Shown here piece by piece: positions 1-64,000 of a stretch of DNA of 64,000 nt. The stretch is from Thermoanaerobaculia bacterium (GTDB lineage Bacteria; Acidobacteriota; Thermoanaerobaculia; UBA5066): contig JAJVIN010000022.1 in assembly GCA_022071945.1 (NCBI GenBank), positions 40,757-104,756 of the forward strand, given 5' to 3'. The notes under the pieces are model-generated. The model did no database searches, was not told the origin of the DNA, and was given only the letters and a program-made list of their open reading frames with translations. How positions within the stretch are numbered: the first letter of the stretch is position 1; every line of letters starts with the position of its first letter. Position numbers and translations under genes: made by a program.

Positions 1-14
1 GAACGATTTCTTGC

Positions 15-30
15 TGTTTCACGTGAAACA
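15..30. promoter_or_regulatory. parS centromere site (ParB-binding palindrome)
   Basis: The 16-bp sequence TGTTTCACGTGAAACA is a perfect palindrome and matches the widely conserved chromosomal parS consensus. It overlaps the end of rsmG: its first twelve bases on the minus strand encode Cys-Phe-Thr and the stop codon. ParB binds such sites near the origin to organise and segregate the chromosome. parA-parB commonly follow rsmG, so they probably lie just beyond the left edge, but that part is inference. Confidence 0.93.
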
Positions 31-690
31 CTCCAGCACGCCAATTCCCCGGCGCTCGGCGCCCGGAACCCCGTGGAACGCCCCGGCCCGCGCCCCGCTC
101 TCGGAGCGGGCGGCCGCGAAGAGCTCGCCCGTCGTCCAGAGGACCGCCCGCGCGTCTCGCGCCATCCACGGCCTCGCGGCGCGGACAATCCGTCCGGCGT
201 GGGCCACGGCTCGTGTCGTCAGGAGGTCGAAAGGCGGGTTCACGGGAGACTCTGGGGAGTCCGGGAATCTAACGTTCCACACCCGCCCCGTCAATCCGAG
301 ATCCCGGATCACCCGTTCGAGAAACCCTGCCTTCTTCCCCGTCGACTCCACGAGGACGCCATCCACGTCCGGCCGGCAGATCAGGAGCGGGATCGCGGGG
401 AATCCCCCGCCGGACCCGACATCGAGCATCCGGAACCGTCTTCCGTCTTCGGGTCCCGGGAGAAACGAGAGTCCATGGAGCGAGTCGACGAGCTGCTCGC
501 CAACCAGCACATCCACGCTGGCCATCCGAGCCGAGACCAGGTTCATCGTCCGGTTTGCCGCGAGAAGAAGCTCCAAATAGCGGACGAGCTCGCCCCGCCG
601 TGCACCGGCCACCCCGGACACGGGGCCGGAAAGCCGCGCAAGACCGGCCGCCACCGCCGCGCCGACATCGCCCCCATCCCTTTCCCCCAC
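19..690 (-). CDS. rsmG: 16S rRNA (guanine527-N7)-methyltransferase RsmG
   Basis: Methylates G527 of 16S rRNA at N7 using S-adenosylmethionine. The 223-residue product has the usual family length. The SAM-binding Rossmann core is visible near residues 88-105 (LDVGSGGGFPAIPLL). The ATG at 690 lies one base from the mnmG stop, so the two genes are almost certainly co-transcribed and translationally linked. The order mnmG-rsmG is the conserved origin-side arrangement. The stop codon and the last three codons are formed by the parS palindrome, which constrains the C-terminus to Cys-Phe-Thr. Confidence 0.93.
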   Translation of the reverse strand: MGERDGGDVGAAVAAGLARLSGPVSGVAGARRGELVRYLELLLAANRTMNLVSARMASVDVLVGEQLVDSLHGLSFLPGPEDGRRFRMLDVGSGGGFPAIPLLICRPDVDGVLVESTGKKAGFLERVIRDLGLTGRVWNVRFPDSPESPVNPPFDLLTTRAVAHAGRIVRAARPWMARDARAVLWTTGELFAAARSESGARAGAFHGVPGAERRGIGVLECFT

Positions 691-691
691 G

Positions 692-2635
692 TCACTCCCC
701 TCCTGCCGGGGATGAAGCCGGACCCGAAGCGGCCGCGTTCCCGAGCGTCAGCCGAGCGAGCAGCAGCGTGATCGCCGCCGGCGGGACACCCGGGATCCGC
801 GACGCCTGCCCCAGCGTCCGGGGCCGGTGGCGCTCCAGCTTGTCCTGAGCCTCCAGGGAGAGGCCCGGCATCCCGCGGTACGCAAAACCCGGCGGGATCA
901 CCCTTTCTTGGGCCTTCAGAATCCGCGACAGCCCGGACCGTTCCTTCTCGACGAAGCCCTCGTACCGGAGCTCGTCCAGGATCCGCCCGAACCCCTCGAC
1001 CCCCAGACTGTCGATGCCCGCGGCCTCTTCTCCCCTTCCCGCAAGGTAAGAGAGGACCCACTCCCTCGCCCTTCTCGCATCGAGCCCGGGACGCTTCAGG
1101 AGCCGGGCGACCGTCGACTCCTCGCTGATCTCCATCTCGTACCGGGCGAGATCCGCCTGCGTCAGGCGGTCCGGGTAGACCTTGATCCGCCCGAACGCCT
1201 CCCGCGCCTCGCGAATCCTCTCCTCTCGCCTCAGGAGCCCCTCGGCATCTCTCTCGGAAACCAGCCCGGCCGCCACGGCCAGGGGTGTCAACCGGGCATA
1301 GGCCGTGTCCGCCCCGAGAAGGAGCCGATGCTCCGCTCGCGAGGACAGGAGCCGGTAGGGCTCGTCCGTTCCGAGCGTGACGAGGTCGTCGATCATCACC
1401 CCGATGTAGGCCTCGTGCCGCCCCAGAACAAAGGGCTCGTCCTGCCCGGCGGCCCGGCGCGCGGCATTCGTTCCCGCGACGAGCCCCTGCCCCGCCGCCT
1501 CCTCGTACCCCGAGGTCCCGTTGATCTGGCCCGCCAGGAAGAGCCCCGGAATCCCCCGGACCTCCAGCGTGTCGCCGAGCTGCTCTGGCCAGACCATGTC
1601 GTACTCGACCGCGTATGCCGGCCGGAGCATCACCGAATCTTCCAGCCCCGGGATCGCCCTCACGATCCGCTCCTGCAGAAACGCCGGCAAGGACATCGAG
1701 AGGCCGTTGAGGTACATCCAGTCGGTGTCGAGGCCCTCCGGCTCCACGAAGATCTGGTGCCGCTCCTTCTCCGGAAACCTGACCACCTTGTCCTCGATCG
1801 ACGGGCAGTAGCGCGGTCCCCGCCCCGTGATCCTCCCGGAGTAGAGGGGCGAGTGGTGGAGGTTCTCGCGAATCAGATCGTGAACCTCCGCGCTGGTATG
1901 GGTCAGCCAGCAGTCCATCTGGGGGAGCCCCGGAAAACTCTCCTGCCGGCTCCGGAAGGAGAAGGGCACGGGCGCGGGATCACCGGATGCGACCTCCATC
2001 CTCCCCGTCGAAAGAGACGCCCTCAAGAGCCGGGGCGGCGTCCCCGTTTTCATCCTCCCGAGCCTCAACCCCAAGGACCCCAGCGACTCCGAAAGGGTCG
2101 TGGCGGGAGGTTCCCCCCAGCGGCCGGCCTGGTGCCGCTCCTCCCCGACGTGAATCAGGCCCCGCAAGAATGTCCCGCTCGTCACCACGGCCGCGCGACA
2201 CGGGATCAGCGACCCGTCGTCCAGGAGGAGGCCCGAGAGCCCCCCCGGCTCGATCCGGAACCCGCTGACCGTACCCCTCATCAGCGTCAGTCCCACAGTC
2301 GCATCCAGCAACTTCCTCATCTCGGCCGAGTACCGCGCCTTGTCCGACTGGCACCGCGGTCCCCTCACCGCTGGTCCCCTCGATGCGTTGAGGACCTTGA
2401 ACTGGATTCCCGTCCGGTCCGCGACGAGACCCATGGCCCCTCCCAGCGCGTCGATCTCCCGGACCACCTGGCCCTTCGCGAGCCCTCCGATCGCCGGGTT
2501 GCAGCTCATCCGGGCGACGGTCCCGAGGTCTCCCGAGACGAGAAGCGTCCGGCGCCCCAGCCTCGCCGAGGCCAGAGCCGCCTCTGAGCCCGCGTGCCCC
2601 GCCCCCACGACGATCACCTCGAAATCGACCGGCAT
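692..2635 (-). CDS. mnmG: tRNA uridine-5-carboxymethylaminomethyl modification enzyme MnmG (GidA)
   Basis: FAD- and NADH-dependent partner of MnmE; together they install (carboxymethyl)aminomethyl groups at the C5 of wobble uridine in several tRNAs. The 647-residue product starts with a dinucleotide-binding GAGHAG motif (residues 11-16) and has the MSCNPAIGGLAKG signature near residues 43-55. It also has GPAVRGPRCQSDKARY and the C-terminal helical domain. Length is close to the usual 620-650. Start is an ATG at 2635. It lies immediately upstream of rsmG. Its normal partner mnmE is encoded about 6.5 kb away with unrelated genes in between. Confidence 0.95.
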   Translation of the reverse strand: MPVDFEVIVVGAGHAGSEAALASARLGRRTLLVSGDLGTVARMSCNPAIGGLAKGQVVREIDALGGAMGLVADRTGIQFKVLNASRGPAVRGPRCQSDKARYSAEMRKLLDATVGLTLMRGTVSGFRIEPGGLSGLLLDDGSLIPCRAAVVTSGTFLRGLIHVGEERHQAGRWGEPPATTLSESLGSLGLRLGRMKTGTPPRLLRASLSTGRMEVASGDPAPVPFSFRSRQESFPGLPQMDCWLTHTSAEVHDLIRENLHHSPLYSGRITGRGPRYCPSIEDKVVRFPEKERHQIFVEPEGLDTDWMYLNGLSMSLPAFLQERIVRAIPGLEDSVMLRPAYAVEYDMVWPEQLGDTLEVRGIPGLFLAGQINGTSGYEEAAGQGLVAGTNAARRAAGQDEPFVLGRHEAYIGVMIDDLVTLGTDEPYRLLSSRAEHRLLLGADTAYARLTPLAVAAGLVSERDAEGLLRREERIREAREAFGRIKVYPDRLTQADLARYEMEISEESTVARLLKRPGLDARRAREWVLSYLAGRGEEAAGIDSLGVEGFGRILDELRYEGFVEKERSGLSRILKAQERVIPPGFAYRGMPGLSLEAQDKLERHRPRTLGQASRIPGVPPAAITLLLARLTLGNAAASGPASSPAGGE

Positions 2636-2810
2636 CTCCCCCGCTCCGCCACCATCCCGCCCCCTATTCTCGCGGAAGCGGCCCGGGAACGCGCCCCCGG
2701 GTCCCGACCCCCACCCGATCGACAGCTATGATCGAGGCACCTATGGCGCCCCTCGCCCCGAAGCCGCTCGCCCAAAAGGCCCTTCCCCGGGATTCCGGCG
2801 GAGACGCGGC

Positions 2811-3455
2811 GTGAGCGAGAGGAGCCAGACCCTCGGGGAGGAGATCGCCAACAGCGTCAGCCACGGTGCCGGCTTGGCTGCCGCCCTCGTGGCGACACCG
2901 TTCCTCGTCTCGGCCGCCGCACGGACGGGCGGAACCGCCGAGATCGTCGGCGGCAGCGTGTTCATGGCGACGGCCATCCTCCTCTACCTGACATCCACCC
3001 TCTACCACGCCCTCCCGAGAAACCGGGCGAAGGGGATCTTTCAGGTCCTCGATCACGGGGCCATCTTCCTGCTCATCGCCGGCACCTACACCCCCTTCAC
3101 GCTCGGCGTGCTCCGCGGCGCCTGGGGCTGGACTCTCTTCGGACTCGTGTGGGGCCTTGCCGCCGCCGGAGTGACCCTGAAGGCCGTGGCCGGAGTCCGC
3201 TATCCGCGCCTCTCGACGGCCTTCTATCTCGCGATGGGCTGGCTCGTCGTCATCGCCCTGCGCCCCCTGTGGCTCGCGGTGCCCCTGCCAGGTCTCGCCT
3301 GGCTCCTGGCCGGAGGCCTGGCCTACACCGCGGGCGTCGTCTTCTACGCCTCCGATCGCGTGCGGTTCGCCCACTTCATCTGGCACCTCTTCGTGCTGGG
3401 CGGCACGGCCTGCCACTTCGTCGCCGTGATGGGATACGCGATCAAGAAGCCGTGA
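2811..3455 (+). CDS. Hemolysin III / PAQR-like (YqfA family) membrane protein
   Basis: Seven-helix inner-membrane protein of the HlyIII/PAQR superfamily; some members are putative metal-dependent amide hydrolases, and the bacterial role is not settled. The 214-residue product carries the expected conserved polar signature: SHGAG near residue 15, TLYHALP, DHGAIFLLIAGTYTP, and HFIWHLFVLGGTACHF near the end, which together supply the presumed metal-binding Ser/His/Asp residues. I chose the GTG at 2811 because GGAG lies 7 bases upstream and the family starts just before the EEIANSVSH helix; the frame stays open much further upstream but only as the antisense of mnmG. The stop overlaps the GTG of the next gene. 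Confidence 0.85.
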   Translation: MSERSQTLGEEIANSVSHGAGLAAALVATPFLVSAAARTGGTAEIVGGSVFMATAILLYLTSTLYHALPRNRAKGIFQVLDHGAIFLLIAGTYTPFTLGVLRGAWGWTLFGLVWGLAAAGVTLKAVAGVRYPRLSTAFYLAMGWLVVIALRPLWLAVPLPGLAWLLAGGLAYTAGVVFYASDRVRFAHFIWHLFVLGGTACHFVAVMGYAIKKP

Positions 3456-4333
3456 CACCCGCAACCCGGGCCCAGCTCCAGATCCATGCGTGCGTCCTCC
3501 TGTGGGGCGCGACCGCGATCCTCGGGAAGGCCATCAGCTTGCCCGCCCTGCCCCTCGTCTTCTGGCGGATGGTCATCGTTGCGGGAACGCTCGCACTCCT
3601 GCCCGCCGTGAGGCGCGAGTGGCGCGGGATGAAGCCATCTCTTCGCTTCACCTACGCGGGGATCGGATTCGTCCTCGCCCTGCACTGGCTGACGTTCTAC
3701 GGCTCGATCAAGCTGTCGAATGCCTCCGTCGGCGCGACCTGCATCGCTCTCGGCCCGGTCTTTCTCGCCTTCGTCGAACCCGCTCTCGTCGGGCGGCGCT
3801 TCAATCCGAGAGAGCTCCTCCTGGCCGCGGCCGTCGTTCCCGGCGTGGGACTCGTGGCCGGCGGAGTACCACCCGGAATGCTCGCGGGGGTCGCCACCGG
3901 GACCGTCTCCGCCTTCCTCGTCGCCGTCTTCAGCGCGCTCAACAAGCGCTTCGTCGAGAGGGGCCGGGCGATCGCCATCACCGGCCTCGAGATCGGCGCC
4001 GGAGCCCTCCTCGTCACCCTCCTGGCACCCCTCCTGCCTCACGAGGGACCCGCGTTCCCCCTCCCGGGCGCCCGCGATGCCTTGCTCCTCGTCTTCCTCG
4101 CCTATGCGTGCACCCTCGTTCCCTTCACGCTCTCCCTCGTCGCCCTCCGCCAGCTCTCGGCCTTCGCGACGTCCCTGGCCGTGAATCTCGAGGCCGTCTA
4201 CGCCACCGTGTTCGCCGCCATCCTCCTCGGCGAACACCGGCAGCTTTCGCCGCGCTTCTACCTGGGGGCGGGCGTCATCGTGCTGGGGGTTCTCCTTCAC
4301 CCCCTGATCGTCAGACGGCAAAGCCAGCCCTGA
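3452..4333 (+). CDS. EamA/DMT-family transporter (RhaT/YdcZ-like drug/metabolite exporter)
   Basis: Ten-helix inner-membrane transporter of the drug/metabolite superfamily, built from two EamA repeats of five helices (roughly residues 8-135 and 145-285). Substrate cannot be told from sequence. Typical features include LLWGATAILGK in helix 1, the short repeat-1 end segment SNASVGATCIALGPVFLAF, and the repeat-2 counterpart FATSLAVNLEAVYATVFAAILLGE. The GTG at 3452 overlaps the stop of the HlyIII-like gene in a GTGA arrangement, so the two are coupled. The product is 293 residues, normal for the family. Confidence 0.85.
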   Translation: MTPATRAQLQIHACVLLWGATAILGKAISLPALPLVFWRMVIVAGTLALLPAVRREWRGMKPSLRFTYAGIGFVLALHWLTFYGSIKLSNASVGATCIALGPVFLAFVEPALVGRRFNPRELLLAAAVVPGVGLVAGGVPPGMLAGVATGTVSAFLVAVFSALNKRFVERGRAIAITGLEIGAGALLVTLLAPLLPHEGPAFPLPGARDALLLVFLAYACTLVPFTLSLVALRQLSAFATSLAVNLEAVYATVFAAILLGEHRQLSPRFYLGAGVIVLGVLLHPLIVRRQSQP

Positions 4334-4508
4334 GGCCACCCCTCGCCCGGCCGCATTCGGCCCGGCCGAAGAGACGCGTTACGGGCGTTCCCCTTCGACG
4401 GCGAGGATAGAGGCCCGCTCGGGTCCCGCTCGCCGTCGAGAGCCCCGGGGCGGACCCGGACGCTCCACCCCCTGCATCCGCCCTATGATCTCGACAGGAG
4501 GTCCCGCG

Positions 4509-5027
4509 TTGCGTACCCGCTTGGTCGTCCCCGCCCTCGTCCTCCTTCTGTCGACCGCCTGCCGGCGTGAGGCTGCCGCCCCGCCACAGGCCGCCCCCGC
4601 ACCCGCTCCGGCCCCGGCCCCAGCGGAGGCTCCGCCAGCCGCGCCCGAACCAGCCCCAGCCGCCGAAGGCGGCGAGTTCAACCGCTTCTTCCCGGCCGCC
4701 AAGACAGGGCCCCTCGAGAGGGTCTTCACCCAGGAGAAAACGGGCTTCGCCCTCGCCGAGATCACCCGGGACGGCAAGAAGGTGGCGCTCCTCTCCATCG
4801 TCGACCTCGTGGCTTCCGGCGAAGGAGCCCCCGCCCAGTCCTCCCGGGCCCTCGCCGGGTTCCCCGTCGTCGACACGGGCTCGATGCAGACGTCCGCCAT
4901 CGTCGCCTCGCGATTCAAGGTCGTCGCCCGATCCACCGATCCCGGCTTCACCCGCGAGGACCGGGACAACCTCATCAAGAGCGTGGATCTCTCCGGGCTC
5001 GCCGCCCTGGCAGGGGGAAAGAAATGA
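4509..5027 (+). CDS. Putative lipoprotein of unknown function
   Basis: Not recognised by family. A 172-residue product with an N-terminal lipoprotein signal: hydrophobic VVPALVLLLSTAC with the lipidated Cys at residue 18. It is followed by a Pro/Ala-rich tether (about residues 24-55) and a compact C-terminal region (about 60-165) with GFALAEITRDGKKVALLSIVDL and a final LIKSVDLSGLAALAGG. I chose the TTG at 4509 because a full AGGAGG sits 7 bases upstream at 4496-4501; an ATG at 4485 in the same frame would put that site inside the gene. The stop overlaps the ATG of the next gene (ATGA), so the two products probably act together at the membrane. Confidence 0.75.
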   Translation: MRTRLVVPALVLLLSTACRREAAAPPQAAPAPAPAPAPAEAPPAAPEPAPAAEGGEFNRFFPAAKTGPLERVFTQEKTGFALAEITRDGKKVALLSIVDLVASGEGAPAQSSRALAGFPVVDTGSMQTSAIVASRFKVVARSTDPGFTREDRDNLIKSVDLSGLAALAGGKK

Positions 5028-5917
5028 CCGAAACCAGAACCATCGAAGAGCTGGTCAACGAGCTCCCGTCCGACGGCGTCACCGTCCGGATGCTCCAGGC
5101 CCTGGATTTCGTCGCTCCGGGACAGTGGAAGAACACCGTCAACTTCGACCAGCTCGTGCGAGAGACGACGGGCGACCCCGACGAGGGTTTCAACTTCAAG
5201 GTCCGCGTCCGCGCCCTCAGACACTGGGAAAAGTCCCCGGAGGGATACCAGCGCGCGGCCTTCGTCTTCCGGACCATCGACACTTCCGACAAGGCGCTCG
5301 GCGCGGCCGCCCTCGCCAACCTGGCCGCCGGGAAGTTCTCATTCCTCTCGTTTCTCGACAAGATCACGCCCAAGGCGGACAAGGCCCAGGCGATCGATCT
5401 CGGCCTGAAGCTCGCCGCCGAGATCGTCACCTTCTGCCTCATCAACGGCCTGCCGGGCGACAGCATCGGCGACTTCGTCAAGGCGCTGAAGACCTACGAG
5501 AAGGATTCCGCCATCCGGATGGCGGCCCTCGTGTCGGCGGACGGCCTCATCCCGCTCGGCCCCGACTTCGTCGAGGTTTCGCTCAAGACGCTCGAGAAGC
5601 TCTCCTCCAAGGACCTCGAGTCCAACTCGACCTACCAGCGGATCAAGGATTTCATTCCGGGTTCGGGCGTCATCGGCCAGCTCGGGTTCCTCAACAACGG
5701 CCTCGGTTCGGTCAAGGACTGGATCGGCGGATTCGTGAAAGAACACAACCTGACCCCCGAGCTCCTCTCCGGCAAGTTCGCGTCCTTCCTGTCCGGCGCC
5801 GACCGCAAGCTCGACTACGTCGCCGGGTTCCTCGACGTGACGACGAACTACTTCGAGCACACCGGAACGCAATCGATCGCCCGGTCGCTCGTGACCCGGG
5901 CCATGATGGAGATGTAG
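5024..5917 (+). CDS. Conserved-looking hypothetical protein, 297 aa
   Basis: Not recognised. A soluble, well-balanced 297-residue sequence without signal peptide; mostly predicted helical by eye in the middle (KADKAQAIDLGLKLAAEIVTF) and with Gly-rich turns toward the end (IPGSGVIGQLGFLNNGLGS). Codon use resembles its neighbours and it is coupled by an ATGA overlap to the lipoprotein gene. The only contextual hint is an orphan type VI tube protein gene (hcp) 2.5 kb away, which is too weak to assign a role. A hairpin follows the stop codon. Confidence 0.7.
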   Translation: MTETRTIEELVNELPSDGVTVRMLQALDFVAPGQWKNTVNFDQLVRETTGDPDEGFNFKVRVRALRHWEKSPEGYQRAAFVFRTIDTSDKALGAAALANLAAGKFSFLSFLDKITPKADKAQAIDLGLKLAAEIVTFCLINGLPGDSIGDFVKALKTYEKDSAIRMAALVSADGLIPLGPDFVEVSLKTLEKLSSKDLESNSTYQRIKDFIPGSGVIGQLGFLNNGLGSVKDWIGGFVKEHNLTPELLSGKFASFLSGADRKLDYVAGFLDVTTNYFEHTGTQSIARSLVTRAMMEM

Positions 5918-5922
5918 GCACC

Positions 5923-5940
5923 TCGACCCGGGCGGGTCGA
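5923..5940 (+). terminator. Possible hairpin terminator (no T-tract)
   Basis: TCGACCC, a GGGC loop and GGGTCGA form a perfect 7-bp stem six bases after the stop of the 297-aa gene. No run of T follows, so it could act as a Rho-dependent or weak terminator, or only protect the 3' end. Confidence 0.4.
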
Positions 5941-5989
5941 TGACATGGGCCCCTGGACAGCCGTCTGGCCCCGCGAGCCAGCGTGGTGG

Positions 5990-6019
5990 AGTTTTCACGT
6001 CAAACCACTGATAACAGTG
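5990..6019. other. Intergenic palindromes upstream of the acyltransferase, including a degenerate parS-like sequence
   Basis: The gap between 5918 and 6203 contains no gene I can support. A sequence at 5991-6006 (GTTTTCACGTCAAACC) matches 12 of 16 parS positions, but its central palindrome is broken. It is followed by CACTG-ATAA-CAGTG, a perfect 5-bp inverted repeat at 6006-6019. These could be operator elements for the downstream genes or chance. Confidence 0.25.
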
Positions 6020-6203
6020 CACTTATCGCAATGTCCAGCCCGGGTTTGCCGTCAGAAGGGGGCCTCAAGCGGGTCAGGCTCGCCGGCCAGGCAGCCGGGG
6101 GGAGATCCCCCCGAAAAGGTGCTCCGCTCGGGGGTCTTTTGGGGGCAGTTCCTCCAAGCGACCGCCAGAGGAGGCGTTCCCGGCCTCGTGCCATCATCAG
6201 GAC

Positions 6204-7610
6204 ATGAAGGAAAAAGACGGGCCGGAGGCGCCGGCCCCGGACACTCCGGCGGGGCGGCCAGCGAGAATCTCGGCCGGATACCGCGCCGTGCGGGCGCTCG
6301 CCCGCTTCCTCCTGCACCTTTTCTACAAGAGGATCGACACGGTCGGTCTCGAGAACCTGCCGGCGGCGGGTGGCGTCGTCGTCGCGGCGAATCACCACAA
6401 CTCCGTGATCGACGCGCTCCTTCTCATCGCAGTCTTGCCAAGGCAACTTCGTACCCTGGCGAACGCTCCCCTCTTCCGCCACCCATTGATCGGTCCCTTC
6501 CTGCGATTGCTCGGAGCCCTTCCCGTGCACCGGAAGATCGAGGCCGGAAACGACCCCTCGCGCAACGCCTCGCTCTTTGCCGCCACGACCGGGACCCTCC
6601 AGGGCGGCGGCGCCATCATGATCTTCCCCGAGGGCCGGACCCAGCCTGAGCCGGTGCTCCAGGAGCTCCGCACCGGCGCGGCGCGGATGGTCCTCGCCGC
6701 CTCCGCGGGAGGGACAACCCCGGTGACCCTCCTGCCGGTGGGACTCCTCTATCACGCGCCGGGGACCTTCCGGGAAGGGAGGGCCCTCGTCCGCATCGGC
6801 CCCCCGGTCGTCGCTTCCGACTGTCTCAATCTGTCTCGAACGGAGCCGGAACACGCGGCAAGGCTTCTGACCGCCAAGCTCACGACGGCCCTGAAGGGTC
6901 TGATCGTGGAGGCCGAGGACCGGCAGACCTTGAGGCTCCTTGTGCTCGTGGAGGAGCTCTGGCGCGCGGAAGGCGGGAACGTGCCCGTCGCGGATGCCGA
7001 GCGCGTCATCTGGCTCCAGCGGGCGATGCGGACCTACCGCCTTCTGGCCGAGAGATTCCCGGACCGCGTGGCGGCGTTCAGGCAAGAGCTCGACTCGCTG
7101 GCCGCGGATGTGGAGCGGGCCCAGCTCGATCCGGCCCGGCTGGCCCGAAGCGCCTCGCCCTCTCGCCTGGCCGGGCGCGCTGCCTGGGAGGCCTTCCTTC
7201 TCCTGCTCGGGGCCCCGGCGGCCCTCGTCGGGATCGCCGTGCACGCGCTCCCCTACCATCTCACCGGCTTCGTGGATGCCCGGCTCGAGAGGACGGACGA
7301 GGAGGTCGCCACGGACAAGCTGGCGATCGGGATCGTCTTCTTCCCGCTCTTCTGGGCCGTGGAGCTCTGGGCCGCGTACGCCCTCGGTGGCGTCTGGGCC
7401 GCCCTCGCCTTTCTCCTCGCCCTTCTTCCTTCCGGATTCTTCGCCCTGGCGTGGCAGGAGCGGCTGAGGCTCTTTCTCGCGGAGACCCGCGCTCTCGTCC
7501 TCTGCCTCGGGGACAGAGAGCTCCCGCAGCGCATCGCCACAAGGCGGCGTGAGCTTGCCGCCCAGCTCGCCGCGATGGCGCGGGAAGTTCCCGAGGAGTG
7601 GCCCGGATGA
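6204..7610 (+). CDS. PlsC-like glycerolipid acyltransferase with C-terminal membrane domain
   Basis: Likely transfers an acyl chain to a glycerophosphate-type acceptor at the inner membrane. The acyltransferase box NHHNSVID (catalytic HX4D as His65-Asp70) and the acceptor-binding FPEGRT at residues 141-146 are intact. The GNDPSRN segment between them is as expected. The C-terminal third (about 330-410) holds hydrophobic segments (LLLLGAPAALVGIAVHALPY and AVELWAAYALGGVWAALAFL), typical of the larger two-part acyltransferases rather than the compact PlsC. ATG at 6204. The phosphatase-like gene 19 bases downstream is probably in the same operon, suggesting a joint phospholipid or sphingolipid headgroup pathway. 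Confidence 0.85.
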   Translation: MKEKDGPEAPAPDTPAGRPARISAGYRAVRALARFLLHLFYKRIDTVGLENLPAAGGVVVAANHHNSVIDALLLIAVLPRQLRTLANAPLFRHPLIGPFLRLLGALPVHRKIEAGNDPSRNASLFAATTGTLQGGGAIMIFPEGRTQPEPVLQELRTGAARMVLAASAGGTTPVTLLPVGLLYHAPGTFREGRALVRIGPPVVASDCLNLSRTEPEHAARLLTAKLTTALKGLIVEAEDRQTLRLLVLVEELWRAEGGNVPVADAERVIWLQRAMRTYRLLAERFPDRVAAFRQELDSLAADVERAQLDPARLARSASPSRLAGRAAWEAFLLLLGAPAALVGIAVHALPYHLTGFVDARLERTDEEVATDKLAIGIVFFPLFWAVELWAAYALGGVWAALAFLLALLPSGFFALAWQERLRLFLAETRALVLCLGDRELPQRIATRRRELAAQLAAMAREVPEEWPG

Positions 7611-7629
7611 TCCCGTCAAGGAGGCCCCG

Positions 7630-8277
7630 ATGAGCGTTCCCCTCTGGATCTTTCGGCTCGGACTCGTCGCCACGGGTCTCTTTCTCTGGTTCTTCACGCA
7701 GAGGCTGATCGGGAAGCGAGCGGCGCCGGAAGGCCGGATCGGGGATCTTCTCCTCGATCTGACGGCGCCCGTCAATCGCCATCTCCACGAGAACCCGCGG
7801 GCCTCGACGCTCCTTTTGATCGGGACCTCGGCCCTGATCGACCTTCTCGGGCTCTTTCTTCTGGGCCAGGCCACCTTCGGCCCGAGCGCGCGTCCATTCG
7901 TGGGGCTCCTGATCCTGTTTGGTCTCCGCCAGGTCTGCCAAGGCCTCTGCGCCCTGCCGGCGCCGGAAGGGATGATCTGGAGAAACCCGGGCTTTCCCTC
8001 CATCTTCGTGACGTACGGAACCAGCACGGACCTGTTCTTTTCCGGGCACACGGCTCTCGCGGTCTACGGGTGCCTCGAGCTCGCCTTCTGGGGCGGGCCG
8101 GTGGCGGCCGTGGCCGGTGCCGTGATCGTGGCGGTCGAGATCGCGGCGGTGATCGTGCTCCGGGCTCACTACACGATGGATGTCTTCACCGGGATCATGG
8201 CGGCGCTCTGGGTCTGGAGCATCGCGTTTCCGGCTGGAGCCGGGGTCGACTCCCTGCTGGAGAGCCTCGCCGGCTGA
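7630..8277 (+). CDS. Sphingomyelin-synthase-like / PAP2-family membrane phosphatase or phosphotransferase
   Basis: Polytopic membrane protein with the PAP2_C (sphingomyelin synthase related) catalytic signature. The SGHT motif contains His140 and HYTMDV contains His180 and Asp184. These match the His-His-Asp triad of eukaryotic sphingomyelin synthases and related lipid phosphotransferases, which use the motifs (F/L)SGHT and HY(T/S)xDV. The 215-residue product has about six hydrophobic segments. ATG at 7630 is chosen over an in-frame ATG at 7549 inside the upstream gene because the membrane domain begins here. The gene directly follows the acyltransferase. Substrate is unknown; head-group transfer to ceramide or diacylglycerol is inference. 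Confidence 0.75.
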   Translation: MSVPLWIFRLGLVATGLFLWFFTQRLIGKRAAPEGRIGDLLLDLTAPVNRHLHENPRASTLLLIGTSALIDLLGLFLLGQATFGPSARPFVGLLILFGLRQVCQGLCALPAPEGMIWRNPGFPSIFVTYGTSTDLFFSGHTALAVYGCLELAFWGGPVAAVAGAVIVAVEIAAVIVLRAHYTMDVFTGIMAALWVWSIAFPAGAGVDSLLESLAG

Positions 8278-8284
8278 AAGCGAA

Positions 8285-8320
8285 GAGCCCCCCTCGATCG
8301 CGAAGGGGGCTCCGTTGTTG
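8285..8320 (+). terminator. Rho-independent-like terminator
   Basis: GAGCCCCC at 8285-8292 pairs with GGGGGCTC at 8305-8312 (8 bp), followed by a T-rich CCGTTGTTGTT tail. It lies just after the membrane phosphatase gene and faces the convergent hcp gene. Confidence 0.7.
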
Positions 8321-8383
8321 TTCCGCTGGCTCTTGCCGACGGTCCGCCCGGTTCGGGGCAGCGTCCCGCCGGGAAGGTGAGGA

Positions 8384-8869
8384 TCAGCCCTCGCCCTTGT
8401 TGAGCTTCAGGTCGTACTTGACCGCGCCCGTCGACTTCGTGTTGCCCTTGTTGTCCTGCAGGAAGTACTCGTACTCGATCTTCGAGTAGTTCAGCGAGAT
8501 CTGGTCGAGCGGGAGTTCGTCGCCGCCCGAGCCGCCCGTCTGGAACGAAGAGACCAGAAGGTCGGTGAACTTGATCTGCAGGTACTTCTGCTGTCCGCCG
8601 CCGGCCTTGCGGGCCTCGAGGGTTGCGCTCGCGATGTGGTCGCCCTTCGCGCAGGCCAGGAGCAGCTTCGGCGAGGCCTTGTTCACCTTCATCACGAAGT
8701 GGAAGTCCTGCATCGTGACCTTGCCCGCGCCGCCGCCGCCGCCGAACGACATCGTGCCCGACTGGGACTCACCCCACGACCACGACATCATGTCGATCCA
8801 GTCCTTGTGCTGCTCGTCCTGGGATTCGCCCGGAACGCCTTCGATCTTCAGGAAGTAGTCAACAGCCAT
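8384..8869 (-). CDS. hcp: Hcp-family type VI secretion tube protein (orphan)
   Basis: Hexameric ring protein that forms the inner tube of type VI secretion systems and is itself secreted. The 161-residue product starts AVDYFLKIEGVPGES, contains the DMMSWSWGESQSGTMSFGGGGGAGK segment split across the Hcp beta barrel, and has the FHFVMKVNKASPKLL stretch. These are all typical of the family. ATG at 8869 is preceded by AAGGAG. No sheath (TssB/C), baseplate, VgrG or ClpV gene is in the window, so this is an orphan copy sitting between origin genes. The structural apparatus must lie elsewhere if the protein is used for secretion. Confidence 0.88.
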   Translation of the reverse strand: MAVDYFLKIEGVPGESQDEQHKDWIDMMSWSWGESQSGTMSFGGGGGAGKVTMQDFHFVMKVNKASPKLLLACAKGDHIASATLEARKAGGGQQKYLQIKFTDLLVSSFQTGGSGGDELPLDQISLNYSKIEYEYFLQDNKGNTKSTGAVKYDLKLNKGEG

Positions 8870-9098
8870 TTTCGTAGCTCCTTCTGCTTTCTATTGCCAT
8901 CCGCAATGTCATCGGATGCCATGAATTTGGATTCCCGCCGCGAACATTGCCGTGATTTCGCGCACGGCCGTGACGTGTTCTCCGCCGGACCGCCCGGATC
9001 AGGTTTTCGATGCTCTGAATGAAGCAAGAGTAGCACGGGAGAGGCCTCGACCTGTCTAAACCTCCCGGGTCAGCGAGAAGCGAGGCGGGCTCCCCGCG
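8870..9098. other. hcp-mnmE intergenic region
   Basis: About 230 bases, less GC-rich than the flanks close to hcp, presumably holding the hcp promoter and 5' leader. I looked for a sigma-54 type GG-N10-GC element on the minus strand and did not find a convincing one. No gene is supported here. Confidence 0.4.
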
Positions 9099-10478
9099 TC
9101 ACTTGCCGACGCAGAACTTCGAGAAGATCCGGTCGAGAAGATCCTCCGTGGCCGTTTCGCCGGTGATCTCCCCCAGAGCTGCGAGGGCGCGCCGCAACGC
9201 GGACGCCCGGACCTCGGGCGCCCAGAGCTCGGGCGCCAAGGGCTCGCGACCCGAGAGAGCCAGGGAGAGTTCCTGGGCGGCCCTCTCCAGCGCGTCCCTC
9301 TGACGTTTCAGAAGGGCGGCGCCCGGCTCCCTCTCGAGAATCCCGAGCCGCGAGATCGCCCGTCTCCGGAGGTCCTCCATGCCCGCACCCGTGAGGGCGG
9401 AAACCGGAATCCCCTCCCACCCCTCCACGACGCCAAGGGGCTGCCTCGCCTGGTCGGACTTCGAGAAGACAACGAGCGTACGCTCGGGCCCGAGGCGCGC
9501 CAGGACTTCTCTATCCCCGGTCTCGAGCCCTGTCTCGGAATCGACCAGGTAGAGGACCAAGTCAGCCGACTCCGCCGCCTGCCGGGCGACTTCCACGCCG
9601 ATCCTCTCGATTTCCTCCGAGGTCTCCCGCAGGCCCGCGGTGTCGTGAAGCGTGACCCTCTGGCCCGACCAGAAGACGGACTCGCGAAGAGCGTCCCGGG
9701 TCGTGCCCGGCTGAGGGGTCACGATCGCCCGGTCGATCCCGAGCAGGGCATTGAAGAGGGTCGACTTCCCCGCGTTGGGACGGCCGAGCAAGACGACGCG
9801 GGGAAGATCGTCGCCGTCGCGAATGACGTCCGTCAGCCGCAGAAACGCGTTCAGGTCTGCCTCTATCTTTAGGAGCTCGGGCACGATCGTGCCGGGAGCG
9901 ACCTCTGGAAGGTCCTCGGCGAAATCGAGGGAGGCCTCGAGGACGGCCAGAAGGTCGAGGATCCGGTCCCTGAAGCCGTGGATCCTCTCCGAAAGGTGGC
10001 CCCGCAAGAGGCCATAGGCGTGGGAGGCGCGCCTTCGGGACTCGGCCGTCAGGAGCGCGAGGAGCCCTTCCGCCCGGGCCAGGTCCAGCTTGCCGTTGCG
10101 CAGGGCCCTGCGAGAGAACTCCCCTGCCCGCGCGGGCCGTGCCCCCGAGCGCACGAGAGACTCCACGAGCGCGGCGACGACGGCCGGGGAGCCGTGGCAG
10201 GAGATCTCGACGACCTCCTCGCCCGTGGGCGACGCTTCTTTGGCGAAGAAGAGAACGACGGCCTCATCGAGCGGCTCGCCCTCGTGGTCGGAGAGTCTGA
10301 CGAAGCGGGCCTCCCGCGCGCGGATCGAGGCGGCTTGCGGCGCCAGGGCCGAGAGAATCCGGCGCGGCTCGCCCTCGGGACCAGACATCCTTACGACCGC
10401 CAGCGCCGAGACGCCTGGCGGCGTCGCCCGGGCGACGATCACATCGAGGTCACCGGCCGGATCGCTGACGAGGGGCAT
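9099..10478 (-). CDS. mnmE: tRNA modification GTPase MnmE (TrmE)
   Basis: GTPase that works with MnmG in wobble-uridine modification. The 459-residue product has the N-terminal tetrahydrofolate-binding domain (residues 1-120), a helical domain, and an inserted G domain with GRPNAGKS (about 232-239) and DTAG. The G4 motif is SKSD, a variant of the usual NKxD. The C-terminus FCVGK matches the conserved C(I/V)GK end that carries the catalytically important cysteine. ATG at 10478. It follows yidC by 32 bases in the rpmH-rnpA-yidD-yidC-mnmE operon. The jag/khpB gene often found between yidC and mnmE is absent. Confidence 0.95.
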   Translation of the reverse strand: MPLVSDPAGDLDVIVARATPPGVSALAVVRMSGPEGEPRRILSALAPQAASIRAREARFVRLSDHEGEPLDEAVVLFFAKEASPTGEEVVEISCHGSPAVVAALVESLVRSGARPARAGEFSRRALRNGKLDLARAEGLLALLTAESRRRASHAYGLLRGHLSERIHGFRDRILDLLAVLEASLDFAEDLPEVAPGTIVPELLKIEADLNAFLRLTDVIRDGDDLPRVVLLGRPNAGKSTLFNALLGIDRAIVTPQPGTTRDALRESVFWSGQRVTLHDTAGLRETSEEIERIGVEVARQAAESADLVLYLVDSETGLETGDREVLARLGPERTLVVFSKSDQARQPLGVVEGWEGIPVSALTGAGMEDLRRRAISRLGILEREPGAALLKRQRDALERAAQELSLALSGREPLAPELWAPEVRASALRRALAALGEITGETATEDLLDRIFSKFCVGK

Positions 10479-10510
10479 CGTGGAGCCTGGGGGTCAGGCC
10501 AGGCCGCCCC

Positions 10511-12199
10511 TCACTTCTGCTTCCGCTTGGCGCCCTTGTTCGGCCCGAGGTCCGTGTACCGGTCGAGCAGGAGTTGCTGGGCGATCGTCAGGACGTTCTG
10601 GACGAGCCAGTAGAGGACCAAGCCCGACGGCATGTCCTTGAACATGAAGCCAAAGACCCAGGGCATGATGGCCAGGATCTTCTTCTGGGTCGGATCCCCC
10701 ACCTGTGGCGTCAGCTGCTGCTGCATCCACATGGTGATCGTCATCAGGATCGGCGTGACGTAGTAGGGGTCCTTCGTCGAGAGGTCCTGCACCCACAACC
10801 AGAACGGTGCGTGCCTCAGCTCGATGGAGTGAGCGAGCACCATGTAGAAGGCGAACAGGATGGGCATCTGCAGGACCAGGGGAATGCACCCGCTCGCCGG
10901 GTTGACATTCTCGGTCTTGTAGAGCGCCATCATCTCCTCGTTCATCTTCAGGCGCGCCTGGGGGTCCGTCTTGACCTTCGTTGCGTACTTCGTCCGGATC
11001 GTCTCGATCTTGGGCTGAAGGACGCTCATCTTCTTCATCGAGACGAGCTGCTTGTACGTCAGCGGGAAGAGCAGGATCTTGATGATGATCGTGATGATGA
11101 TGATCGACAGGCCCCAGTTTCCCGCCCACCCGTGGATCCAGCGGAGCGAGAACAGGAGGGGCTTGGCGAGGATGGAAAACCATCCAAAGTCGATCATCCG
11201 GTCCATCCCGGGCCGGATCGACGCCAGGATGTCGAGGTCCTTGGGACCGAGGTAGATCTCCGTCTCGATGGAACCCGGCGCCGAGAGGACGACCTCGCTC
11301 TCGTGGAGGGTTTCCTTCTTGTCGGAGCCCTCGACCGTCTTCTCGAGCATCACCGGCCGCAGAGTCACCGACGCGTTGGCTGGCGGCAGGAACGCCGTCA
11401 GGAAGTAGTTGTCCTCCACGCCGGCCGCCACGAGCCCCGTGCCGAGCTCGAGGGGCTCCTTCAGGCCATCCTTGGCCTCACGGTCGATCTTTCCGCCCGT
11501 TCGCATGAAGACCGTTCCGCCCGGCTTGGTGTAGTAGCTCTGAACCTCTTCCTTCGAAGGGTTCCCGATCCCCGGTCCGATCACGAGACTCGCCGGCTTC
11601 GATTCCTGGCCCGTGCGCTGCACGGAGGTCCTGAAGGGATACGAGGGGCCGAAGACATAGGTCCTGACGACGCCGTGACCGCTCTCGTCACGAAAGGTGA
11701 ACGTCACGGCCACCTGCTTCTTTTCCGGGATCTCCTTCACCTCATGCCGGAAGAGCTCCTTGGAGGCCCGGGCGAGGGAGGCGTCAGCCGGGTCGAGGCG
11801 GAGAGATCCACCCGGGAAGGGCTCCTCGTGCCGGACGAGATCCAGGCCAGCCTTCTTGCTGTCCTGATAGCGCTTCAGACGAAAGGAGAGGAGCTCCCCG
11901 CCCCTGTTTGAGAGCTTCGCCTCGTAGATCGAGTTGGCGATCACGAGGTTCGCGGCCTCCTCGGCCCGGATGGGGGCGAGAGCGGCCGGCGGAGGGGAAG
12001 CGGGTTTTTCGGGGGCCGTTGCAAGAGCGGCCGCCGCCGCCACCGCGGTCGCGGCGGGCGAGGGAGCGGCCGTCGCCGCGGGAGCCTTCACGGCTCCGGC
12101 CGGAGCCGGGACCGTTTTTGGCGGAGGAAAGATCTTCGGCCAGAGGATCAGGATGGCGGCGGAAATGGCGGTCGCGATCAGGAGACGTTTGATGTCCAA
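10511..12199 (-). CDS. yidC: Membrane protein insertase YidC
   Basis: Inserts and folds inner-membrane proteins alone or with SecYEG. The 562-residue product has an N-terminal anchor (LLIATAISAAILILWPKIF), an Ala/Pro-rich linker and a large periplasmic beta domain (about 75-350). The conserved C-terminal five-helix core contains WGLSIIIITIIIKILLFPLT and the hydrophilic-groove Arg region, and ends with GAKRKQK. This is the Gram-negative form with a periplasmic domain, supporting a diderm host. Start is a TTG at 12199 with AGGAAG a few bases upstream. It lies 21 bases downstream of yidD. Confidence 0.94.
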   Translation of the reverse strand: MDIKRLLIATAISAAILILWPKIFPPPKTVPAPAGAVKAPAATAAPSPAATAVAAAAALATAPEKPASPPPAALAPIRAEEAANLVIANSIYEAKLSNRGGELLSFRLKRYQDSKKAGLDLVRHEEPFPGGSLRLDPADASLARASKELFRHEVKEIPEKKQVAVTFTFRDESGHGVVRTYVFGPSYPFRTSVQRTGQESKPASLVIGPGIGNPSKEEVQSYYTKPGGTVFMRTGGKIDREAKDGLKEPLELGTGLVAAGVEDNYFLTAFLPPANASVTLRPVMLEKTVEGSDKKETLHESEVVLSAPGSIETEIYLGPKDLDILASIRPGMDRMIDFGWFSILAKPLLFSLRWIHGWAGNWGLSIIIITIIIKILLFPLTYKQLVSMKKMSVLQPKIETIRTKYATKVKTDPQARLKMNEEMMALYKTENVNPASGCIPLVLQMPILFAFYMVLAHSIELRHAPFWLWVQDLSTKDPYYVTPILMTITMWMQQQLTPQVGDPTQKKILAIMPWVFGFMFKDMPSGLVLYWLVQNVLTIAQQLLLDRYTDLGPNKGAKRKQK

Positions 12200-12220
12200 G
12201 GGACTTCCTCGAAGGCAGCT

Positions 12221-12478
12221 TCAGGGGACCGGATCGATCCCTCCGGGGTGAAAGGGATGGCAGCGGAGAAGTCTGAGGACGGCAAGCTTGATCCCTTTCA
12301 GGGCCCCGTATTTCATCACGGCTTGCCGAGCATACTCGGAGCAGGTCGGGTAGAACCTGCAGGCGGGCGGCAGGAGCGGCGAAACGAACCTCTTGTAGAC
12401 GAGGAGGAGAAAGGCCAGAGCTCGCGCCACAAGGGAGGTTGCGCCGGCGCTCTCACTCACTTCGCCGGCTTTTTCCAA
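12221..12478 (-). CDS. yidD: Membrane protein insertion efficiency factor YidD
   Basis: Small amphipathic membrane-associated protein that helps YidC-dependent insertion. The 85-residue product has the diagnostic [18 protein letters not shown] and [15 protein letters not shown] segments, with three conserved cysteines. The TTG start at 12478 lies inside the rnpA reading frame, overlapping it by 26 bases, which is common for this gene pair. The conserved yidD domain starts at [19 protein letters not shown], so a slightly later start cannot be excluded. Confidence 0.92.
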
Positions 12479-12848
12479 GGCGTGCTCCCAGCCGCAGGAG
12501 GTCGTCGCGCAGAACTTGAAAGTCCTGCTCCGCGGCCCCCGGTCTGACGTTGACGACGATGTCGAGGCCCGGCACCCCCGAGGAGGCGAGGAGACTCCGG
12601 AACTCGGTCCGGAAGATCTCGCGCAAGAGGCGGCGGAGTCTGTTCCGCGTGACGGCCGAGCCGCTCTTTCTCGTTATGGTGATGCCGAGGCGCGGGCGCG
12701 GGAGACCGTTCTGGAGGGCAAATAACACGAGAAACCGGCCAAAAAACTTCTGGCCGGTTCCATAAACCTTCTGGAAGACGGGCCGGGAACGAATCCGGTC
12801 TTCCGGGCGAAATGTGAGACCTTCCCCGGATCGAACAGACGGGGACAT
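12453..12848 (-). CDS. rnpA: Ribonuclease P protein component
   Basis: Basic protein that binds RNase P RNA for 5' maturation of tRNA. The family signature is seen in the [19 protein letters not shown] beta strand and in [20 protein letters not shown], which matches the RNR motif region. I place the start at ATG 12848 (131 residues). A TTG at 12881 would add 11 residues and has a GGGGTG upstream, so the start is uncertain. Lies between rpmH and yidD in the conserved order. Confidence 0.9.
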
Positions 12849-12916
12849 CGGATCACGGGGGTCCCGGAGAATCTTCTCCAATGGTTCACCCCGTGAGTCC
12901 GGATTCCCGTCCGCGA

Positions 12917-13051
12917 TCAGACGGTCAGGCGCTTGCGGCCCTTGGCACGGCGGCGGGCGAGAACGGCGCGGCCGTTCTTCGTACGCATCCGCACGAGGAA
13001 ACCGTGAGTCTTCTTCCGGCGGCGGTTGTTGGGCTGGAACGTTCTTTTCAT
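12917..13051 (-). CDS. rpmH: 50S ribosomal protein L34
   Basis: The 44-residue product begins [18 protein letters not shown] and ends GRKRLTV, a full-length L34. The ATG at 13051 has GGGGGGAG about 10 bases upstream. An in-frame extension to 13144 exists but is not protein-like for this family. First gene of the rpmH-rnpA-yidD-yidC-mnmE operon, divergent from dnaA. Confidence 0.96.
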
Positions 13052-13083
13052 GGTCGTGACACTCCCCCCTGGGAAGGGGACCG

Positions 13084-13113
13084 GATTGTCCCGGACAGGG
13101 GCGGATCTGTCAA
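13084..13113 (-). promoter_or_regulatory. Candidate sigma-70 promoter for the rpmH operon
   Basis: Reading the minus strand, TTGACA (13108-13113) is followed after 18 bases by ACAATC (13084-13089), about 32 bases upstream of the rpmH ATG. It sits in the 125-bp divergent region shared with dnaA. Confidence 0.55.
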
Positions 13114-13176
13114 CCGGGCCCCGGCCGGAAGGCGGAAGGGGCATGGTACCATCGAGACCGCCTCTCTTCGGGCCTT

Positions 13177-14508
13177 GTGGGACAAGACGTGGAACGCCAG
13201 ACCGCCTGGGACAAGATTCTCCAGCACCTCAAGAACCGGGTCCACGAAACCGACTTCGAGACCTGGTTTCGCGATTCCCGCCAGAGTTCCGAGAGCCACG
13301 ACCTGATCTTGGTCCGCGTGAAGAGCCCTCTCTTCGTCACCTACATCTCGGACAACTTTGCCCAGCAGATCGCCGAAGCCGCCTCGCTGGCGGGTTTTGG
13401 AGAGCGCGAGATCCGGTTCGGATCCGACGACTCCTTCCCTGGCTCGGTCGCCCCCCACAAGAGCACCCCCGAGACACGCCGCCGGACCTCCGCCCTCAAC
13501 CCCGAGTACACGTTCGAGAACTTCGTCACGGGCGAATCGAACCGGCTGGCCCACGCGGCGGCTCTCCGAGTCGCCGACCAGCCCACCCGGCAGTACAACC
13601 CCCTGTTCGTCTGCGGCGGTTCCGGCCTCGGAAAGACCCATCTCATGCAGGCGATCGGGCACCGCAGGCTCTCCCGGCACCCCGGGGACCGGATCCTTTA
13701 CATGACGTCCGAGAGCTTCGTGAACGAGGTCGCCCAGGGGATCCGCTTCAACCGGATGGAGGACGTCCGCCACAAGCTGCGGGCCGCCGACCTCTTCCTC
13801 GTGGACGACGTCCAGTTCTTCGTCGGCAAGGAAGCGTCCCTCACCGAGCTCTTCCACACCTTCAACGCCCTCTACGACGACGGCAAGCAGATCGTCTTCT
13901 CGTCGGATGCTCCGCCTCGCGAGATCAACGGCCTCACCGACCGCCTCAAGAGCCGGTTCGAGTGGGGCCTGATCGTCGACATCCAGCCCCCCGAGTTCGA
14001 AACCCGCGTCGCCATCCTCAGAAAGAAGGCCGAGACCCACAACATCGATCTGCCCGACGACGTGGCCTACCTTCTCGCCGCGCGCTGCAAGAAACACGTC
14101 CGAGAGCTCGAATCGTCCCTCAGCAAGGTCAAGCTCATCGCCGATCTCAGGGGAGAGGCTCTCACCGCCGAGCTGACGCGTGACGTCCTGCCCGACCTGA
14201 TCGGGGGCCGCGATGACGCGTCCTCCACCCCCACCGAGATCTTGAAGGCGGTGGCGGCTCACTTCGGCCTCAAGCCCTCCGAGCTCCGCCAGCGGACGAA
14301 AAAGGGGGCGATCGTCTTCCCCCGGCAGGTCGCCATGTACGTCATGAAGGAAGCGACCTCGATGTCGTTCCCCGAGATCGGGCGCCTCTTCGGCGACCGT
14401 CACCACACGACGGCCCTGCACGCCGTCCGGAAGATCTCCGCCCTCAGGGAAGAAGACCCCGAGCTCAATCGACAGATCACCAATCTGATCGCCCAGTTCC
14501 GTCCATGA
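13177..14508 (+). CDS. dnaA: Chromosomal replication initiator DnaA
   Basis: AAA+ ATPase that binds DnaA boxes and opens oriC. The 443-residue product has an N-terminal DnaB-interaction domain ([23 protein letters not shown]) and Walker [11 protein letters not shown] (near 148). Walker B reads [10 protein letters not shown], followed by sensor motifs. Domain IV has the DnaA signature [15 protein letters not shown] near residue 410. The annotated GTG at 13177 has no strong Shine-Dalgarno; a second GTG at 13189 (starting ERQTAWDK) is a reasonable alternative. It is followed by the origin-like gap and dnaN. Confidence 0.95.
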
Positions 14509-14744
14509 GAAATGCACAGGGATCTCCACAGCGGCCTGTGGATGGCCGTGCATCCCGGGACCCAAAGAGGGGATCCACAGGGTTCTCCACAGGAGCGAAC
14601 CCGGGATATACACACCGAACCCAGCTTCCTAAGTTACTGTAAAAATGTCACTTGATCCTGTTTTCCAGAGGTTGGCCCGGTTCCTGCTCCTAACTCTGGA
14701 AACTTCTTTAAGATGATAGAATTCCCGAAGGAGAAGGAGTCGAA
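14509..14744. other. oriC-like region between dnaA and dnaN
   Basis: The 236-bp dnaA-dnaN gap has four DnaA-box-like 9-mers: ATCTCCACA (14522-14530), TGTGGATGG (14537-14545, reverse), GGATCCACA (14571-14579) and TTCTCCACA (14583-14591). They match TTATCCACA at 7-8 of 9 positions. Downstream come two unusually AT-rich stretches in this GC-rich DNA (about 14627-14663 and 14700-14724) that could serve as the unwinding element. Gene order, the parS at 15-30 and strand arrangement support an origin here. Box occupancy is inferred. Confidence 0.75.
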
Positions 14745-15869
14745 GTGGAGCTGACCGTTCCCGCTGCGCTTCTCGGGCGCGAACTAGGACTGATGCAAGG
14801 GGTCGTCGAGAAGAGGAGCGCTCACCCGATCTTGAGCAACGTCTTGATCGAGGCCCGGGGCGGAATGTTGACCTTGACGGCCACCGACCTGGAGACGACG
14901 TTCATTTCCGAGATCTCTCCGAGCCAGATCGGGGCCGAGGGATCCGTGACGGTTCCCATTCGCCGGCTTTTTGATCTCGTGAAGGACATGCCGCCGGCGG
15001 CGGAGATCCGGTTGAAGGTCTTGGAGAACCACCATGTTCAGCTCGAGTGCAAGGATCCGAGGCTGAAGATCCGGCTGAACGGCCTTCCGGCCTCGGACTT
15101 CCCGGTCCGTCCCGAGCCGTCGGGGGGTCCGACCCTCACGTTGCCGTTCGGTGTCCTGCAGAAGATGGTCGAGAAGGTCCGGTTCGCGGTCTCGCTCGAG
15201 GAGATGCGGCTGCAGCTGCAAGGGGCCCTGCTCCGGATTCGTCCGGGCGGTCTGGAGATGGCGGCGACCGACGGGCACCGTCTCGCCCTGGTCGAGGTGG
15301 AGCAAGCCGAGACCGATCCGAGCTTCGAGCCGGTCCTGATCTCCAAGAAAGTCCTGGACGAGCTGAGCCGTCTGACCGCCGACGAAGAGGCCAGGGTGAC
15401 GATCACGCGGGCGTCCAATCACATCGGGTTCTTCCTGAGAAGCCGGCGGATCTTCGCGAAGCTCGAGGACCGGCGCTTCCCGGACTACGAGAAGGTCATC
15501 AGCCGCGAGAACCACCTCCGGGTGGGTGTCGAGCGGGAGCTGCTCCTCGGCGCGGTCCGCCGGATCTCTCTTCTGGCCGGGGACCGGACGAAGGCCATCA
15601 CGGTCAAGTTCGAGCCGGGGGCGATCACCGTGGCCTCCGAGAGCCAGGAAGTGGGAGACGGAACGCAGGAGGTTGACGCGGCGTATGAAGGTCCCGTCAT
15701 CAATCTGCGGCTCAATGCCAAGTACGTCGAGCAGTTTCTCGAGGCGGTCGAGACGAAGAACGTCTTCCTGTTCCTGAAGGACGAGCAGTCCCAGTGTCAG
15801 GGCCGGCCCGGGGATTCCCTTCCCGGGCTGAAGGACTATCTTTACGTCGTCATGCCTCTCAGAACGTGA
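14745..15869 (+). CDS. dnaN: DNA polymerase III beta subunit (sliding clamp)
   Basis: Ring-shaped processivity clamp. The 374-residue product has three clamp-fold repeats; conserved stretches include KRSAHPILSNVLIEA, ATDLETTF, ATDGHRLALVE and the C-terminal DYLYVVMPLR. GTG start at 14745 follows a purine-rich GAAGGAGAAGGAG. The length matches the family. Confidence 0.95.
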   Translation: MELTVPAALLGRELGLMQGVVEKRSAHPILSNVLIEARGGMLTLTATDLETTFISEISPSQIGAEGSVTVPIRRLFDLVKDMPPAAEIRLKVLENHHVQLECKDPRLKIRLNGLPASDFPVRPEPSGGPTLTLPFGVLQKMVEKVRFAVSLEEMRLQLQGALLRIRPGGLEMAATDGHRLALVEVEQAETDPSFEPVLISKKVLDELSRLTADEEARVTITRASNHIGFFLRSRRIFAKLEDRRFPDYEKVISRENHLRVGVERELLLGAVRRISLLAGDRTKAITVKFEPGAITVASESQEVGDGTQEVDAAYEGPVINLRLNAKYVEQFLEAVETKNVFLFLKDEQSQCQGRPGDSLPGLKDYLYVVMPLRT

Positions 15870-15884
15870 TGGGCTTCTTCGGGC

Positions 15885-19554
<3,670 letters not shown>

Positions 19555-19606
19555 AACACCGGCATGACGGCAGCCTCTTTCGAGGCGGCGCCGCCGCGGA
19601 CAGGAA

Positions 19607-22228
19607 ATGAGCGAAAACGGAAACACAAAGACTCCCCCGGAAACTCCAGGAGAACAGAAGATCCCGGTCTCGATCGAGGAGGAGATCCGGCGGAGCTATC
19701 TCGATTACGCGATGTCGGTCATCGTCGGCCGGGCACTCCCCGACGTCCGCGACGGACTGAAACCCGTCCACCGGCGGGTCCTGTACGGCATGTGGGAGCA
19801 GGGCAACCGCCACAACCGGCCGTACAAGAAGAGCGCCCGCATCGTCGGCGACGTGATGGGCAAGTACCACCCGCACGGAGATGCCGCGATCTACGACACG
19901 ACTGTCCGGATGGCCCAAGACTTCTCGATGAGAGAGCCCCTCATCGACGGTCAGGGGAACTTCGGCTCCGTCGACGGCGACAACCCCGCCGCGATGAGGT
20001 ACACCGAGATCCGGCTCACGAAGCTCGCGGAGGAGCTCCTCGGTGAGGACATCGACAAGGAAACCGTCGACTGGACCCTCAACTACGACGGGTCGCTCCC
20101 CGAGCCGCTCGTCCTGCCCGCGAAGTTCCCGAACCTCCTCGTCAACGGGGCAGAAGGGATCGCCGTCGGCATGTCGACGAAGATCCCGCCCCACAACCTC
20201 GCGGAAGTCTGTGACGCCTCGATCCTCCTCCTGGAGGAACCGGGAGCCGGTCTCGACCGCCTTCTGGAAGTCCTTCCGGGACCCGACTTCCCGACCGGTG
20301 CCCAGATCCTGGGGCGCGCCGGCATCTTCGAGGCCTACAAGACGGGCAGGGGAATCATCCAGATCCGCGGCCGGGCCGCGATCGAGACGAACAAGAAGAC
20401 CGACCGGGAGTCGATCGTCATCACCGAGATCCCGTTCCAGGTCAACAAGGCCAAGCTCATCGAGAGGATGGCCGAGCTCGTCAACGAAAAGAGGATCGAG
20501 GGGATCTCTGCCATCCGTGACGAGTCGGACCGCGAGGGAATGCGGATCGTCATCGACACGAAGAGAGGCGAGAACGCCCAGGTCATCCTGAACCAGCTCT
20601 ACCAGCTGACCGATCTGCAGGCATCCTTCGGGATCATCAGCCTGGCGATCGTCGACGGACAGCCGCGCATCCTGTCTCTGAGGGACTGCATCCGGCACTT
20701 TCTCGAACACCGCCGCGCGGTCGTCGTCCGCCGGACGCGATTCGACCTGAAGAAGGCCGAGGAGCGCGCCCACCTGCTCCTCGGGCTCGCCCTCGCCCTG
20801 GGCAACCTCGACCTCGTCATCCAGATCATCAGGTCCTCCAAGGATCCGGCCGAGGCGCGCGAGCGCCTCACGACCGAGGTGATGTTCGAGAAGTCCGCGC
20901 TCGAGAGGTTCCTCGGGATCGGGGAGCTCGAGCTCTCGGCCGCAACCCGCCGCGAAGGCGAGATCCTCAAGCTCGACTCCGTGCAGGCGCAGGCCATCCT
21001 CGACATGAGGCTCCAGAGGCTGACGGGCCTCGAGCGGGAAAAGATCGTGGCCGAGTACGCCGAGATCCTGGAGAAGATCCGCGACCTGAAGGACATCCTC
21101 GCCCACCCGTCCCGCGTGACGGCGATCCTCAAGGAAGAGCTGACCGAGATCAAGGAGACCTACGGAAACCCGCGCCGGACCGAGATCGTCACCGACGCCG
21201 GCGACATGGGGATCGAGGACCTCATCGCCGAGGAAGAGGTGGTTCTCACCATCACTCGCGGCGGCTACGTGAAGAGGTCTCCGCTCTCCATCTACCGCGC
21301 GCAGAAACGCGGCGGAAAGGGGCGAACGGGCGCCACGGCCAAGGAAGAGGACGTCCTCGAGCACCTCTTCGTGGCCTCCACCCACGACTACCTCCTCGTC
21401 TTCACGAACAAGGGGCGCGTCCACTGGGTGAAGGTCTATGACATCCCCAACCTCGCGCCGAGCGCGCGAGGACGCGCCCTCGTGAACCTGATCGCCGTCG
21501 AGACGGGCGAGACCGTCGCGGCCATGACGACCACCCGGGAGTTTCCCGACGACAAGTTCCTCGTCTTTGCCACGAAGAACGGGCTCGTCAAGAAGACGGT
21601 GCTCTCCGCCTACGGCAATCCCCGAACGGCTGGCATCATCGCGATCAACCTCGAAGACCAAGACGAGCTCCTCAGCGTCCACATCACGGATGGCGAACGG
21701 CAGATCTTCCTCGGGACGCGCGACGGCATGGCGATCAAGTTCTCCGAGAGCGACGTTCGGCCCATGGGCCGCGACACGACCGGTGTGAAGGGAATCGAAC
21801 TCCGGGAAGGGGACCTCGTCGTCGAGATGGATCCCGTCGAGGAGACGGGGACGCTCTTGACCGTCACCGAAAAGGGGTTCGGCAAGAGGACCGACGTGGC
21901 CGAGTACCGGCATCAGAGCCGGGGTGGAACGGGCGTCATCAACATCAAGGTCACGGAGAAGAACGGACCGGTCGTCGCCATCCGGACGGTGAAGGAGACA
22001 GACGAGCTCCTGCTCATCACCGAGCAGGGGATGGTCATCCGGATCCGCGTGAACGACATTCGCGAAACGGGACGCGCGGCCATGGGCGTGAAGCTCATGG
22101 ACCTCGACGAGGGAGACCGCGTCGTGGCGATCGCCAAGCTCGAGGAACGGGATGAAGACGTGGTCGAGGGCGCGGCCGAGGGGACGGATGGTGCCGTCTC
22201 CGAGCCCGAGCCTCCGGGCGAGGAGTAG
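19607..22228 (+). CDS. gyrA: DNA gyrase subunit A
   Basis: Breakage-reunion subunit. The 873-residue product begins its core with [28 protein letters not shown]. The catalytic tyrosine is in [10 protein letters not shown]. The C-terminal DNA-wrapping domain contains a GyrA-box variant QKRGGKG near residue 565, which favours gyrase over topoisomerase IV. The residues of the quinolone region read [17 protein letters not shown], so the common Ser83/Asp87 positions hold Ala and Asp-like residues; resistance cannot be judged without alignment. ATG at 19607, 52 bases after gyrB. Confidence 0.95.
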
Positions 22229-22237
22229 GGAAGAGGC

Positions 22238-22894
22238 ATGCGGTTCTTTCTGGATACGATCGATGTGGACGAGGCGAAGAAGGTCCGCGAGCTCGGCCTC
22301 CTGGATGGGATCCTGCTCCGGCCAGAGCGAGCCGAGGCGGCGGGCCTCGATTTGAGGAAGTTGATCTCGGATCTGGCCCCGCTGCCCGACGGCCCCGTCG
22401 TCGCGCCGGTTTCGCCCGGCGACGCCAAGACGATGTACAAGGAAGCGCGGGAGCTTCACAAGTTCGGCAAGAACGTCGTGATCCGCCTCCCGCTGACGGC
22501 CTCCGCGATCAAGGTCGTGAGGCTTCTGGGAGACGACCAGATCGCCACGGACATCCACCAGGCTTCGAACCCGGTCCAGGCCCTCCTGGCCGCGCGAGCC
22601 GGCTCCGCCTATGTCTCGGTTCCCGTCGGCACCCTCGACGACGGCGGACAGATCGGCATGGACGTCGTGGAGCAGGTGATCCGGATCTACGACACCTACG
22701 GCCTGCAAACCCTGGTCGGAGTCGAGGGTGTGCAGAGTCCGGTCCAGGTCCTCGATGCGGCAATGATGGGAACGGACGTGTGCACGGTGCCGTTCGGTGT
22801 GCTCGAGAAGGTCCTCAAGCAGATCCCCGAGCCCGAGATCGAGTGGGCACCGCCCAGGAACCGGCCGCACCACGGACCGCGGCGTCTGCACTGA
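22238..22894 (+). CDS. Transaldolase/fructose-6-phosphate aldolase-like protein lacking the Schiff-base lysine
   Basis: The fold resembles the small transaldolases (TalC/FSA): it starts RFFLDTIDVDEAKK and is 218 residues long, with a phosphate-side segment KFGKNVVIRLPLTASAIK. In active members the equivalent of VVIRLPLT reads VVVKVPVT with the catalytic Lys; here it is Arg (codon CGC). The usual TTNPS after strand 1 is LLRPERA, and the later TA-aldolase motifs are also changed. It starts 9 bases after gyrA with GGAAGAGG upstream, so it is probably co-transcribed. Likely a non-aldolase paralogue. Role unknown. Confidence 0.75.
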   Translation: MRFFLDTIDVDEAKKVRELGLLDGILLRPERAEAAGLDLRKLISDLAPLPDGPVVAPVSPGDAKTMYKEARELHKFGKNVVIRLPLTASAIKVVRLLGDDQIATDIHQASNPVQALLAARAGSAYVSVPVGTLDDGGQIGMDVVEQVIRIYDTYGLQTLVGVEGVQSPVQVLDAAMMGTDVCTVPFGVLEKVLKQIPEPEIEWAPPRNRPHHGPRRLH

Positions 22895-22902
22895 GGGCGG
22901 CG

Positions 22903-23187
22903 ATGGCGATCTCACACGATCGAGCGGCGGACCTCTCCAGGCGCATCGTCGAGCGCCTCGCCAAGACACGCGGGATCACGTTGAAGGCCGAGAAAGAGCT
23001 CGTGCGGAATCGCATCCAGAAGCTCCTCCTCGCGTGGGACCGGGAATACGAGACGCTCGAGGCCGAAGCGAAGCAGAGGCTTGCGAAAAGTGGAAAGCGG
23101 ATCCCCGAGGGCTCCCGGGAGTGGGAGTTGAGGTTCACGGAGTATCTCGAGAGGGTCCTCGAGGAGTACGCCAGCCGGGGCGAGTGA
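22903..23187 (+). CDS. DUF507 family protein
   Basis: A 94-residue protein matching the small DUF507 family, with RRIVERLAKTRGITLKAEKELVRNRIQKLL and the characteristic KRIPEGSREWELRFTEYLERVLEEY end. Function unknown. ATG at 22903, 8 bases after the preceding stop; likely part of the gyrA operon. An upstream extension to 22780 in the same frame is antisense-like and rejected. Confidence 0.8.
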   Translation: MAISHDRAADLSRRIVERLAKTRGITLKAEKELVRNRIQKLLLAWDREYETLEAEAKQRLAKSGKRIPEGSREWELRFTEYLERVLEEYASRGE

Positions 23188-23328
23188 GGCGGCGGCGAGA
23201 CGCGTCTTCCCCGATCACGACCGTCCGGCTCACCCTGCACCCCGCAGAGACACAGCGGCGGCTTCTCGTAGCGGGTTTCCCGGCCGCCCTGGAGAGAATC
23301 GGCCCGCGCACCTAATGAGGACCGGATC

Positions 23329-25668
23329 CTGAACTCCTTCTCCGAGAGGCAACTGATTCGCGAGAGCGCCGCCGTCTGGCTCGGCGCTCTCCTCGTTGCT
23401 GCTCTGGCCCTGCGGGTCTCCCCGTCCTGGTTGACGGGCGTGACCGGGAACTACGACGCCTGGCAGGGGCTCTGGAACCTCCAGCACGCGGAGCGCTTCC
23501 TCCGGGGCGAGACCCCGCTCTGGTTCTCGGAGAGGGTCTGGGCGCCCGAGGGAGCCTCGCTCGTCTTCCACGCGCTCTCTCCCGGACTGACGATTCCCGG
23601 GGCGCTGATTGCTCGCGCAACGAATCCCTTCATCGCCTACAACAGCCTCGTCCTCCTCTGTTTCGCCTTCGCCGCCGCGTTCCTTCACCGCCTCGCCCGG
23701 CGGACGGGCGCGACTGTCCTGGGCGGCGTCCTGGCGGCTCTCGCGTTCTGTCTCGCGCCCCTCTACACGACGCGGGTGGCGGCCGGGCACCTCAACCTCC
23801 TGGGCGCGGCGTGCTTCCCGGCGGCGCTCGAAGGGCTTGTGCTGGCCACACGCCGGCAAGGCCAGGCCCGTCTTCTGGGTGTCGTCCTCGCCGGGACGGC
23901 GATGGCGTTTTCCGTCTACGTCGATTTCTACCTCGCTCTCCTTTGCTCATTCGTCCTCGTTGTCACGGCGGTCTCGGAGCTTTCCTGCCTTCGCGGCGCC
24001 GCGTTGTGGAAGGCAATCGCCGGGCTTCTTGGCGCGGGTCTTCTGTCGGCCCTCCTGGCGTGGCCTCTTCTCTCTCGTGTTGCGCGCGCGACGGAACGAG
24101 TCGAGGGGCACGATCCGCGATCACTCTCGGTTGAACCGGTGGCTCTTGTCGTCCCGGGCCGTGCGCAGGCGGTCCATCGGCTCGTCAGCGGGCTGGAGGG
24201 TCATCCGGACCCACCCGAGGTCGAAAAGAACTCTTACCTGGGACTCTTGCCGCTGGCGGCCCTGGCCTGGAGCCTCTTCAGTCGGCCCTCGCGTTTCCAC
24301 GCCGGAGTGTCTTTCGCCGCGGGTGTCTGTCTCGTTCTCTCCCTCGGTCCCGTCCTGCAGATTGCCGGGAAGGAGACGGCGATTCCGATGCCCTACCAGC
24401 TCCTGCAGAAGTTCGTCCCGGCCCTCGCGTCGGGAGGCGGGGTCAACCGGTTCCTGCTCCTCGTCCCGCTGGCGCTGGCGCTCTCGGTTGGTCTGGCGGT
24501 CACCGCGCTTTCGGCGCGGCCATCGACGAAGAAGAGAGTTCTGCTCGCTCTCCTCGTCGCGGCGTTCGTCATCGAGTCGCTCCCCGCCAATCCGGGAGTG
24601 AGTTCGGCTCCGTACAACCCGCCCGATCCCGCAATGCTCGCGATTGCGCGCCAGCGGCGGCTGGCGCGCCAGCCACCGCTGGCGCACTCTGCCAGCGCTG
24701 GCGGCGTTCTCGACCTCGACCCCGGCATTCCGAATCTCTTCCGGCAGCTTCGCCACGAGCGGCCGCAGGTCTGGGGCTACCTTTCGCGAGCCCCGCGTGC
24801 CGCCCTGGAGCGAAGGCTCCGTGATCCGCTCCTGGGGCCGCTCTACAGACAGGAGGACCGGGCCGGCGCGCCAACCACGGCTGGCGCGCCAACCACGGCT
24901 GGCGCGCCAGCTGGCGCGCGGTTGCCGCGGGAAGCGAGCGCGTTCCTTCTGCGCGAGTACTGGGGAATCGGGTTTCTGACGGGTCCCGATTGTTCCCCCT
25001 TCATCGACCGTGCGAGTTCGTTCGGGTTCCCGGTGTTGATGAGGAGCGGCCTCTCGTTCGCCTTCACTGTTCCAGCCTCGGGGATCGCGAAGCTCACGAG
25101 AGTCGATCTGTCCCTTCCCGATCCGGAGGCTCTGCGCCTCGGGGTCCGTCTCGAGGGGCTCTCCGGGCCCTTGGAGGGGACCCGCTGGATCGGCTCGAGA
25201 GCCGAGGTGTTCTTCCCCGCGGACCCAGGTGAATGGGAGGTCTCCGTCTCCGATCCGCAGTCGGGAACTTCGGGGCTCACCCTGCGATGGGGAGACAGGG
25301 GAAAGGCGCTTGAATGGCCTCTCCTTCCGGGGCGGAACGTCCTGGGCTTTTCCGTCACGGGGGAGGACTTGACGCCTGGCGGAGGCCTTCTGATGCGGTT
25401 CGAGACGGTTCCGGGTGGATGGTGCCGCGAACCCTGGCTTCGCTCGGCCCCTTGTCCGCTCCGGCACCGTGCAGGGATGTGTGACGCGTCAGCGCCGGGA
25501 GAGGGGCCCCTCACCCCGCCTCACGGCGACCCTCTCCCCGCTGCCGCGGGGCGAGGGGAGATGAGCAACTCTCACTCGAGTTCTGGGCTGGCGCGACGCG
25601 GGGCGAGGGGAGATGAGCAACTCTCACTCGAGTTCTGGGCTGGCGCGACGCGGGGCGAGGGGAGATGA
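23329..25668 (+). CDS. Polytopic GT-C-like membrane protein with repeat-invaded coding region
   Basis: A large membrane protein with about ten hydrophobic helices and a C-terminal soluble part. The N-terminal pattern NYDAWQGLWNLQHAERFLRG, followed by PLWFSERVWAPEGASLVFH, resembles lipid-linked-sugar (GT-C-like) membrane enzymes. Catalytic residues were not identified. The first recognised start in frame is TTG 23431, but a hydrophobic helix (AAVWLGALLVAALALRV) precedes it in the same open frame. I therefore place the start at a possible CTG at 23329; this is uncertain. Residues near 440-465 and 510-535 are built from GGCGCGCC-rich repeats, and the 3' end runs through 52-bp repeats. The native C-terminus is probably near 25480. 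Confidence 0.6.
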   Translation: MNSFSERQLIRESAAVWLGALLVAALALRVSPSWLTGVTGNYDAWQGLWNLQHAERFLRGETPLWFSERVWAPEGASLVFHALSPGLTIPGALIARATNPFIAYNSLVLLCFAFAAAFLHRLARRTGATVLGGVLAALAFCLAPLYTTRVAAGHLNLLGAACFPAALEGLVLATRRQGQARLLGVVLAGTAMAFSVYVDFYLALLCSFVLVVTAVSELSCLRGAALWKAIAGLLGAGLLSALLAWPLLSRVARATERVEGHDPRSLSVEPVALVVPGRAQAVHRLVSGLEGHPDPPEVEKNSYLGLLPLAALAWSLFSRPSRFHAGVSFAAGVCLVLSLGPVLQIAGKETAIPMPYQLLQKFVPALASGGGVNRFLLLVPLALALSVGLAVTALSARPSTKKRVLLALLVAAFVIESLPANPGVSSAPYNPPDPAMLAIARQRRLARQPPLAHSASAGGVLDLDPGIPNLFRQLRHERPQVWGYLSRAPRAALERRLRDPLLGPLYRQEDRAGAPTTAGAPTTAGAPAGARLPREASAFLLREYWGIGFLTGPDCSPFIDRASSFGFPVLMRSGLSFAFTVPASGIAKLTRVDLSLPDPEALRLGVRLEGLSGPLEGTRWIGSRAEVFFPADPGEWEVSVSDPQSGTSGLTLRWGDRGKALEWPLLPGRNVLGFSVTGEDLTPGGGLLMRFETVPGGWCREPWLRSAPCPLRHRAGMCDASAPGEGPLTPPHGDPLPAAAGRGEMSNSHSSSGLARRGARGDEQLSLEFWAGATRGEGR
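24645..24918. repeat. GGCGCGCC-rich palindromic repeats inside the membrane-protein gene
   Basis: Two clusters sit in the coding sequence. The first (about 24645-24706) alternates CTGGCGCGCCAGC-type palindromes. The second has an 18-bp unit, GCTGGCGCGCCAACCACG, at 24880-24897 with a near copy at 24862-24879 and a partial copy at 24898-24918. They encode Ala/Gly/Pro/Thr-rich linkers and keep the frame open. Their sequence is unlike the flanking coding DNA. Confidence 0.8.
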
Positions 25669-25755
25669 GCAACTCTCACTCGAGTTCTGGGCTGGCGCGA
25701 CGCGGGGCGAGGGGGGCTGGGAACCTCTCAATCGGAACTCCGGGCTGGCGCGAGG
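25551..25755. repeat. 52-bp tandem repeat, three full copies plus one degenerate
   Basis: Copies start at 25551, 25603 and 25655, each beginning GCGAGGGGAGATGAGC. A diverged fourth copy spans 25707-25755. Upstream, 25500-25560 contains the dyad CCCTCACCCC and GGGGCGAGGGGAG. Because 52 is not a multiple of three, each copy is read in a different frame by the overlapping ORF, showing that the repeats are not selected as protein. There are no spacers between copies, so this is not a CRISPR array. Confidence 0.9.
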
Positions 25756-25771
25756 CTGAACCGAGGGACTG

Positions 25772-26884
25772 CTACAGAGGCTCGCGGGACGTGCTCGCCG
25801 AGTTCCCCCGGGGCGCGGCGCAATTGAAGAAATCGAGCTCGGGGTCCAGGGGCCGTTCCTCGTCCGGCCTCATCTGCTGTCGCTCGAGGGCCGCCTGCTG
25901 AAGCTCGCGGGCGAGCCGGTCGAGGAGCGTGGCCTTCTCGACTTCGCGAGCCCAGTCGGGAGGAATCGCCCCGACTCCGCCCATCGCCCCGGCGATGGAG
26001 CCGGCGATACAGGCGATCGAATCGCTGTCGCCTGAAGAGTTCGCACCCCGCAGGACGCTTTCCCGGAAGCCGCCCTGGGCCCGGTGGAGGCACCAGAGGG
26101 CGGTCGCCACCGCCTCCTCGCCGATCCACCCTTCGCCGAGGAGATCACACACGTTTTCGGCCTCCCTCCCGAGCATGACGCGAGTTGAATCGAGGGCGGC
26201 GAGCATCTCTTCGGCACCGGGCTGGTGAGCCAACTCCTCCGCGCACCCGGCTTCTCTCAGGACGTTCGCCGTCAGTTGCGAGACGCACTCACGGGTGAAG
26301 TCCAGCATTCCAGAGAGCCCGTTCCCGCGAGCCGCCCAGGCGACGGGCGCGGCCGCCGCCACGGAGCTCGCGACCGCCGTCGGGTGTCCGTGAGTCAAGA
26401 CGCTCTGCGCCGCGGCCACCCGGATCATGGCGGCCGTGTCGTCCTGGAAATAGAGCCCGATGGGTGCGGCCCGCATCGCGGCCCCGCAGCCCTTGGAGCC
26501 CTTCACTCCCGCTGCCCGCCACGGGCGCCCGCCGGCCAGATTCCGGCACCCCGACATGCAGGTGCCGCCCGGTGCACGGTTGTTATCCGGATGGCGGTAC
26601 CAGGCGACGAACTCCTGCCCGAGGACGGTCATGAGCGTGTCGAGGTCCCGGTGTCCCGACCGGATGAGGGCCCGGGCCACGGCGAGGGCCATCTGAGTGT
26701 CATCGGTGAAGGTGCCCGCCGGGTGACGTCCCGAGGGCTGGAAGTCCGTCACTCCGGCCTCTCCCCAGCGCGCGCGAATGGCCGAAAGGCTCGAGACGAA
26801 CTCGGTGGGGTGGCCGAGGGCATCCCCGATCGCCAGTCCGAGAATGGACCCGCGAAAACGGTCCTCGATAGTGATCTGGGTCAT
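25772..26884 (-). CDS. ADP-ribosylglycohydrolase (ADPRH/DraG-like)
   Basis: Removes ADP-ribose from modified targets using a dinuclear metal centre. The 370-residue product has the GDALGHPTEF loop, the FTDDTQM motif (Thr60, Asp61, Asp62) and the C-terminal SSGDSDSIACIAG motif (Asp286, Asp288), which together supply the metal ligands. No signal peptide. ATG at 26884 overlaps the stop of the reverse transcriptase gene (ATGA), so it is the last gene of the retron/ADP-ribosylation array and probably co-expressed. Predicted to be the eraser partner of the PARP in the same operon. The substrate, protein or nucleic acid, is unknown. Confidence 0.88.
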   Translation of the reverse strand: MTQITIEDRFRGSILGLAIGDALGHPTEFVSSLSAIRARWGEAGVTDFQPSGRHPAGTFTDDTQMALAVARALIRSGHRDLDTLMTVLGQEFVAWYRHPDNNRAPGGTCMSGCRNLAGGRPWRAAGVKGSKGCGAAMRAAPIGLYFQDDTAAMIRVAAAQSVLTHGHPTAVASSVAAAAPVAWAARGNGLSGMLDFTRECVSQLTANVLREAGCAEELAHQPGAEEMLAALDSTRVMLGREAENVCDLLGEGWIGEEAVATALWCLHRAQGGFRESVLRGANSSGDSDSIACIAGSIAGAMGGVGAIPPDWAREVEKATLLDRLARELQQAALERQQMRPDEERPLDPELDFFNCAAPRGNSASTSREPL

Positions 26885-28266
26885 GTCTTGGCCTCCAGGG
26901 CCCTGGCGAGGGCCGCCTCCAGCTTTGACTTCTTCGACGGGTCCACCATCGCGACGTAGGCGACCCGGCCCCTGAGATACCCGGCGAAATCCGGATGGGC
27001 CTCTCGGTTCTGGGTCGCGAGGCCCAAGCGCGCGGCGTTGCAGAGGATCGCGCGGAGTTCCCGGACCTCGCGCCTGGAGACACCCACCTTGTCGTTCACG
27101 GTCACGCCAGTGACCTCTTGACGCTCCCCGCGCCGCATCACGCGGGTCTTTTCCGGATGCGGGACGAAGCCCTCGCTGCCCGCGATGCTCTGGATGCTCC
27201 TTAACAACCGTCCGACGGCCGTGGCGTCGTCACCCGAGAATGTGAGGTCGTCCGCGTAGCGGGTGTAGGTGAAACCGTGTCGCGCGGCGAGGCCCGTGAG
27301 CCTCCTGTCCAGCCGGTGACAGACAGCGTTCGTGATCGCCGGGCTCGTACAGGCACCCTGGGGGAGCGTACGAGAGGAGAGCGCGATGAAATAGGCCTTC
27401 CCTCCCAGTTCGGCCGCGACACGGGGAGGCTCCGTGCACAAGAGAGCGAGGAGGACGGCCACGGGTTCGTTGTAGCCGAGGCGCCGGAAGAGCCCCTTCA
27501 CCCGCCGGAACGTGACGGTGGGAAAGAAGTCCTTCATGTCCATGTTGATGACGACCCGTCGTCCGGCGTGGGGTGCCGCGTTGCTCACGATCGAGCGGCC
27601 GTGAACGAAGCCGTGGGCCGCGTCGTCCGGGGTGAGGCGCGAGAGGATCCGGGTCAGGATCCACCGCTGGGCCACCGCCAGCGAGGCCTTCGGGGCCGAG
27701 ATCGCCCGGATCCCGCCGGACTTCTTCGGAATCCCGAACCGGTGGTAGTGAACGAGGGCCGCGGCGTTGCGGTGGTAGGTGAGCCAGCGGAGCTTTCCGA
27801 TCGTGATGCCGAGCCACCTCGCCAGGTCTTGTCCGTCGTGCATCATGGGGAGGCCTCGCCGGACGAGTTCCTCGAGCGAGCTCCTGCCAGGAGTCTCGAG
27901 GCCAGCGCTGACTCCGGTCCCGGCATGGACGACCGAACGTTCCCTGAAGGCAGCCCACTCTTTCTGGCGCGCCTCGCGCTCGGCCGCGCGTTTCTCCTTC
28001 AGCTCGGCGCGCCGCTTTCGGCTCTCCTCGATGCGGCGTTTGCGCTCCTGTGCGAGAGCCTTTTCTGGATCCGCCGCCACCTTTCTCTCGCCCGCAAGCC
28101 GAGCGATCTCCTTCTCGATTCGCTGGCGATCCTTCACCTCTTCCGGTGGGTCAGGCGGGACACCGGCGGATGCGGGCCAGAACCCGTGCATCCGCATCCG
28201 CGCCAGTACGGTCTCCTCGTTCATCTCCGAGGTGATGCGCTGGTAGAGACGTGCTTTCTCGTTCAC
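26881..28266 (-). CDS. Retron reverse transcriptase with N-terminal coiled-coil extension
   Basis: Synthesises msDNA from the adjacent structured RNA. Retron hallmarks are intact in the 461-residue product: region X NAxxH as Asn229-Ala-Ala-Pro-His233, the first catalytic Asp in NMDMKDFFPTV (Asp243), YADD at 337-340, and region Y Val-Thr-Gly at 385-387. The first 135 residues are an extension, with a highly charged helix (about 48-108) likely to be a coiled coil, resembling the long myxobacterial-type retron RTs. The annotated start is a GTG at 28266, only 13 bases after the a2 repeat. An ATG at 28224 preceded by GGAG is an alternative. Coupled to the ADP-ribosylglycohydrolase by ATGA. Confidence 0.92.
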   Translation of the reverse strand: MNEKARLYQRITSEMNEETVLARMRMHGFWPASAGVPPDPPEEVKDRQRIEKEIARLAGERKVAADPEKALAQERKRRIEESRKRRAELKEKRAAEREARQKEWAAFRERSVVHAGTGVSAGLETPGRSSLEELVRRGLPMMHDGQDLARWLGITIGKLRWLTYHRNAAALVHYHRFGIPKKSGGIRAISAPKASLAVAQRWILTRILSRLTPDDAAHGFVHGRSIVSNAAPHAGRRVVINMDMKDFFPTVTFRRVKGLFRRLGYNEPVAVLLALLCTEPPRVAAELGGKAYFIALSSRTLPQGACTSPAITNAVCHRLDRRLTGLAARHGFTYTRYADDLTFSGDDATAVGRLLRSIQSIAGSEGFVPHPEKTRVMRRGERQEVTGVTVNDKVGVSRREVRELRAILCNAARLGLATQNREAHPDFAGYLRGRVAYVAMVDPSKKSKLEAALARALEAKT

Positions 28267-28279
28267 GAAGAGGGGCTCA

Positions 28280-28535
28280 CGATCGAGGATGGGGAGCCGG
28301 GCGTCCTACGAACTTCCACGGGACGCGCTCGTTTGACTGAAGCGCCGGCGCACCGGTCGAAGACCGCGGGTCCCGGCGGGACCCATCCAGGAGCGGTCCG
28401 ACCGGTGCCGCCGGCAGCGAGTGGTAAACGGGCGCGTGACGAATGCCGGGCACGTGGGCAAGCGCGGCGTGACACCGCACGGAAGGCATGACCTTCTTGG
28501 CTAGAAACGCGATCCCGGCTCCCCATCCTCCATCG
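28280..28535 (-). ncRNA. Retron msr-msd RNA with a1/a2 inverted repeats
   Basis: The 277-bp gap before the RT gene has terminal inverted repeats: 28514-28535 (a1, 5' on the minus strand) and 28280-28301 (a2) are complementary over 21 of 22 bases, including a perfect 17-bp core GAGGATGGGGAGCCGGG. Between them, in RNA order, come two hairpins. The first pairs 28482-28486 with 28492-28496. The second pairs 28464-28469 with 28473-28478 and contains a G-U pair only on the minus strand. A long msd-like hairpin follows: 28323-28334/28426-28437 (outer), 28344-28349/28410-28415, 28350-28358/28400-28408, 28362-28367/28393-28398 and a 7-bp tip stem at 28368-28384. The branching G was not identified with confidence. 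Confidence 0.88.
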
Positions 28536-28543
28536 TCCGGCGC

Positions 28544-30247
28544 TCAGGCCGGCTCGAGCCCTCCTTTCGAGTCCTCTTCCTCCAGCCGTTGCATGTGAGC
28601 GAGGCGAAGCCCCAGAACATGCTCGCAGGGACCCTTCGTCAATGCGTGGCTCTTGAACTGGGCACACGTACACGACGCCTCGATGATCCTTCCCTCGTGA
28701 TCGACATGGAGCAGGGGCCGCACGCGCGGGCCGCTTGCTCCCCGGGCGCTCCCGCTCAGCTTGAATCCCGTCGTCACCGGCCGGCGGGCGATCACGCGGA
28801 CCCTCTCGGCCTCGAACATCTCCCGCGCCGCCTTGGCCTCAGGACCCTTCTCCGCAACCGCCGGTTTCACGGCGGCCGCGGCCTCTTGAGCCGTGAAGGG
28901 GTCGAAGAAGAGGTCCCGGTGCCGGTAGGCGCGGCGGGAGAGGTCGTAGATCGCTCGTCCCAGCTGGCAGAGGTGAGACGCCGCGCTTCTGCACGCCTCG
29001 ACTCCGAGCCCCGTCGCGTCCGCGAGTTCGGAACCGGTCGCGACCCTCCTCTCTCGCAAGGCCTCGTAGACGGCGGTCAAGTCCGCCGCGGTGCCTGCCA
29101 GACGCCTCGTCAAGAGATCGAACCTCGCTCCGCCGGTCCAGTCGTTGTCGGTCCAGCCCGAGAGGCCGAGAGTGAAGGTCGCTCCCTCCATGTCGAGGAC
29201 GTAGAAGCTCGGAAGGCCGAATCCAGCGAGGAAAACACCAACCCGGCGTGTCCATGGCAGCAGGCGGGAGAGCACCTTGAGGCGGTCGCGGCCCCAGGTC
29301 CGGATCGAGGAAGGCGGACCCTCGTGAATGCCCGCCAGCTCGATGACGTGCCCGCTGGGCTCGAAGACCGCTCGCACCCTCTTGCCCGGCTGCATCTCGT
29401 ATCGCAGGGCGCGAGGCGACTTTCGGGTCCGGTGGAGGCGAAGGTACCGGCAGATGTTGTAGAGGTCGACGGGCGCCATCGCGACGCGGGTCAGGGCGAG
29501 CGTCATCGCGCTCTGCACCTGCAGGAATCCGCGGAGCCAGCTGGCGGGGAGCTCGACCTTCTTCTCCCGGTGGACCTCGAATCCAGATTCCGTCTGGGAG
29601 GCGACGGCCATTCCCATGGGCCCGAGAGCCAGGCGCGCCGCGCGGTAGCCCCGAATCCGCTCGAGTCCATCCGCGAGGGCGGCCGAGAAGTCGATGTTGG
29701 TCGTCCCACACGCGAAGGGTCCGGCGTCCGCAAAGTGCGAATGGGGGACGCCCAGTCTGGCGTACGAACTCTCGTCGCGCGAGAACGCCTCGAAGAAGAT
29801 CTCGTCGGGATGTACCGTGATCACGGGGTCGAGGATGAAGAACTTCTCGTACTCGTTCTCGAGTGCGAACTGGAAGTACCGGAGGCGCGCCTGGTGGAAC
29901 GCCTCGCGGCGCTTCTCGCGGAGGCGGTTCAATCCGTCGAGCTCCTCATGAAGCCCTTCCAGCTCCTGCCGGGCTCTCTCGCTCCGGATTGACAGATTCG
30001 ACAGAAACCGCCGGTCTTGCTCCTCGAGCCAGGCCCGGTACCGGGGCCGGTCCTTCGGGTGGAACTTCAGATCGCTGACGACCACGCTCCGGAGGGCACC
30101 CAGAGCTTCCCGCAGGAGCACGGGGCGGCCGAGGACCCCGCTGAAATAGACGTTCTCGCGCAGAGTGTTCGTGGCGAGCCCGATGTGGGTGCTCCGAGCG
30201 GACTGGCTGATTGCGCTCGCCGCCGCGTACTTCAGGTTCACGATCAT
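28544..30247 (-). CDS. Winged-helix/SWIM zinc-finger protein associated with the retron
   Basis: A 567-residue protein with a long N-terminal region of unknown fold, including a coiled-coil-like segment at about 87-120. A winged-helix-like segment lies near 392-440 (VYEALRERRVATGSELADATGLG). A C-terminal SWIM zinc finger has Cys526, Cys528, Cys541 and His543 (CxC...CxH). SWIM domains bind nucleic acid or proteins. The ATG at 30247 overlaps the HEAT-protein stop (ATGA). From memory, HEAT-repeat plus WH-SWIM proteins were reported as partners of one retron class (type XIII in my recollection), which fits this layout. That assignment should be checked. Confidence 0.8.
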   Translation of the reverse strand: MIVNLKYAAASAISQSARSTHIGLATNTLRENVYFSGVLGRPVLLREALGALRSVVVSDLKFHPKDRPRYRAWLEEQDRRFLSNLSIRSERARQELEGLHEELDGLNRLREKRREAFHQARLRYFQFALENEYEKFFILDPVITVHPDEIFFEAFSRDESSYARLGVPHSHFADAGPFACGTTNIDFSAALADGLERIRGYRAARLALGPMGMAVASQTESGFEVHREKKVELPASWLRGFLQVQSAMTLALTRVAMAPVDLYNICRYLRLHRTRKSPRALRYEMQPGKRVRAVFEPSGHVIELAGIHEGPPSSIRTWGRDRLKVLSRLLPWTRRVGVFLAGFGLPSFYVLDMEGATFTLGLSGWTDNDWTGGARFDLLTRRLAGTAADLTAVYEALRERRVATGSELADATGLGVEACRSAASHLCQLGRAIYDLSRRAYRHRDLFFDPFTAQEAAAAVKPAVAEKGPEAKAAREMFEAERVRVIARRPVTTGFKLSGSARGASGPRVRPLLHVDHEGRIIEASCTCAQFKSHALTKGPCEHVLGLRLAHMQRLEEEDSKGGLEPA

Positions 30248-32748
30248 GGCGCCTCCCCCGCGAGAAGCTGGAGAGGACTGGGAATCCCAGGAAACGCGAG
30301 CCGTATCGCGGCCAGAGACGTGATCACGAGTTCGAAGTCGTGCTTTCCTTCAGTCCCGGCGAAATCCCCAAGAAGTGCGGCGGCGGCCCGGGCGTTCTCC
30401 CCGTCGCGCACACCGGCCGCATGCAGAATCGAGAGAGCGCCCGTTCTCGACATGCGGTCAGACTTCGGGTCGAAAAGGATGCTCCGCAACAGGCCGATGA
30501 CGTCCTCGCTCAGGGTGATCTCTTCCGCGCGCCGGCTCAGGAGAACTTCCACGGCGATTCGGCGCACGCCACTCTGAGGATGCTGCGCGAGCCGGGCGAC
30601 GATCTTGGCCGCCGTCGCCCCGTCGAGGGCGCCCAGGTCGCGAAACAGAAGGTCGCGTCCGAGGGCTTGTACGTCCTTTCTGCTGGAGTCGAGAAAGCCC
30701 AGCGCGGTCTCTCTTCCGAGCCTGGGTGCGAGCTCTTCGCGCAGGAGGCCAATCGCGAACTCGCGAGAGTCCGGCCAGTCGCTCTCGACGAGGGTGAAGA
30801 GCGGCGACGGGTCCGCCATCAAGGCGGGGAGGGCTCTTCTCAGAAGCGAGCGGACTGACCCTCTGAGCGAGGCGACCTCGTGTGATCCGAGCTGCGCCAG
30901 CCTCGCCAGACCGATCGAATCGAGGGCTTCCGCATGCCAGCCGAGAAGGGCGCCCGCCACGCTTCTGGCCCCGGTCGAACCGGAGGCGAGGAGCACGATG
31001 AGGTGCTCCATCGGGAGAAGCGGCAGGAGTTCCGGCATCAGCGCCTGGGTGGCGACGAGGGCGAAGCCGTCGTGCGCGCCCGGTTCGCCCTCGGGCTGCA
31101 ACAGGATCCTCGAGATCTGATGGGCGAGTTCGTCCCGCAATGCTGGACCGGCGGCCGCGAGTTCCGGAGAGGCCAGGCGGGCGACGGCATCGCGAACGAC
31201 GGCGTCTTTTGCCCCGAGCAATCGAATGAGGATTCCGGCGCTCGTACTCCAGACGGGGGCCGAGACCTCGAGCCACTGGAGAGCCAGGTCGCGAACGCGG
31301 GGCCGCCCATCCTCCGCGAGGGCCGTCAGCAGCTCGAGATCAGGCGAGGCGGGGTCGAAGCGGCGGTTCAGTTCTTCCAGGCCGAGTTCGACCGTCCCTT
31401 CATGCGGGGCGCTGAGGAACGCGACGAGGTCCCTGGGTTCGGCGGCCTCGACGGCGTGCCGGTGCGCCCGCTTCACGGCCGACAGGGCGAACTCGTGTAC
31501 CTCCCAGAGTCTGGCTCCTGCCAGGAGGCGGACGAAGGCCCGGGGCGACGCGTCCCAGAGGTCGGGAAAAGACTCTTCACGGGTCTCGGAATGGGCGGTG
31601 GTCTTCTTTCCGCGGTGACGGAAGGAGAGGCTCGATCTGACGAGTTCGAAGCGTGGGCTTCGCCCGCGGAGGATCTGGTGGAGGAGATGGCAGGAGGCAA
31701 GGGACCCTGAGAGTCCGGAAGGCTCGCTGGCGTCCGAGGGCCGGTAGTGAACCAGGATCTCGGCGGCCGTTGCGGCGTAGAGATCGGGCCGGTACCGGGC
31801 GAGACGCCTGAGGTGCCGCCAGGAGAGCCGCATCATGTAGAGCTGGGTCCTGTGACGAAAGACAGGGGACTTTCTCGTCACGCCGTCGAGCCCGGACTTG
31901 AGTTCCGCCTCCGTCCCCTCGGACTTTCGTGCGGTCCGCTCGATCCGATAGGCCAGAAGCCCGAAGACCCCCGCATCGCGGCGCAGAACCGAGCGCTTGA
32001 AGATGCTCTTGACGTATCGCCAGACGTGCGGACCTTCGATCTCGACAGTCGTCAGGGCTGCCTTGACGGCGGCTTCCGCTCTCTCGGTGCCGGTTTCGTA
32101 GAGCGTGTCGAGCGCGAGCCCGAGATCCCGGGCCGAAAGGGCCGAAAGCGCCGGCCCGATCGGCGTGTCCGCTTGTGAAAGAGCCTGGTGGAGCGCAGCT
32201 GGCAAGCGTTCGAGGGCCCGCGCCCGTGCCTGAGCGAGACCCTCGGTGTCGCCGAGGTTCCTGAGGGCCTCCACGCCAGAACGGCGGCGAGAGAGGAGCT
32301 TCTTCTCTGCTTCCTGTCTGGCCAGGGGAACGGCGCGAGCGTCTCCGATGAGGCCGAGAGCGTCCAGGATCGAGGAGCGCTCGAACCCGGCCACGGCAAA
32401 CGCGGCGACGAGGGCTGGGACCGCATCCGTCTCCCGGCGCCATCCAAGCCGCTGGGCCGCCAGAGCCCGGGCGCGGGCCGTTCCGGCCTTCAACGCGGAC
32501 GTCATCGCCTCGAGCCCCGCGGGCAAGAAGCCCTCGTTTCTGAGTGCGGCCTCTTCTTCTCGCATCCGGCCGTCGAGTTCCGCCCGGTCGAAGGGACCCA
32601 GGAGAACGGCCTTGCCGAGTTTCGTCCGGCTCGCGCCCCGGGAGACGAGGAGCATGAAGCGCTCCTCCGAGGGCCAGGCTGGCTCGGCTCGCAGGACGGC
32701 GATCCGGTCCGGACCACCTGGATTGAAGAGCCGGACGTGGGGGAGCAT
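30244..32748 (-). CDS. HEAT-repeat protein associated with the retron
   Basis: An 834-residue, almost wholly helical protein with repeated HEAT/ARM-like helix pairs (for example AVPALVAAFAVAGFERSSILDALGLIGDARAVPLA split over two helices near residues 95-130, and AKIVARLAQHPQSGVRRIAVEVLLSRR near 730). The N-terminal 60 residues (RFMLLVSRGASRTKLGKAV then a GP-containing helix) look faintly WGR-like; weak. I chose the ATG at 32748, 22 bases after the macrodomain stop, instead of 32856, which would overlap that gene. Acts presumably as a scaffold. Overlaps the WH-SWIM gene. Confidence 0.78.
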   Translation of the reverse strand: MLPHVRLFNPGGPDRIAVLRAEPAWPSEERFMLLVSRGASRTKLGKAVLLGPFDRAELDGRMREEEAALRNEGFLPAGLEAMTSALKAGTARARALAAQRLGWRRETDAVPALVAAFAVAGFERSSILDALGLIGDARAVPLARQEAEKKLLSRRRSGVEALRNLGDTEGLAQARARALERLPAALHQALSQADTPIGPALSALSARDLGLALDTLYETGTERAEAAVKAALTTVEIEGPHVWRYVKSIFKRSVLRRDAGVFGLLAYRIERTARKSEGTEAELKSGLDGVTRKSPVFRHRTQLYMMRLSWRHLRRLARYRPDLYAATAAEILVHYRPSDASEPSGLSGSLASCHLLHQILRGRSPRFELVRSSLSFRHRGKKTTAHSETREESFPDLWDASPRAFVRLLAGARLWEVHEFALSAVKRAHRHAVEAAEPRDLVAFLSAPHEGTVELGLEELNRRFDPASPDLELLTALAEDGRPRVRDLALQWLEVSAPVWSTSAGILIRLLGAKDAVVRDAVARLASPELAAAGPALRDELAHQISRILLQPEGEPGAHDGFALVATQALMPELLPLLPMEHLIVLLASGSTGARSVAGALLGWHAEALDSIGLARLAQLGSHEVASLRGSVRSLLRRALPALMADPSPLFTLVESDWPDSREFAIGLLREELAPRLGRETALGFLDSSRKDVQALGRDLLFRDLGALDGATAAKIVARLAQHPQSGVRRIAVEVLLSRRAEEITLSEDVIGLLRSILFDPKSDRMSRTGALSILHAAGVRDGENARAAAALLGDFAGTEGKHDFELVITSLAAIRLAFPGIPSPLQLLAGEAP

Positions 32749-32770
32749 CAGCCCTTCAGTTCTCCGGTCC

Positions 32771-33499
32771 TCATTCGGCGTCGTCGAAGTCCGCGTCGGG
32801 ATCAGCCCCCGCGGCGGGCGGCTGGAATCCGATCGGTTTCTTGGAGTTCGCGCCACCCGTTGCGGGGACGCCCTTCAGACTGGCCGGCTTGGAGGTGGAC
32901 TTCGCGGGACCGAGAGGGCCGAGTTCCTCCTCGAGCGCGGCGCGCATGTCGGCGAAGCTCGCGAAATCCCGCCTCCTGAAGAGGCTGTATCCGGTCCACA
33001 TCAGATCCGCGCAGATCTCGACCGGCACTCTCCCGGTATTGGCGCCCAGACCCGGCAGTGCGACGGACTGGATGCCGCCTCCACGTGCGTTCTGCATGTG
33101 GACTGCCTGGAACGCCGCCGCACAGGCGAGGGCCACGTTCATCGAGTCGCTGATGTCTTCGGAGGAGGCAACCATCGTCGGCGTCGAGATCAGGAATCTC
33201 GGCTTGGGCCTTCCGCTCTCCACGCAGGTGGCGCAGCCCACCGGGAGGAACCCGCCGTAAAGCCTCTTGATCTCCGCCTGCACCCGGGCCTCGATCTGCC
33301 CGCCCAGCGCCTGCTTGATCACGCCGTCGAGCCCGCCATCCATGCTCCCGCGAGCGTTGGTCGGCGTGACCCAGGCGTCGACGTCCTGAGCGAGCATGGA
33401 GCCCGAGAGGATGGTGACCTCGGGGTTCTCCTCGAAGGAGGACCGCCAGGCCGCCACCATCTTGGGATTGACGTCGACCAGCGTGACTTGGACGAGCAT
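32771..33499 (-). CDS. Macrodomain protein (ADP-ribose binding or hydrolysing)
   Basis: The 242-residue product has a macrodomain over about residues 1-190. It shows VTILSGSMLAQDVDAWVTPTNARGSMDGGLDGVIK, which follows the usual strand-loop order with the N/TNARG loop and GG loop, and the later segment SVALPGLGANTGRVPVEICA, equivalent to the second ADP-ribose-binding loop. The C-terminal 50 residues are Pro/Ala/Asp-rich and disordered. It lies 9 bases after the PARP-ligase fusion and 22 bases before the HEAT gene. Predicted to read or remove ADP-ribose; which of the two cannot be told from sequence alone. Confidence 0.85.
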   Translation of the reverse strand: MLVQVTLVDVNPKMVAAWRSSFEENPEVTILSGSMLAQDVDAWVTPTNARGSMDGGLDGVIKQALGGQIEARVQAEIKRLYGGFLPVGCATCVESGRPKPRFLISTPTMVASSEDISDSMNVALACAAAFQAVHMQNARGGGIQSVALPGLGANTGRVPVEICADLMWTGYSLFRRRDFASFADMRAALEEELGPLGPAKSTSKPASLKGVPATGGANSKKPIGFQPPAAGADPDADFDDAE

Positions 33500-33508
33500 G
33501 GGCGCCCC

Positions 33509-36403
33509 CTACGACGTGAATTCGACGAGCGTTTCCAGTCTTTGTTGTTGTGCCTTATACACCACGTATTCATCGTCGGCGAAGTCGGAAACGACCAGGC
33601 CATGAGCTCTGACACCGTGACAGCTGTCATAGCCGGCGGGTGGTGCGTTGAGGCCGTAAGTGATCTTCGTGAAGTCCTTCACGCGGCCGAGGGCGACCCG
33701 GGCGATCGCCATCAACCGGGTCTTCTTCCTTCCCGGCGAGGTGTAAAAACTGCTGGTGCAAGCGGCATCGCCAAAGTAGATGCCGTTGCCGAGCCACCCG
33801 GCATCGGTCCGGTGGACGCCCATGCTCACCACGATCTTCGGCAACAGGATTCCGCGCGAGAGGATCCCGACCCAGTTCTTGATGCGGGACCCGTGGAACA
33901 GGAGCCGGTTGTTGCCGATTCCCTCCGCGAACTGGGTCCACTCCACGCCCCGCCTGACGGAGTAGATGTTCTGGACTTTGATGCGGTGCGACTTGACCTG
34001 GCTCTTCAGGACGTAGTCGGTGATCGCCCGGCCCTCGTCGGAGGCGGGGTCGACCCAACCGAGGTCACAACGAAGAGCTTCGTACTGCTTCTCGGTCTCC
34101 GACTTGAAGAGGACGTCACCCGCCTCGCCGTTCACGGCGAGCATGTCCTTCATCAGCTGAAGCGTCTCCTGCTTCTGTTCGAACGCCTCCATCGAGTCGA
34201 TGACGGCTTCCTCGATCGCCGAGCGAGAGCGGCCGATCCTGTGCGGAATGACCGTGTAGAACTCACCCGAGAGTCGGACCATCTCCGCCCGGCTCGCGCT
34301 CTTCTTCTTGAAGACCTCGTAGAGTTCCTGCAGCAGGGCCTCGCCCTTCTCGATCTGGCCGATGGTGAGGACCCCGAGAGGCGTCTCGATTCCGTTCGCG
34401 GTGATCTGCGCCGCGACTGTCGTCGTCAAGGCTGTCGTGGCCTCGGAGTAGATGTAGTTGACGAGCGCGTGGACCTTCGGATGAAGCGCTCCGGCGGGCC
34501 GGTTCTGAATAGGCAGCTCCTCCACGGGCGGCGTCGAGAGGGATGTGATCGCGGGAGGCTCGGTAGCCGGGGCGTGGCCCGTCAACCGCTTGACGAAGCT
34601 GAGGAGTTTTCCCTTGATCGTGGGCCCGGTTTCTGGCGCGGCCGGCGGGGGCGGAGGAGGAAGAGAGACCGTGGCCGGAGGCTGGAGGGGAGGTTCCAGA
34701 ACGGCCTTCTCTCGCGGCTCGGGGCCTCGCGAGATCTTGGCCAGCGTCTTCTCATCGACGTCGCCTGAACTGGCGCCGCGGGCTTTCTGGGATCCGATCT
34801 TGCTCGAGGCGAGGGAGACCTCCCGATAGCCCTTGCGTGTCTTCTGTCCGTAGATGGACTGATACGCGCCCTGGGCCTCCGCCAGGGAATCGAAGAACCG
34901 GCACTCCCTGGCGCCCGCCTCGGGATTCGCCTCGAGGTCGTCCGTGCGGCCGTAATGGGTGAAGACGCGGTAGTGCCCGCCCGCCGCCTGATGGATCTCG
35001 ATGGCGTAGTACTTGTTGTGGTTGCTGACGAGGTCCGTGAGCTGCAGGACGGCCTTTGCGACGATCTCGAAATCGGAGGGGTAAGCCGGTGCCGCCGGAT
35101 CACCGTATCGCCACGTGGAACCGGGCGTCGCCGCGGAAGCCGCCGGGGACTTCGGGACGACCGCCGGCTTTTTCACCGCCGCGGCTACGGAGGGTGCGGG
35201 CGCCAGAGCCTTCGCGGGCGCAGAGGCCGGAGGCGCCCCGGCTGAAGGCGCGGCCCCTGAAGACTGCGCCGCTGCGGCGGAAAGCGCAGAGACCGGCTGG
35301 ACTTCTGGCCCGGCCGCGGGAACCGGGGCGACGGAAGTCTGGATGGGCCAGGCGACGTCCTGCCGGACGCAGACGAAGGACGGGAATCGCGGGACGCCGC
35401 CTTCCGAGAGTTCCTGGTAGCGGAAGGTGATGAGGCTGCCGATCGGTGGAGGGTTCTTCCTCTCGGCATCGGAGAGACCCGTCCCGACCGAGAATCTGAG
35501 ACCTGACGGGAGCTCCACGACGAGGGCCCCCAGCCGCCCCTTGTGCTTGCCGGCACCCGGGGTGTGTTCCACGACGCGAGCCTCGGCGTCATGAAAGCTC
35601 TTGATCTTCAAGAGCGTCATCGACCGGCCCGCCTCGTAGGGAGAACCGGGTTTCCGCATCATCAGGCCCTCGCCCCCGAGAGACTCGACGCGCGCGAGTT
35701 CTTTCCGGATGTGCTCGATCCCGGTGCAGAGCTGATGGTCGTGGGCCACTGTGTGGGGCGGTTTGGCCGACTCCATGTGCGCACGGCAGAACGCGAGCCG
35801 CTCCTCGAAAGGTGCCTTCAGCGAGGGAGCGTCGAAGACGACGAACGAGACTTCCTTCCAGTCCTTGCCGCGGTCCTGCCGCCGGACGATGCTGATGGTG
35901 CGCTGGAACTTCTTCCGGCCGCTCCAGAGCTCGCCGTCGAGGGGGACGTCGGGTAGCCCCTCGATGAACCAGTCGGGGGCGAGGTAGGGATTCCCGAGCC
36001 GGGAAAGGAACTGCTTGCCATCCCAGTACGCCCGGACGCCGTCGAGCTTCTCGCTCATCCACCAGCCGGTGAGGTCGATGTCGCCTTCCCAGGAGTGGGC
36101 AAGAAGCAGCGGCGGTCCCTTGGTTTCATCGGTCTCCTCCGGGGCGATGCCGTCGCCGGCGGGCGCGGGAGCTGCCTTCGGAACGGGCTTCGGAGCGGGG
36201 GCGGCGTTGCCGACGCGAGCCTCCTCGGCGGCCGCGCCTCGATAGGACTTCAGGTGCTTGCACGTCCGCTTCTCGATCCCGACGGACTGGTTTCTCCAGG
36301 CCGGGCAGCTGCACGAGTAGACGCCCCCCTTGTTGGCGAGGACGTAGGGCTTCGCCGCCGAGCCCTGCACTTCAACCGTCGCCCCGTCATCGATGTCTGG
36401 CAT
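33509..36403 (-). CDS. SWIM - ATP-dependent ligase - WGR - PARP fusion protein
   Basis: A 964-residue multidomain enzyme. Order: SWIM zinc finger (Cys31, Cys33, Cys48, His50); ATP-dependent DNA-ligase nucleotidyltransferase domain with adenylation Lys119 in EKLDGVR, LDGELW (155-160), EGLMMR (245-250) and LLKIK (264-268), then an OB fold (about 283-350); a Pro/Ala linker; a WGR domain (about 458-545, with YYAIEI and HYGRTD); and a PARP helical regulatory region (about 640-770). Last is a PARP catalytic domain with the H-Y-E triad His837, Tyr876 and Glu945. All motifs look intact. It predicts DNA- or RNA-end sensing, ligation and ADP-ribosylation in one chain. Confidence 0.9.
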   Translation of the reverse strand: MPDIDDGATVEVQGSAAKPYVLANKGGVYSCSCPAWRNQSVGIEKRTCKHLKSYRGAAAEEARVGNAAPAPKPVPKAAPAPAGDGIAPEETDETKGPPLLLAHSWEGDIDLTGWWMSEKLDGVRAYWDGKQFLSRLGNPYLAPDWFIEGLPDVPLDGELWSGRKKFQRTISIVRRQDRGKDWKEVSFVVFDAPSLKAPFEERLAFCRAHMESAKPPHTVAHDHQLCTGIEHIRKELARVESLGGEGLMMRKPGSPYEAGRSMTLLKIKSFHDAEARVVEHTPGAGKHKGRLGALVVELPSGLRFSVGTGLSDAERKNPPPIGSLITFRYQELSEGGVPRFPSFVCVRQDVAWPIQTSVAPVPAAGPEVQPVSALSAAAAQSSGAAPSAGAPPASAPAKALAPAPSVAAAVKKPAVVPKSPAASAATPGSTWRYGDPAAPAYPSDFEIVAKAVLQLTDLVSNHNKYYAIEIHQAAGGHYRVFTHYGRTDDLEANPEAGARECRFFDSLAEAQGAYQSIYGQKTRKGYREVSLASSKIGSQKARGASSGDVDEKTLAKISRGPEPREKAVLEPPLQPPATVSLPPPPPPAAPETGPTIKGKLLSFVKRLTGHAPATEPPAITSLSTPPVEELPIQNRPAGALHPKVHALVNYIYSEATTALTTTVAAQITANGIETPLGVLTIGQIEKGEALLQELYEVFKKKSASRAEMVRLSGEFYTVIPHRIGRSRSAIEEAVIDSMEAFEQKQETLQLMKDMLAVNGEAGDVLFKSETEKQYEALRCDLGWVDPASDEGRAITDYVLKSQVKSHRIKVQNIYSVRRGVEWTQFAEGIGNNRLLFHGSRIKNWVGILSRGILLPKIVVSMGVHRTDAGWLGNGIYFGDAACTSSFYTSPGRKKTRLMAIARVALGRVKDFTKITYGLNAPPAGYDSCHGVRAHGLVVSDFADDEYVVYKAQQQRLETLVEFTS

Positions 36404-36436
36404 GACGCCAAGCCTATCGAAATCGTCGCCGGATCG

Positions 36437-37150
36437 TCACGGCGTGCTGGCGAGTCGGTACAGGAGGGAACGCCCCCGCTTGCCTGCCTGCTCGATGACG
36501 CCGGCCTCGCGGAGGCAATACGCGGCCTTCTGGGCGAGGTCCCTGCCGATTCCCATCGAGCTCGCCAAGTCGATCGTGGTGAAGGACTCGAGCCCCTCCG
36601 GAAGAAGGTCCCGCCAATCGGACGGGTCCTGGAACAGCCGCTGGTCCACGACTTCCAGCAACCGCCGTTCTTCGACGGTCCAGCCCTTACTGCGCCATCG
36701 CCGCTTCTCCTCGGGTCGCCTCGTTTCCTCGACCCGGATCCTCAGCACGTGAAGCGAGAAGTTCCGGTGGCACAGCAACAGCGGGATGCTCACCGCCTCG
36801 CGGAAGACGTCCTCGAGCCGTCCCTTTCTCGGTGACCTTCGACGGGTGGAGAGACGGTCCTCGCCGGACGTGGGACGTCGGGACGTGGGACGTCCGGACG
36901 CGGGACGGACGATCCACTTCTCCACGATGATGGGATAGACGAGTCGAATCCGGTGGGAGCGAGCCAGGGCCGTGAGTTTCGGCTTGATGGCCGAGAAGTT
37001 CCTCGTTTGAACCTCTATCAGGAGATCGTCGCGAACGATATCGATGACGAACCTGCCCACTGGGACTTCGAATCGATCGCCCGGTCTTGAATACCACTGC
37101 TTCAGGGAAGCGTGGAGGGCGGTCTCATTCAGCAGGCCTATTCCCGTCAT
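36437..37150 (-). CDS. Putative PD-(D/E)XK-like protein with C-terminal winged helix (DUF8091-like)
   Basis: A 237-residue protein whose N-terminal half (NETALHASLKQWYSRPGD, then FVIDIVRDDLLIEVQT) has an Asp...Glu-x-Gln pattern resembling restriction-like folds. It is followed by RIRLVYPIIVEKWIVR. The C-terminal 60 residues (TTIDLASSMGIGRDLAQKAAYCLREAGVIEQAG) look like a winged helix. The Arg/Pro/Ser-rich joint between them (about residues 83-105) is encoded by GGGACGTC-type short repeats at about 36866-36908. It is the first gene of the array and starts with no strong Shine-Dalgarno. Nuclease activity is a guess; the family name is from memory. Confidence 0.6.
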   Translation of the reverse strand: MTGIGLLNETALHASLKQWYSRPGDRFEVPVGRFVIDIVRDDLLIEVQTRNFSAIKPKLTALARSHRIRLVYPIIVEKWIVRPASGRPTSRRPTSGEDRLSTRRRSPRKGRLEDVFREAVSIPLLLCHRNFSLHVLRIRVEETRRPEEKRRWRSKGWTVEERRLLEVVDQRLFQDPSDWRDLLPEGLESFTTIDLASSMGIGRDLAQKAAYCLREAGVIEQAGKRGRSLLYRLASTP

Positions 37151-37464
37151 GCTGATCTCAAAGGAGGAGTGCCCAGACGAGGGCGGCGAGGGCGAGAAGG
37201 GCTGCGCCGAGCGGTGTGAAGAGCGTGGAGGAGGAGGGAACGGACGATCCGGATTTTGCGGGCCAACGCCCGGTCACCCCCATCTCCTGGTGTCTCCGAG
37301 AGCAACGCGAGCATGTCCTCCTCTCGAGGAGCGCGCGGTCCGGGGTGCGCGAGGCGGCGGCGACAGGTGTCTTCGATGACGGCGTTTCTGGTGATCGTGT
37401 CCAGGAGCCGAGAGTCGCCAGGGGAGATCGAAACGCCCCGGAAGAGCAGGTGGATGCCGGCGTG
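37151..37464. other. Gap between the retron/PARP array and the TMTC-like gene
   Basis: About 310 bases with no gene I can defend. A 117-codon minus-strand frame (37158-37511) ends in a hydrophobic stretch (LFTPLGAALLALAALVWALLL), but its upstream part reads like a shadow and overlaps the neighbouring gene. The promoter of the eight-gene array is expected here; no convincing -35/-10 pair was found. Confidence 0.35.
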
Positions 37465-39366
37465 TCACCGTCCGAGGTCCGCGACTTCCCGGTCGATGGT
37501 GTCAACGGCACCGAAATCAGCCTCCTCGACGGCAGTTGATCGGGCGATCAGGTAGTGTTCTCGCGACTCCCCGGGGCGGCCTGCACGAGCCAGCAGCCGA
37601 GCGAACTCGACGCGAAAGAGCACGTTCCGAGGGGCCCGCTTCACCGCCTGTTCGTAGCCGGTGATCGCTCGCTCCAGCTCGCCCGTCTGCGCGAGCACCA
37701 GGCCCAGGTTGCGGTGGTGCTCGGCGCGATCGGGCCTCGCATCGAGCGCCCGCCAGAAGGCGTCCTTTGCTTCCTCGAGCTTTCCTTGCCGATGCAGGGC
37801 GGCACCCAGATTCGTGAGGCAGAGGCTGTTAGAAGGCCAAATCTCCAGAGCGCGCCGGTAGAGCCGTACGGCCTCCTCCAACTCTCCGGCGCCGGCGCGC
37901 GCGAACCCGAGGCTGACCATCGCCTCGACGGACTCCGGATTGAGCCGAAGCGCCTCTTCGAAATGCCTCAGAGCGTCGGCCGCCTTCCCTTGCTGGAGCA
38001 GGATGTGTCCGAGGTTGTTGTGCGCCAGCCAGGCGGATGGGTTCTTCTTCAGGGTGTCGGCCCACAGTGTCTGGGGGTCGGCGTAGACACGGGACTGGCG
38101 GTTGGTCAGTACGGCGAGAATCAGCCCCACCGCTGCCAGCCCCGCAAGGCGCGCCCAGCCGGGAAGGAACCGCAAGGCCCGTTCCTGGCCCGCGCGAGCG
38201 AGGAGCGCGCCGCCCAGAGCCAGAGGAGAGAGCATGGCGAGGTACTGAAAGTGGTCGGCCACGAACGAGTACCGCATGGGGAACACATCGACGAAGCCAA
38301 GCGCCGGAGACAAGGTCACGATGAAGAGCAGGAGAGTGGCGGCGGGAGAACGTCCGAGGCGATGCCGGAGGGCGCCAAGCACGCAGATCGCGGCCGCGAC
38401 CGACACCGGAACGGCCAGCTGCCAGCCGGGGTCCATTTCTACCGTCCACCTGGGATAGATGAAGGTGAGGCCGGCCGGCCAGACGAGCTTTGACAAGTAG
38501 AAGTAGATGGCTCGTCCCGCCACGGCGAACCGCCCCGGGATCGAGAGACCCAGGTCGATGTGGCGCGCCCCGACGACGTGCTGCTCCATCCAGATCGTCA
38601 TCGCGCCCAGAGCGGCTCCCAGGGAGAGCATGGGCAGGACGAAGAGGAAGTCGCGCAGGAGGAGACGTCCTCGCTTCCACCAGATCACGATGAGGATTGC
38701 CACTGGGAGCGTGCACGTGACGGTCTTGCTGAGAAGGGCGAGAGTGAACAGAACCAGGGAAACAACGTACCAGCGCCAGCGGCGGGGGTTCCGAAGGCCC
38801 CCCTTCTCGAGGTCGTAGGTCTTCAGGAAGACCAGGGCGGAAGAGAGGTAGAACACTGTCGACAGGACGTTCTTCCGCTCCGTGACCCAGGCGACGGATT
38901 CGACGCAGACAGGGTGTAGCGCAAAGGCGAAGGCCGAGAGAACAGCTCCCGGCACGCCGAGCTGCCTCAGTACGAGGGAGAACAGCAGGGCGCAAAGGGC
39001 ATGGAGGAGGATGTTCGTGGCGTGGTAGCCGGCCGGGTTGAGATTCCACATCCGGTACTCGAGCCAGAAGGTCGTGAAGACCATCGGGTAGTACTGGACG
39101 GTCGTGCCCGGCTTTGTCCAGATGGAAACCAGTCCGCTCGAGGACCGGATCGCCACGTTGTTGGTCACGTAGTCGTCGTCGTCCCAAATGAATCCGGCGG
39201 AAAGGGACGGCCAGTAGGCGGCGAACGTGGCGACGAGGAGCACGGCGGTGAACGCCGCGAAGAGGCCTCTTCTCGACGCTGGTTTCTGGGCCGTTGCGTC
39301 CTCGAGGGAGTCCAGCGTGGCAGCAGGGGCAACTCCTCTGGGTCTCCGTGCCCGTTGCCTCTTCAC
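37465..39366 (-). CDS. TMTC-like membrane protein with C-terminal TPR repeats
   Basis: A 633-residue protein with an N-terminal multi-helix domain like GT-C mannosyltransferases/TMTC proteins: the first periplasmic loop carries GFIWDDDDYVTNN (acidic motif). It is followed by AGYHATNILLHALCALLF and later WVTERKNVLSTVFYL. The C-terminal 220 residues contain several TPR units (NNLGHILLQQGKAADALRHFEEAL and following). Probably transfers sugar from a lipid-linked donor to exported protein, by analogy. The start is a GTG at 39366. The frame is open to 39606, but that extension is low-complexity. TATACT lies 9 bases upstream, so a leaderless transcript is possible. Confidence 0.78.
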   Translation of the reverse strand: MKRQRARRPRGVAPAATLDSLEDATAQKPASRRGLFAAFTAVLLVATFAAYWPSLSAGFIWDDDDYVTNNVAIRSSSGLVSIWTKPGTTVQYYPMVFTTFWLEYRMWNLNPAGYHATNILLHALCALLFSLVLRQLGVPGAVLSAFAFALHPVCVESVAWVTERKNVLSTVFYLSSALVFLKTYDLEKGGLRNPRRWRWYVVSLVLFTLALLSKTVTCTLPVAILIVIWWKRGRLLLRDFLFVLPMLSLGAALGAMTIWMEQHVVGARHIDLGLSIPGRFAVAGRAIYFYLSKLVWPAGLTFIYPRWTVEMDPGWQLAVPVSVAAAICVLGALRHRLGRSPAATLLLFIVTLSPALGFVDVFPMRYSFVADHFQYLAMLSPLALGGALLARAGQERALRFLPGWARLAGLAAVGLILAVLTNRQSRVYADPQTLWADTLKKNPSAWLAHNNLGHILLQQGKAADALRHFEEALRLNPESVEAMVSLGFARAGAGELEEAVRLYRRALEIWPSNSLCLTNLGAALHRQGKLEEAKDAFWRALDARPDRAEHHRNLGLVLAQTGELERAITGYEQAVKRAPRNVLFRVEFARLLARAGRPGESREHYLIARSTAVEEADFGAVDTIDREVADLGR

Positions 39367-39494
39367 GGGGGCGCAGTATAGGGGATCAGAAATCCGAACC
39401 CGCGGCCGGAGAGGATTCGATGGGGCTGATGTCGGAGGCCGCACTCGTGGTTCTGGAAAGGCCGGCGTCATGCGAGAGAATCCCGGCAATCGCG

Positions 39495-39720
39495 ATGGAT
39501 CTCTTTGCCGAGAGTCTGGCGGTCTTCCAGAGGCTGGAGGCGGAGGGGATCGAGTATGCGGTCGTGGGGGCCTTCGCCGTTGCCTTCCACGGGGTGCCGC
39601 GAGCAATGACCGACATCGATATCCTGGTTCGCCCCGAAGCGGTCGAACCGGCCATATAGGCTGTGGCTGCCTTTGGCTATGACATCACGGCCCTCCTTCC
39701 GGCTCCCCGAGCGTGAGCTC
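39495..39720 (+). pseudogene. Fragment of a nucleotidyltransferase-like (MNT/DUF6036-type) antitoxin gene
   Basis: ATG at 39495 opens a frame with the family-like stretch RLEAEGIEYAVVGAFAVAFHG and VPRAMTDIDILVR, containing the nucleotidyltransferase Asp-x-Asp. It is cut by a TAG at 39657, after which the same frame continues family-like (AVAAFGYDIT) and then loses similarity. A nonsense change and 3' truncation are the simplest explanation. Confidence 0.65.
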
Positions 39721-39786
39721 GCGCCGTTCTCCAGGTCGCGGGGACTAGAATCATGGCACCGCATTCACGAAGGAGACGTCCCGCTC

Positions 39787-40047
39787 ATGAGAAAGACCCT
39801 GATCGCTCTGGCCGCGCTCCTCCTGGCAGCGCCCGCCTTCGCCGTCAACCTTCACAACAAGGACTCCAAGAAGTACGACATCCGGATCGAGAGTCCGAAC
39901 GGAGCCACGTCCACTTCCATCGACTCTGGAACCGTCCGGAACGACATCTGCAAGAAGTGCAAGATCAAGGTCTCGGGCGTCGGTGACATCGAGGCCGAGG
40001 GGAGCGTCACCGTCATCATCGAGAAGGGAAAGCTCTCGAAGAAGTAG
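39787..40047 (+). CDS. Small secreted protein, 86 aa
   Basis: Begins MRKTLIALAALLLAAPAFA, a clear signal peptide with an Ala-x-Ala cleavage site. The mature part is about 67 residues, Lys-rich with a Cys-Lys-Lys-Cys pair (DICKKCKIKV) and a beta-like repeat pattern. Function not recognised. The ATG at 39787 is preferred over upstream in-frame ATGs, which lie in the antitoxin remnant. Possibly a periplasmic or surface peptide; no operon partners. Confidence 0.65.
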   Translation: MRKTLIALAALLLAAPAFAVNLHNKDSKKYDIRIESPNGATSTSIDSGTVRNDICKKCKIKVSGVGDIEAEGSVTVIIEKGKLSKK

Positions 40048-40362
40048 CCCGGTCGCGACAAGGCGCCTGGCGCCACGCCAGGTAGGGGAATCCCGGGATC
40101 GAGAACGCCGCTCGATCGAACGTCACGATCGCCGTGCGCCCCGCGCGCCTCCCGAGCTCCGCGATGAGGTGGTCCGCGAAGTCGGCCTTCCCGGCCGCCC
40201 AGGCTCTCGGGGCGCACCACGCCGCATCGACTTCCTCGACGCGAAAGACCTCGACCATCAGGAGCGAATTCAGAGCCTCGACGATCCTTTTCTTCGGGTA
40301 GCGGTAGGAACTCTCGAGAACCCAGACGGTCTCGCACAGGACGATCAGACTCAGGAAACAGC
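40016..40362 (-). pseudogene. 5'-truncated VapC-like PIN-domain toxin gene
   Basis: The reading frame shows the middle and end of a PIN-domain toxin: FLSLIVLCETVWVLESSYRYPKK, ADFADHLIAELGRRAG and TAIVTFDRAAF. The N-terminal strand with the first catalytic Asp (usually DTNVLVR) is missing; upstream sequence is unrelated. Not expected to encode an active nuclease. It lies about 300 bases from the antitoxin-like fragment, suggesting a decaying toxin-antitoxin island. Confidence 0.7.
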
Positions 40363-40524
40363 TGGAAGTCCTTACGGTGGATGCCGGTTCCTGACCCCTC
40401 GGCCTGATCCGGGCAGAGCTGAGCGAGGCGCGTGGAAGCACCGTGGAGCCTCGCCGAGAAAACCCGCCGAGAAAACCTGTCCCTCTCCCGGCCGTATCCT
40501 TCTCTCATCGAAGGAGACGTCACG

Positions 40525-41679
40525 ATGAACGACCGCCTCACCCGCCGGGATCTCCTCACCCTTGCCGCGGCCTCCGGAGCCTCCCTCCTCCTCCCGCGCC
40601 TGGCGCGCGCCGAAGAGACCCCGAAGAAGGGAAAGACGCTCCTGATCCTGGGAGGAACGAGATTCCTCGGGCCCGCCCTCGTCGAGGCCGCGACCGCGAA
40701 GGGATGGACCCTGACGCTCTTCAACCGCGGGAAGTCGAACCCTGGGCTCTTCAAGGATCGCCCGATCGAGGAGATCCACGGCGACCGCAACGTCGAGGCC
40801 GACGTGAAGAAGCTCTCGGGCAGGAAGTGGGACGCCGTCATCGACACGTCCGGGTACTTTCCCAGACAGGTCCGCGCGTCGATGTCGGTCCTCTCGTCCC
40901 AGGTGGGGCAGTACGTCTTCATCTCCTCGATCTCCGTCTACACGACCCCCATGAAGCCCGGCATGGACGAGACGTCGGCGGTGGCACGCCTGGCCGCGGG
41001 CACCGACGCCGATGCCATCGACAAGATCAGCGAGGGGAACTACGGGGCGCTCAAGCTCCTGTGCGAAGAGGCTGCCGAGAAGGCGATGCCGGGCAAGACC
41101 CTCAACATCCGGCCGGGGTACATCGTCGGCCTTCGCGATGGTAGTGACCGCTTCACGTACTGGCCCGTGAGGGTTCAGAAAGGTGGCGAAGTCCTCGCCC
41201 CCGGGAGGCCCGCGGACCCCGTCCAGTTCATCGACGTCCGCGATCTCGCGGACTGGACGATCCGGATGGTGGATGCCGGGCAGAACGGCGTCTACAACGC
41301 GACGGGACCGAAGGACCGCCTGGGAATGGGTACCTTCCTCGAGACCTGCAAGACCGTCACCGGGGTCAAGGCGACATTCACCTGGGTCGACGAGCCCACG
41401 ATGAAGGAGATCGGAATCTCCTCTGACGAGGACTTTCCCATCTGGGTCTCGCCGGGGAGTGAATACGGTGGACTCGGCGATGTCTCCATCGCACGGGCGC
41501 TGAAGGCAGGCCTGACTTTCCGCCCGCTCGCCACCACCGTCGCCGACACGCTTGCCTGGTGGAAGACTCTTCCGGAGGACCGCCGGGCTCAGATGCGGGC
41601 CGGTCTGAAACCCGAAAAGGAGGCCGCGGCTCTCGCCGCCCTGAAGGCCCGGGCCAAGAAGGCCAAGCCACCGAAGTAG
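40525..41679 (+). CDS. Tat-exported NAD-dependent epimerase/dehydratase (extended SDR)
   Basis: Rossmann-fold oxidoreductase with the nucleotide-binding GGTRFLG motif (near residue 53). The N-terminus MNDRLTRRDLLTLAAASGASLLLPRLARA carries the twin-arginine RRDLL signal, so the protein is probably periplasmic. The SDR active-site Tyr-x-x-x-Lys is seen as YGALK within GNYGALKLL. ATG at 40525 has AAGGAG about 9 bases upstream. The product is 384 residues. Substrate unknown; the annotation is likely NAD(P)-dependent sugar epimerase/reductase. Confidence 0.83.
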   Translation: MNDRLTRRDLLTLAAASGASLLLPRLARAEETPKKGKTLLILGGTRFLGPALVEAATAKGWTLTLFNRGKSNPGLFKDRPIEEIHGDRNVEADVKKLSGRKWDAVIDTSGYFPRQVRASMSVLSSQVGQYVFISSISVYTTPMKPGMDETSAVARLAAGTDADAIDKISEGNYGALKLLCEEAAEKAMPGKTLNIRPGYIVGLRDGSDRFTYWPVRVQKGGEVLAPGRPADPVQFIDVRDLADWTIRMVDAGQNGVYNATGPKDRLGMGTFLETCKTVTGVKATFTWVDEPTMKEIGISSDEDFPIWVSPGSEYGGLGDVSIARALKAGLTFRPLATTVADTLAWWKTLPEDRRAQMRAGLKPEKEAAALAALKARAKKAKPPK

Positions 41680-41702
41680 TCACGCTCGCGGCTCGCTCGG
41701 GC

Positions 41703-41833
41703 GGGCCGCCGCGCCTCAGTGCCGGACCCAGAGCGCGTCGCTGACGAGGCACATGCCGCCGTACCTCGACAGGAGCGGCCGGAGGCTCTCGAGAAGAGGC
41801 GCGAGCTCCGCCTCGTCACAGGCGACCACGAGA
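41703..41833. repeat. 131-bp direct repeat, distal copy (fragment of the sbtB-like gene)
   Basis: Identical base for base to 50303-50433. It contains the last 118 bases of the sbtB-like gene plus 13 bases downstream, in the same orientation. Similarity continues weakly to about 41851 and then stops. No start or complete gene remains, so this copy is a remnant. Together the two copies bracket the secreted-protein operon. Confidence 0.93.
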
Positions 41834-41947
41834 AAGGAGTTGCAGGGGAGGCGCCCGCCGGGTAGGGATGCATGGGGAGGACGTCCGGACGCCGTTCGGT
41901 CAGCGTGAGACGGTAACGGAACTCAATCGGACGAAAATCCTCTAGGC

Positions 41948-42958
41948 TCAGAAGCCGCCAACGGGTGATCCGCCGCCACCCGAAGGCCCCAGGAACGCCG
42001 ACGAGACTTCTCCCGAATCGTTGTCGATGGAGGTCGCCAGTGCGATCACGGAGCCCGGGCCCTCGACATACTGGACCTCACAGCTCACGCCATAGATTTC
42101 TCCGGCTGGAATCCCCAGGGCCGCAAACACGGTCGACAGCTGTCGCTCTTCGTGGGCGGTCAGAGAAAGAATCTTCTCGGCCAATACCCAACCGGATTGC
42201 GCCAACCTGGCTCTGACCGTCACGCTCTGACCTCCGACCTCCACGATCGTCAGATTGGTCCGACGCCCTCGAACCCTGTCGGAGAGGACCCCGCCGGCGA
42301 TCTCCACGGAAGTCTGTTGGATGTTGGGAATCGAGATGGCGTATGGCTGGCCCCCTCCGGTGGCCTCGCGGGAGCTTGGCGAGAAGGGCCGGCGCGGCGA
42401 GTCGGAAAAGAGCCCGCCCTCGCGCAGGACGGTGACCCTCGCGGTCAGACTGATCGGCGCCAGATTCCCCGCCACGCAGAGTGACCCACGCATCGGCACC
42501 GCGGCGTCGACGCCAAATAGCTCATTCAACTTCGAGGACAACGTCGCCCGCGCCGAAACCGTAACCTCCTTGGTCCGTTCGACAACCGGGCCCCCTCCCC
42601 GGCCGAAGTCCCTGAGCGTGAGCTGGACGACGGCCGGTGACCTCGAGGCATTGGCAATCGTGATCTCGGAGGAATACCGGAAAGGCCGAGGGTGCGGTCC
42701 CAGGCCGGGACCGAAATCGTCAGCCTGAACACCACTGACCAAGGACGGGACCTTATAGGGACAAGCCGTTTCCGCGGCTGGCCCGGTTTCGTGAGGACCC
42801 GTCGCGCTGCCACCGCCCAGGGCGGAAGTCGAGGCGGCAAGAGCAACCAGCCAACAGGCCGCGAATCGCCACGGCGTTTTGAATACGGTCGCTCTTTTCC
42901 CATCATCCGCCCAAGTCACGTACGGAGAGTTCCCGACCTTGGCCTGCCCGTCCCGCAT
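41948..42958 (-). CDS. Secreted protein related to the C-terminus of the 1303-aa surface protein
   Basis: A 336-residue product with a long n-region and a hydrophobic signal (AACWLVALAASTSALGGGSA). The mature part contains a module with RTNLTIVEVGGQSVTVRARL and HEERQLSTVFAALGIPAGE, closely parallel to TRWNLTLTEVEGRAVTVRVSL and YERRQLATVFRELEMNE in the 1303-residue protein two genes upstream. So it is a paralogue of that C-terminal domain. I chose the ATG at 42958 because GGAGGAG lies upstream; the GTG at 42973 is directly next to the preceding stop. Last of the four-gene operon. Function unknown. Confidence 0.75.
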   Translation of the reverse strand: MRDGQAKVGNSPYVTWADDGKRATVFKTPWRFAACWLVALAASTSALGGGSATGPHETGPAAETACPYKVPSLVSGVQADDFGPGLGPHPRPFRYSSEITIANASRSPAVVQLTLRDFGRGGGPVVERTKEVTVSARATLSSKLNELFGVDAAVPMRGSLCVAGNLAPISLTARVTVLREGGLFSDSPRRPFSPSSREATGGGQPYAISIPNIQQTSVEIAGGVLSDRVRGRRTNLTIVEVGGQSVTVRARLAQSGWVLAEKILSLTAHEERQLSTVFAALGIPAGEIYGVSCEVQYVEGPGSVIALATSIDNDSGEVSSAFLGPSGGGGSPVGGF

Positions 42959-42973
42959 GCTCTGCTCCTCCAC

Positions 42974-44941
42974 CTAGAACTTCAGCTTGTCGTTGCTCGC
43001 CCCGCCATCGAGGGAGCCCGCGGGTTTGAAGAAGACCCAAGTCTCGCCCGAGGAATTCCGAAACGTCGCCGTGTACTCGTAGTCGGTCAATCCCCCGACG
43101 AACAGAATCGCGTACCCGGACTTGAAGTCCAGGACCTTGACGAAGACCTCGGGATTGTTCCTGTCCGTGAAGTAGAAGAACCCGAATTCGTCCTTCTGCG
43201 GGATGGCGTAGGCCCGGCCCGTGGTCCCGTTGTATTGGCTCCTCCAGTCGATCGTCACGGCGATGCGTCCGCCGGACAGATTCAGTTGCTGCGGATCCGC
43301 CGCCGGACCCGCGTGATCTCCGGCCTGTAGATGCCCAACCTTCAGCAGCCCGAACCCAGTGGGAACGGAGGAGATTCCAGGCGGTCCTTCGCCATGCGCC
43401 ATGGCGAAGGTGTCGTTCTCACCGGCGAAGCGGGCGAAACGGAGAGAGTTGTTGTTGGCGTAGCCCGAGAGCTTCCCCGGTTCTTTCCTGAAGACGAGTC
43501 TCTCACCCGTACCGAGAGACGTGAAGGTCACCGTGTACTCGAAATCGCTGAGTCCGCTCACGAAGCAGATCGCGTAGCCCGACTCGAAGTCCAGGACTTT
43601 CGTGAAGACCTCGGGGTTGTTCGGATCGGTGAAATAGAAGAAGCCGAACTGGTCCTTCTGCGGGATGCCGTAAGCCACCCCGGACTCCCCGGAGTACTGG
43701 CTCTTCCAGTCGACAGTGACGCGGACCCTGCCCTTGGAAAGAACGAGGTCCTGGATGGCGCCAGCCCTGTCGAATCGCGCGAACGCGGTCCTGTCCTGAT
43801 CCAGGGTGACACGGCAAACCGGAGCCGCGCCCGCGCACGCACCCGACCATCCGACGAAGGCCGATCCGGCCGACGGTGTCGCCGTCAACGTGACAGTCTG
43901 ACCACCATCGAAGAAGGCCTTGCAGGATCCTCCGCAGTTGATCCCGGAGGGACTGCTGCTCACGCTGCCCGTGCCTGCGCCTTCCGCCACGACGGACATC
44001 TGATATCTCTCCTGAATGGCCTGTGTAGAGATCGCGAAGTCGTCAACTCGGGCACCGAATCCCGCCGCGGTCTGGTCGTCCGCGGAGAAGACCAGGACGA
44101 ACTGCACGCTCTCCAGCAGTGTCCAGTCGACGCCGCCCAGTTTCTTCAAGTCCGCGGAAAAGCGGATCCACGAACTCTGATTTCCCGAGAAGTATGTATA
44201 GAAGGCCTGGGAGGGATTCGCCGAGTTCTGGACGCCGACGCCGAGCACGCCGTGACCGGGTCTTGTGGAGAGCTGGAAGTAGACCTCGAGCGAAGCCGTC
44301 GTTGCGGACCGAATGGTGTCGAACCGCCCCAGCACCATCGTCGTATTCACGGAAGCCGGATGATCCGCGAGGCAATCCAGGCGACTCCCTCCCGCTCCGC
44401 CGCGGACCATGTCGACCGAACTTCGAGCGGACCTCGCGGCGCAGCCAGACGTTTCGGGGTAGAAGGCGTCTCCAAGGTCCTTGTTCGTGATCCAGTTCGA
44501 GAGGCCGCTCTCGAAGTCGTCCTGAAACCCGCCGCCAGCCCGGGGAGTTGGTCTCATACCAGATGTTCTCGGGACCGAAGCGAGCCTGGCCGTAGTCACT
44601 GCCTGTCTCTCCCCGTTGCCAGGGAACTTCAGCAGGTACTCCTCTGAGCTCCTCTTACCCTCGATTCTCGTCTCGACGATGCCGAGAAACTCCTCGAGAG
44701 AGATTGTTTCTGCAGCTGAAGACGGAGTGAGTGAGAAGGTCAGAACGATACCGCCGTCCGAGAGATAGAGCGCCGCGTCGGAATCCGAGACCAAGGTCTG
44801 TGCCTCGGCCCGCGGAACGCGGCGATGCTCCCGCATCACGCCGCTGTAAGAAAGCAGATCAGCACCGGCGTATCCACGGTCCACGGCGGCGATCGGAGGC
44901 GCCAACAGCAGGAGGAAGAGGCAGGCGAGACCGGCTCTCAT
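42974..44941 (-). CDS. Secreted protein with InlB-like repeat and two tandem copies of a beta-rich domain
   Basis: The signal peptide begins MRAGLACLFLLLLAPPIAAVD. The 655-residue product has a mid-section with an InlB B-repeat-like unit (GTGSVSSSPSGINCGGSC then TLTATPSAGSAFVGW). It ends with two tandem domains of about 110 residues, recognisable by SQYSGESGVAYGIPQKDQFGF and SQYNGTTGRAYAIPQKDEFGF. Both continue FYFTDxNNPEVF. Probably extracellular adhesin-like or enzyme-accessory protein. Adjacent, in frame order, to the 1303-aa gene (12 bases) and to the 336-aa gene. Confidence 0.8.
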   Translation of the reverse strand: MRAGLACLFLLLLAPPIAAVDRGYAGADLLSYSGVMREHRRVPRAEAQTLVSDSDAALYLSDGGIVLTFSLTPSSAAETISLEEFLGIVETRIEGKRSSEEYLLKFPGNGERQAVTTARLASVPRTSGMRPTPRAGGGFQDDFESGLSNWITNKDLGDAFYPETSGCAARSARSSVDMVRGGAGGSRLDCLADHPASVNTTMVLGRFDTIRSATTASLEVYFQLSTRPGHGVLGVGVQNSANPSQAFYTYFSGNQSSWIRFSADLKKLGGVDWTLLESVQFVLVFSADDQTAAGFGARVDDFAISTQAIQERYQMSVVAEGAGTGSVSSSPSGINCGGSCKAFFDGGQTVTLTATPSAGSAFVGWSGACAGAAPVCRVTLDQDRTAFARFDRAGAIQDLVLSKGRVRVTVDWKSQYSGESGVAYGIPQKDQFGFFYFTDPNNPEVFTKVLDFESGYAICFVSGLSDFEYTVTFTSLGTGERLVFRKEPGKLSGYANNNSLRFARFAGENDTFAMAHGEGPPGISSVPTGFGLLKVGHLQAGDHAGPAADPQQLNLSGGRIAVTIDWRSQYNGTTGRAYAIPQKDEFGFFYFTDRNNPEVFVKVLDFKSGYAILFVGGLTDYEYTATFRNSSGETWVFFKPAGSLDGGASNDKLKF

Positions 44942-44953
44942 GTCAATCCCGTC

Positions 44954-47900
44954 TCAAAAGCAGATCGGGCAGCCACCACCGTCGAGGGGGGCACCCGGCG
45001 TGAGGATGTAGTTGGTCGATTGACCCGTCGAGTTGTCGATCTTGGTCGTCATGGCCGCCACCATTCCGTCCCCGCTCAGATACTCGACGATGCAGCGGAC
45101 GTTCGTCCGTTCCTTCCTCCTGACGTTCTCGTTCATCTCGAGCTCCCTGAATACCGTCGCCAGCTGTCTCCTTTCGTACGGTTTCAGGGTCAGCTCTCGC
45201 GAACGGAGCGGGAGATTGGGATTGTTGTTGTCACGAAGGCTCACACGGACGGTCACGGCTCTCCCCTCGACTTCCGTCAGAGTCAGGTTCCATCGTGTCC
45301 CCCGCACCGCCTCCGACCAGACGTTCGGAGAGATCTCGAAAAGCGATTGCTCGAGCCCATCGAAGAAGAGAACCCTCGCGGATTTCTTCCCGGTCAGGAA
45401 CTCCGAGCTGGCGTTGATCAACGGCAGTTCCGTGGCGCTCCCGTCGGTCCCAGTGAAAACGGTTCCGCGAAGGATGCCTCCACCCTCGACGTCGATGAAC
45501 AGGGGACCCTGCATGGGAGCCGCTGGATTTGTCCCGAAGAGCTCGCTGAGTGTTCGCCTCACGGATTGCCGGGGCGAAACGGATATCGACTGCTGGCGCG
45601 TCACGGCATCTCCGGCTCCAGCGCCTGAATCGAGCAGCCGCAGCGAGAACCGGACATCGGTGGAGTTCGGGTTCTCGAATGTCAACTCTGAAACGAAGAG
45701 GTGCGAACGCGGAGAGGTAGCCGCGCCCGTGTGTTTGAGAAGTCCGCTCACGATCGAGGGGATGACGTACGTCTCGAAGCGGGAGCTCGCTCGCCCTCCC
45801 CTCTTAGAACCGGAAGGCTGACCCCCGGCACGGGGGATCCGCGCGGAGTGGGCGGACTGCAATCCCGTCGAGGTGTCGACATCCAACGCCAGGCCGGTCA
45901 CCGTTCCGAGCCCGTGGAGAACTTCGAGGTCCAGACGTCCCCCAAGGATCCTGTTTTCGGATCCGAAGGCGTCGCGCACGTCCACGATCACGGTGCCGTA
46001 GCGCGGAACAGGGCGCTCAGTCTCTCCCAGCCTCTCCCCGTCCGGGTTCCAGAGCGTCAACTTGACGTTCGCGCCGTCGACGCCGGTCGTCTCGGTGAGA
46101 ATCACCCGGCTTTCGAACGGCCCCACCGTTCTGATGGGACCCAGAGACGCCAGAGCCCCTGCCCGGATCCCGGCTCCCCTCGCCACGACCGGAACGGAGA
46201 ATCCCGTTGAGCCGCCGCGTGCGGCGGGGCGTTCGATGTCGGAGGAAACGGCGAGGCTACCGGTCCGCTCCGGGGGGACTCTCACTTCCAGATTCCCTCT
46301 GGCCTCGCCCGCGAGTAAGAACAGCTGGGTGAGCGGATCCGTGAGATTCACGAGGCTGTTGGGAGGAACCTCGACGGCGGCGGTCCGAACGGAAGCTGGA
46401 TTGCCGCCGTCGCTGCCTGAGGGCGTGAAGTACAGATCGGCGCGAAGCGAGCTGGATCCGAGGTTTCCAAGCTTCACGCGCGAGGCGTGGCTATCGCCCG
46501 ACTGCGCTCCCCCAACCACATAAGGAATGATGGATGTCCGGACGCTTCCATCGAGCGCCTTGCGGAGTTCGCCCGTCTCCGGTGCCTTGTTGTCCTGTAC
46601 GAGGAGTCGAGCGCTCAGCCCCGTACGGCTCTTGACCGTCAAATAGGTATAGCGAGGATACGGTGAGCTTTCCGGCTCACTCGCCCTGTCGGTGAAGAGA
46701 TTCAAGGTGCGCGTCTCTCCAGCAGCCAGCGGAGTGGAATTCCACCCCGGCCCCACTCTCAGCCACACATCGGGCCCGATTTCGGCGGCCAAGTCCATGG
46801 GCGTGCTTCCCGGATTCTTCAGGGTGACGCTGAGCGGGGGCCTTCCCACATCCGAGCCCGTTACTCCAGGGAAGAAGACGACGTCCGTCTGGCGGTTCCC
46901 GAAGAGAAACACCGGAGCCGTTTCGGAAACTTCGGCCCCGATCTTGAGGTTGACGTAGCTGTACGGGACGACCGGAAGCCGGTTGGAAAGATCACGGGCG
47001 TCGGTGAAGATCAAGGCCTCGAGCGACTGGGGTAGCGAGCTCTCCATGGGATAGAACCGGATGTCAAACGATCGAGGTTCTCCCGGCTTCAACGTGATGA
47101 CCGGCCCTTCGGGCAGGGGATCGGCGATCGCGAAAAAGACTCGCTCCGTCTGGCCCAGCAAGACCGTGTGTACGAGGCTCATCGCGATCGGCTTGTCCGT
47201 GATGTTCTCGAGAGTGAAGCTTGTCTTGTAGTTCTCCGGCTTGTCACCGAGCCTGATGACGACGGGCTTGGGGGTCACCGAGAAGACCACGGCGGGCCGG
47301 CTGTTTCCCACCGTGACCTTCAGTGATCTCGAGTTCGCCGATTGCAGTGCCGGATCACATCCGGCGACAGCGCGAACCCTGTGATAGTACGACCCGGGCG
47401 ATGGCGCGACGAAAGTTGTGAAGTTCGTGGAAACGGACTGGGAATCCAGAATGGTGCTGAAGTCCTGGCTCGTGGAGCGCTCCACGACGTACCCGCTGCC
47501 CGCCCCACCGTCGACCGACAGCCAAGCGAGGACGTAGGTCTGTCCGGCGGCCAGTTCACCGGGGGGGTCGAACGTGAACTCCGGAACGGTCTTTGGACCG
47601 CTGCACTTCGGCGTGACACGAAACGACTGCACCGCCGACGCGTATGACAGCCGCGTGTCGCAAGAGGACGTCGCGACGACCTTCCAGTAGTAAGTCAGCC
47701 CAGGTTCCAAAGGCGGGAGCAGGAACCGCTCCTGAGTGATCCCGGACTGAAAGAGGGGCGGTGATTGGAGCACGCCGAAGTAGAGGTCATAGGAACTCGC
47801 GTTCTTCGACTCCTGCCAGCCGAGCAGCACACCCTGGGGTTCCACGAACTCTCCCTGGGCGGGAGTGGCCAGCTGAAAACTCTCCGGGGCGACGCACGCG

Positions 47901-48865
47901 CCGCCGAGGCGAAAACTCCTCACGGGCGACGTCGAGGTCTTGGTCGAATCGCAGCCTGCGACTGCCGCCACCTGCCAGTAGTACAGACCCCCCCCGACAA
48001 CGTTCGGCACCGCGTACGAAGTCGCGGTCGTGCTATCGAGGTAGGCGGGCGGGTTCGTCGTGCCGAAGAAGAGGTAATACCGGCTGGCATCAGTTGCCGC
48101 GGTCCACGACAGCTGAGCGGGCTTGCTCACACCCGTCGCGGCATCCGCCGGCGCATCCAGCTGCAAGCCCTTCGGGGCCTCGCAAACGTCAGGCGTGGAG
48201 AACGACCACACCGCCGAAGACACGCCCGGACAGGCTCCGGCTTTTCGTGCCACGACCTTCCAGTAATAGGTCGTTCGCGGCTGCAAGTTGGCGACGGAGC
48301 AACTGACGTTGTTCTCCAACAAGGGCTGTACCAGATTGGAGACTCTGATGGTCGAGGGTGAGGGGTTCGTATCGAGTACGAGGTCGTAGAAGGACGCCTC
48401 CGCCGCCGTCTGCCAGGAGAAAGACACGGACAACGAGCCGACGACCTGGCGGTCGGAAGGAAGACTCAGTGACGGGCCCACGGTAATGCAGGGACGCGAA
48501 AACGTGGCGGTGACGGATTGCGCCCTGTCCATCGTCACGGTGCACGTGGGGGCCGTGCCGGTGCACGCGCCCCCCCAGCTCGTGAAGCTGGATGGCGGCG
48601 ACGGTGTGGCGGTCAGTGTGACCTGTGACAGGAACAGGAAAGAAGCCGTGCACGACGGACCGCATCCGATTCCTCCAGGGCTGCTTCCCACGAGGCCGTC
48701 GCCATCGCCAGCCTTTGTGATGGTCAATCGCTTCTCGCAGAAGTCGATGGCAACACCCGAGGATGAGACAGCTTGTGCCTCTCCTCTCTGACCGGGCAGG
48801 ACCGCCATGAAGAGTAACGCCAGCGTGACGAGTGAGGGACGGCTCCATCCGGGACGGAGGATCAC
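44954..48865 (-). CDS. Large secreted protein (1303 aa) with InlB-like and FN3-like repeats
   Basis: The N-terminal signal ends near VLPGQRGEAQA. After an InlB-like unit (about residues 40-120, with GCGPSC and TLTATPSPPSSF) come four or more FN3-like repeats, each with the pattern YYWQVAAVA/TYYWKVVA before a Cys. The second half holds beta-rich modules of the type also seen in the 336-aa paralogue and in the sulfatase C-terminus. The GTG start at 48865 overlaps the stop of the upstream gene (GTGA), so it is coupled to it. Likely surface-anchored or outer-membrane-associated, though no anchor motif is visible. Confidence 0.82.
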   Translation of the reverse strand: MILRPGWSRPSLVTLALLFMAVLPGQRGEAQAVSSSGVAIDFCEKRLTITKAGDGDGLVGSSPGGIGCGPSCTASFLFLSQVTLTATPSPPSSFTSWGGACTGTAPTCTVTMDRAQSVTATFSRPCITVGPSLSLPSDRQVVGSLSVSFSWQTAAEASFYDLVLDTNPSPSTIRVSNLVQPLLENNVSCSVANLQPRTTYYWKVVARKAGACPGVSSAVWSFSTPDVCEAPKGLQLDAPADAATGVSKPAQLSWTAATDASRYYLFFGTTNPPAYLDSTTATSYAVPNVVGGGLYYWQVAAVAGCDSTKTSTSPVRSFRLGGACVAPESFQLATPAQGEFVEPQGVLLGWQESKNASSYDLYFGVLQSPPLFQSGITQERFLLPPLEPGLTYYWKVVATSSCDTRLSYASAVQSFRVTPKCSGPKTVPEFTFDPPGELAAGQTYVLAWLSVDGGAGSGYVVERSTSQDFSTILDSQSVSTNFTTFVAPSPGSYYHRVRAVAGCDPALQSANSRSLKVTVGNSRPAVVFSVTPKPVVIRLGDKPENYKTSFTLENITDKPIAMSLVHTVLLGQTERVFFAIADPLPEGPVITLKPGEPRSFDIRFYPMESSLPQSLEALIFTDARDLSNRLPVVPYSYVNLKIGAEVSETAPVFLFGNRQTDVVFFPGVTGSDVGRPPLSVTLKNPGSTPMDLAAEIGPDVWLRVGPGWNSTPLAAGETRTLNLFTDRASEPESSPYPRYTYLTVKSRTGLSARLLVQDNKAPETGELRKALDGSVRTSIIPYVVGGAQSGDSHASRVKLGNLGSSSLRADLYFTPSGSDGGNPASVRTAAVEVPPNSLVNLTDPLTQLFLLAGEARGNLEVRVPPERTGSLAVSSDIERPAARGGSTGFSVPVVARGAGIRAGALASLGPIRTVGPFESRVILTETTGVDGANVKLTLWNPDGERLGETERPVPRYGTVIVDVRDAFGSENRILGGRLDLEVLHGLGTVTGLALDVDTSTGLQSAHSARIPRAGGQPSGSKRGGRASSRFETYVIPSIVSGLLKHTGAATSPRSHLFVSELTFENPNSTDVRFSLRLLDSGAGAGDAVTRQQSISVSPRQSVRRTLSELFGTNPAAPMQGPLFIDVEGGGILRGTVFTGTDGSATELPLINASSEFLTGKKSARVLFFDGLEQSLFEISPNVWSEAVRGTRWNLTLTEVEGRAVTVRVSLRDNNNPNLPLRSRELTLKPYERRQLATVFRELEMNENVRRKERTNVRCIVEYLSGDGMVAAMTTKIDNSTGQSTNYILTPGAPLDGGGCPICF

Positions 48866-50253
48866 AGGGACCTCGCGAGGCGGAATCCGATACTCCCGCT
48901 ACGAAAGTTCGGGCCTTCATAGTCCCTTACAGCCGATCGACAAAGACCGAGATCGAGGAACCAGGAGCCCCCACGCAGGACCCTGACGGTCCCCGTCAGA
49001 GGTCCAGGCGGATCGGTCACAGCCGCCGCCGGATAGCTCCCGTACCGGTCCTGACACCACTCGGCCACGTTGCCGTGCATGTCGTACAGTCCGAAGGCGT
49101 TCGGCAACTTCAACGCGACGGGTTGGGTGCCAGAGCTGGAGTTTCCGCACCACCAGACATGGGGATCCGCCGACGGGGAGCCCCCGCAGCTCCCGCTGGC
49201 CCCGGCAGCGTCACCGAACGAGAACCTCGTCTGGGTCTGCGCCCGGGCTGCCCGCTCCCACTCGGCCTCGGAAGGCAATCGGAAGGCGCCGGCACCGGGC
49301 TGACCCGTGGAAGAAAGGTGTGAGTTGAGCTTCTCGAGAAACCCGCCGGCGCCCGCGATGTCGTTCCAGGAAACACAATAGATGGGATAGTTGTCGCCAT
49401 CACCAAAAGTCCCGCAGCCGGCGTTGGTGCTTCCCATGACGGCGCGCCACTGCTTCTGTGTCACCTCGGTCTTCCCCATGTAGAAGTCGCGTGTGAGAGT
49501 CACCGGGTGGCTGACTTCATCCGCGACACGGCCTGCCTCCGCCCCAGGTGAGCCCATCAAGAAGGTTCCGGCGGGAATGCGGACCAAGACCAAGGCCACG
49601 CCTCCAGGCAAAGAGACCGTGATCTCATCGGTGCCCCCGGCTTGGTCTATGGTCACGACTTGGCCAGCGACAGTTATGGTTCCGGAGCGGGCCGGTCCGG
49701 GGTTCGAGTTAACGGCATAGGTGACGTTCTGGGTGCCGCTTCCTGTCGAGCCCGAGGTCACGGCGATCCAATCAGCGTTGCTGGAGGCTGTCCAGGAACA
49801 AGGAGTCTGCGACGTCGTGACCGTGAACGTTCCGCCGCCTCCGGAGATGGGAAACGATCTGCTGGACGGCGCCACGCTCAAGGTACAGCCGGTCGCCCAT
49901 ACTGTCGCGAACACAGTGGCGCACGTTCCCGCAGGAGCATTCCAGAGAATCCGCTTGTTTGCGCCATTCGGAACTCCGCGTCCCACATCGCCGGAGAGCT
50001 CAGCCGTCCTCGGCAGGACTGTCGGCGGCCCGGCCGCCGACAGCGAGAATGTCAGCGCGACGTACGCGCCCTCGGGCGGCGCCGCGGCGAGGTCATACAG
50101 GACCTCCACCGGATGTGAGCCTGTCTGGAGCTGCTGCACTCGCACATTGTTGACGGTTTGTGCATGAAGACAGGAAGTGAAAAGGAGAAACGACCATACC
50201 GCCGACAAACGGCATCTCTTCTCCGCTGCTGCCTTCGCGCTCTTCACCCGCAC
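48862..50253 (-). CDS. SUMF1/FGE-like protein with BACON domain
   Basis: A 463-residue secreted protein. After a signal region (AVWSFLLFTSCLHAQ) and a small beta domain, a BACON-like domain is visible (CSWTASSNADWIAVTSGSTGSG). A C-terminal FGE-sulfatase fold follows: FLMGSPGAEAGR, GKTEVTQKQWRAVMG, RLPSEAEWERAAR, MHGNVAEWCQDR and VLRGGSWF. After RGGS, the second copper-binding cysteine of true formylglycine enzymes is present (LCR) but the first is Leu, so it is probably not a maturase. First gene of the four-gene secreted operon. Role unknown. Confidence 0.82.
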   Translation of the reverse strand: MRVKSAKAAAEKRCRLSAVWSFLLFTSCLHAQTVNNVRVQQLQTGSHPVEVLYDLAAAPPEGAYVALTFSLSAAGPPTVLPRTAELSGDVGRGVPNGANKRILWNAPAGTCATVFATVWATGCTLSVAPSSRSFPISGGGGTFTVTTSQTPCSWTASSNADWIAVTSGSTGSGTQNVTYAVNSNPGPARSGTITVAGQVVTIDQAGGTDEITVSLPGGVALVLVRIPAGTFLMGSPGAEAGRVADEVSHPVTLTRDFYMGKTEVTQKQWRAVMGSTNAGCGTFGDGDNYPIYCVSWNDIAGAGGFLEKLNSHLSSTGQPGAGAFRLPSEAEWERAARAQTQTRFSFGDAAGASGSCGGSPSADPHVWWCGNSSSGTQPVALKLPNAFGLYDMHGNVAEWCQDRYGSYPAAAVTDPPGPLTGTVRVLRGGSWFLDLGLCRSAVRDYEGPNFRSGSIGFRLARSL

Positions 50254-50287
50254 CTCCGGTTGGTTTCGTCACGATTCTAGCGCCGCA

Positions 50288-50305
50288 CCCTTTCCGAAGG
50301 AAGGG
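50288..50305. terminator. Hairpin between the sbtB-like gene and the secreted-protein operon
   Basis: CCCTTTCC and AGGAAGGG form a near-perfect stem around a 2-base loop (loosely paired next to it). It could separate the sbtB-like transcript from the operon on the same strand. It overlaps the first bases of the 131-bp repeat. Confidence 0.45.
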
Positions 50306-50433
50306 CCGCCGCGCCTCAGTGCCGGACCCAGAGCGCGTCGCTGACGAGGCACATGCCGCCGTACCTCGACAGGAGCGGCCGGAGGCTCTCGAGAAGAGGC
50401 GCGAGCTCCGCCTCGTCACAGGCGACCACGAGA
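50303..50433. repeat. 131-bp direct repeat, proximal copy (3' end of the sbtB-like gene)
   Basis: Identical to 41703-41833. This copy is inside the intact sbtB-like gene (its last 118 bases and 13 bases beyond), so it is the likely parental sequence. Same orientation as the distal copy; the segment between them holds exactly the four-gene secreted-protein operon. Confidence 0.93.
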
Positions 50434-50609
50434 TACGAGTTGCGGTGGAGGTCGGTCAGTTCGTCCTCGAAGCGCTCTCCGTGTCCCCCCTTGCCGCCGG
50501 CGTTTCGAATGACGGTGTAGCCGCGGATTCCCGTGGCCTCGATCAGATCCGTCACCTGGGAGAGCACCAGGGTCTCCACGACGATCTCGACGCGCTTGAC
50601 AGCCTTCAT
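50316..50609 (-). CDS. sbtB: SbtB-like PII-family protein
   Basis: A 97-residue PII-like protein (KRVEIVVETLVLSQVTDLIEATGIRGYTVIRNAGGKGGHGER) with the characteristic alpha-beta ferredoxin-like pattern. A GGKGGHG loop takes the place of the T-loop region. In cyanobacteria SbtB binds adenine nucleotides and regulates the bicarbonate transporter SbtA. Here it lies 4 bases downstream of a SbtA-like gene, so a direct regulatory pair is the natural reading. ATG at 50609. Its 3' part is duplicated 8.6 kb away. Confidence 0.82.
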   Translation of the reverse strand: MKAVKRVEIVVETLVLSQVTDLIEATGIRGYTVIRNAGGKGGHGERFEDELTDLHRNSYLVVACDEAELAPLLESLRPLLSRYGGMCLVSDALWVRH

Positions 50610-50613
50610 CTGC

Positions 50614-51594
50614 TCACCTGATCAAGAAGCGGATCGCGGTCCAGTAGAGCGGGATCCCGATGCTGATGTTGAAGGGGAACGTCACGGAGAGCGACAGCAG
50701 CTCGAAGAGGCCGGGGTTCGCTTCTGGCACCGCCTGTCTCATGGCGGCCGGCACCACGATGTAGGAAGAACTCGCGCAGAGGATGACGAAGAGGAGGGCG
50801 TCTCCCCGGCCCATCCCCATCGCCCACGCCAGAAGAACGCCGATCACGGAATTGACGAGAGGCGCCACGACCCCGAAAAGGAAGAGGCGTGGTCCCACCT
50901 TCAGGAGCATGCGGGCTCTCCTCGCGGCGAGCATCCCGGTGTCGAGCAGGAAGAACAGCACCATCCCCTTGAAGATCCCCGTGGTGAACGGTTCCAGGCT
51001 CTTGCCCGCGCTGTTGCCCGTCACGGCGCCAATAACCAGGCTGCCGAGAAGAAGGAAGACAGTCCCGTTCAGAAACGACTCCCTGAGGAGGTGCCGGATG
51101 CCCGGCCTCTTCGGAGCGTCCTTTTCGCGGGGGGCGAAGTACCGCACGAGGAGAATCCCCATGATGACGGCGGGCGATTCCATGAGCGACATGATCGCGA
51201 CCATGTAGCCGCCGTAGGGCACCGAGGTCCGCGTCAGGAACTCGGTCCCCACGATGAAGGTGACGATGCTGATCGACCCGTAAGTCGCCGCCATCGCCGC
51301 GGCGTCGTAGACGCTCAGGATCTTCCTCAGGAAAAAGAAGGTATACGCGGGCACGAGGAGACTCATCAGCATCGCGCCCAGGATGTAGAGCGCCACGCTC
51401 CAGGAAAGCCCGGCATGAGCGAGCTTGGCGCCGCCCGTGTACCCGATGCTGAGGAGCAAGTAGAGGGAAAAGAACTTCGGCAGGGGGTGCGGGATCTCGA
51501 GATCCGACCTCAGGAGCACCGCGCCGAAACCGAGGAAGAAGAAAAGGAAGGCGGGGGAGAGAACGTTTGAGACGATCGACCCGATCTCCATCAT
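50614..51594 (-). CDS. sbtA: SbtA-like sodium-dependent bicarbonate transporter
   Basis: A 326-residue integral membrane protein with about ten helices. The N-terminal SNVLSPAFLFFFLGFGAVLL and the internal pair AATYGSISIVTFIVG and LCASSSYIVVPAAMR match the two inverted repeats of SbtA transporters, with polar Ser/Tyr clusters expected at the Na+/bicarbonate site. I start at ATG 51594 (MMEIGSIV), preceded by GGGGAGAG; the frame is open a little further to 51633. Substrate by homology is bicarbonate. In a non-cyanobacterial host it could support anaplerotic carboxylation. Forms an operon with sbtB. Confidence 0.85.
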   Translation of the reverse strand: MMEIGSIVSNVLSPAFLFFFLGFGAVLLRSDLEIPHPLPKFFSLYLLLSIGYTGGAKLAHAGLSWSVALYILGAMLMSLLVPAYTFFFLRKILSVYDAAAMAATYGSISIVTFIVGTEFLTRTSVPYGGYMVAIMSLMESPAVIMGILLVRYFAPREKDAPKRPGIRHLLRESFLNGTVFLLLGSLVIGAVTGNSAGKSLEPFTTGIFKGMVLFFLLDTGMLAARRARMLLKVGPRLFLFGVVAPLVNSVIGVLLAWAMGMGRGDALLFVILCASSSYIVVPAAMRQAVPEANPGLFELLSLSVTFPFNISIGIPLYWTAIRFLIR

Positions 51595-51832
51595 CTCTCC
51601 CCGAGAACCGCCATGCCGAGGCTCGAACAGCACCGTCTCCGAGTTGCCATCGGCGGGATCCTAACGGAAGGCGGGAACCGGCTCCTCCACCCTGACCCCC
51701 GGCAGCCCGATGGTAGGCTATCGCGACCATGACAACCGGGATTCAGACGAATTCCGGCGAGGGGAAAGCCTCGCCGCCTCATGAGCGTGTCCGGGCGGGT
51801 TTCGCTTCGGGGCGAAGGCCGGGCGGACGGTG

Positions 51833-54139
51833 ATGGAGGGCTCGGATTCGCGTCTTCACCCGGCGGACCTCTCGGGCCAGAGAGTGGGGAAGTACGAGGT
51901 CCAGAAGAAACTCGGCGAGGGCGGGATGGGAACCGTGTGGGCCGCCCGAGATGTCGACCTCTTGCGTGAGGTCGCCCTGAAAGTCGTCCGTGAGGAGAAG
52001 CCCGGGCGGGACCTTCGCGAGCGGTTCATGCGCGAGGCCCGGGCCGCCGCGGCCGTCAACCACGCCGGCATCTGTCAGGTCTACGACGCCGGCGAGGACC
52101 GCGGGATCCTCTACATCGCCATGGAACTCCTGGAAGGGGAAACCCTCGCGGAGAGGCTCGAGAGAGGCGCCATCCCCGCCCCCCTCGCGCTGTCGATCTC
52201 GGAAGGGATCCTGACGGCCCTTTCGGCCCTCCATGCCCGGGGCCTCGTCCACCGCGACCTGAAGCCTTCCAACGTCTTCCTGCTCCGCCTTGGAGGCGTG
52301 AAGCTCCTCGACTTCGGACTCGTGAGGCCCGTGTCCAGCGCGGGTGGGAGCGCGCCGCTCACGGAGGCGGGAGCCGTGATCGGAACGCCCGCCTACATGG
52401 CTCCCGAACAGGTCCAGGGCAGCGAGGTGGACGCCCGGACCGATCTCTTCTCGGCCGCGGCCATCCTCTTCGAGATGCTGACCGGCCGCGCGGTGTTTCG
52501 CCGCGCCAGCATCGGGGAAACACTCGCCGCCGTCCTGCGAGACGAGCCGCCGCCCCTTCCCGAACCGCTCTCCGGCTGGGAGGGAGTCCTGCGGCCGGCG
52601 CTGGCGAAGAACCCGAAAGGCCGGCCCGTCTCTGCCGCGGCTTTTCTCGCCTCTCTCCTGCAATCCGCGATCGGTGCTGTTCCGGCCCCAGGAGGGGGTT
52701 CCGACAAGACATGGGTGATCTCGGGCTCGCCCACGCCTCCGTCGAGAGGGCCCGCCACGCCGTCGCCCGTCTCCTCGCCCGCGGCCCTGCGTCCGCGCCT
52801 CGCCGTCATTCCGTTCAGGCTCCTGCGGCCCGATCCGGACATCGACTTCCTCAGCTTCAGCCTCGCGGATGCCGTTGCACAGTCGCTCTCCTCTCACTCC
52901 GGGATCAGCGTCCGGTCCGTCCTGGCGGCGGCCCCGTTCGCCGTCCCCGCCCCCGACCTCGCGGCCCTCTCACAGAAACTCGACGTCACCCTCGCGCTCT
53001 TCGGGACGATCCTCAAGGCGGGCGGGCGCTGCCGGGTTTCGGCGCAGCTTCTGGAGGTTCCCTCCGGCCAGCTCATCTCCTCGCACACCTCCGAGGCTTC
53101 GGCGGACGACGTCTTCGGGCTTCAAGACGCCCTGACGCAGAAGATCGTCGGCGAGCTCCACCTCCCGTCGGAGAAGGGAACGGCCCGCCCGGACGTTCCG
53201 GGGAACCCGGACGCCTACGAGCTCTATCTGCGCGCCAACCAGGCGGTCATGTGGAGCCGCGACCTCTCGGTGGCCAAGGGTCTGTACCGAGGGAGCCTCG
53301 AGCTGGACTCGGCCTTCGCCCCCGCCTGGGCCCGGCTCGCCCGCTGCTACCACATGGATGCCAAGTACGGGGATGTGGTCGGCCGGGCGGAGAACAGCCA
53401 GCTCGCGGACGAAGCCCTGAAAAAGGCGCTCTCCCTCAACCCCGATCTCGCCATGGCTCACCGGCTGCGCGCCCTCATGGACGTCGAGAACGGAAGGGCG
53501 GAGGAAGCGGTGGAAAGGCTCCTCGGCATCGTGTCGAGGAATCCGGGTGACCCGGAAGGGTGGGCAGGGCTCGTCACGGCCCTGCGCTTCCTCGGGCTTC
53601 TGCCAGAATCTCTCGCGGCCCACCGCCGGGCCCGGGCGCTCGACCCGCACGTGCCCACCTCGGCTTTCCACACGTATTTCTCCCTCGGCGACGTCCCGGG
53701 GATGCTCTCCGCCACCACGAACAGCCCTTACGAGAGGGCGCTCGGGTTCAAGATCGGCGGCAGGACGGAAGACGCCCTTTCCGAGTTGCGAAGAGAACCG
53801 CCTCCGGCCCGGGGGCTGGCGAGGGAGTGGTGGCACGCGCTTTACGCGGACCTGACCGGGGATGCGCCCTCGGCCATCGCCAGCGCCCGCCGGCTGCTCG
53901 AGTTCCCCGACCCCGAGGGGCGTTACTACATCGCCTTCATCGCGGCCCGGCTGGATCCTCACCTGTCGATCCAGGCATTTCGGAGCGCGGTCTTCGGCGG
54001 GTACGTCAACGTGCCCGCCTTCGAGCGGGAAAGAGCCCTCGACGGCCTCCGGACCGACCCGGGGTTCGCGGAGGCCTTCGATGCCGCCTCGGTCCGGCAC
54101 GGAAAGGCCCGTGCCCGGTTCGGCGGCTCGGTCGCCTGA
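51833..54139 (+). CDS. PknB-type Ser/Thr protein kinase with TPR-like C-terminal region
   Basis: Kinase domain at residues about 18-270 with Gly-rich loop GEGGMGTVW, Lys in VALKVV, catalytic HRDLKPSN, DFG and MAPEQ. No obvious transmembrane segment after it. The C-terminal half has a FlgO/TolB-N-like segment (RLAVIPFRLLRPDPDIDF, with LADAVAQSL) followed by TPR-like helical repeats (ARLARCYHMDAKYGD onward). Such chimeric kinases are common in Acidobacteriota and Myxococcota. ATG at 51833; a GTG one codon upstream is possible. Divergent from sbtA. Confidence 0.85.
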   Translation: MEGSDSRLHPADLSGQRVGKYEVQKKLGEGGMGTVWAARDVDLLREVALKVVREEKPGRDLRERFMREARAAAAVNHAGICQVYDAGEDRGILYIAMELLEGETLAERLERGAIPAPLALSISEGILTALSALHARGLVHRDLKPSNVFLLRLGGVKLLDFGLVRPVSSAGGSAPLTEAGAVIGTPAYMAPEQVQGSEVDARTDLFSAAAILFEMLTGRAVFRRASIGETLAAVLRDEPPPLPEPLSGWEGVLRPALAKNPKGRPVSAAAFLASLLQSAIGAVPAPGGGSDKTWVISGSPTPPSRGPATPSPVSSPAALRPRLAVIPFRLLRPDPDIDFLSFSLADAVAQSLSSHSGISVRSVLAAAPFAVPAPDLAALSQKLDVTLALFGTILKAGGRCRVSAQLLEVPSGQLISSHTSEASADDVFGLQDALTQKIVGELHLPSEKGTARPDVPGNPDAYELYLRANQAVMWSRDLSVAKGLYRGSLELDSAFAPAWARLARCYHMDAKYGDVVGRAENSQLADEALKKALSLNPDLAMAHRLRALMDVENGRAEEAVERLLGIVSRNPGDPEGWAGLVTALRFLGLLPESLAAHRRARALDPHVPTSAFHTYFSLGDVPGMLSATTNSPYERALGFKIGGRTEDALSELRREPPPARGLAREWWHALYADLTGDAPSAIASARRLLEFPDPEGRYYIAFIAARLDPHLSIQAFRSAVFGGYVNVPAFERERALDGLRTDPGFAEAFDAASVRHGKARARFGGSVA

Positions 54140-54253
54140 GCCCGTTTGCCAGATGATCTCGAGGGTGGCCCGTTGATTCTGTCGAGCGCGCGGTCAAGCG
54201 GGCTGAGAAGCGTCTCGTGTGAGGCGCGGTTTCGTGCGCGCTCACCCGGCCTT

Positions 54254-54270
54254 GCCCGGCGAAGCCGGGC
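54254..54270. terminator. Hairpin between convergent kinase and helicase-like genes
   Basis: GCCCGGC, loop GAA and GCCGGGC form a perfect 7-bp stem just before the stop of the helicase-like gene. Probably a bidirectional terminator, though no long T-tract follows. Confidence 0.5.
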
Positions 54271-57200
54271 TAACGCGCGAGGGTGACGCTCTTGGCGGCC
54301 TGCTGCAATCGCCTCAGGAGGCCGATCGGGACGATCACGGCCCGGCAGACGACGCCAGGAGGTGGGACGGAGACGATCCGCCCCTCTTCGATCTCCGCGA
54401 TTCTTCTCTGGAGGCGACCCCCGAGGATCTCGGCCTTCTTGGCAGCCTGCGCGGGACGGGAAGTCTTTTCCTTTTCGGCGAGCTCCCTGCCCGTCAGAGA
54501 GGTTGCCAGGCGGTCCCAATAGGCAACCTCCTTCTGCATCCGGCTCTTGACGGCTTCCCTCGTCCGGGCCGCGTGGCTCTCGCGCACCGCGCGCCAGCAG
54601 GAGAGAAGCTCGGTGCCGACCGTGGAGAGAATGTGAGAGACGGCGCGAGACTCGAGGTCCTCCCAGAGCCACGGTTCGAGCAGGATGCGGTCCACGGCGG
54701 GCCTCTCTTCCGCCGAAGGCGCGCGGAAGCGCAGGTACGAGTCGAGGAGCGTGTCCGCCACCTGGCCATTCGGACCGATCTCGGCGAACCCGGCGGCGCG
54801 TGCCACGACGCCGCGCGCGCCCCCCTCCAGCCGCCGGCCGTCCACGACCGTCTGTTCGAGGAAGAAGAGGACGCGGACATTGCCCTCGAAGTCGCCGGGG
54901 TCGACGAGAGCCGCGCCGAGCCTGAGGGTTTCGCGGTTCTGACTCAGAAGGGTGTCGACGAGGGTTCGGACCAGGGGATGACCGGGCCTGACGAAGGAAG
55001 CCCAGGGGAACCCGGCGACGGAGGACAGGGCCGCGTCGAAGCAGATGCGGTTGTAGCGGTCGGGCAGGCCGGACCCGGCGTGAGAGTGCGGCTGAAGCCG
55101 CAGGGCATCGGGGATCGACGGAACCTCGAACCGGCCCGGCTCGGCCGGGCGCAGCGTCCCGCCGAGCGCCTCGAGAGCCTCGCTCACGAACGACTCGACC
55201 GCCCGGGGCGGGAGGGCCGTCGAGGATCCGCTCGTCAGCTCGTCCCAGGTTTCCGTCGCGACTGCCGGGAGAGGGAGGCCGGGCAGGCCGCGCTCCTCCA
55301 GGACGAGGCGGGCCTTCTCTTGCGCAACGAGTCCCGCGAGCGCCTTGTTGAACACGGAGACAGAGGGTCCTCTGGCCAGGCCGGCGATGGGTGAAGCCGG
55401 GGAAGGGCTCCCGGCCGAGGCCACGGCCTCAGGGGACCGGAGCGTCTGGACGATCAGCTGGTCGAGGGGACGCGTCCGGAAGAGAGCCTCCAGGGTCGTC
55501 AGGAGACCGGGTCCGCCCGAGGCGGTTTCTTCTTCGTGACGCGAAAAGAGCGCCTCGAACACCCCGCCTTCCACCGTACCGGCCGAGACCAGGTTCCACG
55601 CCACGCACGGGCCGGCCTGGCCCGGCTGGAAGAGCATCGAGAAGCGTCTCGAGAGCCTCGCGGCGCTCCACGGCAGGTCCCAGTTGACGAGGAGGTGTGC
55701 TCCGAGAAAGCCAGTGCCCTCCAGTGTGCCGTCCGTCGCGACGAGCACACAGGCGCGCGCGTCATCGCGGAACCGTTCCAGGGTGGAGCGCCGGGCCTCC
55801 CGCGAGAGGCCGGCGTGAAGCGTCACGACCGATCCTGGACGAGCCAGGAGAGACGAGATCTTCGCGGCGGCGTAGTCGAGAGAGTCCTTGTGTTCCGTCA
55901 GGACGAGGAGCTTCCGGCGGTCGCCGGAGCCGTCGAACATCAGGTTCTCGTACTCGAGAAGCGGGCGCAGGTCGGCCCACTTGCTGTCGGTCGTGCCGCG
56001 GAAGATCTCCTTGGCGATCGTCTCGGCGTCCTTCAGGGCGGCGATCTCGGCCCGCAGTTCGGCGAGCGAGCGCGCGGGCGTGGCCATGTCGAGGAGTCTT
56101 TCCTCCAGCGGCTCTCTCTCGCCGGGAGGGAGGTCGTCGATATCGGCTGCCTCCCTGGCCGTCAGGACCGGCGCCACCTCCTCGAGAAGGCCCGAGACGA
56201 ACGCCGCGGTCTTGAGCACCTCCGCTCTCGTCAGCAGGGCTTCGAGGCGCTTTCGCCGGTGGTAGAGCGCCTGGAAGATCGCCTCTGGAGACGACGTCAG
56301 CCTGCGCAGGAGGAGAGACACGGCCAGCCGCACGGGTTCCCGCCGCTCGGGTGAGAGCCTGTCCGCGAGATCGAAGAGCCTTCTTGCGTGAGAGGTCACG
56401 AGAGACTGGAGCCGTCTCTCGGCCTCGGAGGGCGAGTAGAGGCGAGTCCTGACCTGAAGGTCGTGATAGAGGCGAGAGCCGTCCCCCCAGAAGAGCTGCT
56501 CGCGGGGGAGCCGCCGGCCGAGATCCGAGGCGCCCGTGGCGTGGATGCCCTCGCGGTAGGGGCCTTCGAACCGGTCGGGGTCCAGGAGAGACATCAAGAG
56601 CTGGAACTCCTGTTCGTTCCCGTCGTGGGGCATGGGCGAAAGAAGCACCAGGTGGCGGCTCTTCTGCGACAGGAGCCGGCAGAGCCGGAACCTCTCCGAC
56701 TCGACGGGCTCTCCGTCCACGAACGAGGCCGGGAGCCGGTGAGCCTGGTCGATGACGACGAGATCCCAGGTCCACTCGGGGCGGTCCAGGCGGAGCTTCG
56801 TCTCGATATCCCGGGACAGGAGCTCGAGCCTTGCGATCGCCAGGTTCGTCTCCGCAACAGTCTTGAAGGCGCGGGCGGACTCGAGCTGGTCCGCGGGCAC
56901 GATGTCGAACGCGAGTTCGAAACGGCCCAGAAGTTCGTCCTGCCAGGCTTCCGCGGCCGTTCCTGGGCAGACCACCAGGCAGCGGCGGATCTCGCCGCGC
57001 AGCATCAGCTCCTTGATCAGGAGTCCGGTGGTGATCTTCTTTCCGGCCCCCGGAGCGTCCGCGAAGAGATAGCGGATCGGGTGGCGCAGGAGGAGATCCC
57101 GATAGACCGCGTGGACCTGATGGGGAAGCGCCTCCAGAAGCGAGGTTCGAAAGCCGAGGAAGGGATCGAAGAGATGGGCGAAGCGGAATCGAACGGCCTC

Positions 57201-57443
57201 GGCGGCAAGGCGAAACGCCGCTGAGTTGCCCGTGAAGAGATTGCTCTTCACGCTTCCGAGAAGCTCGAGGGCCTCCTCGTCGGAGCGCGAGAGGAGCCGG
57301 ACCCCGGTCTTCCCGGCCGCGTCCTGGTAGCGGAGCTCCACGGACGATGTTCCGAGCCACTTCACTTCCACGACGACGGCGGGGCCATCCGGCACGATCC
57401 CGGCAATCGTCATCCCGTGAGTCACGTCTTCGAGGCGAAGCAC
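54270..57443 (-). CDS. SNF2/RapA-like helicase-family protein with degenerate ATPase motifs (pseudo-helicase)
   Basis: A 1057-residue protein resembling the large DUF3883-type DEAD/DEAH-SNF2 family. Fold landmarks are intact (LADAPGAGKK, RRCLVVCPGTAAEAWQDEL, WDLVVIDQAH, HFD-type LDPDRFEGPYREGIH). Key residues are changed together. Walker A is GAGKK (Lys136 replaces Thr), the DEAH box is DQAH (residues 232-235), and motif III reads LSPMPHDG. The motif VI arginines of the usual QRMGRIHR are replaced by SRRFSMLFQPGQ around residue 600. The ORF is intact, so the protein is likely expressed but ATPase-inactive. Single-copy, no operon partners. Confidence 0.75.
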   Translation of the reverse strand: MLRLEDVTHGMTIAGIVPDGPAVVVEVKWLGTSSVELRYQDAAGKTGVRLLSRSDEEALELLGSVKSNLFTGNSAAFRLAAEAVRFRFAHLFDPFLGFRTSLLEALPHQVHAVYRDLLLRHPIRYLFADAPGAGKKITTGLLIKELMLRGEIRRCLVVCPGTAAEAWQDELLGRFELAFDIVPADQLESARAFKTVAETNLAIARLELLSRDIETKLRLDRPEWTWDLVVIDQAHRLPASFVDGEPVESERFRLCRLLSQKSRHLVLLSPMPHDGNEQEFQLLMSLLDPDRFEGPYREGIHATGASDLGRRLPREQLFWGDGSRLYHDLQVRTRLYSPSEAERRLQSLVTSHARRLFDLADRLSPERREPVRLAVSLLLRRLTSSPEAIFQALYHRRKRLEALLTRAEVLKTAAFVSGLLEEVAPVLTAREAADIDDLPPGEREPLEERLLDMATPARSLAELRAEIAALKDAETIAKEIFRGTTDSKWADLRPLLEYENLMFDGSGDRRKLLVLTEHKDSLDYAAAKISSLLARPGSVVTLHAGLSREARRSTLERFRDDARACVLVATDGTLEGTGFLGAHLLVNWDLPWSAARLSRRFSMLFQPGQAGPCVAWNLVSAGTVEGGVFEALFSRHEEETASGGPGLLTTLEALFRTRPLDQLIVQTLRSPEAVASAGSPSPASPIAGLARGPSVSVFNKALAGLVAQEKARLVLEERGLPGLPLPAVATETWDELTSGSSTALPPRAVESFVSEALEALGGTLRPAEPGRFEVPSIPDALRLQPHSHAGSGLPDRYNRICFDAALSSVAGFPWASFVRPGHPLVRTLVDTLLSQNRETLRLGAALVDPGDFEGNVRVLFFLEQTVVDGRRLEGGARGVVARAAGFAEIGPNGQVADTLLDSYLRFRAPSAEERPAVDRILLEPWLWEDLESRAVSHILSTVGTELLSCWRAVRESHAARTREAVKSRMQKEVAYWDRLATSLTGRELAEKEKTSRPAQAAKKAEILGGRLQRRIAEIEEGRIVSVPPPGVVCRAVIVPIGLLRRLQQAAKSVTLAR

Positions 57444-57535
57444 GGCACCCTCCGTCGAGGCCTCCTGGGAGGTCTTCCGCTGTTTGGAGGAAGTCTAGCG
57501 GAGGAGGGGCGCCCGGGGAGAGTGAAGGGGTCGCG

Positions 57536-57973
57536 TCACTTCTTGGGCATCATCAGCCAGAGCGCGACGAAGATCAGGACGATGGCCGCCACCCGGCTCG
57601 GATCGATCGGCCGCGAGTGCAGCCCGAACCATCCGGCGCGGTCGATCAGGATGCCGGCCGTCAGCTGGCCGGCGAGCACGCCCACCATCGCGGCCCCGAC
57701 TCCGATCTTCGGCACGACGAGGATGATGGCGCTGACGTACAGCGCTCCGAGGATCCCGCCCAGGAACTGCCACGGCGAGGCCTCCACGACCGCCCGAAGA
57801 GATCCCCTGCCCAGGATAGGCAGAAGAGCGAGGAGCAGAAGCGCGCCGACCGAGAAGGAGACGGTCGCGGCCTCGAAGACCCCGGTCTTGCGGGCGAGCG
57901 CCGCATTGATCGGGGACTGGAAGGTGATGAGAGCACCCGCCACGACCATCAACCCGATGTAGAACCAGATCAT
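57536..57973 (-). CDS. YdcZ/DUF606-family DMT transporter
   Basis: A 145-residue protein of five hydrophobic segments with the DUF606 (YdcZ) pattern MIWFYIGLMVVAGALITFQSPINAALARK, then QFLGGILGALYVSAIILVVPKIG and GVLAGQLTAGILIDRAGWFG. These half-size DMT proteins work as dimers. The ATG at 57973 has GGAGAG about 8 bases upstream; an earlier in-frame ATG at 58006 would add 11 residues. Substrate unknown. Confidence 0.85.
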   Translation of the reverse strand: MIWFYIGLMVVAGALITFQSPINAALARKTGVFEAATVSFSVGALLLLALLPILGRGSLRAVVEASPWQFLGGILGALYVSAIILVVPKIGVGAAMVGVLAGQLTAGILIDRAGWFGLHSRPIDPSRVAAIVLIFVALWLMMPKK

Positions 57974-58131
57974 CCGACGCACTCTCCAGCGACGCGAGCT
58001 CGCCACGGTCCGTCAAGCATAGGCACGGCCGAACCTCTCCGCAAAGAACTCCGACAGGTTGCCTCCCTTCCGCGTCTCGTGAAAGACTCCGCCGCACCCG
58101 TACAGGGAAAGTGAACACGAGGAGTTCTCAG

Positions 58132-58761
58132 ATGAGGATGAAGGGTCTCGTTCTGTGTCTGCCGCTTGCCGCCATTCTGGCCGTGTCCGCCAGTGCGCAA
58201 GAAAAACAAGATAAGAAACCCGCCGCGGGGGATCAAAAGGCGGCGGCACCCGACAAGGACGCCGCCATGAAGGCCTGGATGGACTACATGACGCCCGGCG
58301 CCCCGCACAAGGGCTTCGAGAAGATGGTGGGAAAGTGGACCGTCAAGGTGAAGGCCCAGATGGACCCCGGCCAGCCGGCTGAAGAGTCGGAAGGCTCCGC
58401 CGAGTTCAGCGTCATCATGGGCGGGCGGTACATGGAAGAGAAGTTCGAGGGGAAGATGATGGGCCAGCCCTTCGAGGGGCGCGGGATCACCGCCTACGAC
58501 AACGGCAAGAAGAAATACGTCTCCGTCTGGATCGACTCCTCGATGACGGGAGTCATGACCATGACGGGAACGATGGACCCGGCCGGGAAAGTCCTCACCT
58601 CCACGGGCGACATGTACGACCCGGCGACGAAGAAGTCCTCCAAGGTCAAGGGCGTCATGACCGCGGTCGACCCCGACACGGCTCGGTTCGAGATGTGGAT
58701 GCCGGGCAAGGACGGGAAGCTCTGGAAGGGCCTGGAGATGACCTACACGCGCAAGAAGTGA
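58132..58761 (+). CDS. DUF1579 family secreted protein
   Basis: Signal peptide MKGLVLCLPLAAILAVSASA, then a charged linker and a DUF1579 beta-barrel-like domain (FEKMVGKWTVKVKAQMDPG, EFSVIMGGRYMEEKFEGKMMGQPFEG, TFTLTGTM-like segments). Lipocalin-like fold predicted; ligand unknown. ATG at 58132 has GAGGAG 9 bases upstream; a GTG at 58111 would add 7 residues. The product is 209 residues. Followed by a strong hairpin. Confidence 0.78.
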   Translation: MRMKGLVLCLPLAAILAVSASAQEKQDKKPAAGDQKAAAPDKDAAMKAWMDYMTPGAPHKGFEKMVGKWTVKVKAQMDPGQPAEESEGSAEFSVIMGGRYMEEKFEGKMMGQPFEGRGITAYDNGKKKYVSVWIDSSMTGVMTMTGTMDPAGKVLTSTGDMYDPATKKSSKVKGVMTAVDPDTARFEMWMPGKDGKLWKGLEMTYTRKK

Positions 58762-58767
58762 ACGGAA

Positions 58768-58794
58768 GGGCCCGGCTCTCCGCGGACCGGGCCC
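58768..58794. terminator. Hairpin terminator shared by convergent genes
   Basis: GGGCCCGG at 58768-58775 pairs with CCGGGCCC at 58787-58794 (8 bp, 11-base loop). It sits between the DUF1579 gene and the convergent XRE gene and is followed on the plus strand by AACCCCTCT. Confidence 0.6.
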
Positions 58795-58807
58795 AACCCC
58801 TCTCCGG

Positions 58808-59014
58808 CTACTCGCCGGAGCCCTCGTCCGGAAAGAAGATCCTCTCTATCGGGAGCTGAAACAAGCGCGCAATCTTGAACGCCAGCGGAAGACTGGGATC
58901 GTACTTCCCGCGTTCGACCGCGTTGACCGTCTGCCTCGAGACGCCAAGCCGGTCAGCGAGATCGGCCTGGGACCATCCGCGCTCCGCTCTCAGAACGGAG
59001 AGGATGTTCTTCAT
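58808..59014 (-). CDS. XRE-family helix-turn-helix regulator
   Basis: A 68-residue protein of the short HTH_XRE type: MKNILSVLRAERGWSQADLADRLGVSRQTVNAVERGKYDPSLPLAFK. ATG at 59014 overlaps the stop of the upstream membrane-protein gene (ATGA), so the pair is co-translated. Families of this size often regulate their own operon together with a neighbouring membrane protein; here an inverted repeat at the operon promoter is the probable target. Confidence 0.85.
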   Translation of the reverse strand: MKNILSVLRAERGWSQADLADRLGVSRQTVNAVERGKYDPSLPLAFKIARLFQLPIERIFFPDEGSGE

Positions 59015-59421
59015 GAATAGCGCCTGTGAGAAACGAGAAGTCCGATCGCAACCAGCAGCGCGGGCGCGATCAGCAGGTCCGCCGGATCCAGTCGTGGCAG
59101 CCAGACGGCCGCGGTCCGCAAGTTGAGATAGACCGCCGTCACCGGTACGTACAGGACGAAGGCAAAGGCGAGACCTTCGAGCGCGATTCGCTGCAACATC
59201 TCGTCCAGTGTGCCGCGCAACATCCGCCAGAAGAACACCGCCGCAAGGACCAGCGGAACAGAGGCGAGAACGGCCAGAACGACCCGCGCCGGGGCGGGCA
59301 GCCACCCCGCTCGCTCGCCGAGACGGATCACCAGGTTCCCGCACAGAGACACCGCGAGAGACGCCAAGTAGAGCCCATAAAGGACGCCCCCCGGGGTTCT
59401 GGACGCTTCTGAAACAGCCAT
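59011..59421 (-). CDS. Small four-helix membrane protein paired with the XRE regulator
   Basis: A 136-residue protein with about four hydrophobic helices (VLYGLYLASLAVSLCGNLVI, VVLAVLASVPLVLAAVFFW, IALEGLAFAFVLYVPVTAVYL, ADLLIAPALLVAIGLLVSH). It is a commonly seen partner of short XRE regulators, of unknown function. ATG at 59421 is preceded by AAGGAG; upstream in-frame codons to 59469 would include the operator and are rejected. Confidence 0.7.
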   Translation of the reverse strand: MAVSEASRTPGGVLYGLYLASLAVSLCGNLVIRLGERAGWLPAPARVVLAVLASVPLVLAAVFFWRMLRGTLDEMLQRIALEGLAFAFVLYVPVTAVYLNLRTAAVWLPRLDPADLLIAPALLVAIGLLVSHRRYS

Positions 59422-59450
59422 GTCGAGTAGTCTCCTTTCTCGCGGGGACG

Positions 59451-59491
59451 AGTAAAGCGTGCTTGACACTAAATGTCAAGTCACCTTGACA
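59451..59491 (-). promoter_or_regulatory. Promoter and palindromic operator of the membrane protein/XRE operon
   Basis: Reading the minus strand, TTGACA (59474-59479) is followed after 17 bases by TTTACT (59451-59456), a good sigma-70 pair. The -35 overlaps an inverted repeat CTTGACA-N5-TGTCAAG (59462-59480), and a third half-site CTTGACA lies at 59485-59491. This arrangement suits autorepression by the XRE protein. Confidence 0.72.
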
Positions 59492-59586
59492 TCCATGGGG
59501 GCAGAACGCGGCAGCTCCCGGACCCGTCGGGGGAACCTGGTAGGGGATGTCTGTCAGGGCCGGCCCGGTCGGCTCGTCGTGGCAGG

Positions 59587-60424
59587 CCTCGGCCGCCCCG
59601 GCAGGGCGCCCGCCCCGTTGCCTCCCCTTGCGAAGGGGAGGCCGGGCCCGCAGGCCCGGGAGGGGTCCGCGCCCGCCCAAATGACGCCCGCCTTCTTCAT
59701 GTGGACCGCTCGTGGACCCCTCCGGCGCTCACGCGCCACCTCCCCTTCGCAAGGGGAGGCTCGGAGGGAGGCGCAGGCACGGCCTCCACACAATCAGCAG
59801 CGCGCCCTCTCGGGGCACCTTCGAGTGGAGAGGTGCCGTTTGGCCGGAACGTCGCTCCAGCCGATCACGCGCGGCGGCGCCAGGCCGTCTCCCACCCCCG
59901 TAGCCTCGGCCGCCCCGGCAAGGCGCCCGCCCCGTTGCCTCCCCTTGCGAAGGGGAAGCCGGGCTCGCAGGCCCGGGAGGGGTCCGCGCCCGCCCAAATG
60001 ACGCCCGCTTCCTTCATGTGGACCGCCCGTGGACCCCTCCGGCGCTCACGCGCCACCTCCCCTTCGCAAGGGGAGGCTCGGAGGGAGGCGCAGGCACGGC
60101 CTCCACACAATCAGCAGCGCGCCCTCTCGGGGCACCTTCGAGTGGAGAGGCGCCGTTTGGCCGGAACGTCGCTCCAGCCGATCACGCGCGGCGGCGCCAG
60201 GCCGTCTCCCACCCCCGTAGCCTCGGCCGCCCCGGCAGGGCGCCCGCCCCGTTGCCTCCCCTTGCGAAGGGGAGGCCGGGCCCGCAGGCCCGGGAGGGGT
60301 CCGCGCCCGCCCAAATGACGCCCGCTTCCTTCATGTGGACCGCCCGTGGACCCCTCCGGCGCTCACGCGCCACCTCCCCTTCGCAAGGGGAGGCTCGGAG
60401 GGAGGCCCCGGCACGGCCTCCACG
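59587..60424. repeat. 317-bp tandem repeat, two full copies plus a partial third
   Basis: Copies begin at 59587, 59904 and 60221 (each starting CCTCGGCCGCC), exactly 317 bases apart. The third ends around 60424, four bases before the sulfatase stop. Each unit contains inverted elements CCTCCCCTTGCGAAGGGGAGG, split by spacing, and its converse CCTCCCCTTCGCAAGGGGAGG. These are typical of intergenic palindromic repeats of high-GC genomes. Overlapping long ORFs are fortuitous. Copies are nearly identical with scattered differences (for example 59925-59946), suggesting recent expansion or gene conversion. No protein-coding role is supported. Confidence 0.93.
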
Positions 60425-60427
60425 TCA

Positions 60428-63400
60428 TCAGCGACGCGTCCCCTCGGGAACCGTCATCGGCAACCAGCTCCCGTCCGAGGTTCCGGCCCCGGGGTAGGCA
60501 CCGTCGTTGAGGACGCCATACGCCACGAAGTCCGAGGCTCCCGAGGCCACGCGCACGCGTGCCCACCCGCGCGACGCACCGGCCTGGGTCAGCACACCGG
60601 AGATCTGCATCCACTCCCCACCGAAAAGAGAGTAGGGCCCGAGAGTCTTCGCGAGACCGCCGGTTTCGCCGTCGAAGACGTCGACGAAATAGGTAACGAG
60701 CGAGGCGTCACCAACTCGGGCGTCGGCGATTCCCAGGTTCGAACGGGAACCGCCATCCTGTTTTAGTCCGTGAATCCAGGCCTCGACGGACGCGCGCTTC
60801 TGGCCGGGACTCGCGGGGTACGAGATGCCGAACGTCCCACCCACGACGGCGTCGGGATTCGGACAGGAGGTGCGAGCCAGGGCGAAGACACCCTCGACGA
60901 AGAGCGTGCCGGCGTGGCTTTCCCCGGCCGGGAGAGCGAGCCCGAGAGTCGTTCGCAGATGGGCAATGACGTCCGGAATCCGGACTTGCCTCCCGGCCGG
61001 GATCGTCACCGTGCCGGAGACTGACGGCCCGGAAGCGATCTGTGGGGACGGCGTGTAGGTCAGCTTCGCGTCGACCGGGACGGCGGAGGCATTCACGAGC
61101 ACCAACTCCGTGGAGTAGAGAACGCCTCCCGAGGAGAGTCGGAGGACGATCGGGACCAGACCCGCGCTTCCGCCTGGTTCGAGGTAGCTCCCGTCGGAGG
61201 TTCCTCCGCCCGCCGATCCGCCATCGTTCACGACGCCGTAGACCTGGATCGTGTCGCTCCCTCCACCGGTGCGGGTCACCGTCACCCACCCGTTCTTCAC
61301 GCCAGCGGCGGCCAGGACAGATGTCCATTGCTTCCACTCGCCGCGAGAGGGAACCCACGAAACCGGGGAGCCGGCGGCCTTTCCCGTGTCGCCATCCCAG
61401 GCCTGGATCGAGAGTGTCGGAGGGCCGGAGCCGTCGGACATCTCCGCGATGGCGAGGTTCGAGCGGAAGGAGCCATCCTCGCGAAGGCCGTAGACCGTGA
61501 CCGCGGGAGTGGTGCCGGCCGTACCAGGGACCGCCGGCAGGAAGAGCCCGAACGAGCCCCCCGCGGCGCCGGAATTGGGGGTCGAGGTCCGCGAGCCAGC
61601 GAAGATGGCGGCGGGATCGAGAGCATCGGGTGCCCAGATGGCGAGGGAGCCGATGGCGGACGTCCCTTCGGTGAGTGAGTAGCCCCTGGTGCGAAGCCAG
61701 GCGATCACGTCCGGGATGCGGAGTTCGCGTCCTGCCGCGAGTGTCTCGGTGATGATGGGTCCACCCTGCCCGGGCGTGCCCGGAGCCGCGCGGTAGAGAA
61801 GGGCGAGGCGAGCCGGCGTGGAGCCACGATTCACGACCACGAGGTCCGAGGAGTAGCGGGACCCCGCCGCTCCCGGGGCGTCGAGGACAGCCGGGATGTC
61901 GAGCCTGGGACCGGACGAGGGGATCGGGTCCCCGCTCGTCTCGGCGGAGCGGCATCCATCGCCCTCGCAAGCGACGAGGGCATGGAGCATGGTCGAAAGG
62001 CGGCTGAGCGAATCGGGTTCGGACGCGGCGACGGTAGAGGCGATGTTCTCGAGCTGATACGGATCCGACTTCAGATCGTAGAGTTCGCGCTCGCCCCCCT
62101 CGTACTCGATGTACGTCTGGGAGGAGGTCCTGAGCCCGTGGAACTCAGGCATGGGCGTGGCGGCACCGGGCACCGGGCGGCTGATCTCCTGGGGGGTGTC
62201 AGGTGGTTCGAGGGTGCCCTTGAAGACCTCGCCCGTCTCGAAGGCCTTCGCGGCTGCCTCCGTGTCGACGAGGTCCTCGACCTCCGACTGCTGAGTGAAG
62301 TGCTGGATCAGGAAGGCGCGCCGGAACTTCGCTGGATTCACGCTGGCTCCGTGAAGGAGCGGAACGAGGGATCGGCCGTCGACGAAGGAGGGGATGGGGG
62401 CGCCGGCGAGTTCGGCCCAGGTCGGAGCGAGATCGACGTTGCCCGCGAGGTGAGAGAGGGTGCTCGCCGGGGAAACACCCGGGCCCCGGACGAAGAGCGG
62501 GACGCGGATGTCCTCCTCGTAAGGCGCCTGCTTGCCCTGGACCAGGCGGTGCTGACCCATGTGGTAGCCGTTGTCGGACGTGAAGAAGATGTAGGTCCTG
62601 TCGAGCTGGCCTGTTTCGGACAGGGCCGTGACGAGACGTTCGACCATCTCGTCGACGGCCTGAAGGGACTGAAGGCGCTTGCGGTACGCGCCATCCAGCG
62701 CCACTTCGTCGGCCCTCGTCATCGAGGGCTGGGTGCGGACCCACTCGGGCTTGTCGCTGACGTCGGCCTCGTTGAAGGAGGGCGGCCTGGGCGCGCGGGC
62801 TCCGGCAAACAGGGTTTCGTGGCGGGGCGCTGGAGTCGCGGGCGAGTGCGGCGCATAGGGGGTGAGGAAGAGGAAGAACGGCACGTGGTCAGAGCCGGCC
62901 TTGCGGACGAAGGACTCTGCCTTGCCGGCGATGACGTCGGTCAGGTAGTCGGACGCCTTGTGGCCATAGGCGACCAGCCGCCCGTTGTCGTTGAGCTGGT
63001 AGTCGTACTCGCTGTAGGGGCTGCCGCCGGATGGACTCGCCCACTCGTTCCAGCCCGGAGGGATGTAGGTCTTCTCGTTTCCGGGATAGCCGTTCAGGTA
63101 CTTGCCGTAGAAGGCGGTCCTGTACCCGGAAGCCTGGAGCCATGTCGCGGCGGTTGAAGAGTCGTTGTGCGCAGCCAGGAACTGGGCGTAACCGCCGTTC
63201 GGGGGGCTGTTGGTCAGGACGGTCGTGTTTCTGGCGTACTGGCCGCGCAGCGTGGTTGAGCGGGACGGACAGCAGAGAGAGACGTTGACGAAGTAGGAAT
63301 CGAAGCTGACCCCCGCCTCGGCCACCAGGGCCTTGGTCTTGGGCATGAACGCGGGGAGGGCGGCGTCCATGTCGTCGACCAAGATGAAGACGATGTTCGG

Positions 63401-63490
63401 CTTGTCGGAAGCGGCTCTGGCGAAAGACGCCGGTACCGAGAAAGAAAGGAGCAGGAGGAAGAAGGGGGTGAGTCCGGCGGTCCGTCGCAT
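60428..63490 (-). CDS. Secreted sulfatase with duplicated C-terminal modules
   Basis: The signal peptide ends near ASFARAAS. The sulfatase domain (residues about 28-530) begins KPNIVFILVDDMD, with metal Asp39 and Asp40. It carries the cysteine-type sulfatase signature Cys73-x-Pro-Ser-Arg77 (written CCPSR), the site of formylglycine formation. FFTSDNGYHMGQHRL supplies further metal/substrate residues. The C-terminal part holds two tandem copies of a module of about 220 residues, with matching SRYSSDLVVVNRGSTPARLALLYR and LYSTELVLVNASAVPVDAKLTY, and LREDGSFRSNLAIAEMSDG and LKQDGGSRSNLGIADARVG. An ATG at 63490. Probably degrades sulfated polysaccharide. No sulfatase-maturing enzyme is certain in the window. 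Confidence 0.9.
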   Translation of the reverse strand: MRRTAGLTPFFLLLLSFSVPASFARAASDKPNIVFILVDDMDAALPAFMPKTKALVAEAGVSFDSYFVNVSLCCPSRSTTLRGQYARNTTVLTNSPPNGGYAQFLAAHNDSSTAATWLQASGYRTAFYGKYLNGYPGNEKTYIPPGWNEWASPSGGSPYSEYDYQLNDNGRLVAYGHKASDYLTDVIAGKAESFVRKAGSDHVPFFLFLTPYAPHSPATPAPRHETLFAGARAPRPPSFNEADVSDKPEWVRTQPSMTRADEVALDGAYRKRLQSLQAVDEMVERLVTALSETGQLDRTYIFFTSDNGYHMGQHRLVQGKQAPYEEDIRVPLFVRGPGVSPASTLSHLAGNVDLAPTWAELAGAPIPSFVDGRSLVPLLHGASVNPAKFRRAFLIQHFTQQSEVEDLVDTEAAAKAFETGEVFKGTLEPPDTPQEISRPVPGAATPMPEFHGLRTSSQTYIEYEGGERELYDLKSDPYQLENIASTVAASEPDSLSRLSTMLHALVACEGDGCRSAETSGDPIPSSGPRLDIPAVLDAPGAAGSRYSSDLVVVNRGSTPARLALLYRAAPGTPGQGGPIITETLAAGRELRIPDVIAWLRTRGYSLTEGTSAIGSLAIWAPDALDPAAIFAGSRTSTPNSGAAGGSFGLFLPAVPGTAGTTPAVTVYGLREDGSFRSNLAIAEMSDGSGPPTLSIQAWDGDTGKAAGSPVSWVPSRGEWKQWTSVLAAAGVKNGWVTVTRTGGGSDTIQVYGVVNDGGSAGGGTSDGSYLEPGGSAGLVPIVLRLSSGGVLYSTELVLVNASAVPVDAKLTYTPSPQIASGPSVSGTVTIPAGRQVRIPDVIAHLRTTLGLALPAGESHAGTLFVEGVFALARTSCPNPDAVVGGTFGISYPASPGQKRASVEAWIHGLKQDGGSRSNLGIADARVGDASLVTYFVDVFDGETGGLAKTLGPYSLFGGEWMQISGVLTQAGASRGWARVRVASGASDFVAYGVLNDGAYPGAGTSDGSWLPMTVPEGTRR

Positions 63491-63813
63491 GTATCACCGG
63501 ACGCAAGGAGGAGGCGATTCGTTTACCGGGAACCCCCAAGACCGGGGAAGGATGACGGCGAGCAAGGGGAGAGTCCCGGGTGAGACCGCGTCATCGATCC
63601 TGGCGTCAGGGCAGGTCTGGCCGATCCCCGCATGACGTGAGGGCGCGTCCGGTATCGCCCATTTCATTGATGCGGCCCTGACCCCGGAGGGGCAGAATCA
63701 CAGACTGCGCCGGCGAAGTGGAGGAGCCCCAACGATCCTCCGTGAGGTGGTCGTCGTGCCACCCGCCCGGCCGCGATACGTGACACGATCTCTGCGCATC
63801 TGGAGCGGAGGGA
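63491..63813. other. Gap between the sulfatase and a kinase start
   Basis: About 320 bases. It should hold the sulfatase promoter on the minus strand and the kinase leader on the plus strand. Several frames are open here but none reads like a protein. I saw no tRNA-like fold. Confidence 0.35.
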
Positions 63814-64000
63814 ATGGGCGAACGGGTAGAGAGAGACACCATCGGCCGCTACGAGGTCGAGCGGCTCCTCGGCAGGGGGTATCAGGAGCTCTGTGTAAGC
63901 AGTAGGATTTCTCGGTCCGCCTGCTCGTGGCCGGAATTCGCCGGCCGGCGTCTCTCCCGATCCTGGGGCCGCTTGCACGCTCTTGCGCCCGGTACATTCT
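63814..64000 (+). CDS. Start of a Ser/Thr kinase gene, homology lost abruptly (partial)
   Basis: ATG at 63814, preceded by GGAGCGGAGG, gives MGERVERDTIGRYEVERLLG, the usual start of a PknB-like kinase, including the beginning of the glycine-rich loop. After GRG (around 63881) the expected GMGVVY motif is replaced by unrelated sequence (YQELCVSSRISRS), although the frame stays open to the window edge. The gene is either broken by an insertion/rearrangement or fused to something else. The window edge prevents further reading. Confidence 0.55.
   Translation, partial: MGERVERDTIGRYEVERLLGRGYQELCVSSRISRSACSWPEFAGRRLSRSWGRLHALAPGTF

What the first reader, a model, noticed from the sequence alone, without database searches (positions are those of the whole stretch)
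25772..37150. Candidate new system: retron linked to an ADP-ribosylation writer, reader and eraser plus a nucleic-acid ligase
Seven genes and one ncRNA run in one direction with overlaps or short gaps: PD-(D/E)XK-like, SWIM-ligase-WGR-PARP, macrodomain, HEAT, WH-SWIM, msr-msd, RT and ADP-ribosylglycohydrolase. Two ATGA overlaps (HEAT/WH-SWIM and RT/ADPRH) tie ADP-ribose and retron parts together. The retron core (RT, RNA, HEAT, WH-SWIM) resembles a known retron class from memory. The PARP, macrodomain and ADPRH flank it on both sides. A plausible reading is that msDNA or its disturbance gates ADP-ribosylation of DNA, RNA or a protein, with ligase repairing ends.
Basis: partly seen in the sequence, partly recalled or inferred. 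Interest (0 to 1): 0.95.

Follow-up and report, generated by a model that had tools for sequence, protein, structure and literature searches.

The report
Retron operon carrying a PARP module
A bacterial retron (a small reverse-transcriptase element of a family that includes anti-virus systems) sits in one operon with a PARP-type enzyme fused to a DNA ligase, a macrodomain and an ADP-ribosylglycohydrolase-family protein; the set of retron, PARP and macrodomain recurs in three bacterial phyla, so the retron likely controls reversible ADP-ribose tagging, which would probably act on DNA ends.

Summary
The operon is real. Its core (RT, ncRNA, SWIM, HEAT) is a type XIII retron by PADLOC models, with a 246-nt msr-msd-like RNA bounded by perfect 17-nt inverted repeats. 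A SWIM-DNA ligase-WGR-PARP fusion and a macrodomain lie directly upstream, an ADP-ribosylglycohydrolase (ADPRH) directly downstream. The linkage is not chance. All 12 genomes found with this RT clade (SH-aLRT 99) carry the same PARP and macrodomain: 9 in the same gene order, 3 elsewhere in the genome. In 769 Myxococcota and Planctomycetota genomes the PARP occurs in 8 of 8 clade-RT genomes and 1 of 761 others. The 75 other nearest RT loci lack it (some flanks are short), as does a second type XIII retron in this genome. ADPRH is a looser partner (next to RT in 4 of 8 readable linked loci). The ATP-ligase fusion is in 5 database proteins, window included. The upstream 'PD-(D/E)XK' gene is neither confirmed as a nuclease nor found in relatives. 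Best reading: a clade of type XIII retrons that acquired a PARP2/3-like, DNA-end-type ADP-ribosylation module with its own erasers, probably for phage defence. The biochemistry and the direction of control are inferred. Nothing I saw in the searched library links retrons with PARPs.

The parts
36437..37150 (-).
   Evidence: ORF; no family above cut-off, no PDB relative better than E 0.1; no match in the 21 relative loci nor in the 75 other RT loci
33509..36403 (-). 964-aa fusion: SWIM-type Zn motif (by eye) - ATP-dependent DNA ligase (res. 96-349) - WGR (450-529) - PARP_reg (640-756) - PARP catalytic (788-964)
   Evidence: Pfam, NCBIfam PRK09125 E 3.6e-99, PDB 4d05 ligase E 1e-63 and PARP4/PARP2/PARP1. 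His402, Tyr441, Glu510 of the WGR-PARP part invariant in 17 of 17
35357..36118 (-). ligase region with KLDG active-site motif
   Evidence: alignment to solved ATP ligases
32771..33499 (-). 242-aa macrodomain protein
30244..32748 (-). 834-aa HEAT/ARM protein with an N-terminal four-strand + helix domain (possibly a diverged WGR)
   Evidence: PADLOC WGR_XIII and HEAT-ARM_XIII; AlphaFold2 pLDDT 89; start set by homologs
28544..30247 (-). 567-aa SWIM protein (SWIM_XIII)
   Evidence: PADLOC SWIM_XIII E 1.5e-177; Pfam SWIM 17.0 bits, below cut-off
28285..28530 (-). msr-msd-like ncRNA, predicted retron template
   Evidence: a1/a2 arms, conserved hairpins, 17 of 32 consensus pairs with a compensatory change among 11 sequences
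28514..28530 (-). a1 arm, 17 nt
   Evidence: perfect inverted repeat with 28285-28301
28285..28301 (-). a2 arm, 17 nt, 18 nt before the RT start codon
28340..28418 (-). long hairpin, predicted msd
   Evidence: MFE fold; one search lists a hairpin of 75-78 nt span inside the gap in 7 of the 12 other sequences
26881..28266 (-). 461-aa retron reverse transcriptase, type XIII (YADD, NAxxH, VTG invariant in 38 aligned RTs)
25772..26884 (-). 370-aa ADP-ribosylglycohydrolase (DraG/ARH family), Asp motifs of the family kept
   Evidence: Pfam E 4e-74; DraG and ARH3 structures among PDB matches; alignment A5

Best explanation
This is a type XIII retron (RT, msr-msd-like RNA, HEAT and SWIM proteins) of a clade whose known members all carry a DNA-break-type PARP and a macrodomain, and the retron complex would likely hold the PARP inactive until phage attack disturbs the msDNA or exposes DNA ends. 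Shown: the gene set, its conserved order, its co-occurrence, the intact PARP His-Tyr-Glu triad, ligase lysine motif, RT motifs and ncRNA. Inferred: (1) RT makes msDNA from the ncRNA and HEAT + SWIM bind it, as proteins of other multi-gene retrons do. (2) The WGR-helical-ART part has the PARP2/PARP3 layout, so DNA ends or nicks should switch it on. (3) Its likely target is phosphorylated DNA ends, blocking or marking phage (or msDNA) ends. (4) The macrodomain and, where present, the ADPRH strip ADP-ribose so that the host survives. (5) In the window's lineage the fused ATP ligase seals ends after, or directly using, the ADP-ribosylated 5'-phosphate.
For: Type XIII core. Same order PARP-macro-HEAT-SWIM-ncRNA-RT in 9 loci of 3 phyla (the RT of one, G006, is cut by the contig end). 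PARP in 12 of 12 clade genomes; RT clade SH-aLRT 99. PARP in 6 of 6 clade-RT and 1 of 371 other Myxococcota, 2 of 2 and 0 of 390 Planctomycetota (pooled Fisher p 3e-18; without G326, G327 and G328, which I already knew, 5 of 5 against 1 of 761, p 3e-12). Close macro copy in 10 of 10 clade genomes and 1 of 30 others (p 1e-8). RT and PARP distances correlate, r 0.75 on 10 genomes, permutation p 6e-4. ADPRH 6 of 10 against 2 of 30 (p 0.001). Two unlike kinds of ADPRH sit next to the RT (those of G330, G507, G685 are 41-45% identical to the window's). A ligase recurs beside this chemistry: fused to PARP, an extra NAD-ligase copy divergent from PARP in G507 and G685, NAD-ligase Pfam labels in the same chain as ADPRH in P0302, P0303, P0350 and (N-terminal ligase domain only) P0305. 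Review PMC8053099 (passages): PARP2/3 modify DNA-end phosphates, ADP-ribose on the 5' end seems to let ATP ligases seal without ATP, and PARG, MACROD1/2, TARG1 and ARH3 remove it.
Against: No experiment; no msDNA or ADP-ribosylation shown. The PARP lies apart from the retron in 3 of 12 genomes (G328, G329, G541), and in G541 PARP and macro are on different contigs of a draft. G580 has PARP and macro without a clade RT found. ADPRH was not found in 4 of 10 clade genomes nor a SWIM-ligase in G327, G328, G329. In G328 and G671 the ADPRH sits by the only NAD ligase found, so its partner there may be the housekeeping ligase. PDB's best PARP match is human PARP4, not PARP2/3. I read no test of type XIII retrons in defence. 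The tests treat related genomes as independent; G507 and G685 are near-copies. In the large samples only the 1-5 best candidates per genome were scored. PARP without clade RT was not searched for in Acidobacteriota other than the window's genome.
Confidence: 0.42

Rival explanations
1. The retron and PARP are coupled, but as a toxin-antitoxin arrangement on protein or NAD: retron triggering would unleash poly- or mono-ADP-ribosylation of a host protein, or NAD+ loss, and macro + ADPRH act as antitoxins. DNA ends are not the target.
For: His-Tyr-Glu kept, the signature recalled for polymer-making PARPs. Characterised ADPRH-family members act on proteins (passages of PMC9503650). Retrons typically pair with a toxic effector (abstract of PMC12548924 as listed).
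Against: WGR + PARP_reg and repeated ligase partners point to DNA ends.
Confidence: 0.28
2. A DNA-repair or end-processing module (PARP, macro, ADPRH, ligase) that uses retron cDNA as a cofactor or signal, with no role against phage.
For: Ligase links; chromosomal-looking site a few kb from a gyrA-like gene (by eye); no match of the WGR-PARP in 50,697 phage records at E 1e-20 and only distant PARPs on 6 plasmids.
Against: Type XIII proteins are in a defence-gene library, the clade RT is patchy (8 of 769 genomes), and the flanking genes tested differ between window and G006.
Confidence: 0.15
3. Coincidental neighbours: an independent PARP-macro cassette that happens to lie by the retron.
For: PARP apart from the retron in 3 of 12 genomes and present without clade RT in G580.
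Against: 12 of 12 co-occurrence across three phyla, pooled p 3e-18, 3e-12 without the genomes known beforehand, one RT clade, correlated distances.
Confidence: 0.05

Closest known systems
Type XIII retrons (PADLOC RT_XIII, SWIM_XIII, HEAT-ARM_XIII / WGR_XIII)
   Same: RT, SWIM and HEAT families, gene order and an ncRNA-sized gap between SWIM and RT
   Different: PARP, macro and ADPRH in 0 of the 75 other nearest RT loci, of which 58 have a SWIM and 47 also a HEAT match. The HEAT protein has no Pfam WGR in 4 of 4 PARP-clade members tested, against hits above cut-off in 3 of 5 others; here the recognisable WGR sits in the PARP
Bacterial WGR-PARP_reg-PARP proteins (72 sequences analysed in PMC5966428, passages)
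   Same: Domain order and His-Tyr-Glu triad
   Different: This subfamily (60% or more identical, about 475-550 aa when unfused) travels with a retron, and in the window's kin is fused to a SWIM-ATP ligase; the words ligase and retron do not occur in that paper's main text
DarTG, and the ADPRH-centred operons of PMC9503650 (section 3.8 read)
   Same: ADP-ribosylation with macro or ADPRH erasers; phosphatase-ADPRH fusions like those in G507/G685
   Different: Those operons were chosen for lacking a coupled transferase, and that section names no RT; DarT is a different transferase

Membership tests
Retron | RT with YADD, NAxxH and VTG motifs (motif names recalled) | tested here: met
   invariant in 38 of 38 aligned RTs
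Retron | structured ncRNA with a1/a2 inverted repeats beside the RT | tested here: met
Retron | msDNA is produced | not testable with these tools
   needs nucleic-acid extraction
Type XIII retron | RT_XIII + SWIM_XIII + HEAT-ARM/WGR_XIII proteins | tested here: met
   two relatives
Type XIII retron | N-terminal WGR in the HEAT protein | tested here: inconclusive
   no Pfam WGR, but four strands + helix in the model; that part was not searched alone
DNA-dependent PARP (PARP1-3 type) | WGR, helical regulatory domain and ART with His-Tyr-Glu | tested here: met
DNA-dependent PARP (PARP1-3 type) | activation by DNA ends | not testable with these tools
   biochemistry needed
ATP-dependent DNA ligase | nucleotidyltransferase + OB domains and KxDG lysine | tested here: met
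Catalytic macrodomain (MacroD / YMX7 type) | Asn and Asp ten residues apart in the ADP-ribose pocket (role recalled for MACROD2; spacing seen in 1njr) | tested here: met
   Asn48 and Asp58 in 11 of 11; activity not tested
PD-(D/E)XK nuclease (ORF 36437-37150) | recognisable family or fold | tested here: inconclusive
   no sequence match above cut-off; fold not predicted
DarTG | DarT-type transferase | tested here: not met
   the transferase matches Pfam PARP with PARP_reg and WGR; no DarT-named family among the matches

The most novel reading that the evidence does not exclude
A retron whose effector arm is reversible ADP-ribosylation of DNA ends: msDNA gates a PARP that caps 5'-phosphates of phage (or msDNA) DNA, dedicated erasers spare the host, and the fused ligase uses the ADP-ribosylated end as an activated donor. 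It would be the first immune system joining reverse transcription, nucleic-acid ADP-ribosylation and ligation.
Probability: 0.2. Interest if true: 0.95.

Novelty: new variant of a known kind. Interest (0 to 1): 0.8.

Why it matters
Type XIII retrons have no known effector chemistry in what I could read. This clade supplies a concrete, testable one: a PARP with its own erasers, present in 12 of 12 genomes found. It would join two fields (retron immunity and PARP biology), offer a bacterial setting for DNA-end ADP-ribosylation, and give a natural PARP-ligase fusion in which to test whether an ADP-ribosylated 5'-phosphate is a ligation intermediate.

Tried and rejected
Chance neighbours: rejected by the genome counts. 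Reading the set as generic type XIII: rejected, as the 75 other nearest RT loci show no PARP, macro or ADPRH (62 of 75 have over 2 kb upstream of the retron genes and 64 have 1.5 kb or more downstream, the rest are cut shorter by contig ends), and neither does the second type XIII retron of the same genome (L003). Viral origin: the RT scan of viral contigs gave no relative (single-sequence query, so close relatives only); the WGR-PARP gave no match in phages and only 27-34% matches on 6 plasmids. The RT on plasmids: 4 matches at 47-49%, contexts not read. Rfam: no family in the window at gathering scores. PD-(D/E)XK: no support. The first distance correlation was invalid because one PARP (G329) was translated out of frame; redone. 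HEAT fold search gave only generic HEAT-repeat scaffolds (TM about 0.2), no functional clue. Macro: structure alone does not tell reader from eraser. Contig lengths of 9 kb or more shared between RT and ADPRH hits (395558, 50140, 11952, 41056, 29190, 15619) hint at further linked pairs, but the contexts were not read; the 50140 contig length shows up for RT and ADPRH but for no PARP among the 120 listed hits.
Full report
WHAT IS THERE. The window's minus strand carries, in order: a 237-aa ORF (37150-36437), a 964-aa SWIM-ligase-WGR-PARP fusion (36403-33509), a macrodomain protein (33499-32771), a HEAT protein (start 32748 by homology, stop 30244), a SWIM protein (30247-28544), an ncRNA (28530-28285), an RT (28266-26881) and an ADPRH (26884-25772). 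Two ATGA overlaps, HEAT/SWIM and RT/ADPRH, are in the sequence. The HEAT/SWIM overlap recurs in 10 of the 11 clade relatives by automatic start choice (the exception is L013).

THE CORE IS A TYPE XIII RETRON. PADLOC models: RT_XIII 1.3e-163, SWIM_XIII 1.5e-177, WGR_XIII 1.2e-106, HEAT-ARM_XIII 3e-54. RT motifs (YADD, NAxxH, VTG) are invariant among 38 RTs. The SWIM-RT gap folds at -145.5 kcal/mol, z -7.8, between perfect 17-nt arms. Of the 12 other gaps tested, 11 have 13-28-nt arms (G-U allowed) spanning 234-295 nt; in L201 none was clear there, though its fold closes similarly. A hairpin and blocks of invariant sequence are shared. RNAalifold on 11 sequences finds 32 pairs, 17 with at least one compensatory change; MAFFT aligns the outer arms poorly. 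TAGC follows the first arm in 8 of 11 and TGGC in 3 of 11 (read); that its G primes reverse transcription is recalled, not tested.

THE SAME GENOME HAS A CONTROL. Contig C26 holds a second type XIII retron (RT 52% identical) with HEAT, SWIM and RT but no PARP, macro or ADPRH match. The assembly has only one PARP match.

CONSERVATION OF THE LINKAGE. I scanned genome contigs with an RT alignment; the best 80 of 573 confirmed loci were kept. WGR-PARP and macro lie directly upstream of HEAT-SWIM-RT in 3 (L012 Planctomycetota, L013 Myxococcaceae, L016 Sandaracinaceae), all among the five RTs at 58-61% identity. The other two of those five (L014, L015) lack them locally, and none of the remaining 75 has them. 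Those 75 are RT relatives at 38-53%: 58 have a SWIM match, 47 both SWIM and HEAT, and 62 have over 2 kb of sequence upstream of the retron genes. The genomes of L014 and L015 carry the PARP-macro pair on another contig. In the window's own family, G006 has PARP-ligase (72-75%), macro (88% over 198 residues), HEAT, SWIM and a cut RT (71%); the neighbours of the window's operon that I tested and the 237-aa ORF are not beside it.

GENOME COUNTS. Myxococcota sample of 377: clade RT (over 500 bits, 55% or more identical) in 6; close PARP in 7; both in 6. The seventh, G580, has PARP at a contig end, a close macro on another contig, and a 46% RT. Planctomycetota sample of 392: clade RT in 2, PARP in the same 2; G750, whose RT is 52% identical, has none. 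Pooled Fisher p 3e-18. Three of the eight (G326, G327, G328) were known to me beforehand; without them it is 5 of 5 against 1 of 761, p 3e-12. Kinship is not corrected for, and only the best few candidates per genome were scored in these samples. Acidobacteriota sample of 297: clade RT only in the window's genome; PARP was not searched there. The 12 clade RTs are one side of a branch with SH-aLRT 99; G750's RT joins them next (83, midpoint root) (quick tree of 129 RTs). Linked in 9 of 12 (window, G006, G326, G327, G330, G507, G671, G685, G771), unlinked in 3 (G328, G329, G541; drafts). A close macro copy (59% or more) is in 10 of 10 clade genomes tested and 1 of 30 others, the one being G580; 9 of the other 29 have a macro match at 45% or less. 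RT and PARP distances correlate (r 0.86 for 11 genomes, 0.75 without near-identical G685; permutation p 2e-4 and 6e-4). G507 and G685 are near-copies, so independent cases number fewer than 12.

ADPRH. It follows RT on the same strand in the window, G507 and G685, and is convergent just after RT in G330. It was not found by RT in G326, G327, G671, G771, and cannot be read in G006, where the contig ends. Genome-wide: 6 of 10 clade genomes against 2 of 30 others at E 1e-25 (p 0.001). The window's ADPRH is 61-62% identical to those of G671 and G328, which lie away from their RTs, but 41-45% to those beside the RT in G507, G685 and G330, so two kinds of ADPRH have come to lie by this RT. The G685 type carries a phosphatase-like N-terminus, a fusion described in PMC9503650 (section 3.8 read).

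LIGASES. The full SWIM-ligase-WGR-PARP fusion is in 5 of the 120 listed hits (322 found), window included; P0006-P0014 are WGR-PARPs without ligase, and P0015-P0120 carry ligase labels but no PARP label. In G507 and G685 an additional NAD-dependent ligase gene lies divergent from PARP, about 0.1 kb away; each genome has another copy elsewhere, and the G685 copy beside PARP is split by a frameshift. In G328 and G671 the only NAD-ligase match lies by the ADPRH. ADPRH and NAD-ligase labels share a chain in P0302, P0303 and P0350, and P0305 shows the start of one. No SWIM-ligase match was seen in G327, G328 or G329, so a ligase is a recurrent but not obligatory partner.

MECHANISM. PMC8053099 (passages) reports that PARP2 and PARP3 modify phosphorylated DNA ends, that ADP-ribose on such an end seems to enable ligation by ATP-dependent ligases without ATP, and that PARG, MACROD1/2, TARG1 and ARH3 remove ADP-ribose from DNA and RNA. 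A WGR-PARP fused to an ATP ligase, with a YMX7-like macrodomain and an ARH-family hydrolase, fits that chemistry closely. Placing it with a retron suggests msDNA-gated activation in phage defence. The target, the trigger and the defence role are all inferred.

LITERATURE. Searches: retron + ADP-ribosyl gave 36 papers, 25 listed; retron + type XIII gave 1; retron + PARP as whole words gave 2, both on genome editing by their titles; retron neighbourhood terms gave 42, 15 listed. Nothing in the listings, or in the passages of PMC12548924, PMC8934634, PMC7159879 and PMC9967889 found by term, links a retron with a PARP; the unlisted papers were not seen. The classification paper of Mestre and colleagues (doi 10.1093/nar/gkaa1149) is recalled and not held, so prior mention there cannot be excluded.

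VERDICT. A well-supported clade-specific association of a type XIII retron with a PARP-macro module, not met with in the library searched, looser for ADPRH and ligase, with a plausible but untested mechanism.

Noticed in passing
G000:C26, L003:7180-12530 (-): Second type XIII retron in the window's genome (HEAT, SWIM, RT; RT 52% identical to the window's) with no ADP-ribosylation genes beside it: a natural internal control.
   Followed up: yes
P0302, P0303, P0305, P0350; L206 and L207: ADP-ribosylglycohydrolase in one chain with, or directly beside, an NAD-dependent DNA ligase (of the four proteins only P0305 has a named source, Myxococcales): an ADPRH-ligase link apart from the retron.
   Followed up: partly
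L197:2787-4856 (-), L196:13381-15458 (+): Additional NAD-ligase gene divergent from the PARP in G507 and G685; the G685 copy is split between two frames.
   Followed up: partly
P0272: ADPRH with a C-terminal extension that looks BRCT-like by eye; an RT hit (P0229) shares its contig length of 29190.
   Followed up: no
L016:8302-8725: Stretch of short tandem repeats between SWIM and RT, seen as a repetitive reading frame before the RT start.
   Followed up: no
P0016: Database protein with two ligase-like halves by Pfam labels and sequence: WGR plus one ligase-type half, then a SWIM-ATP ligase.
   Followed up: no
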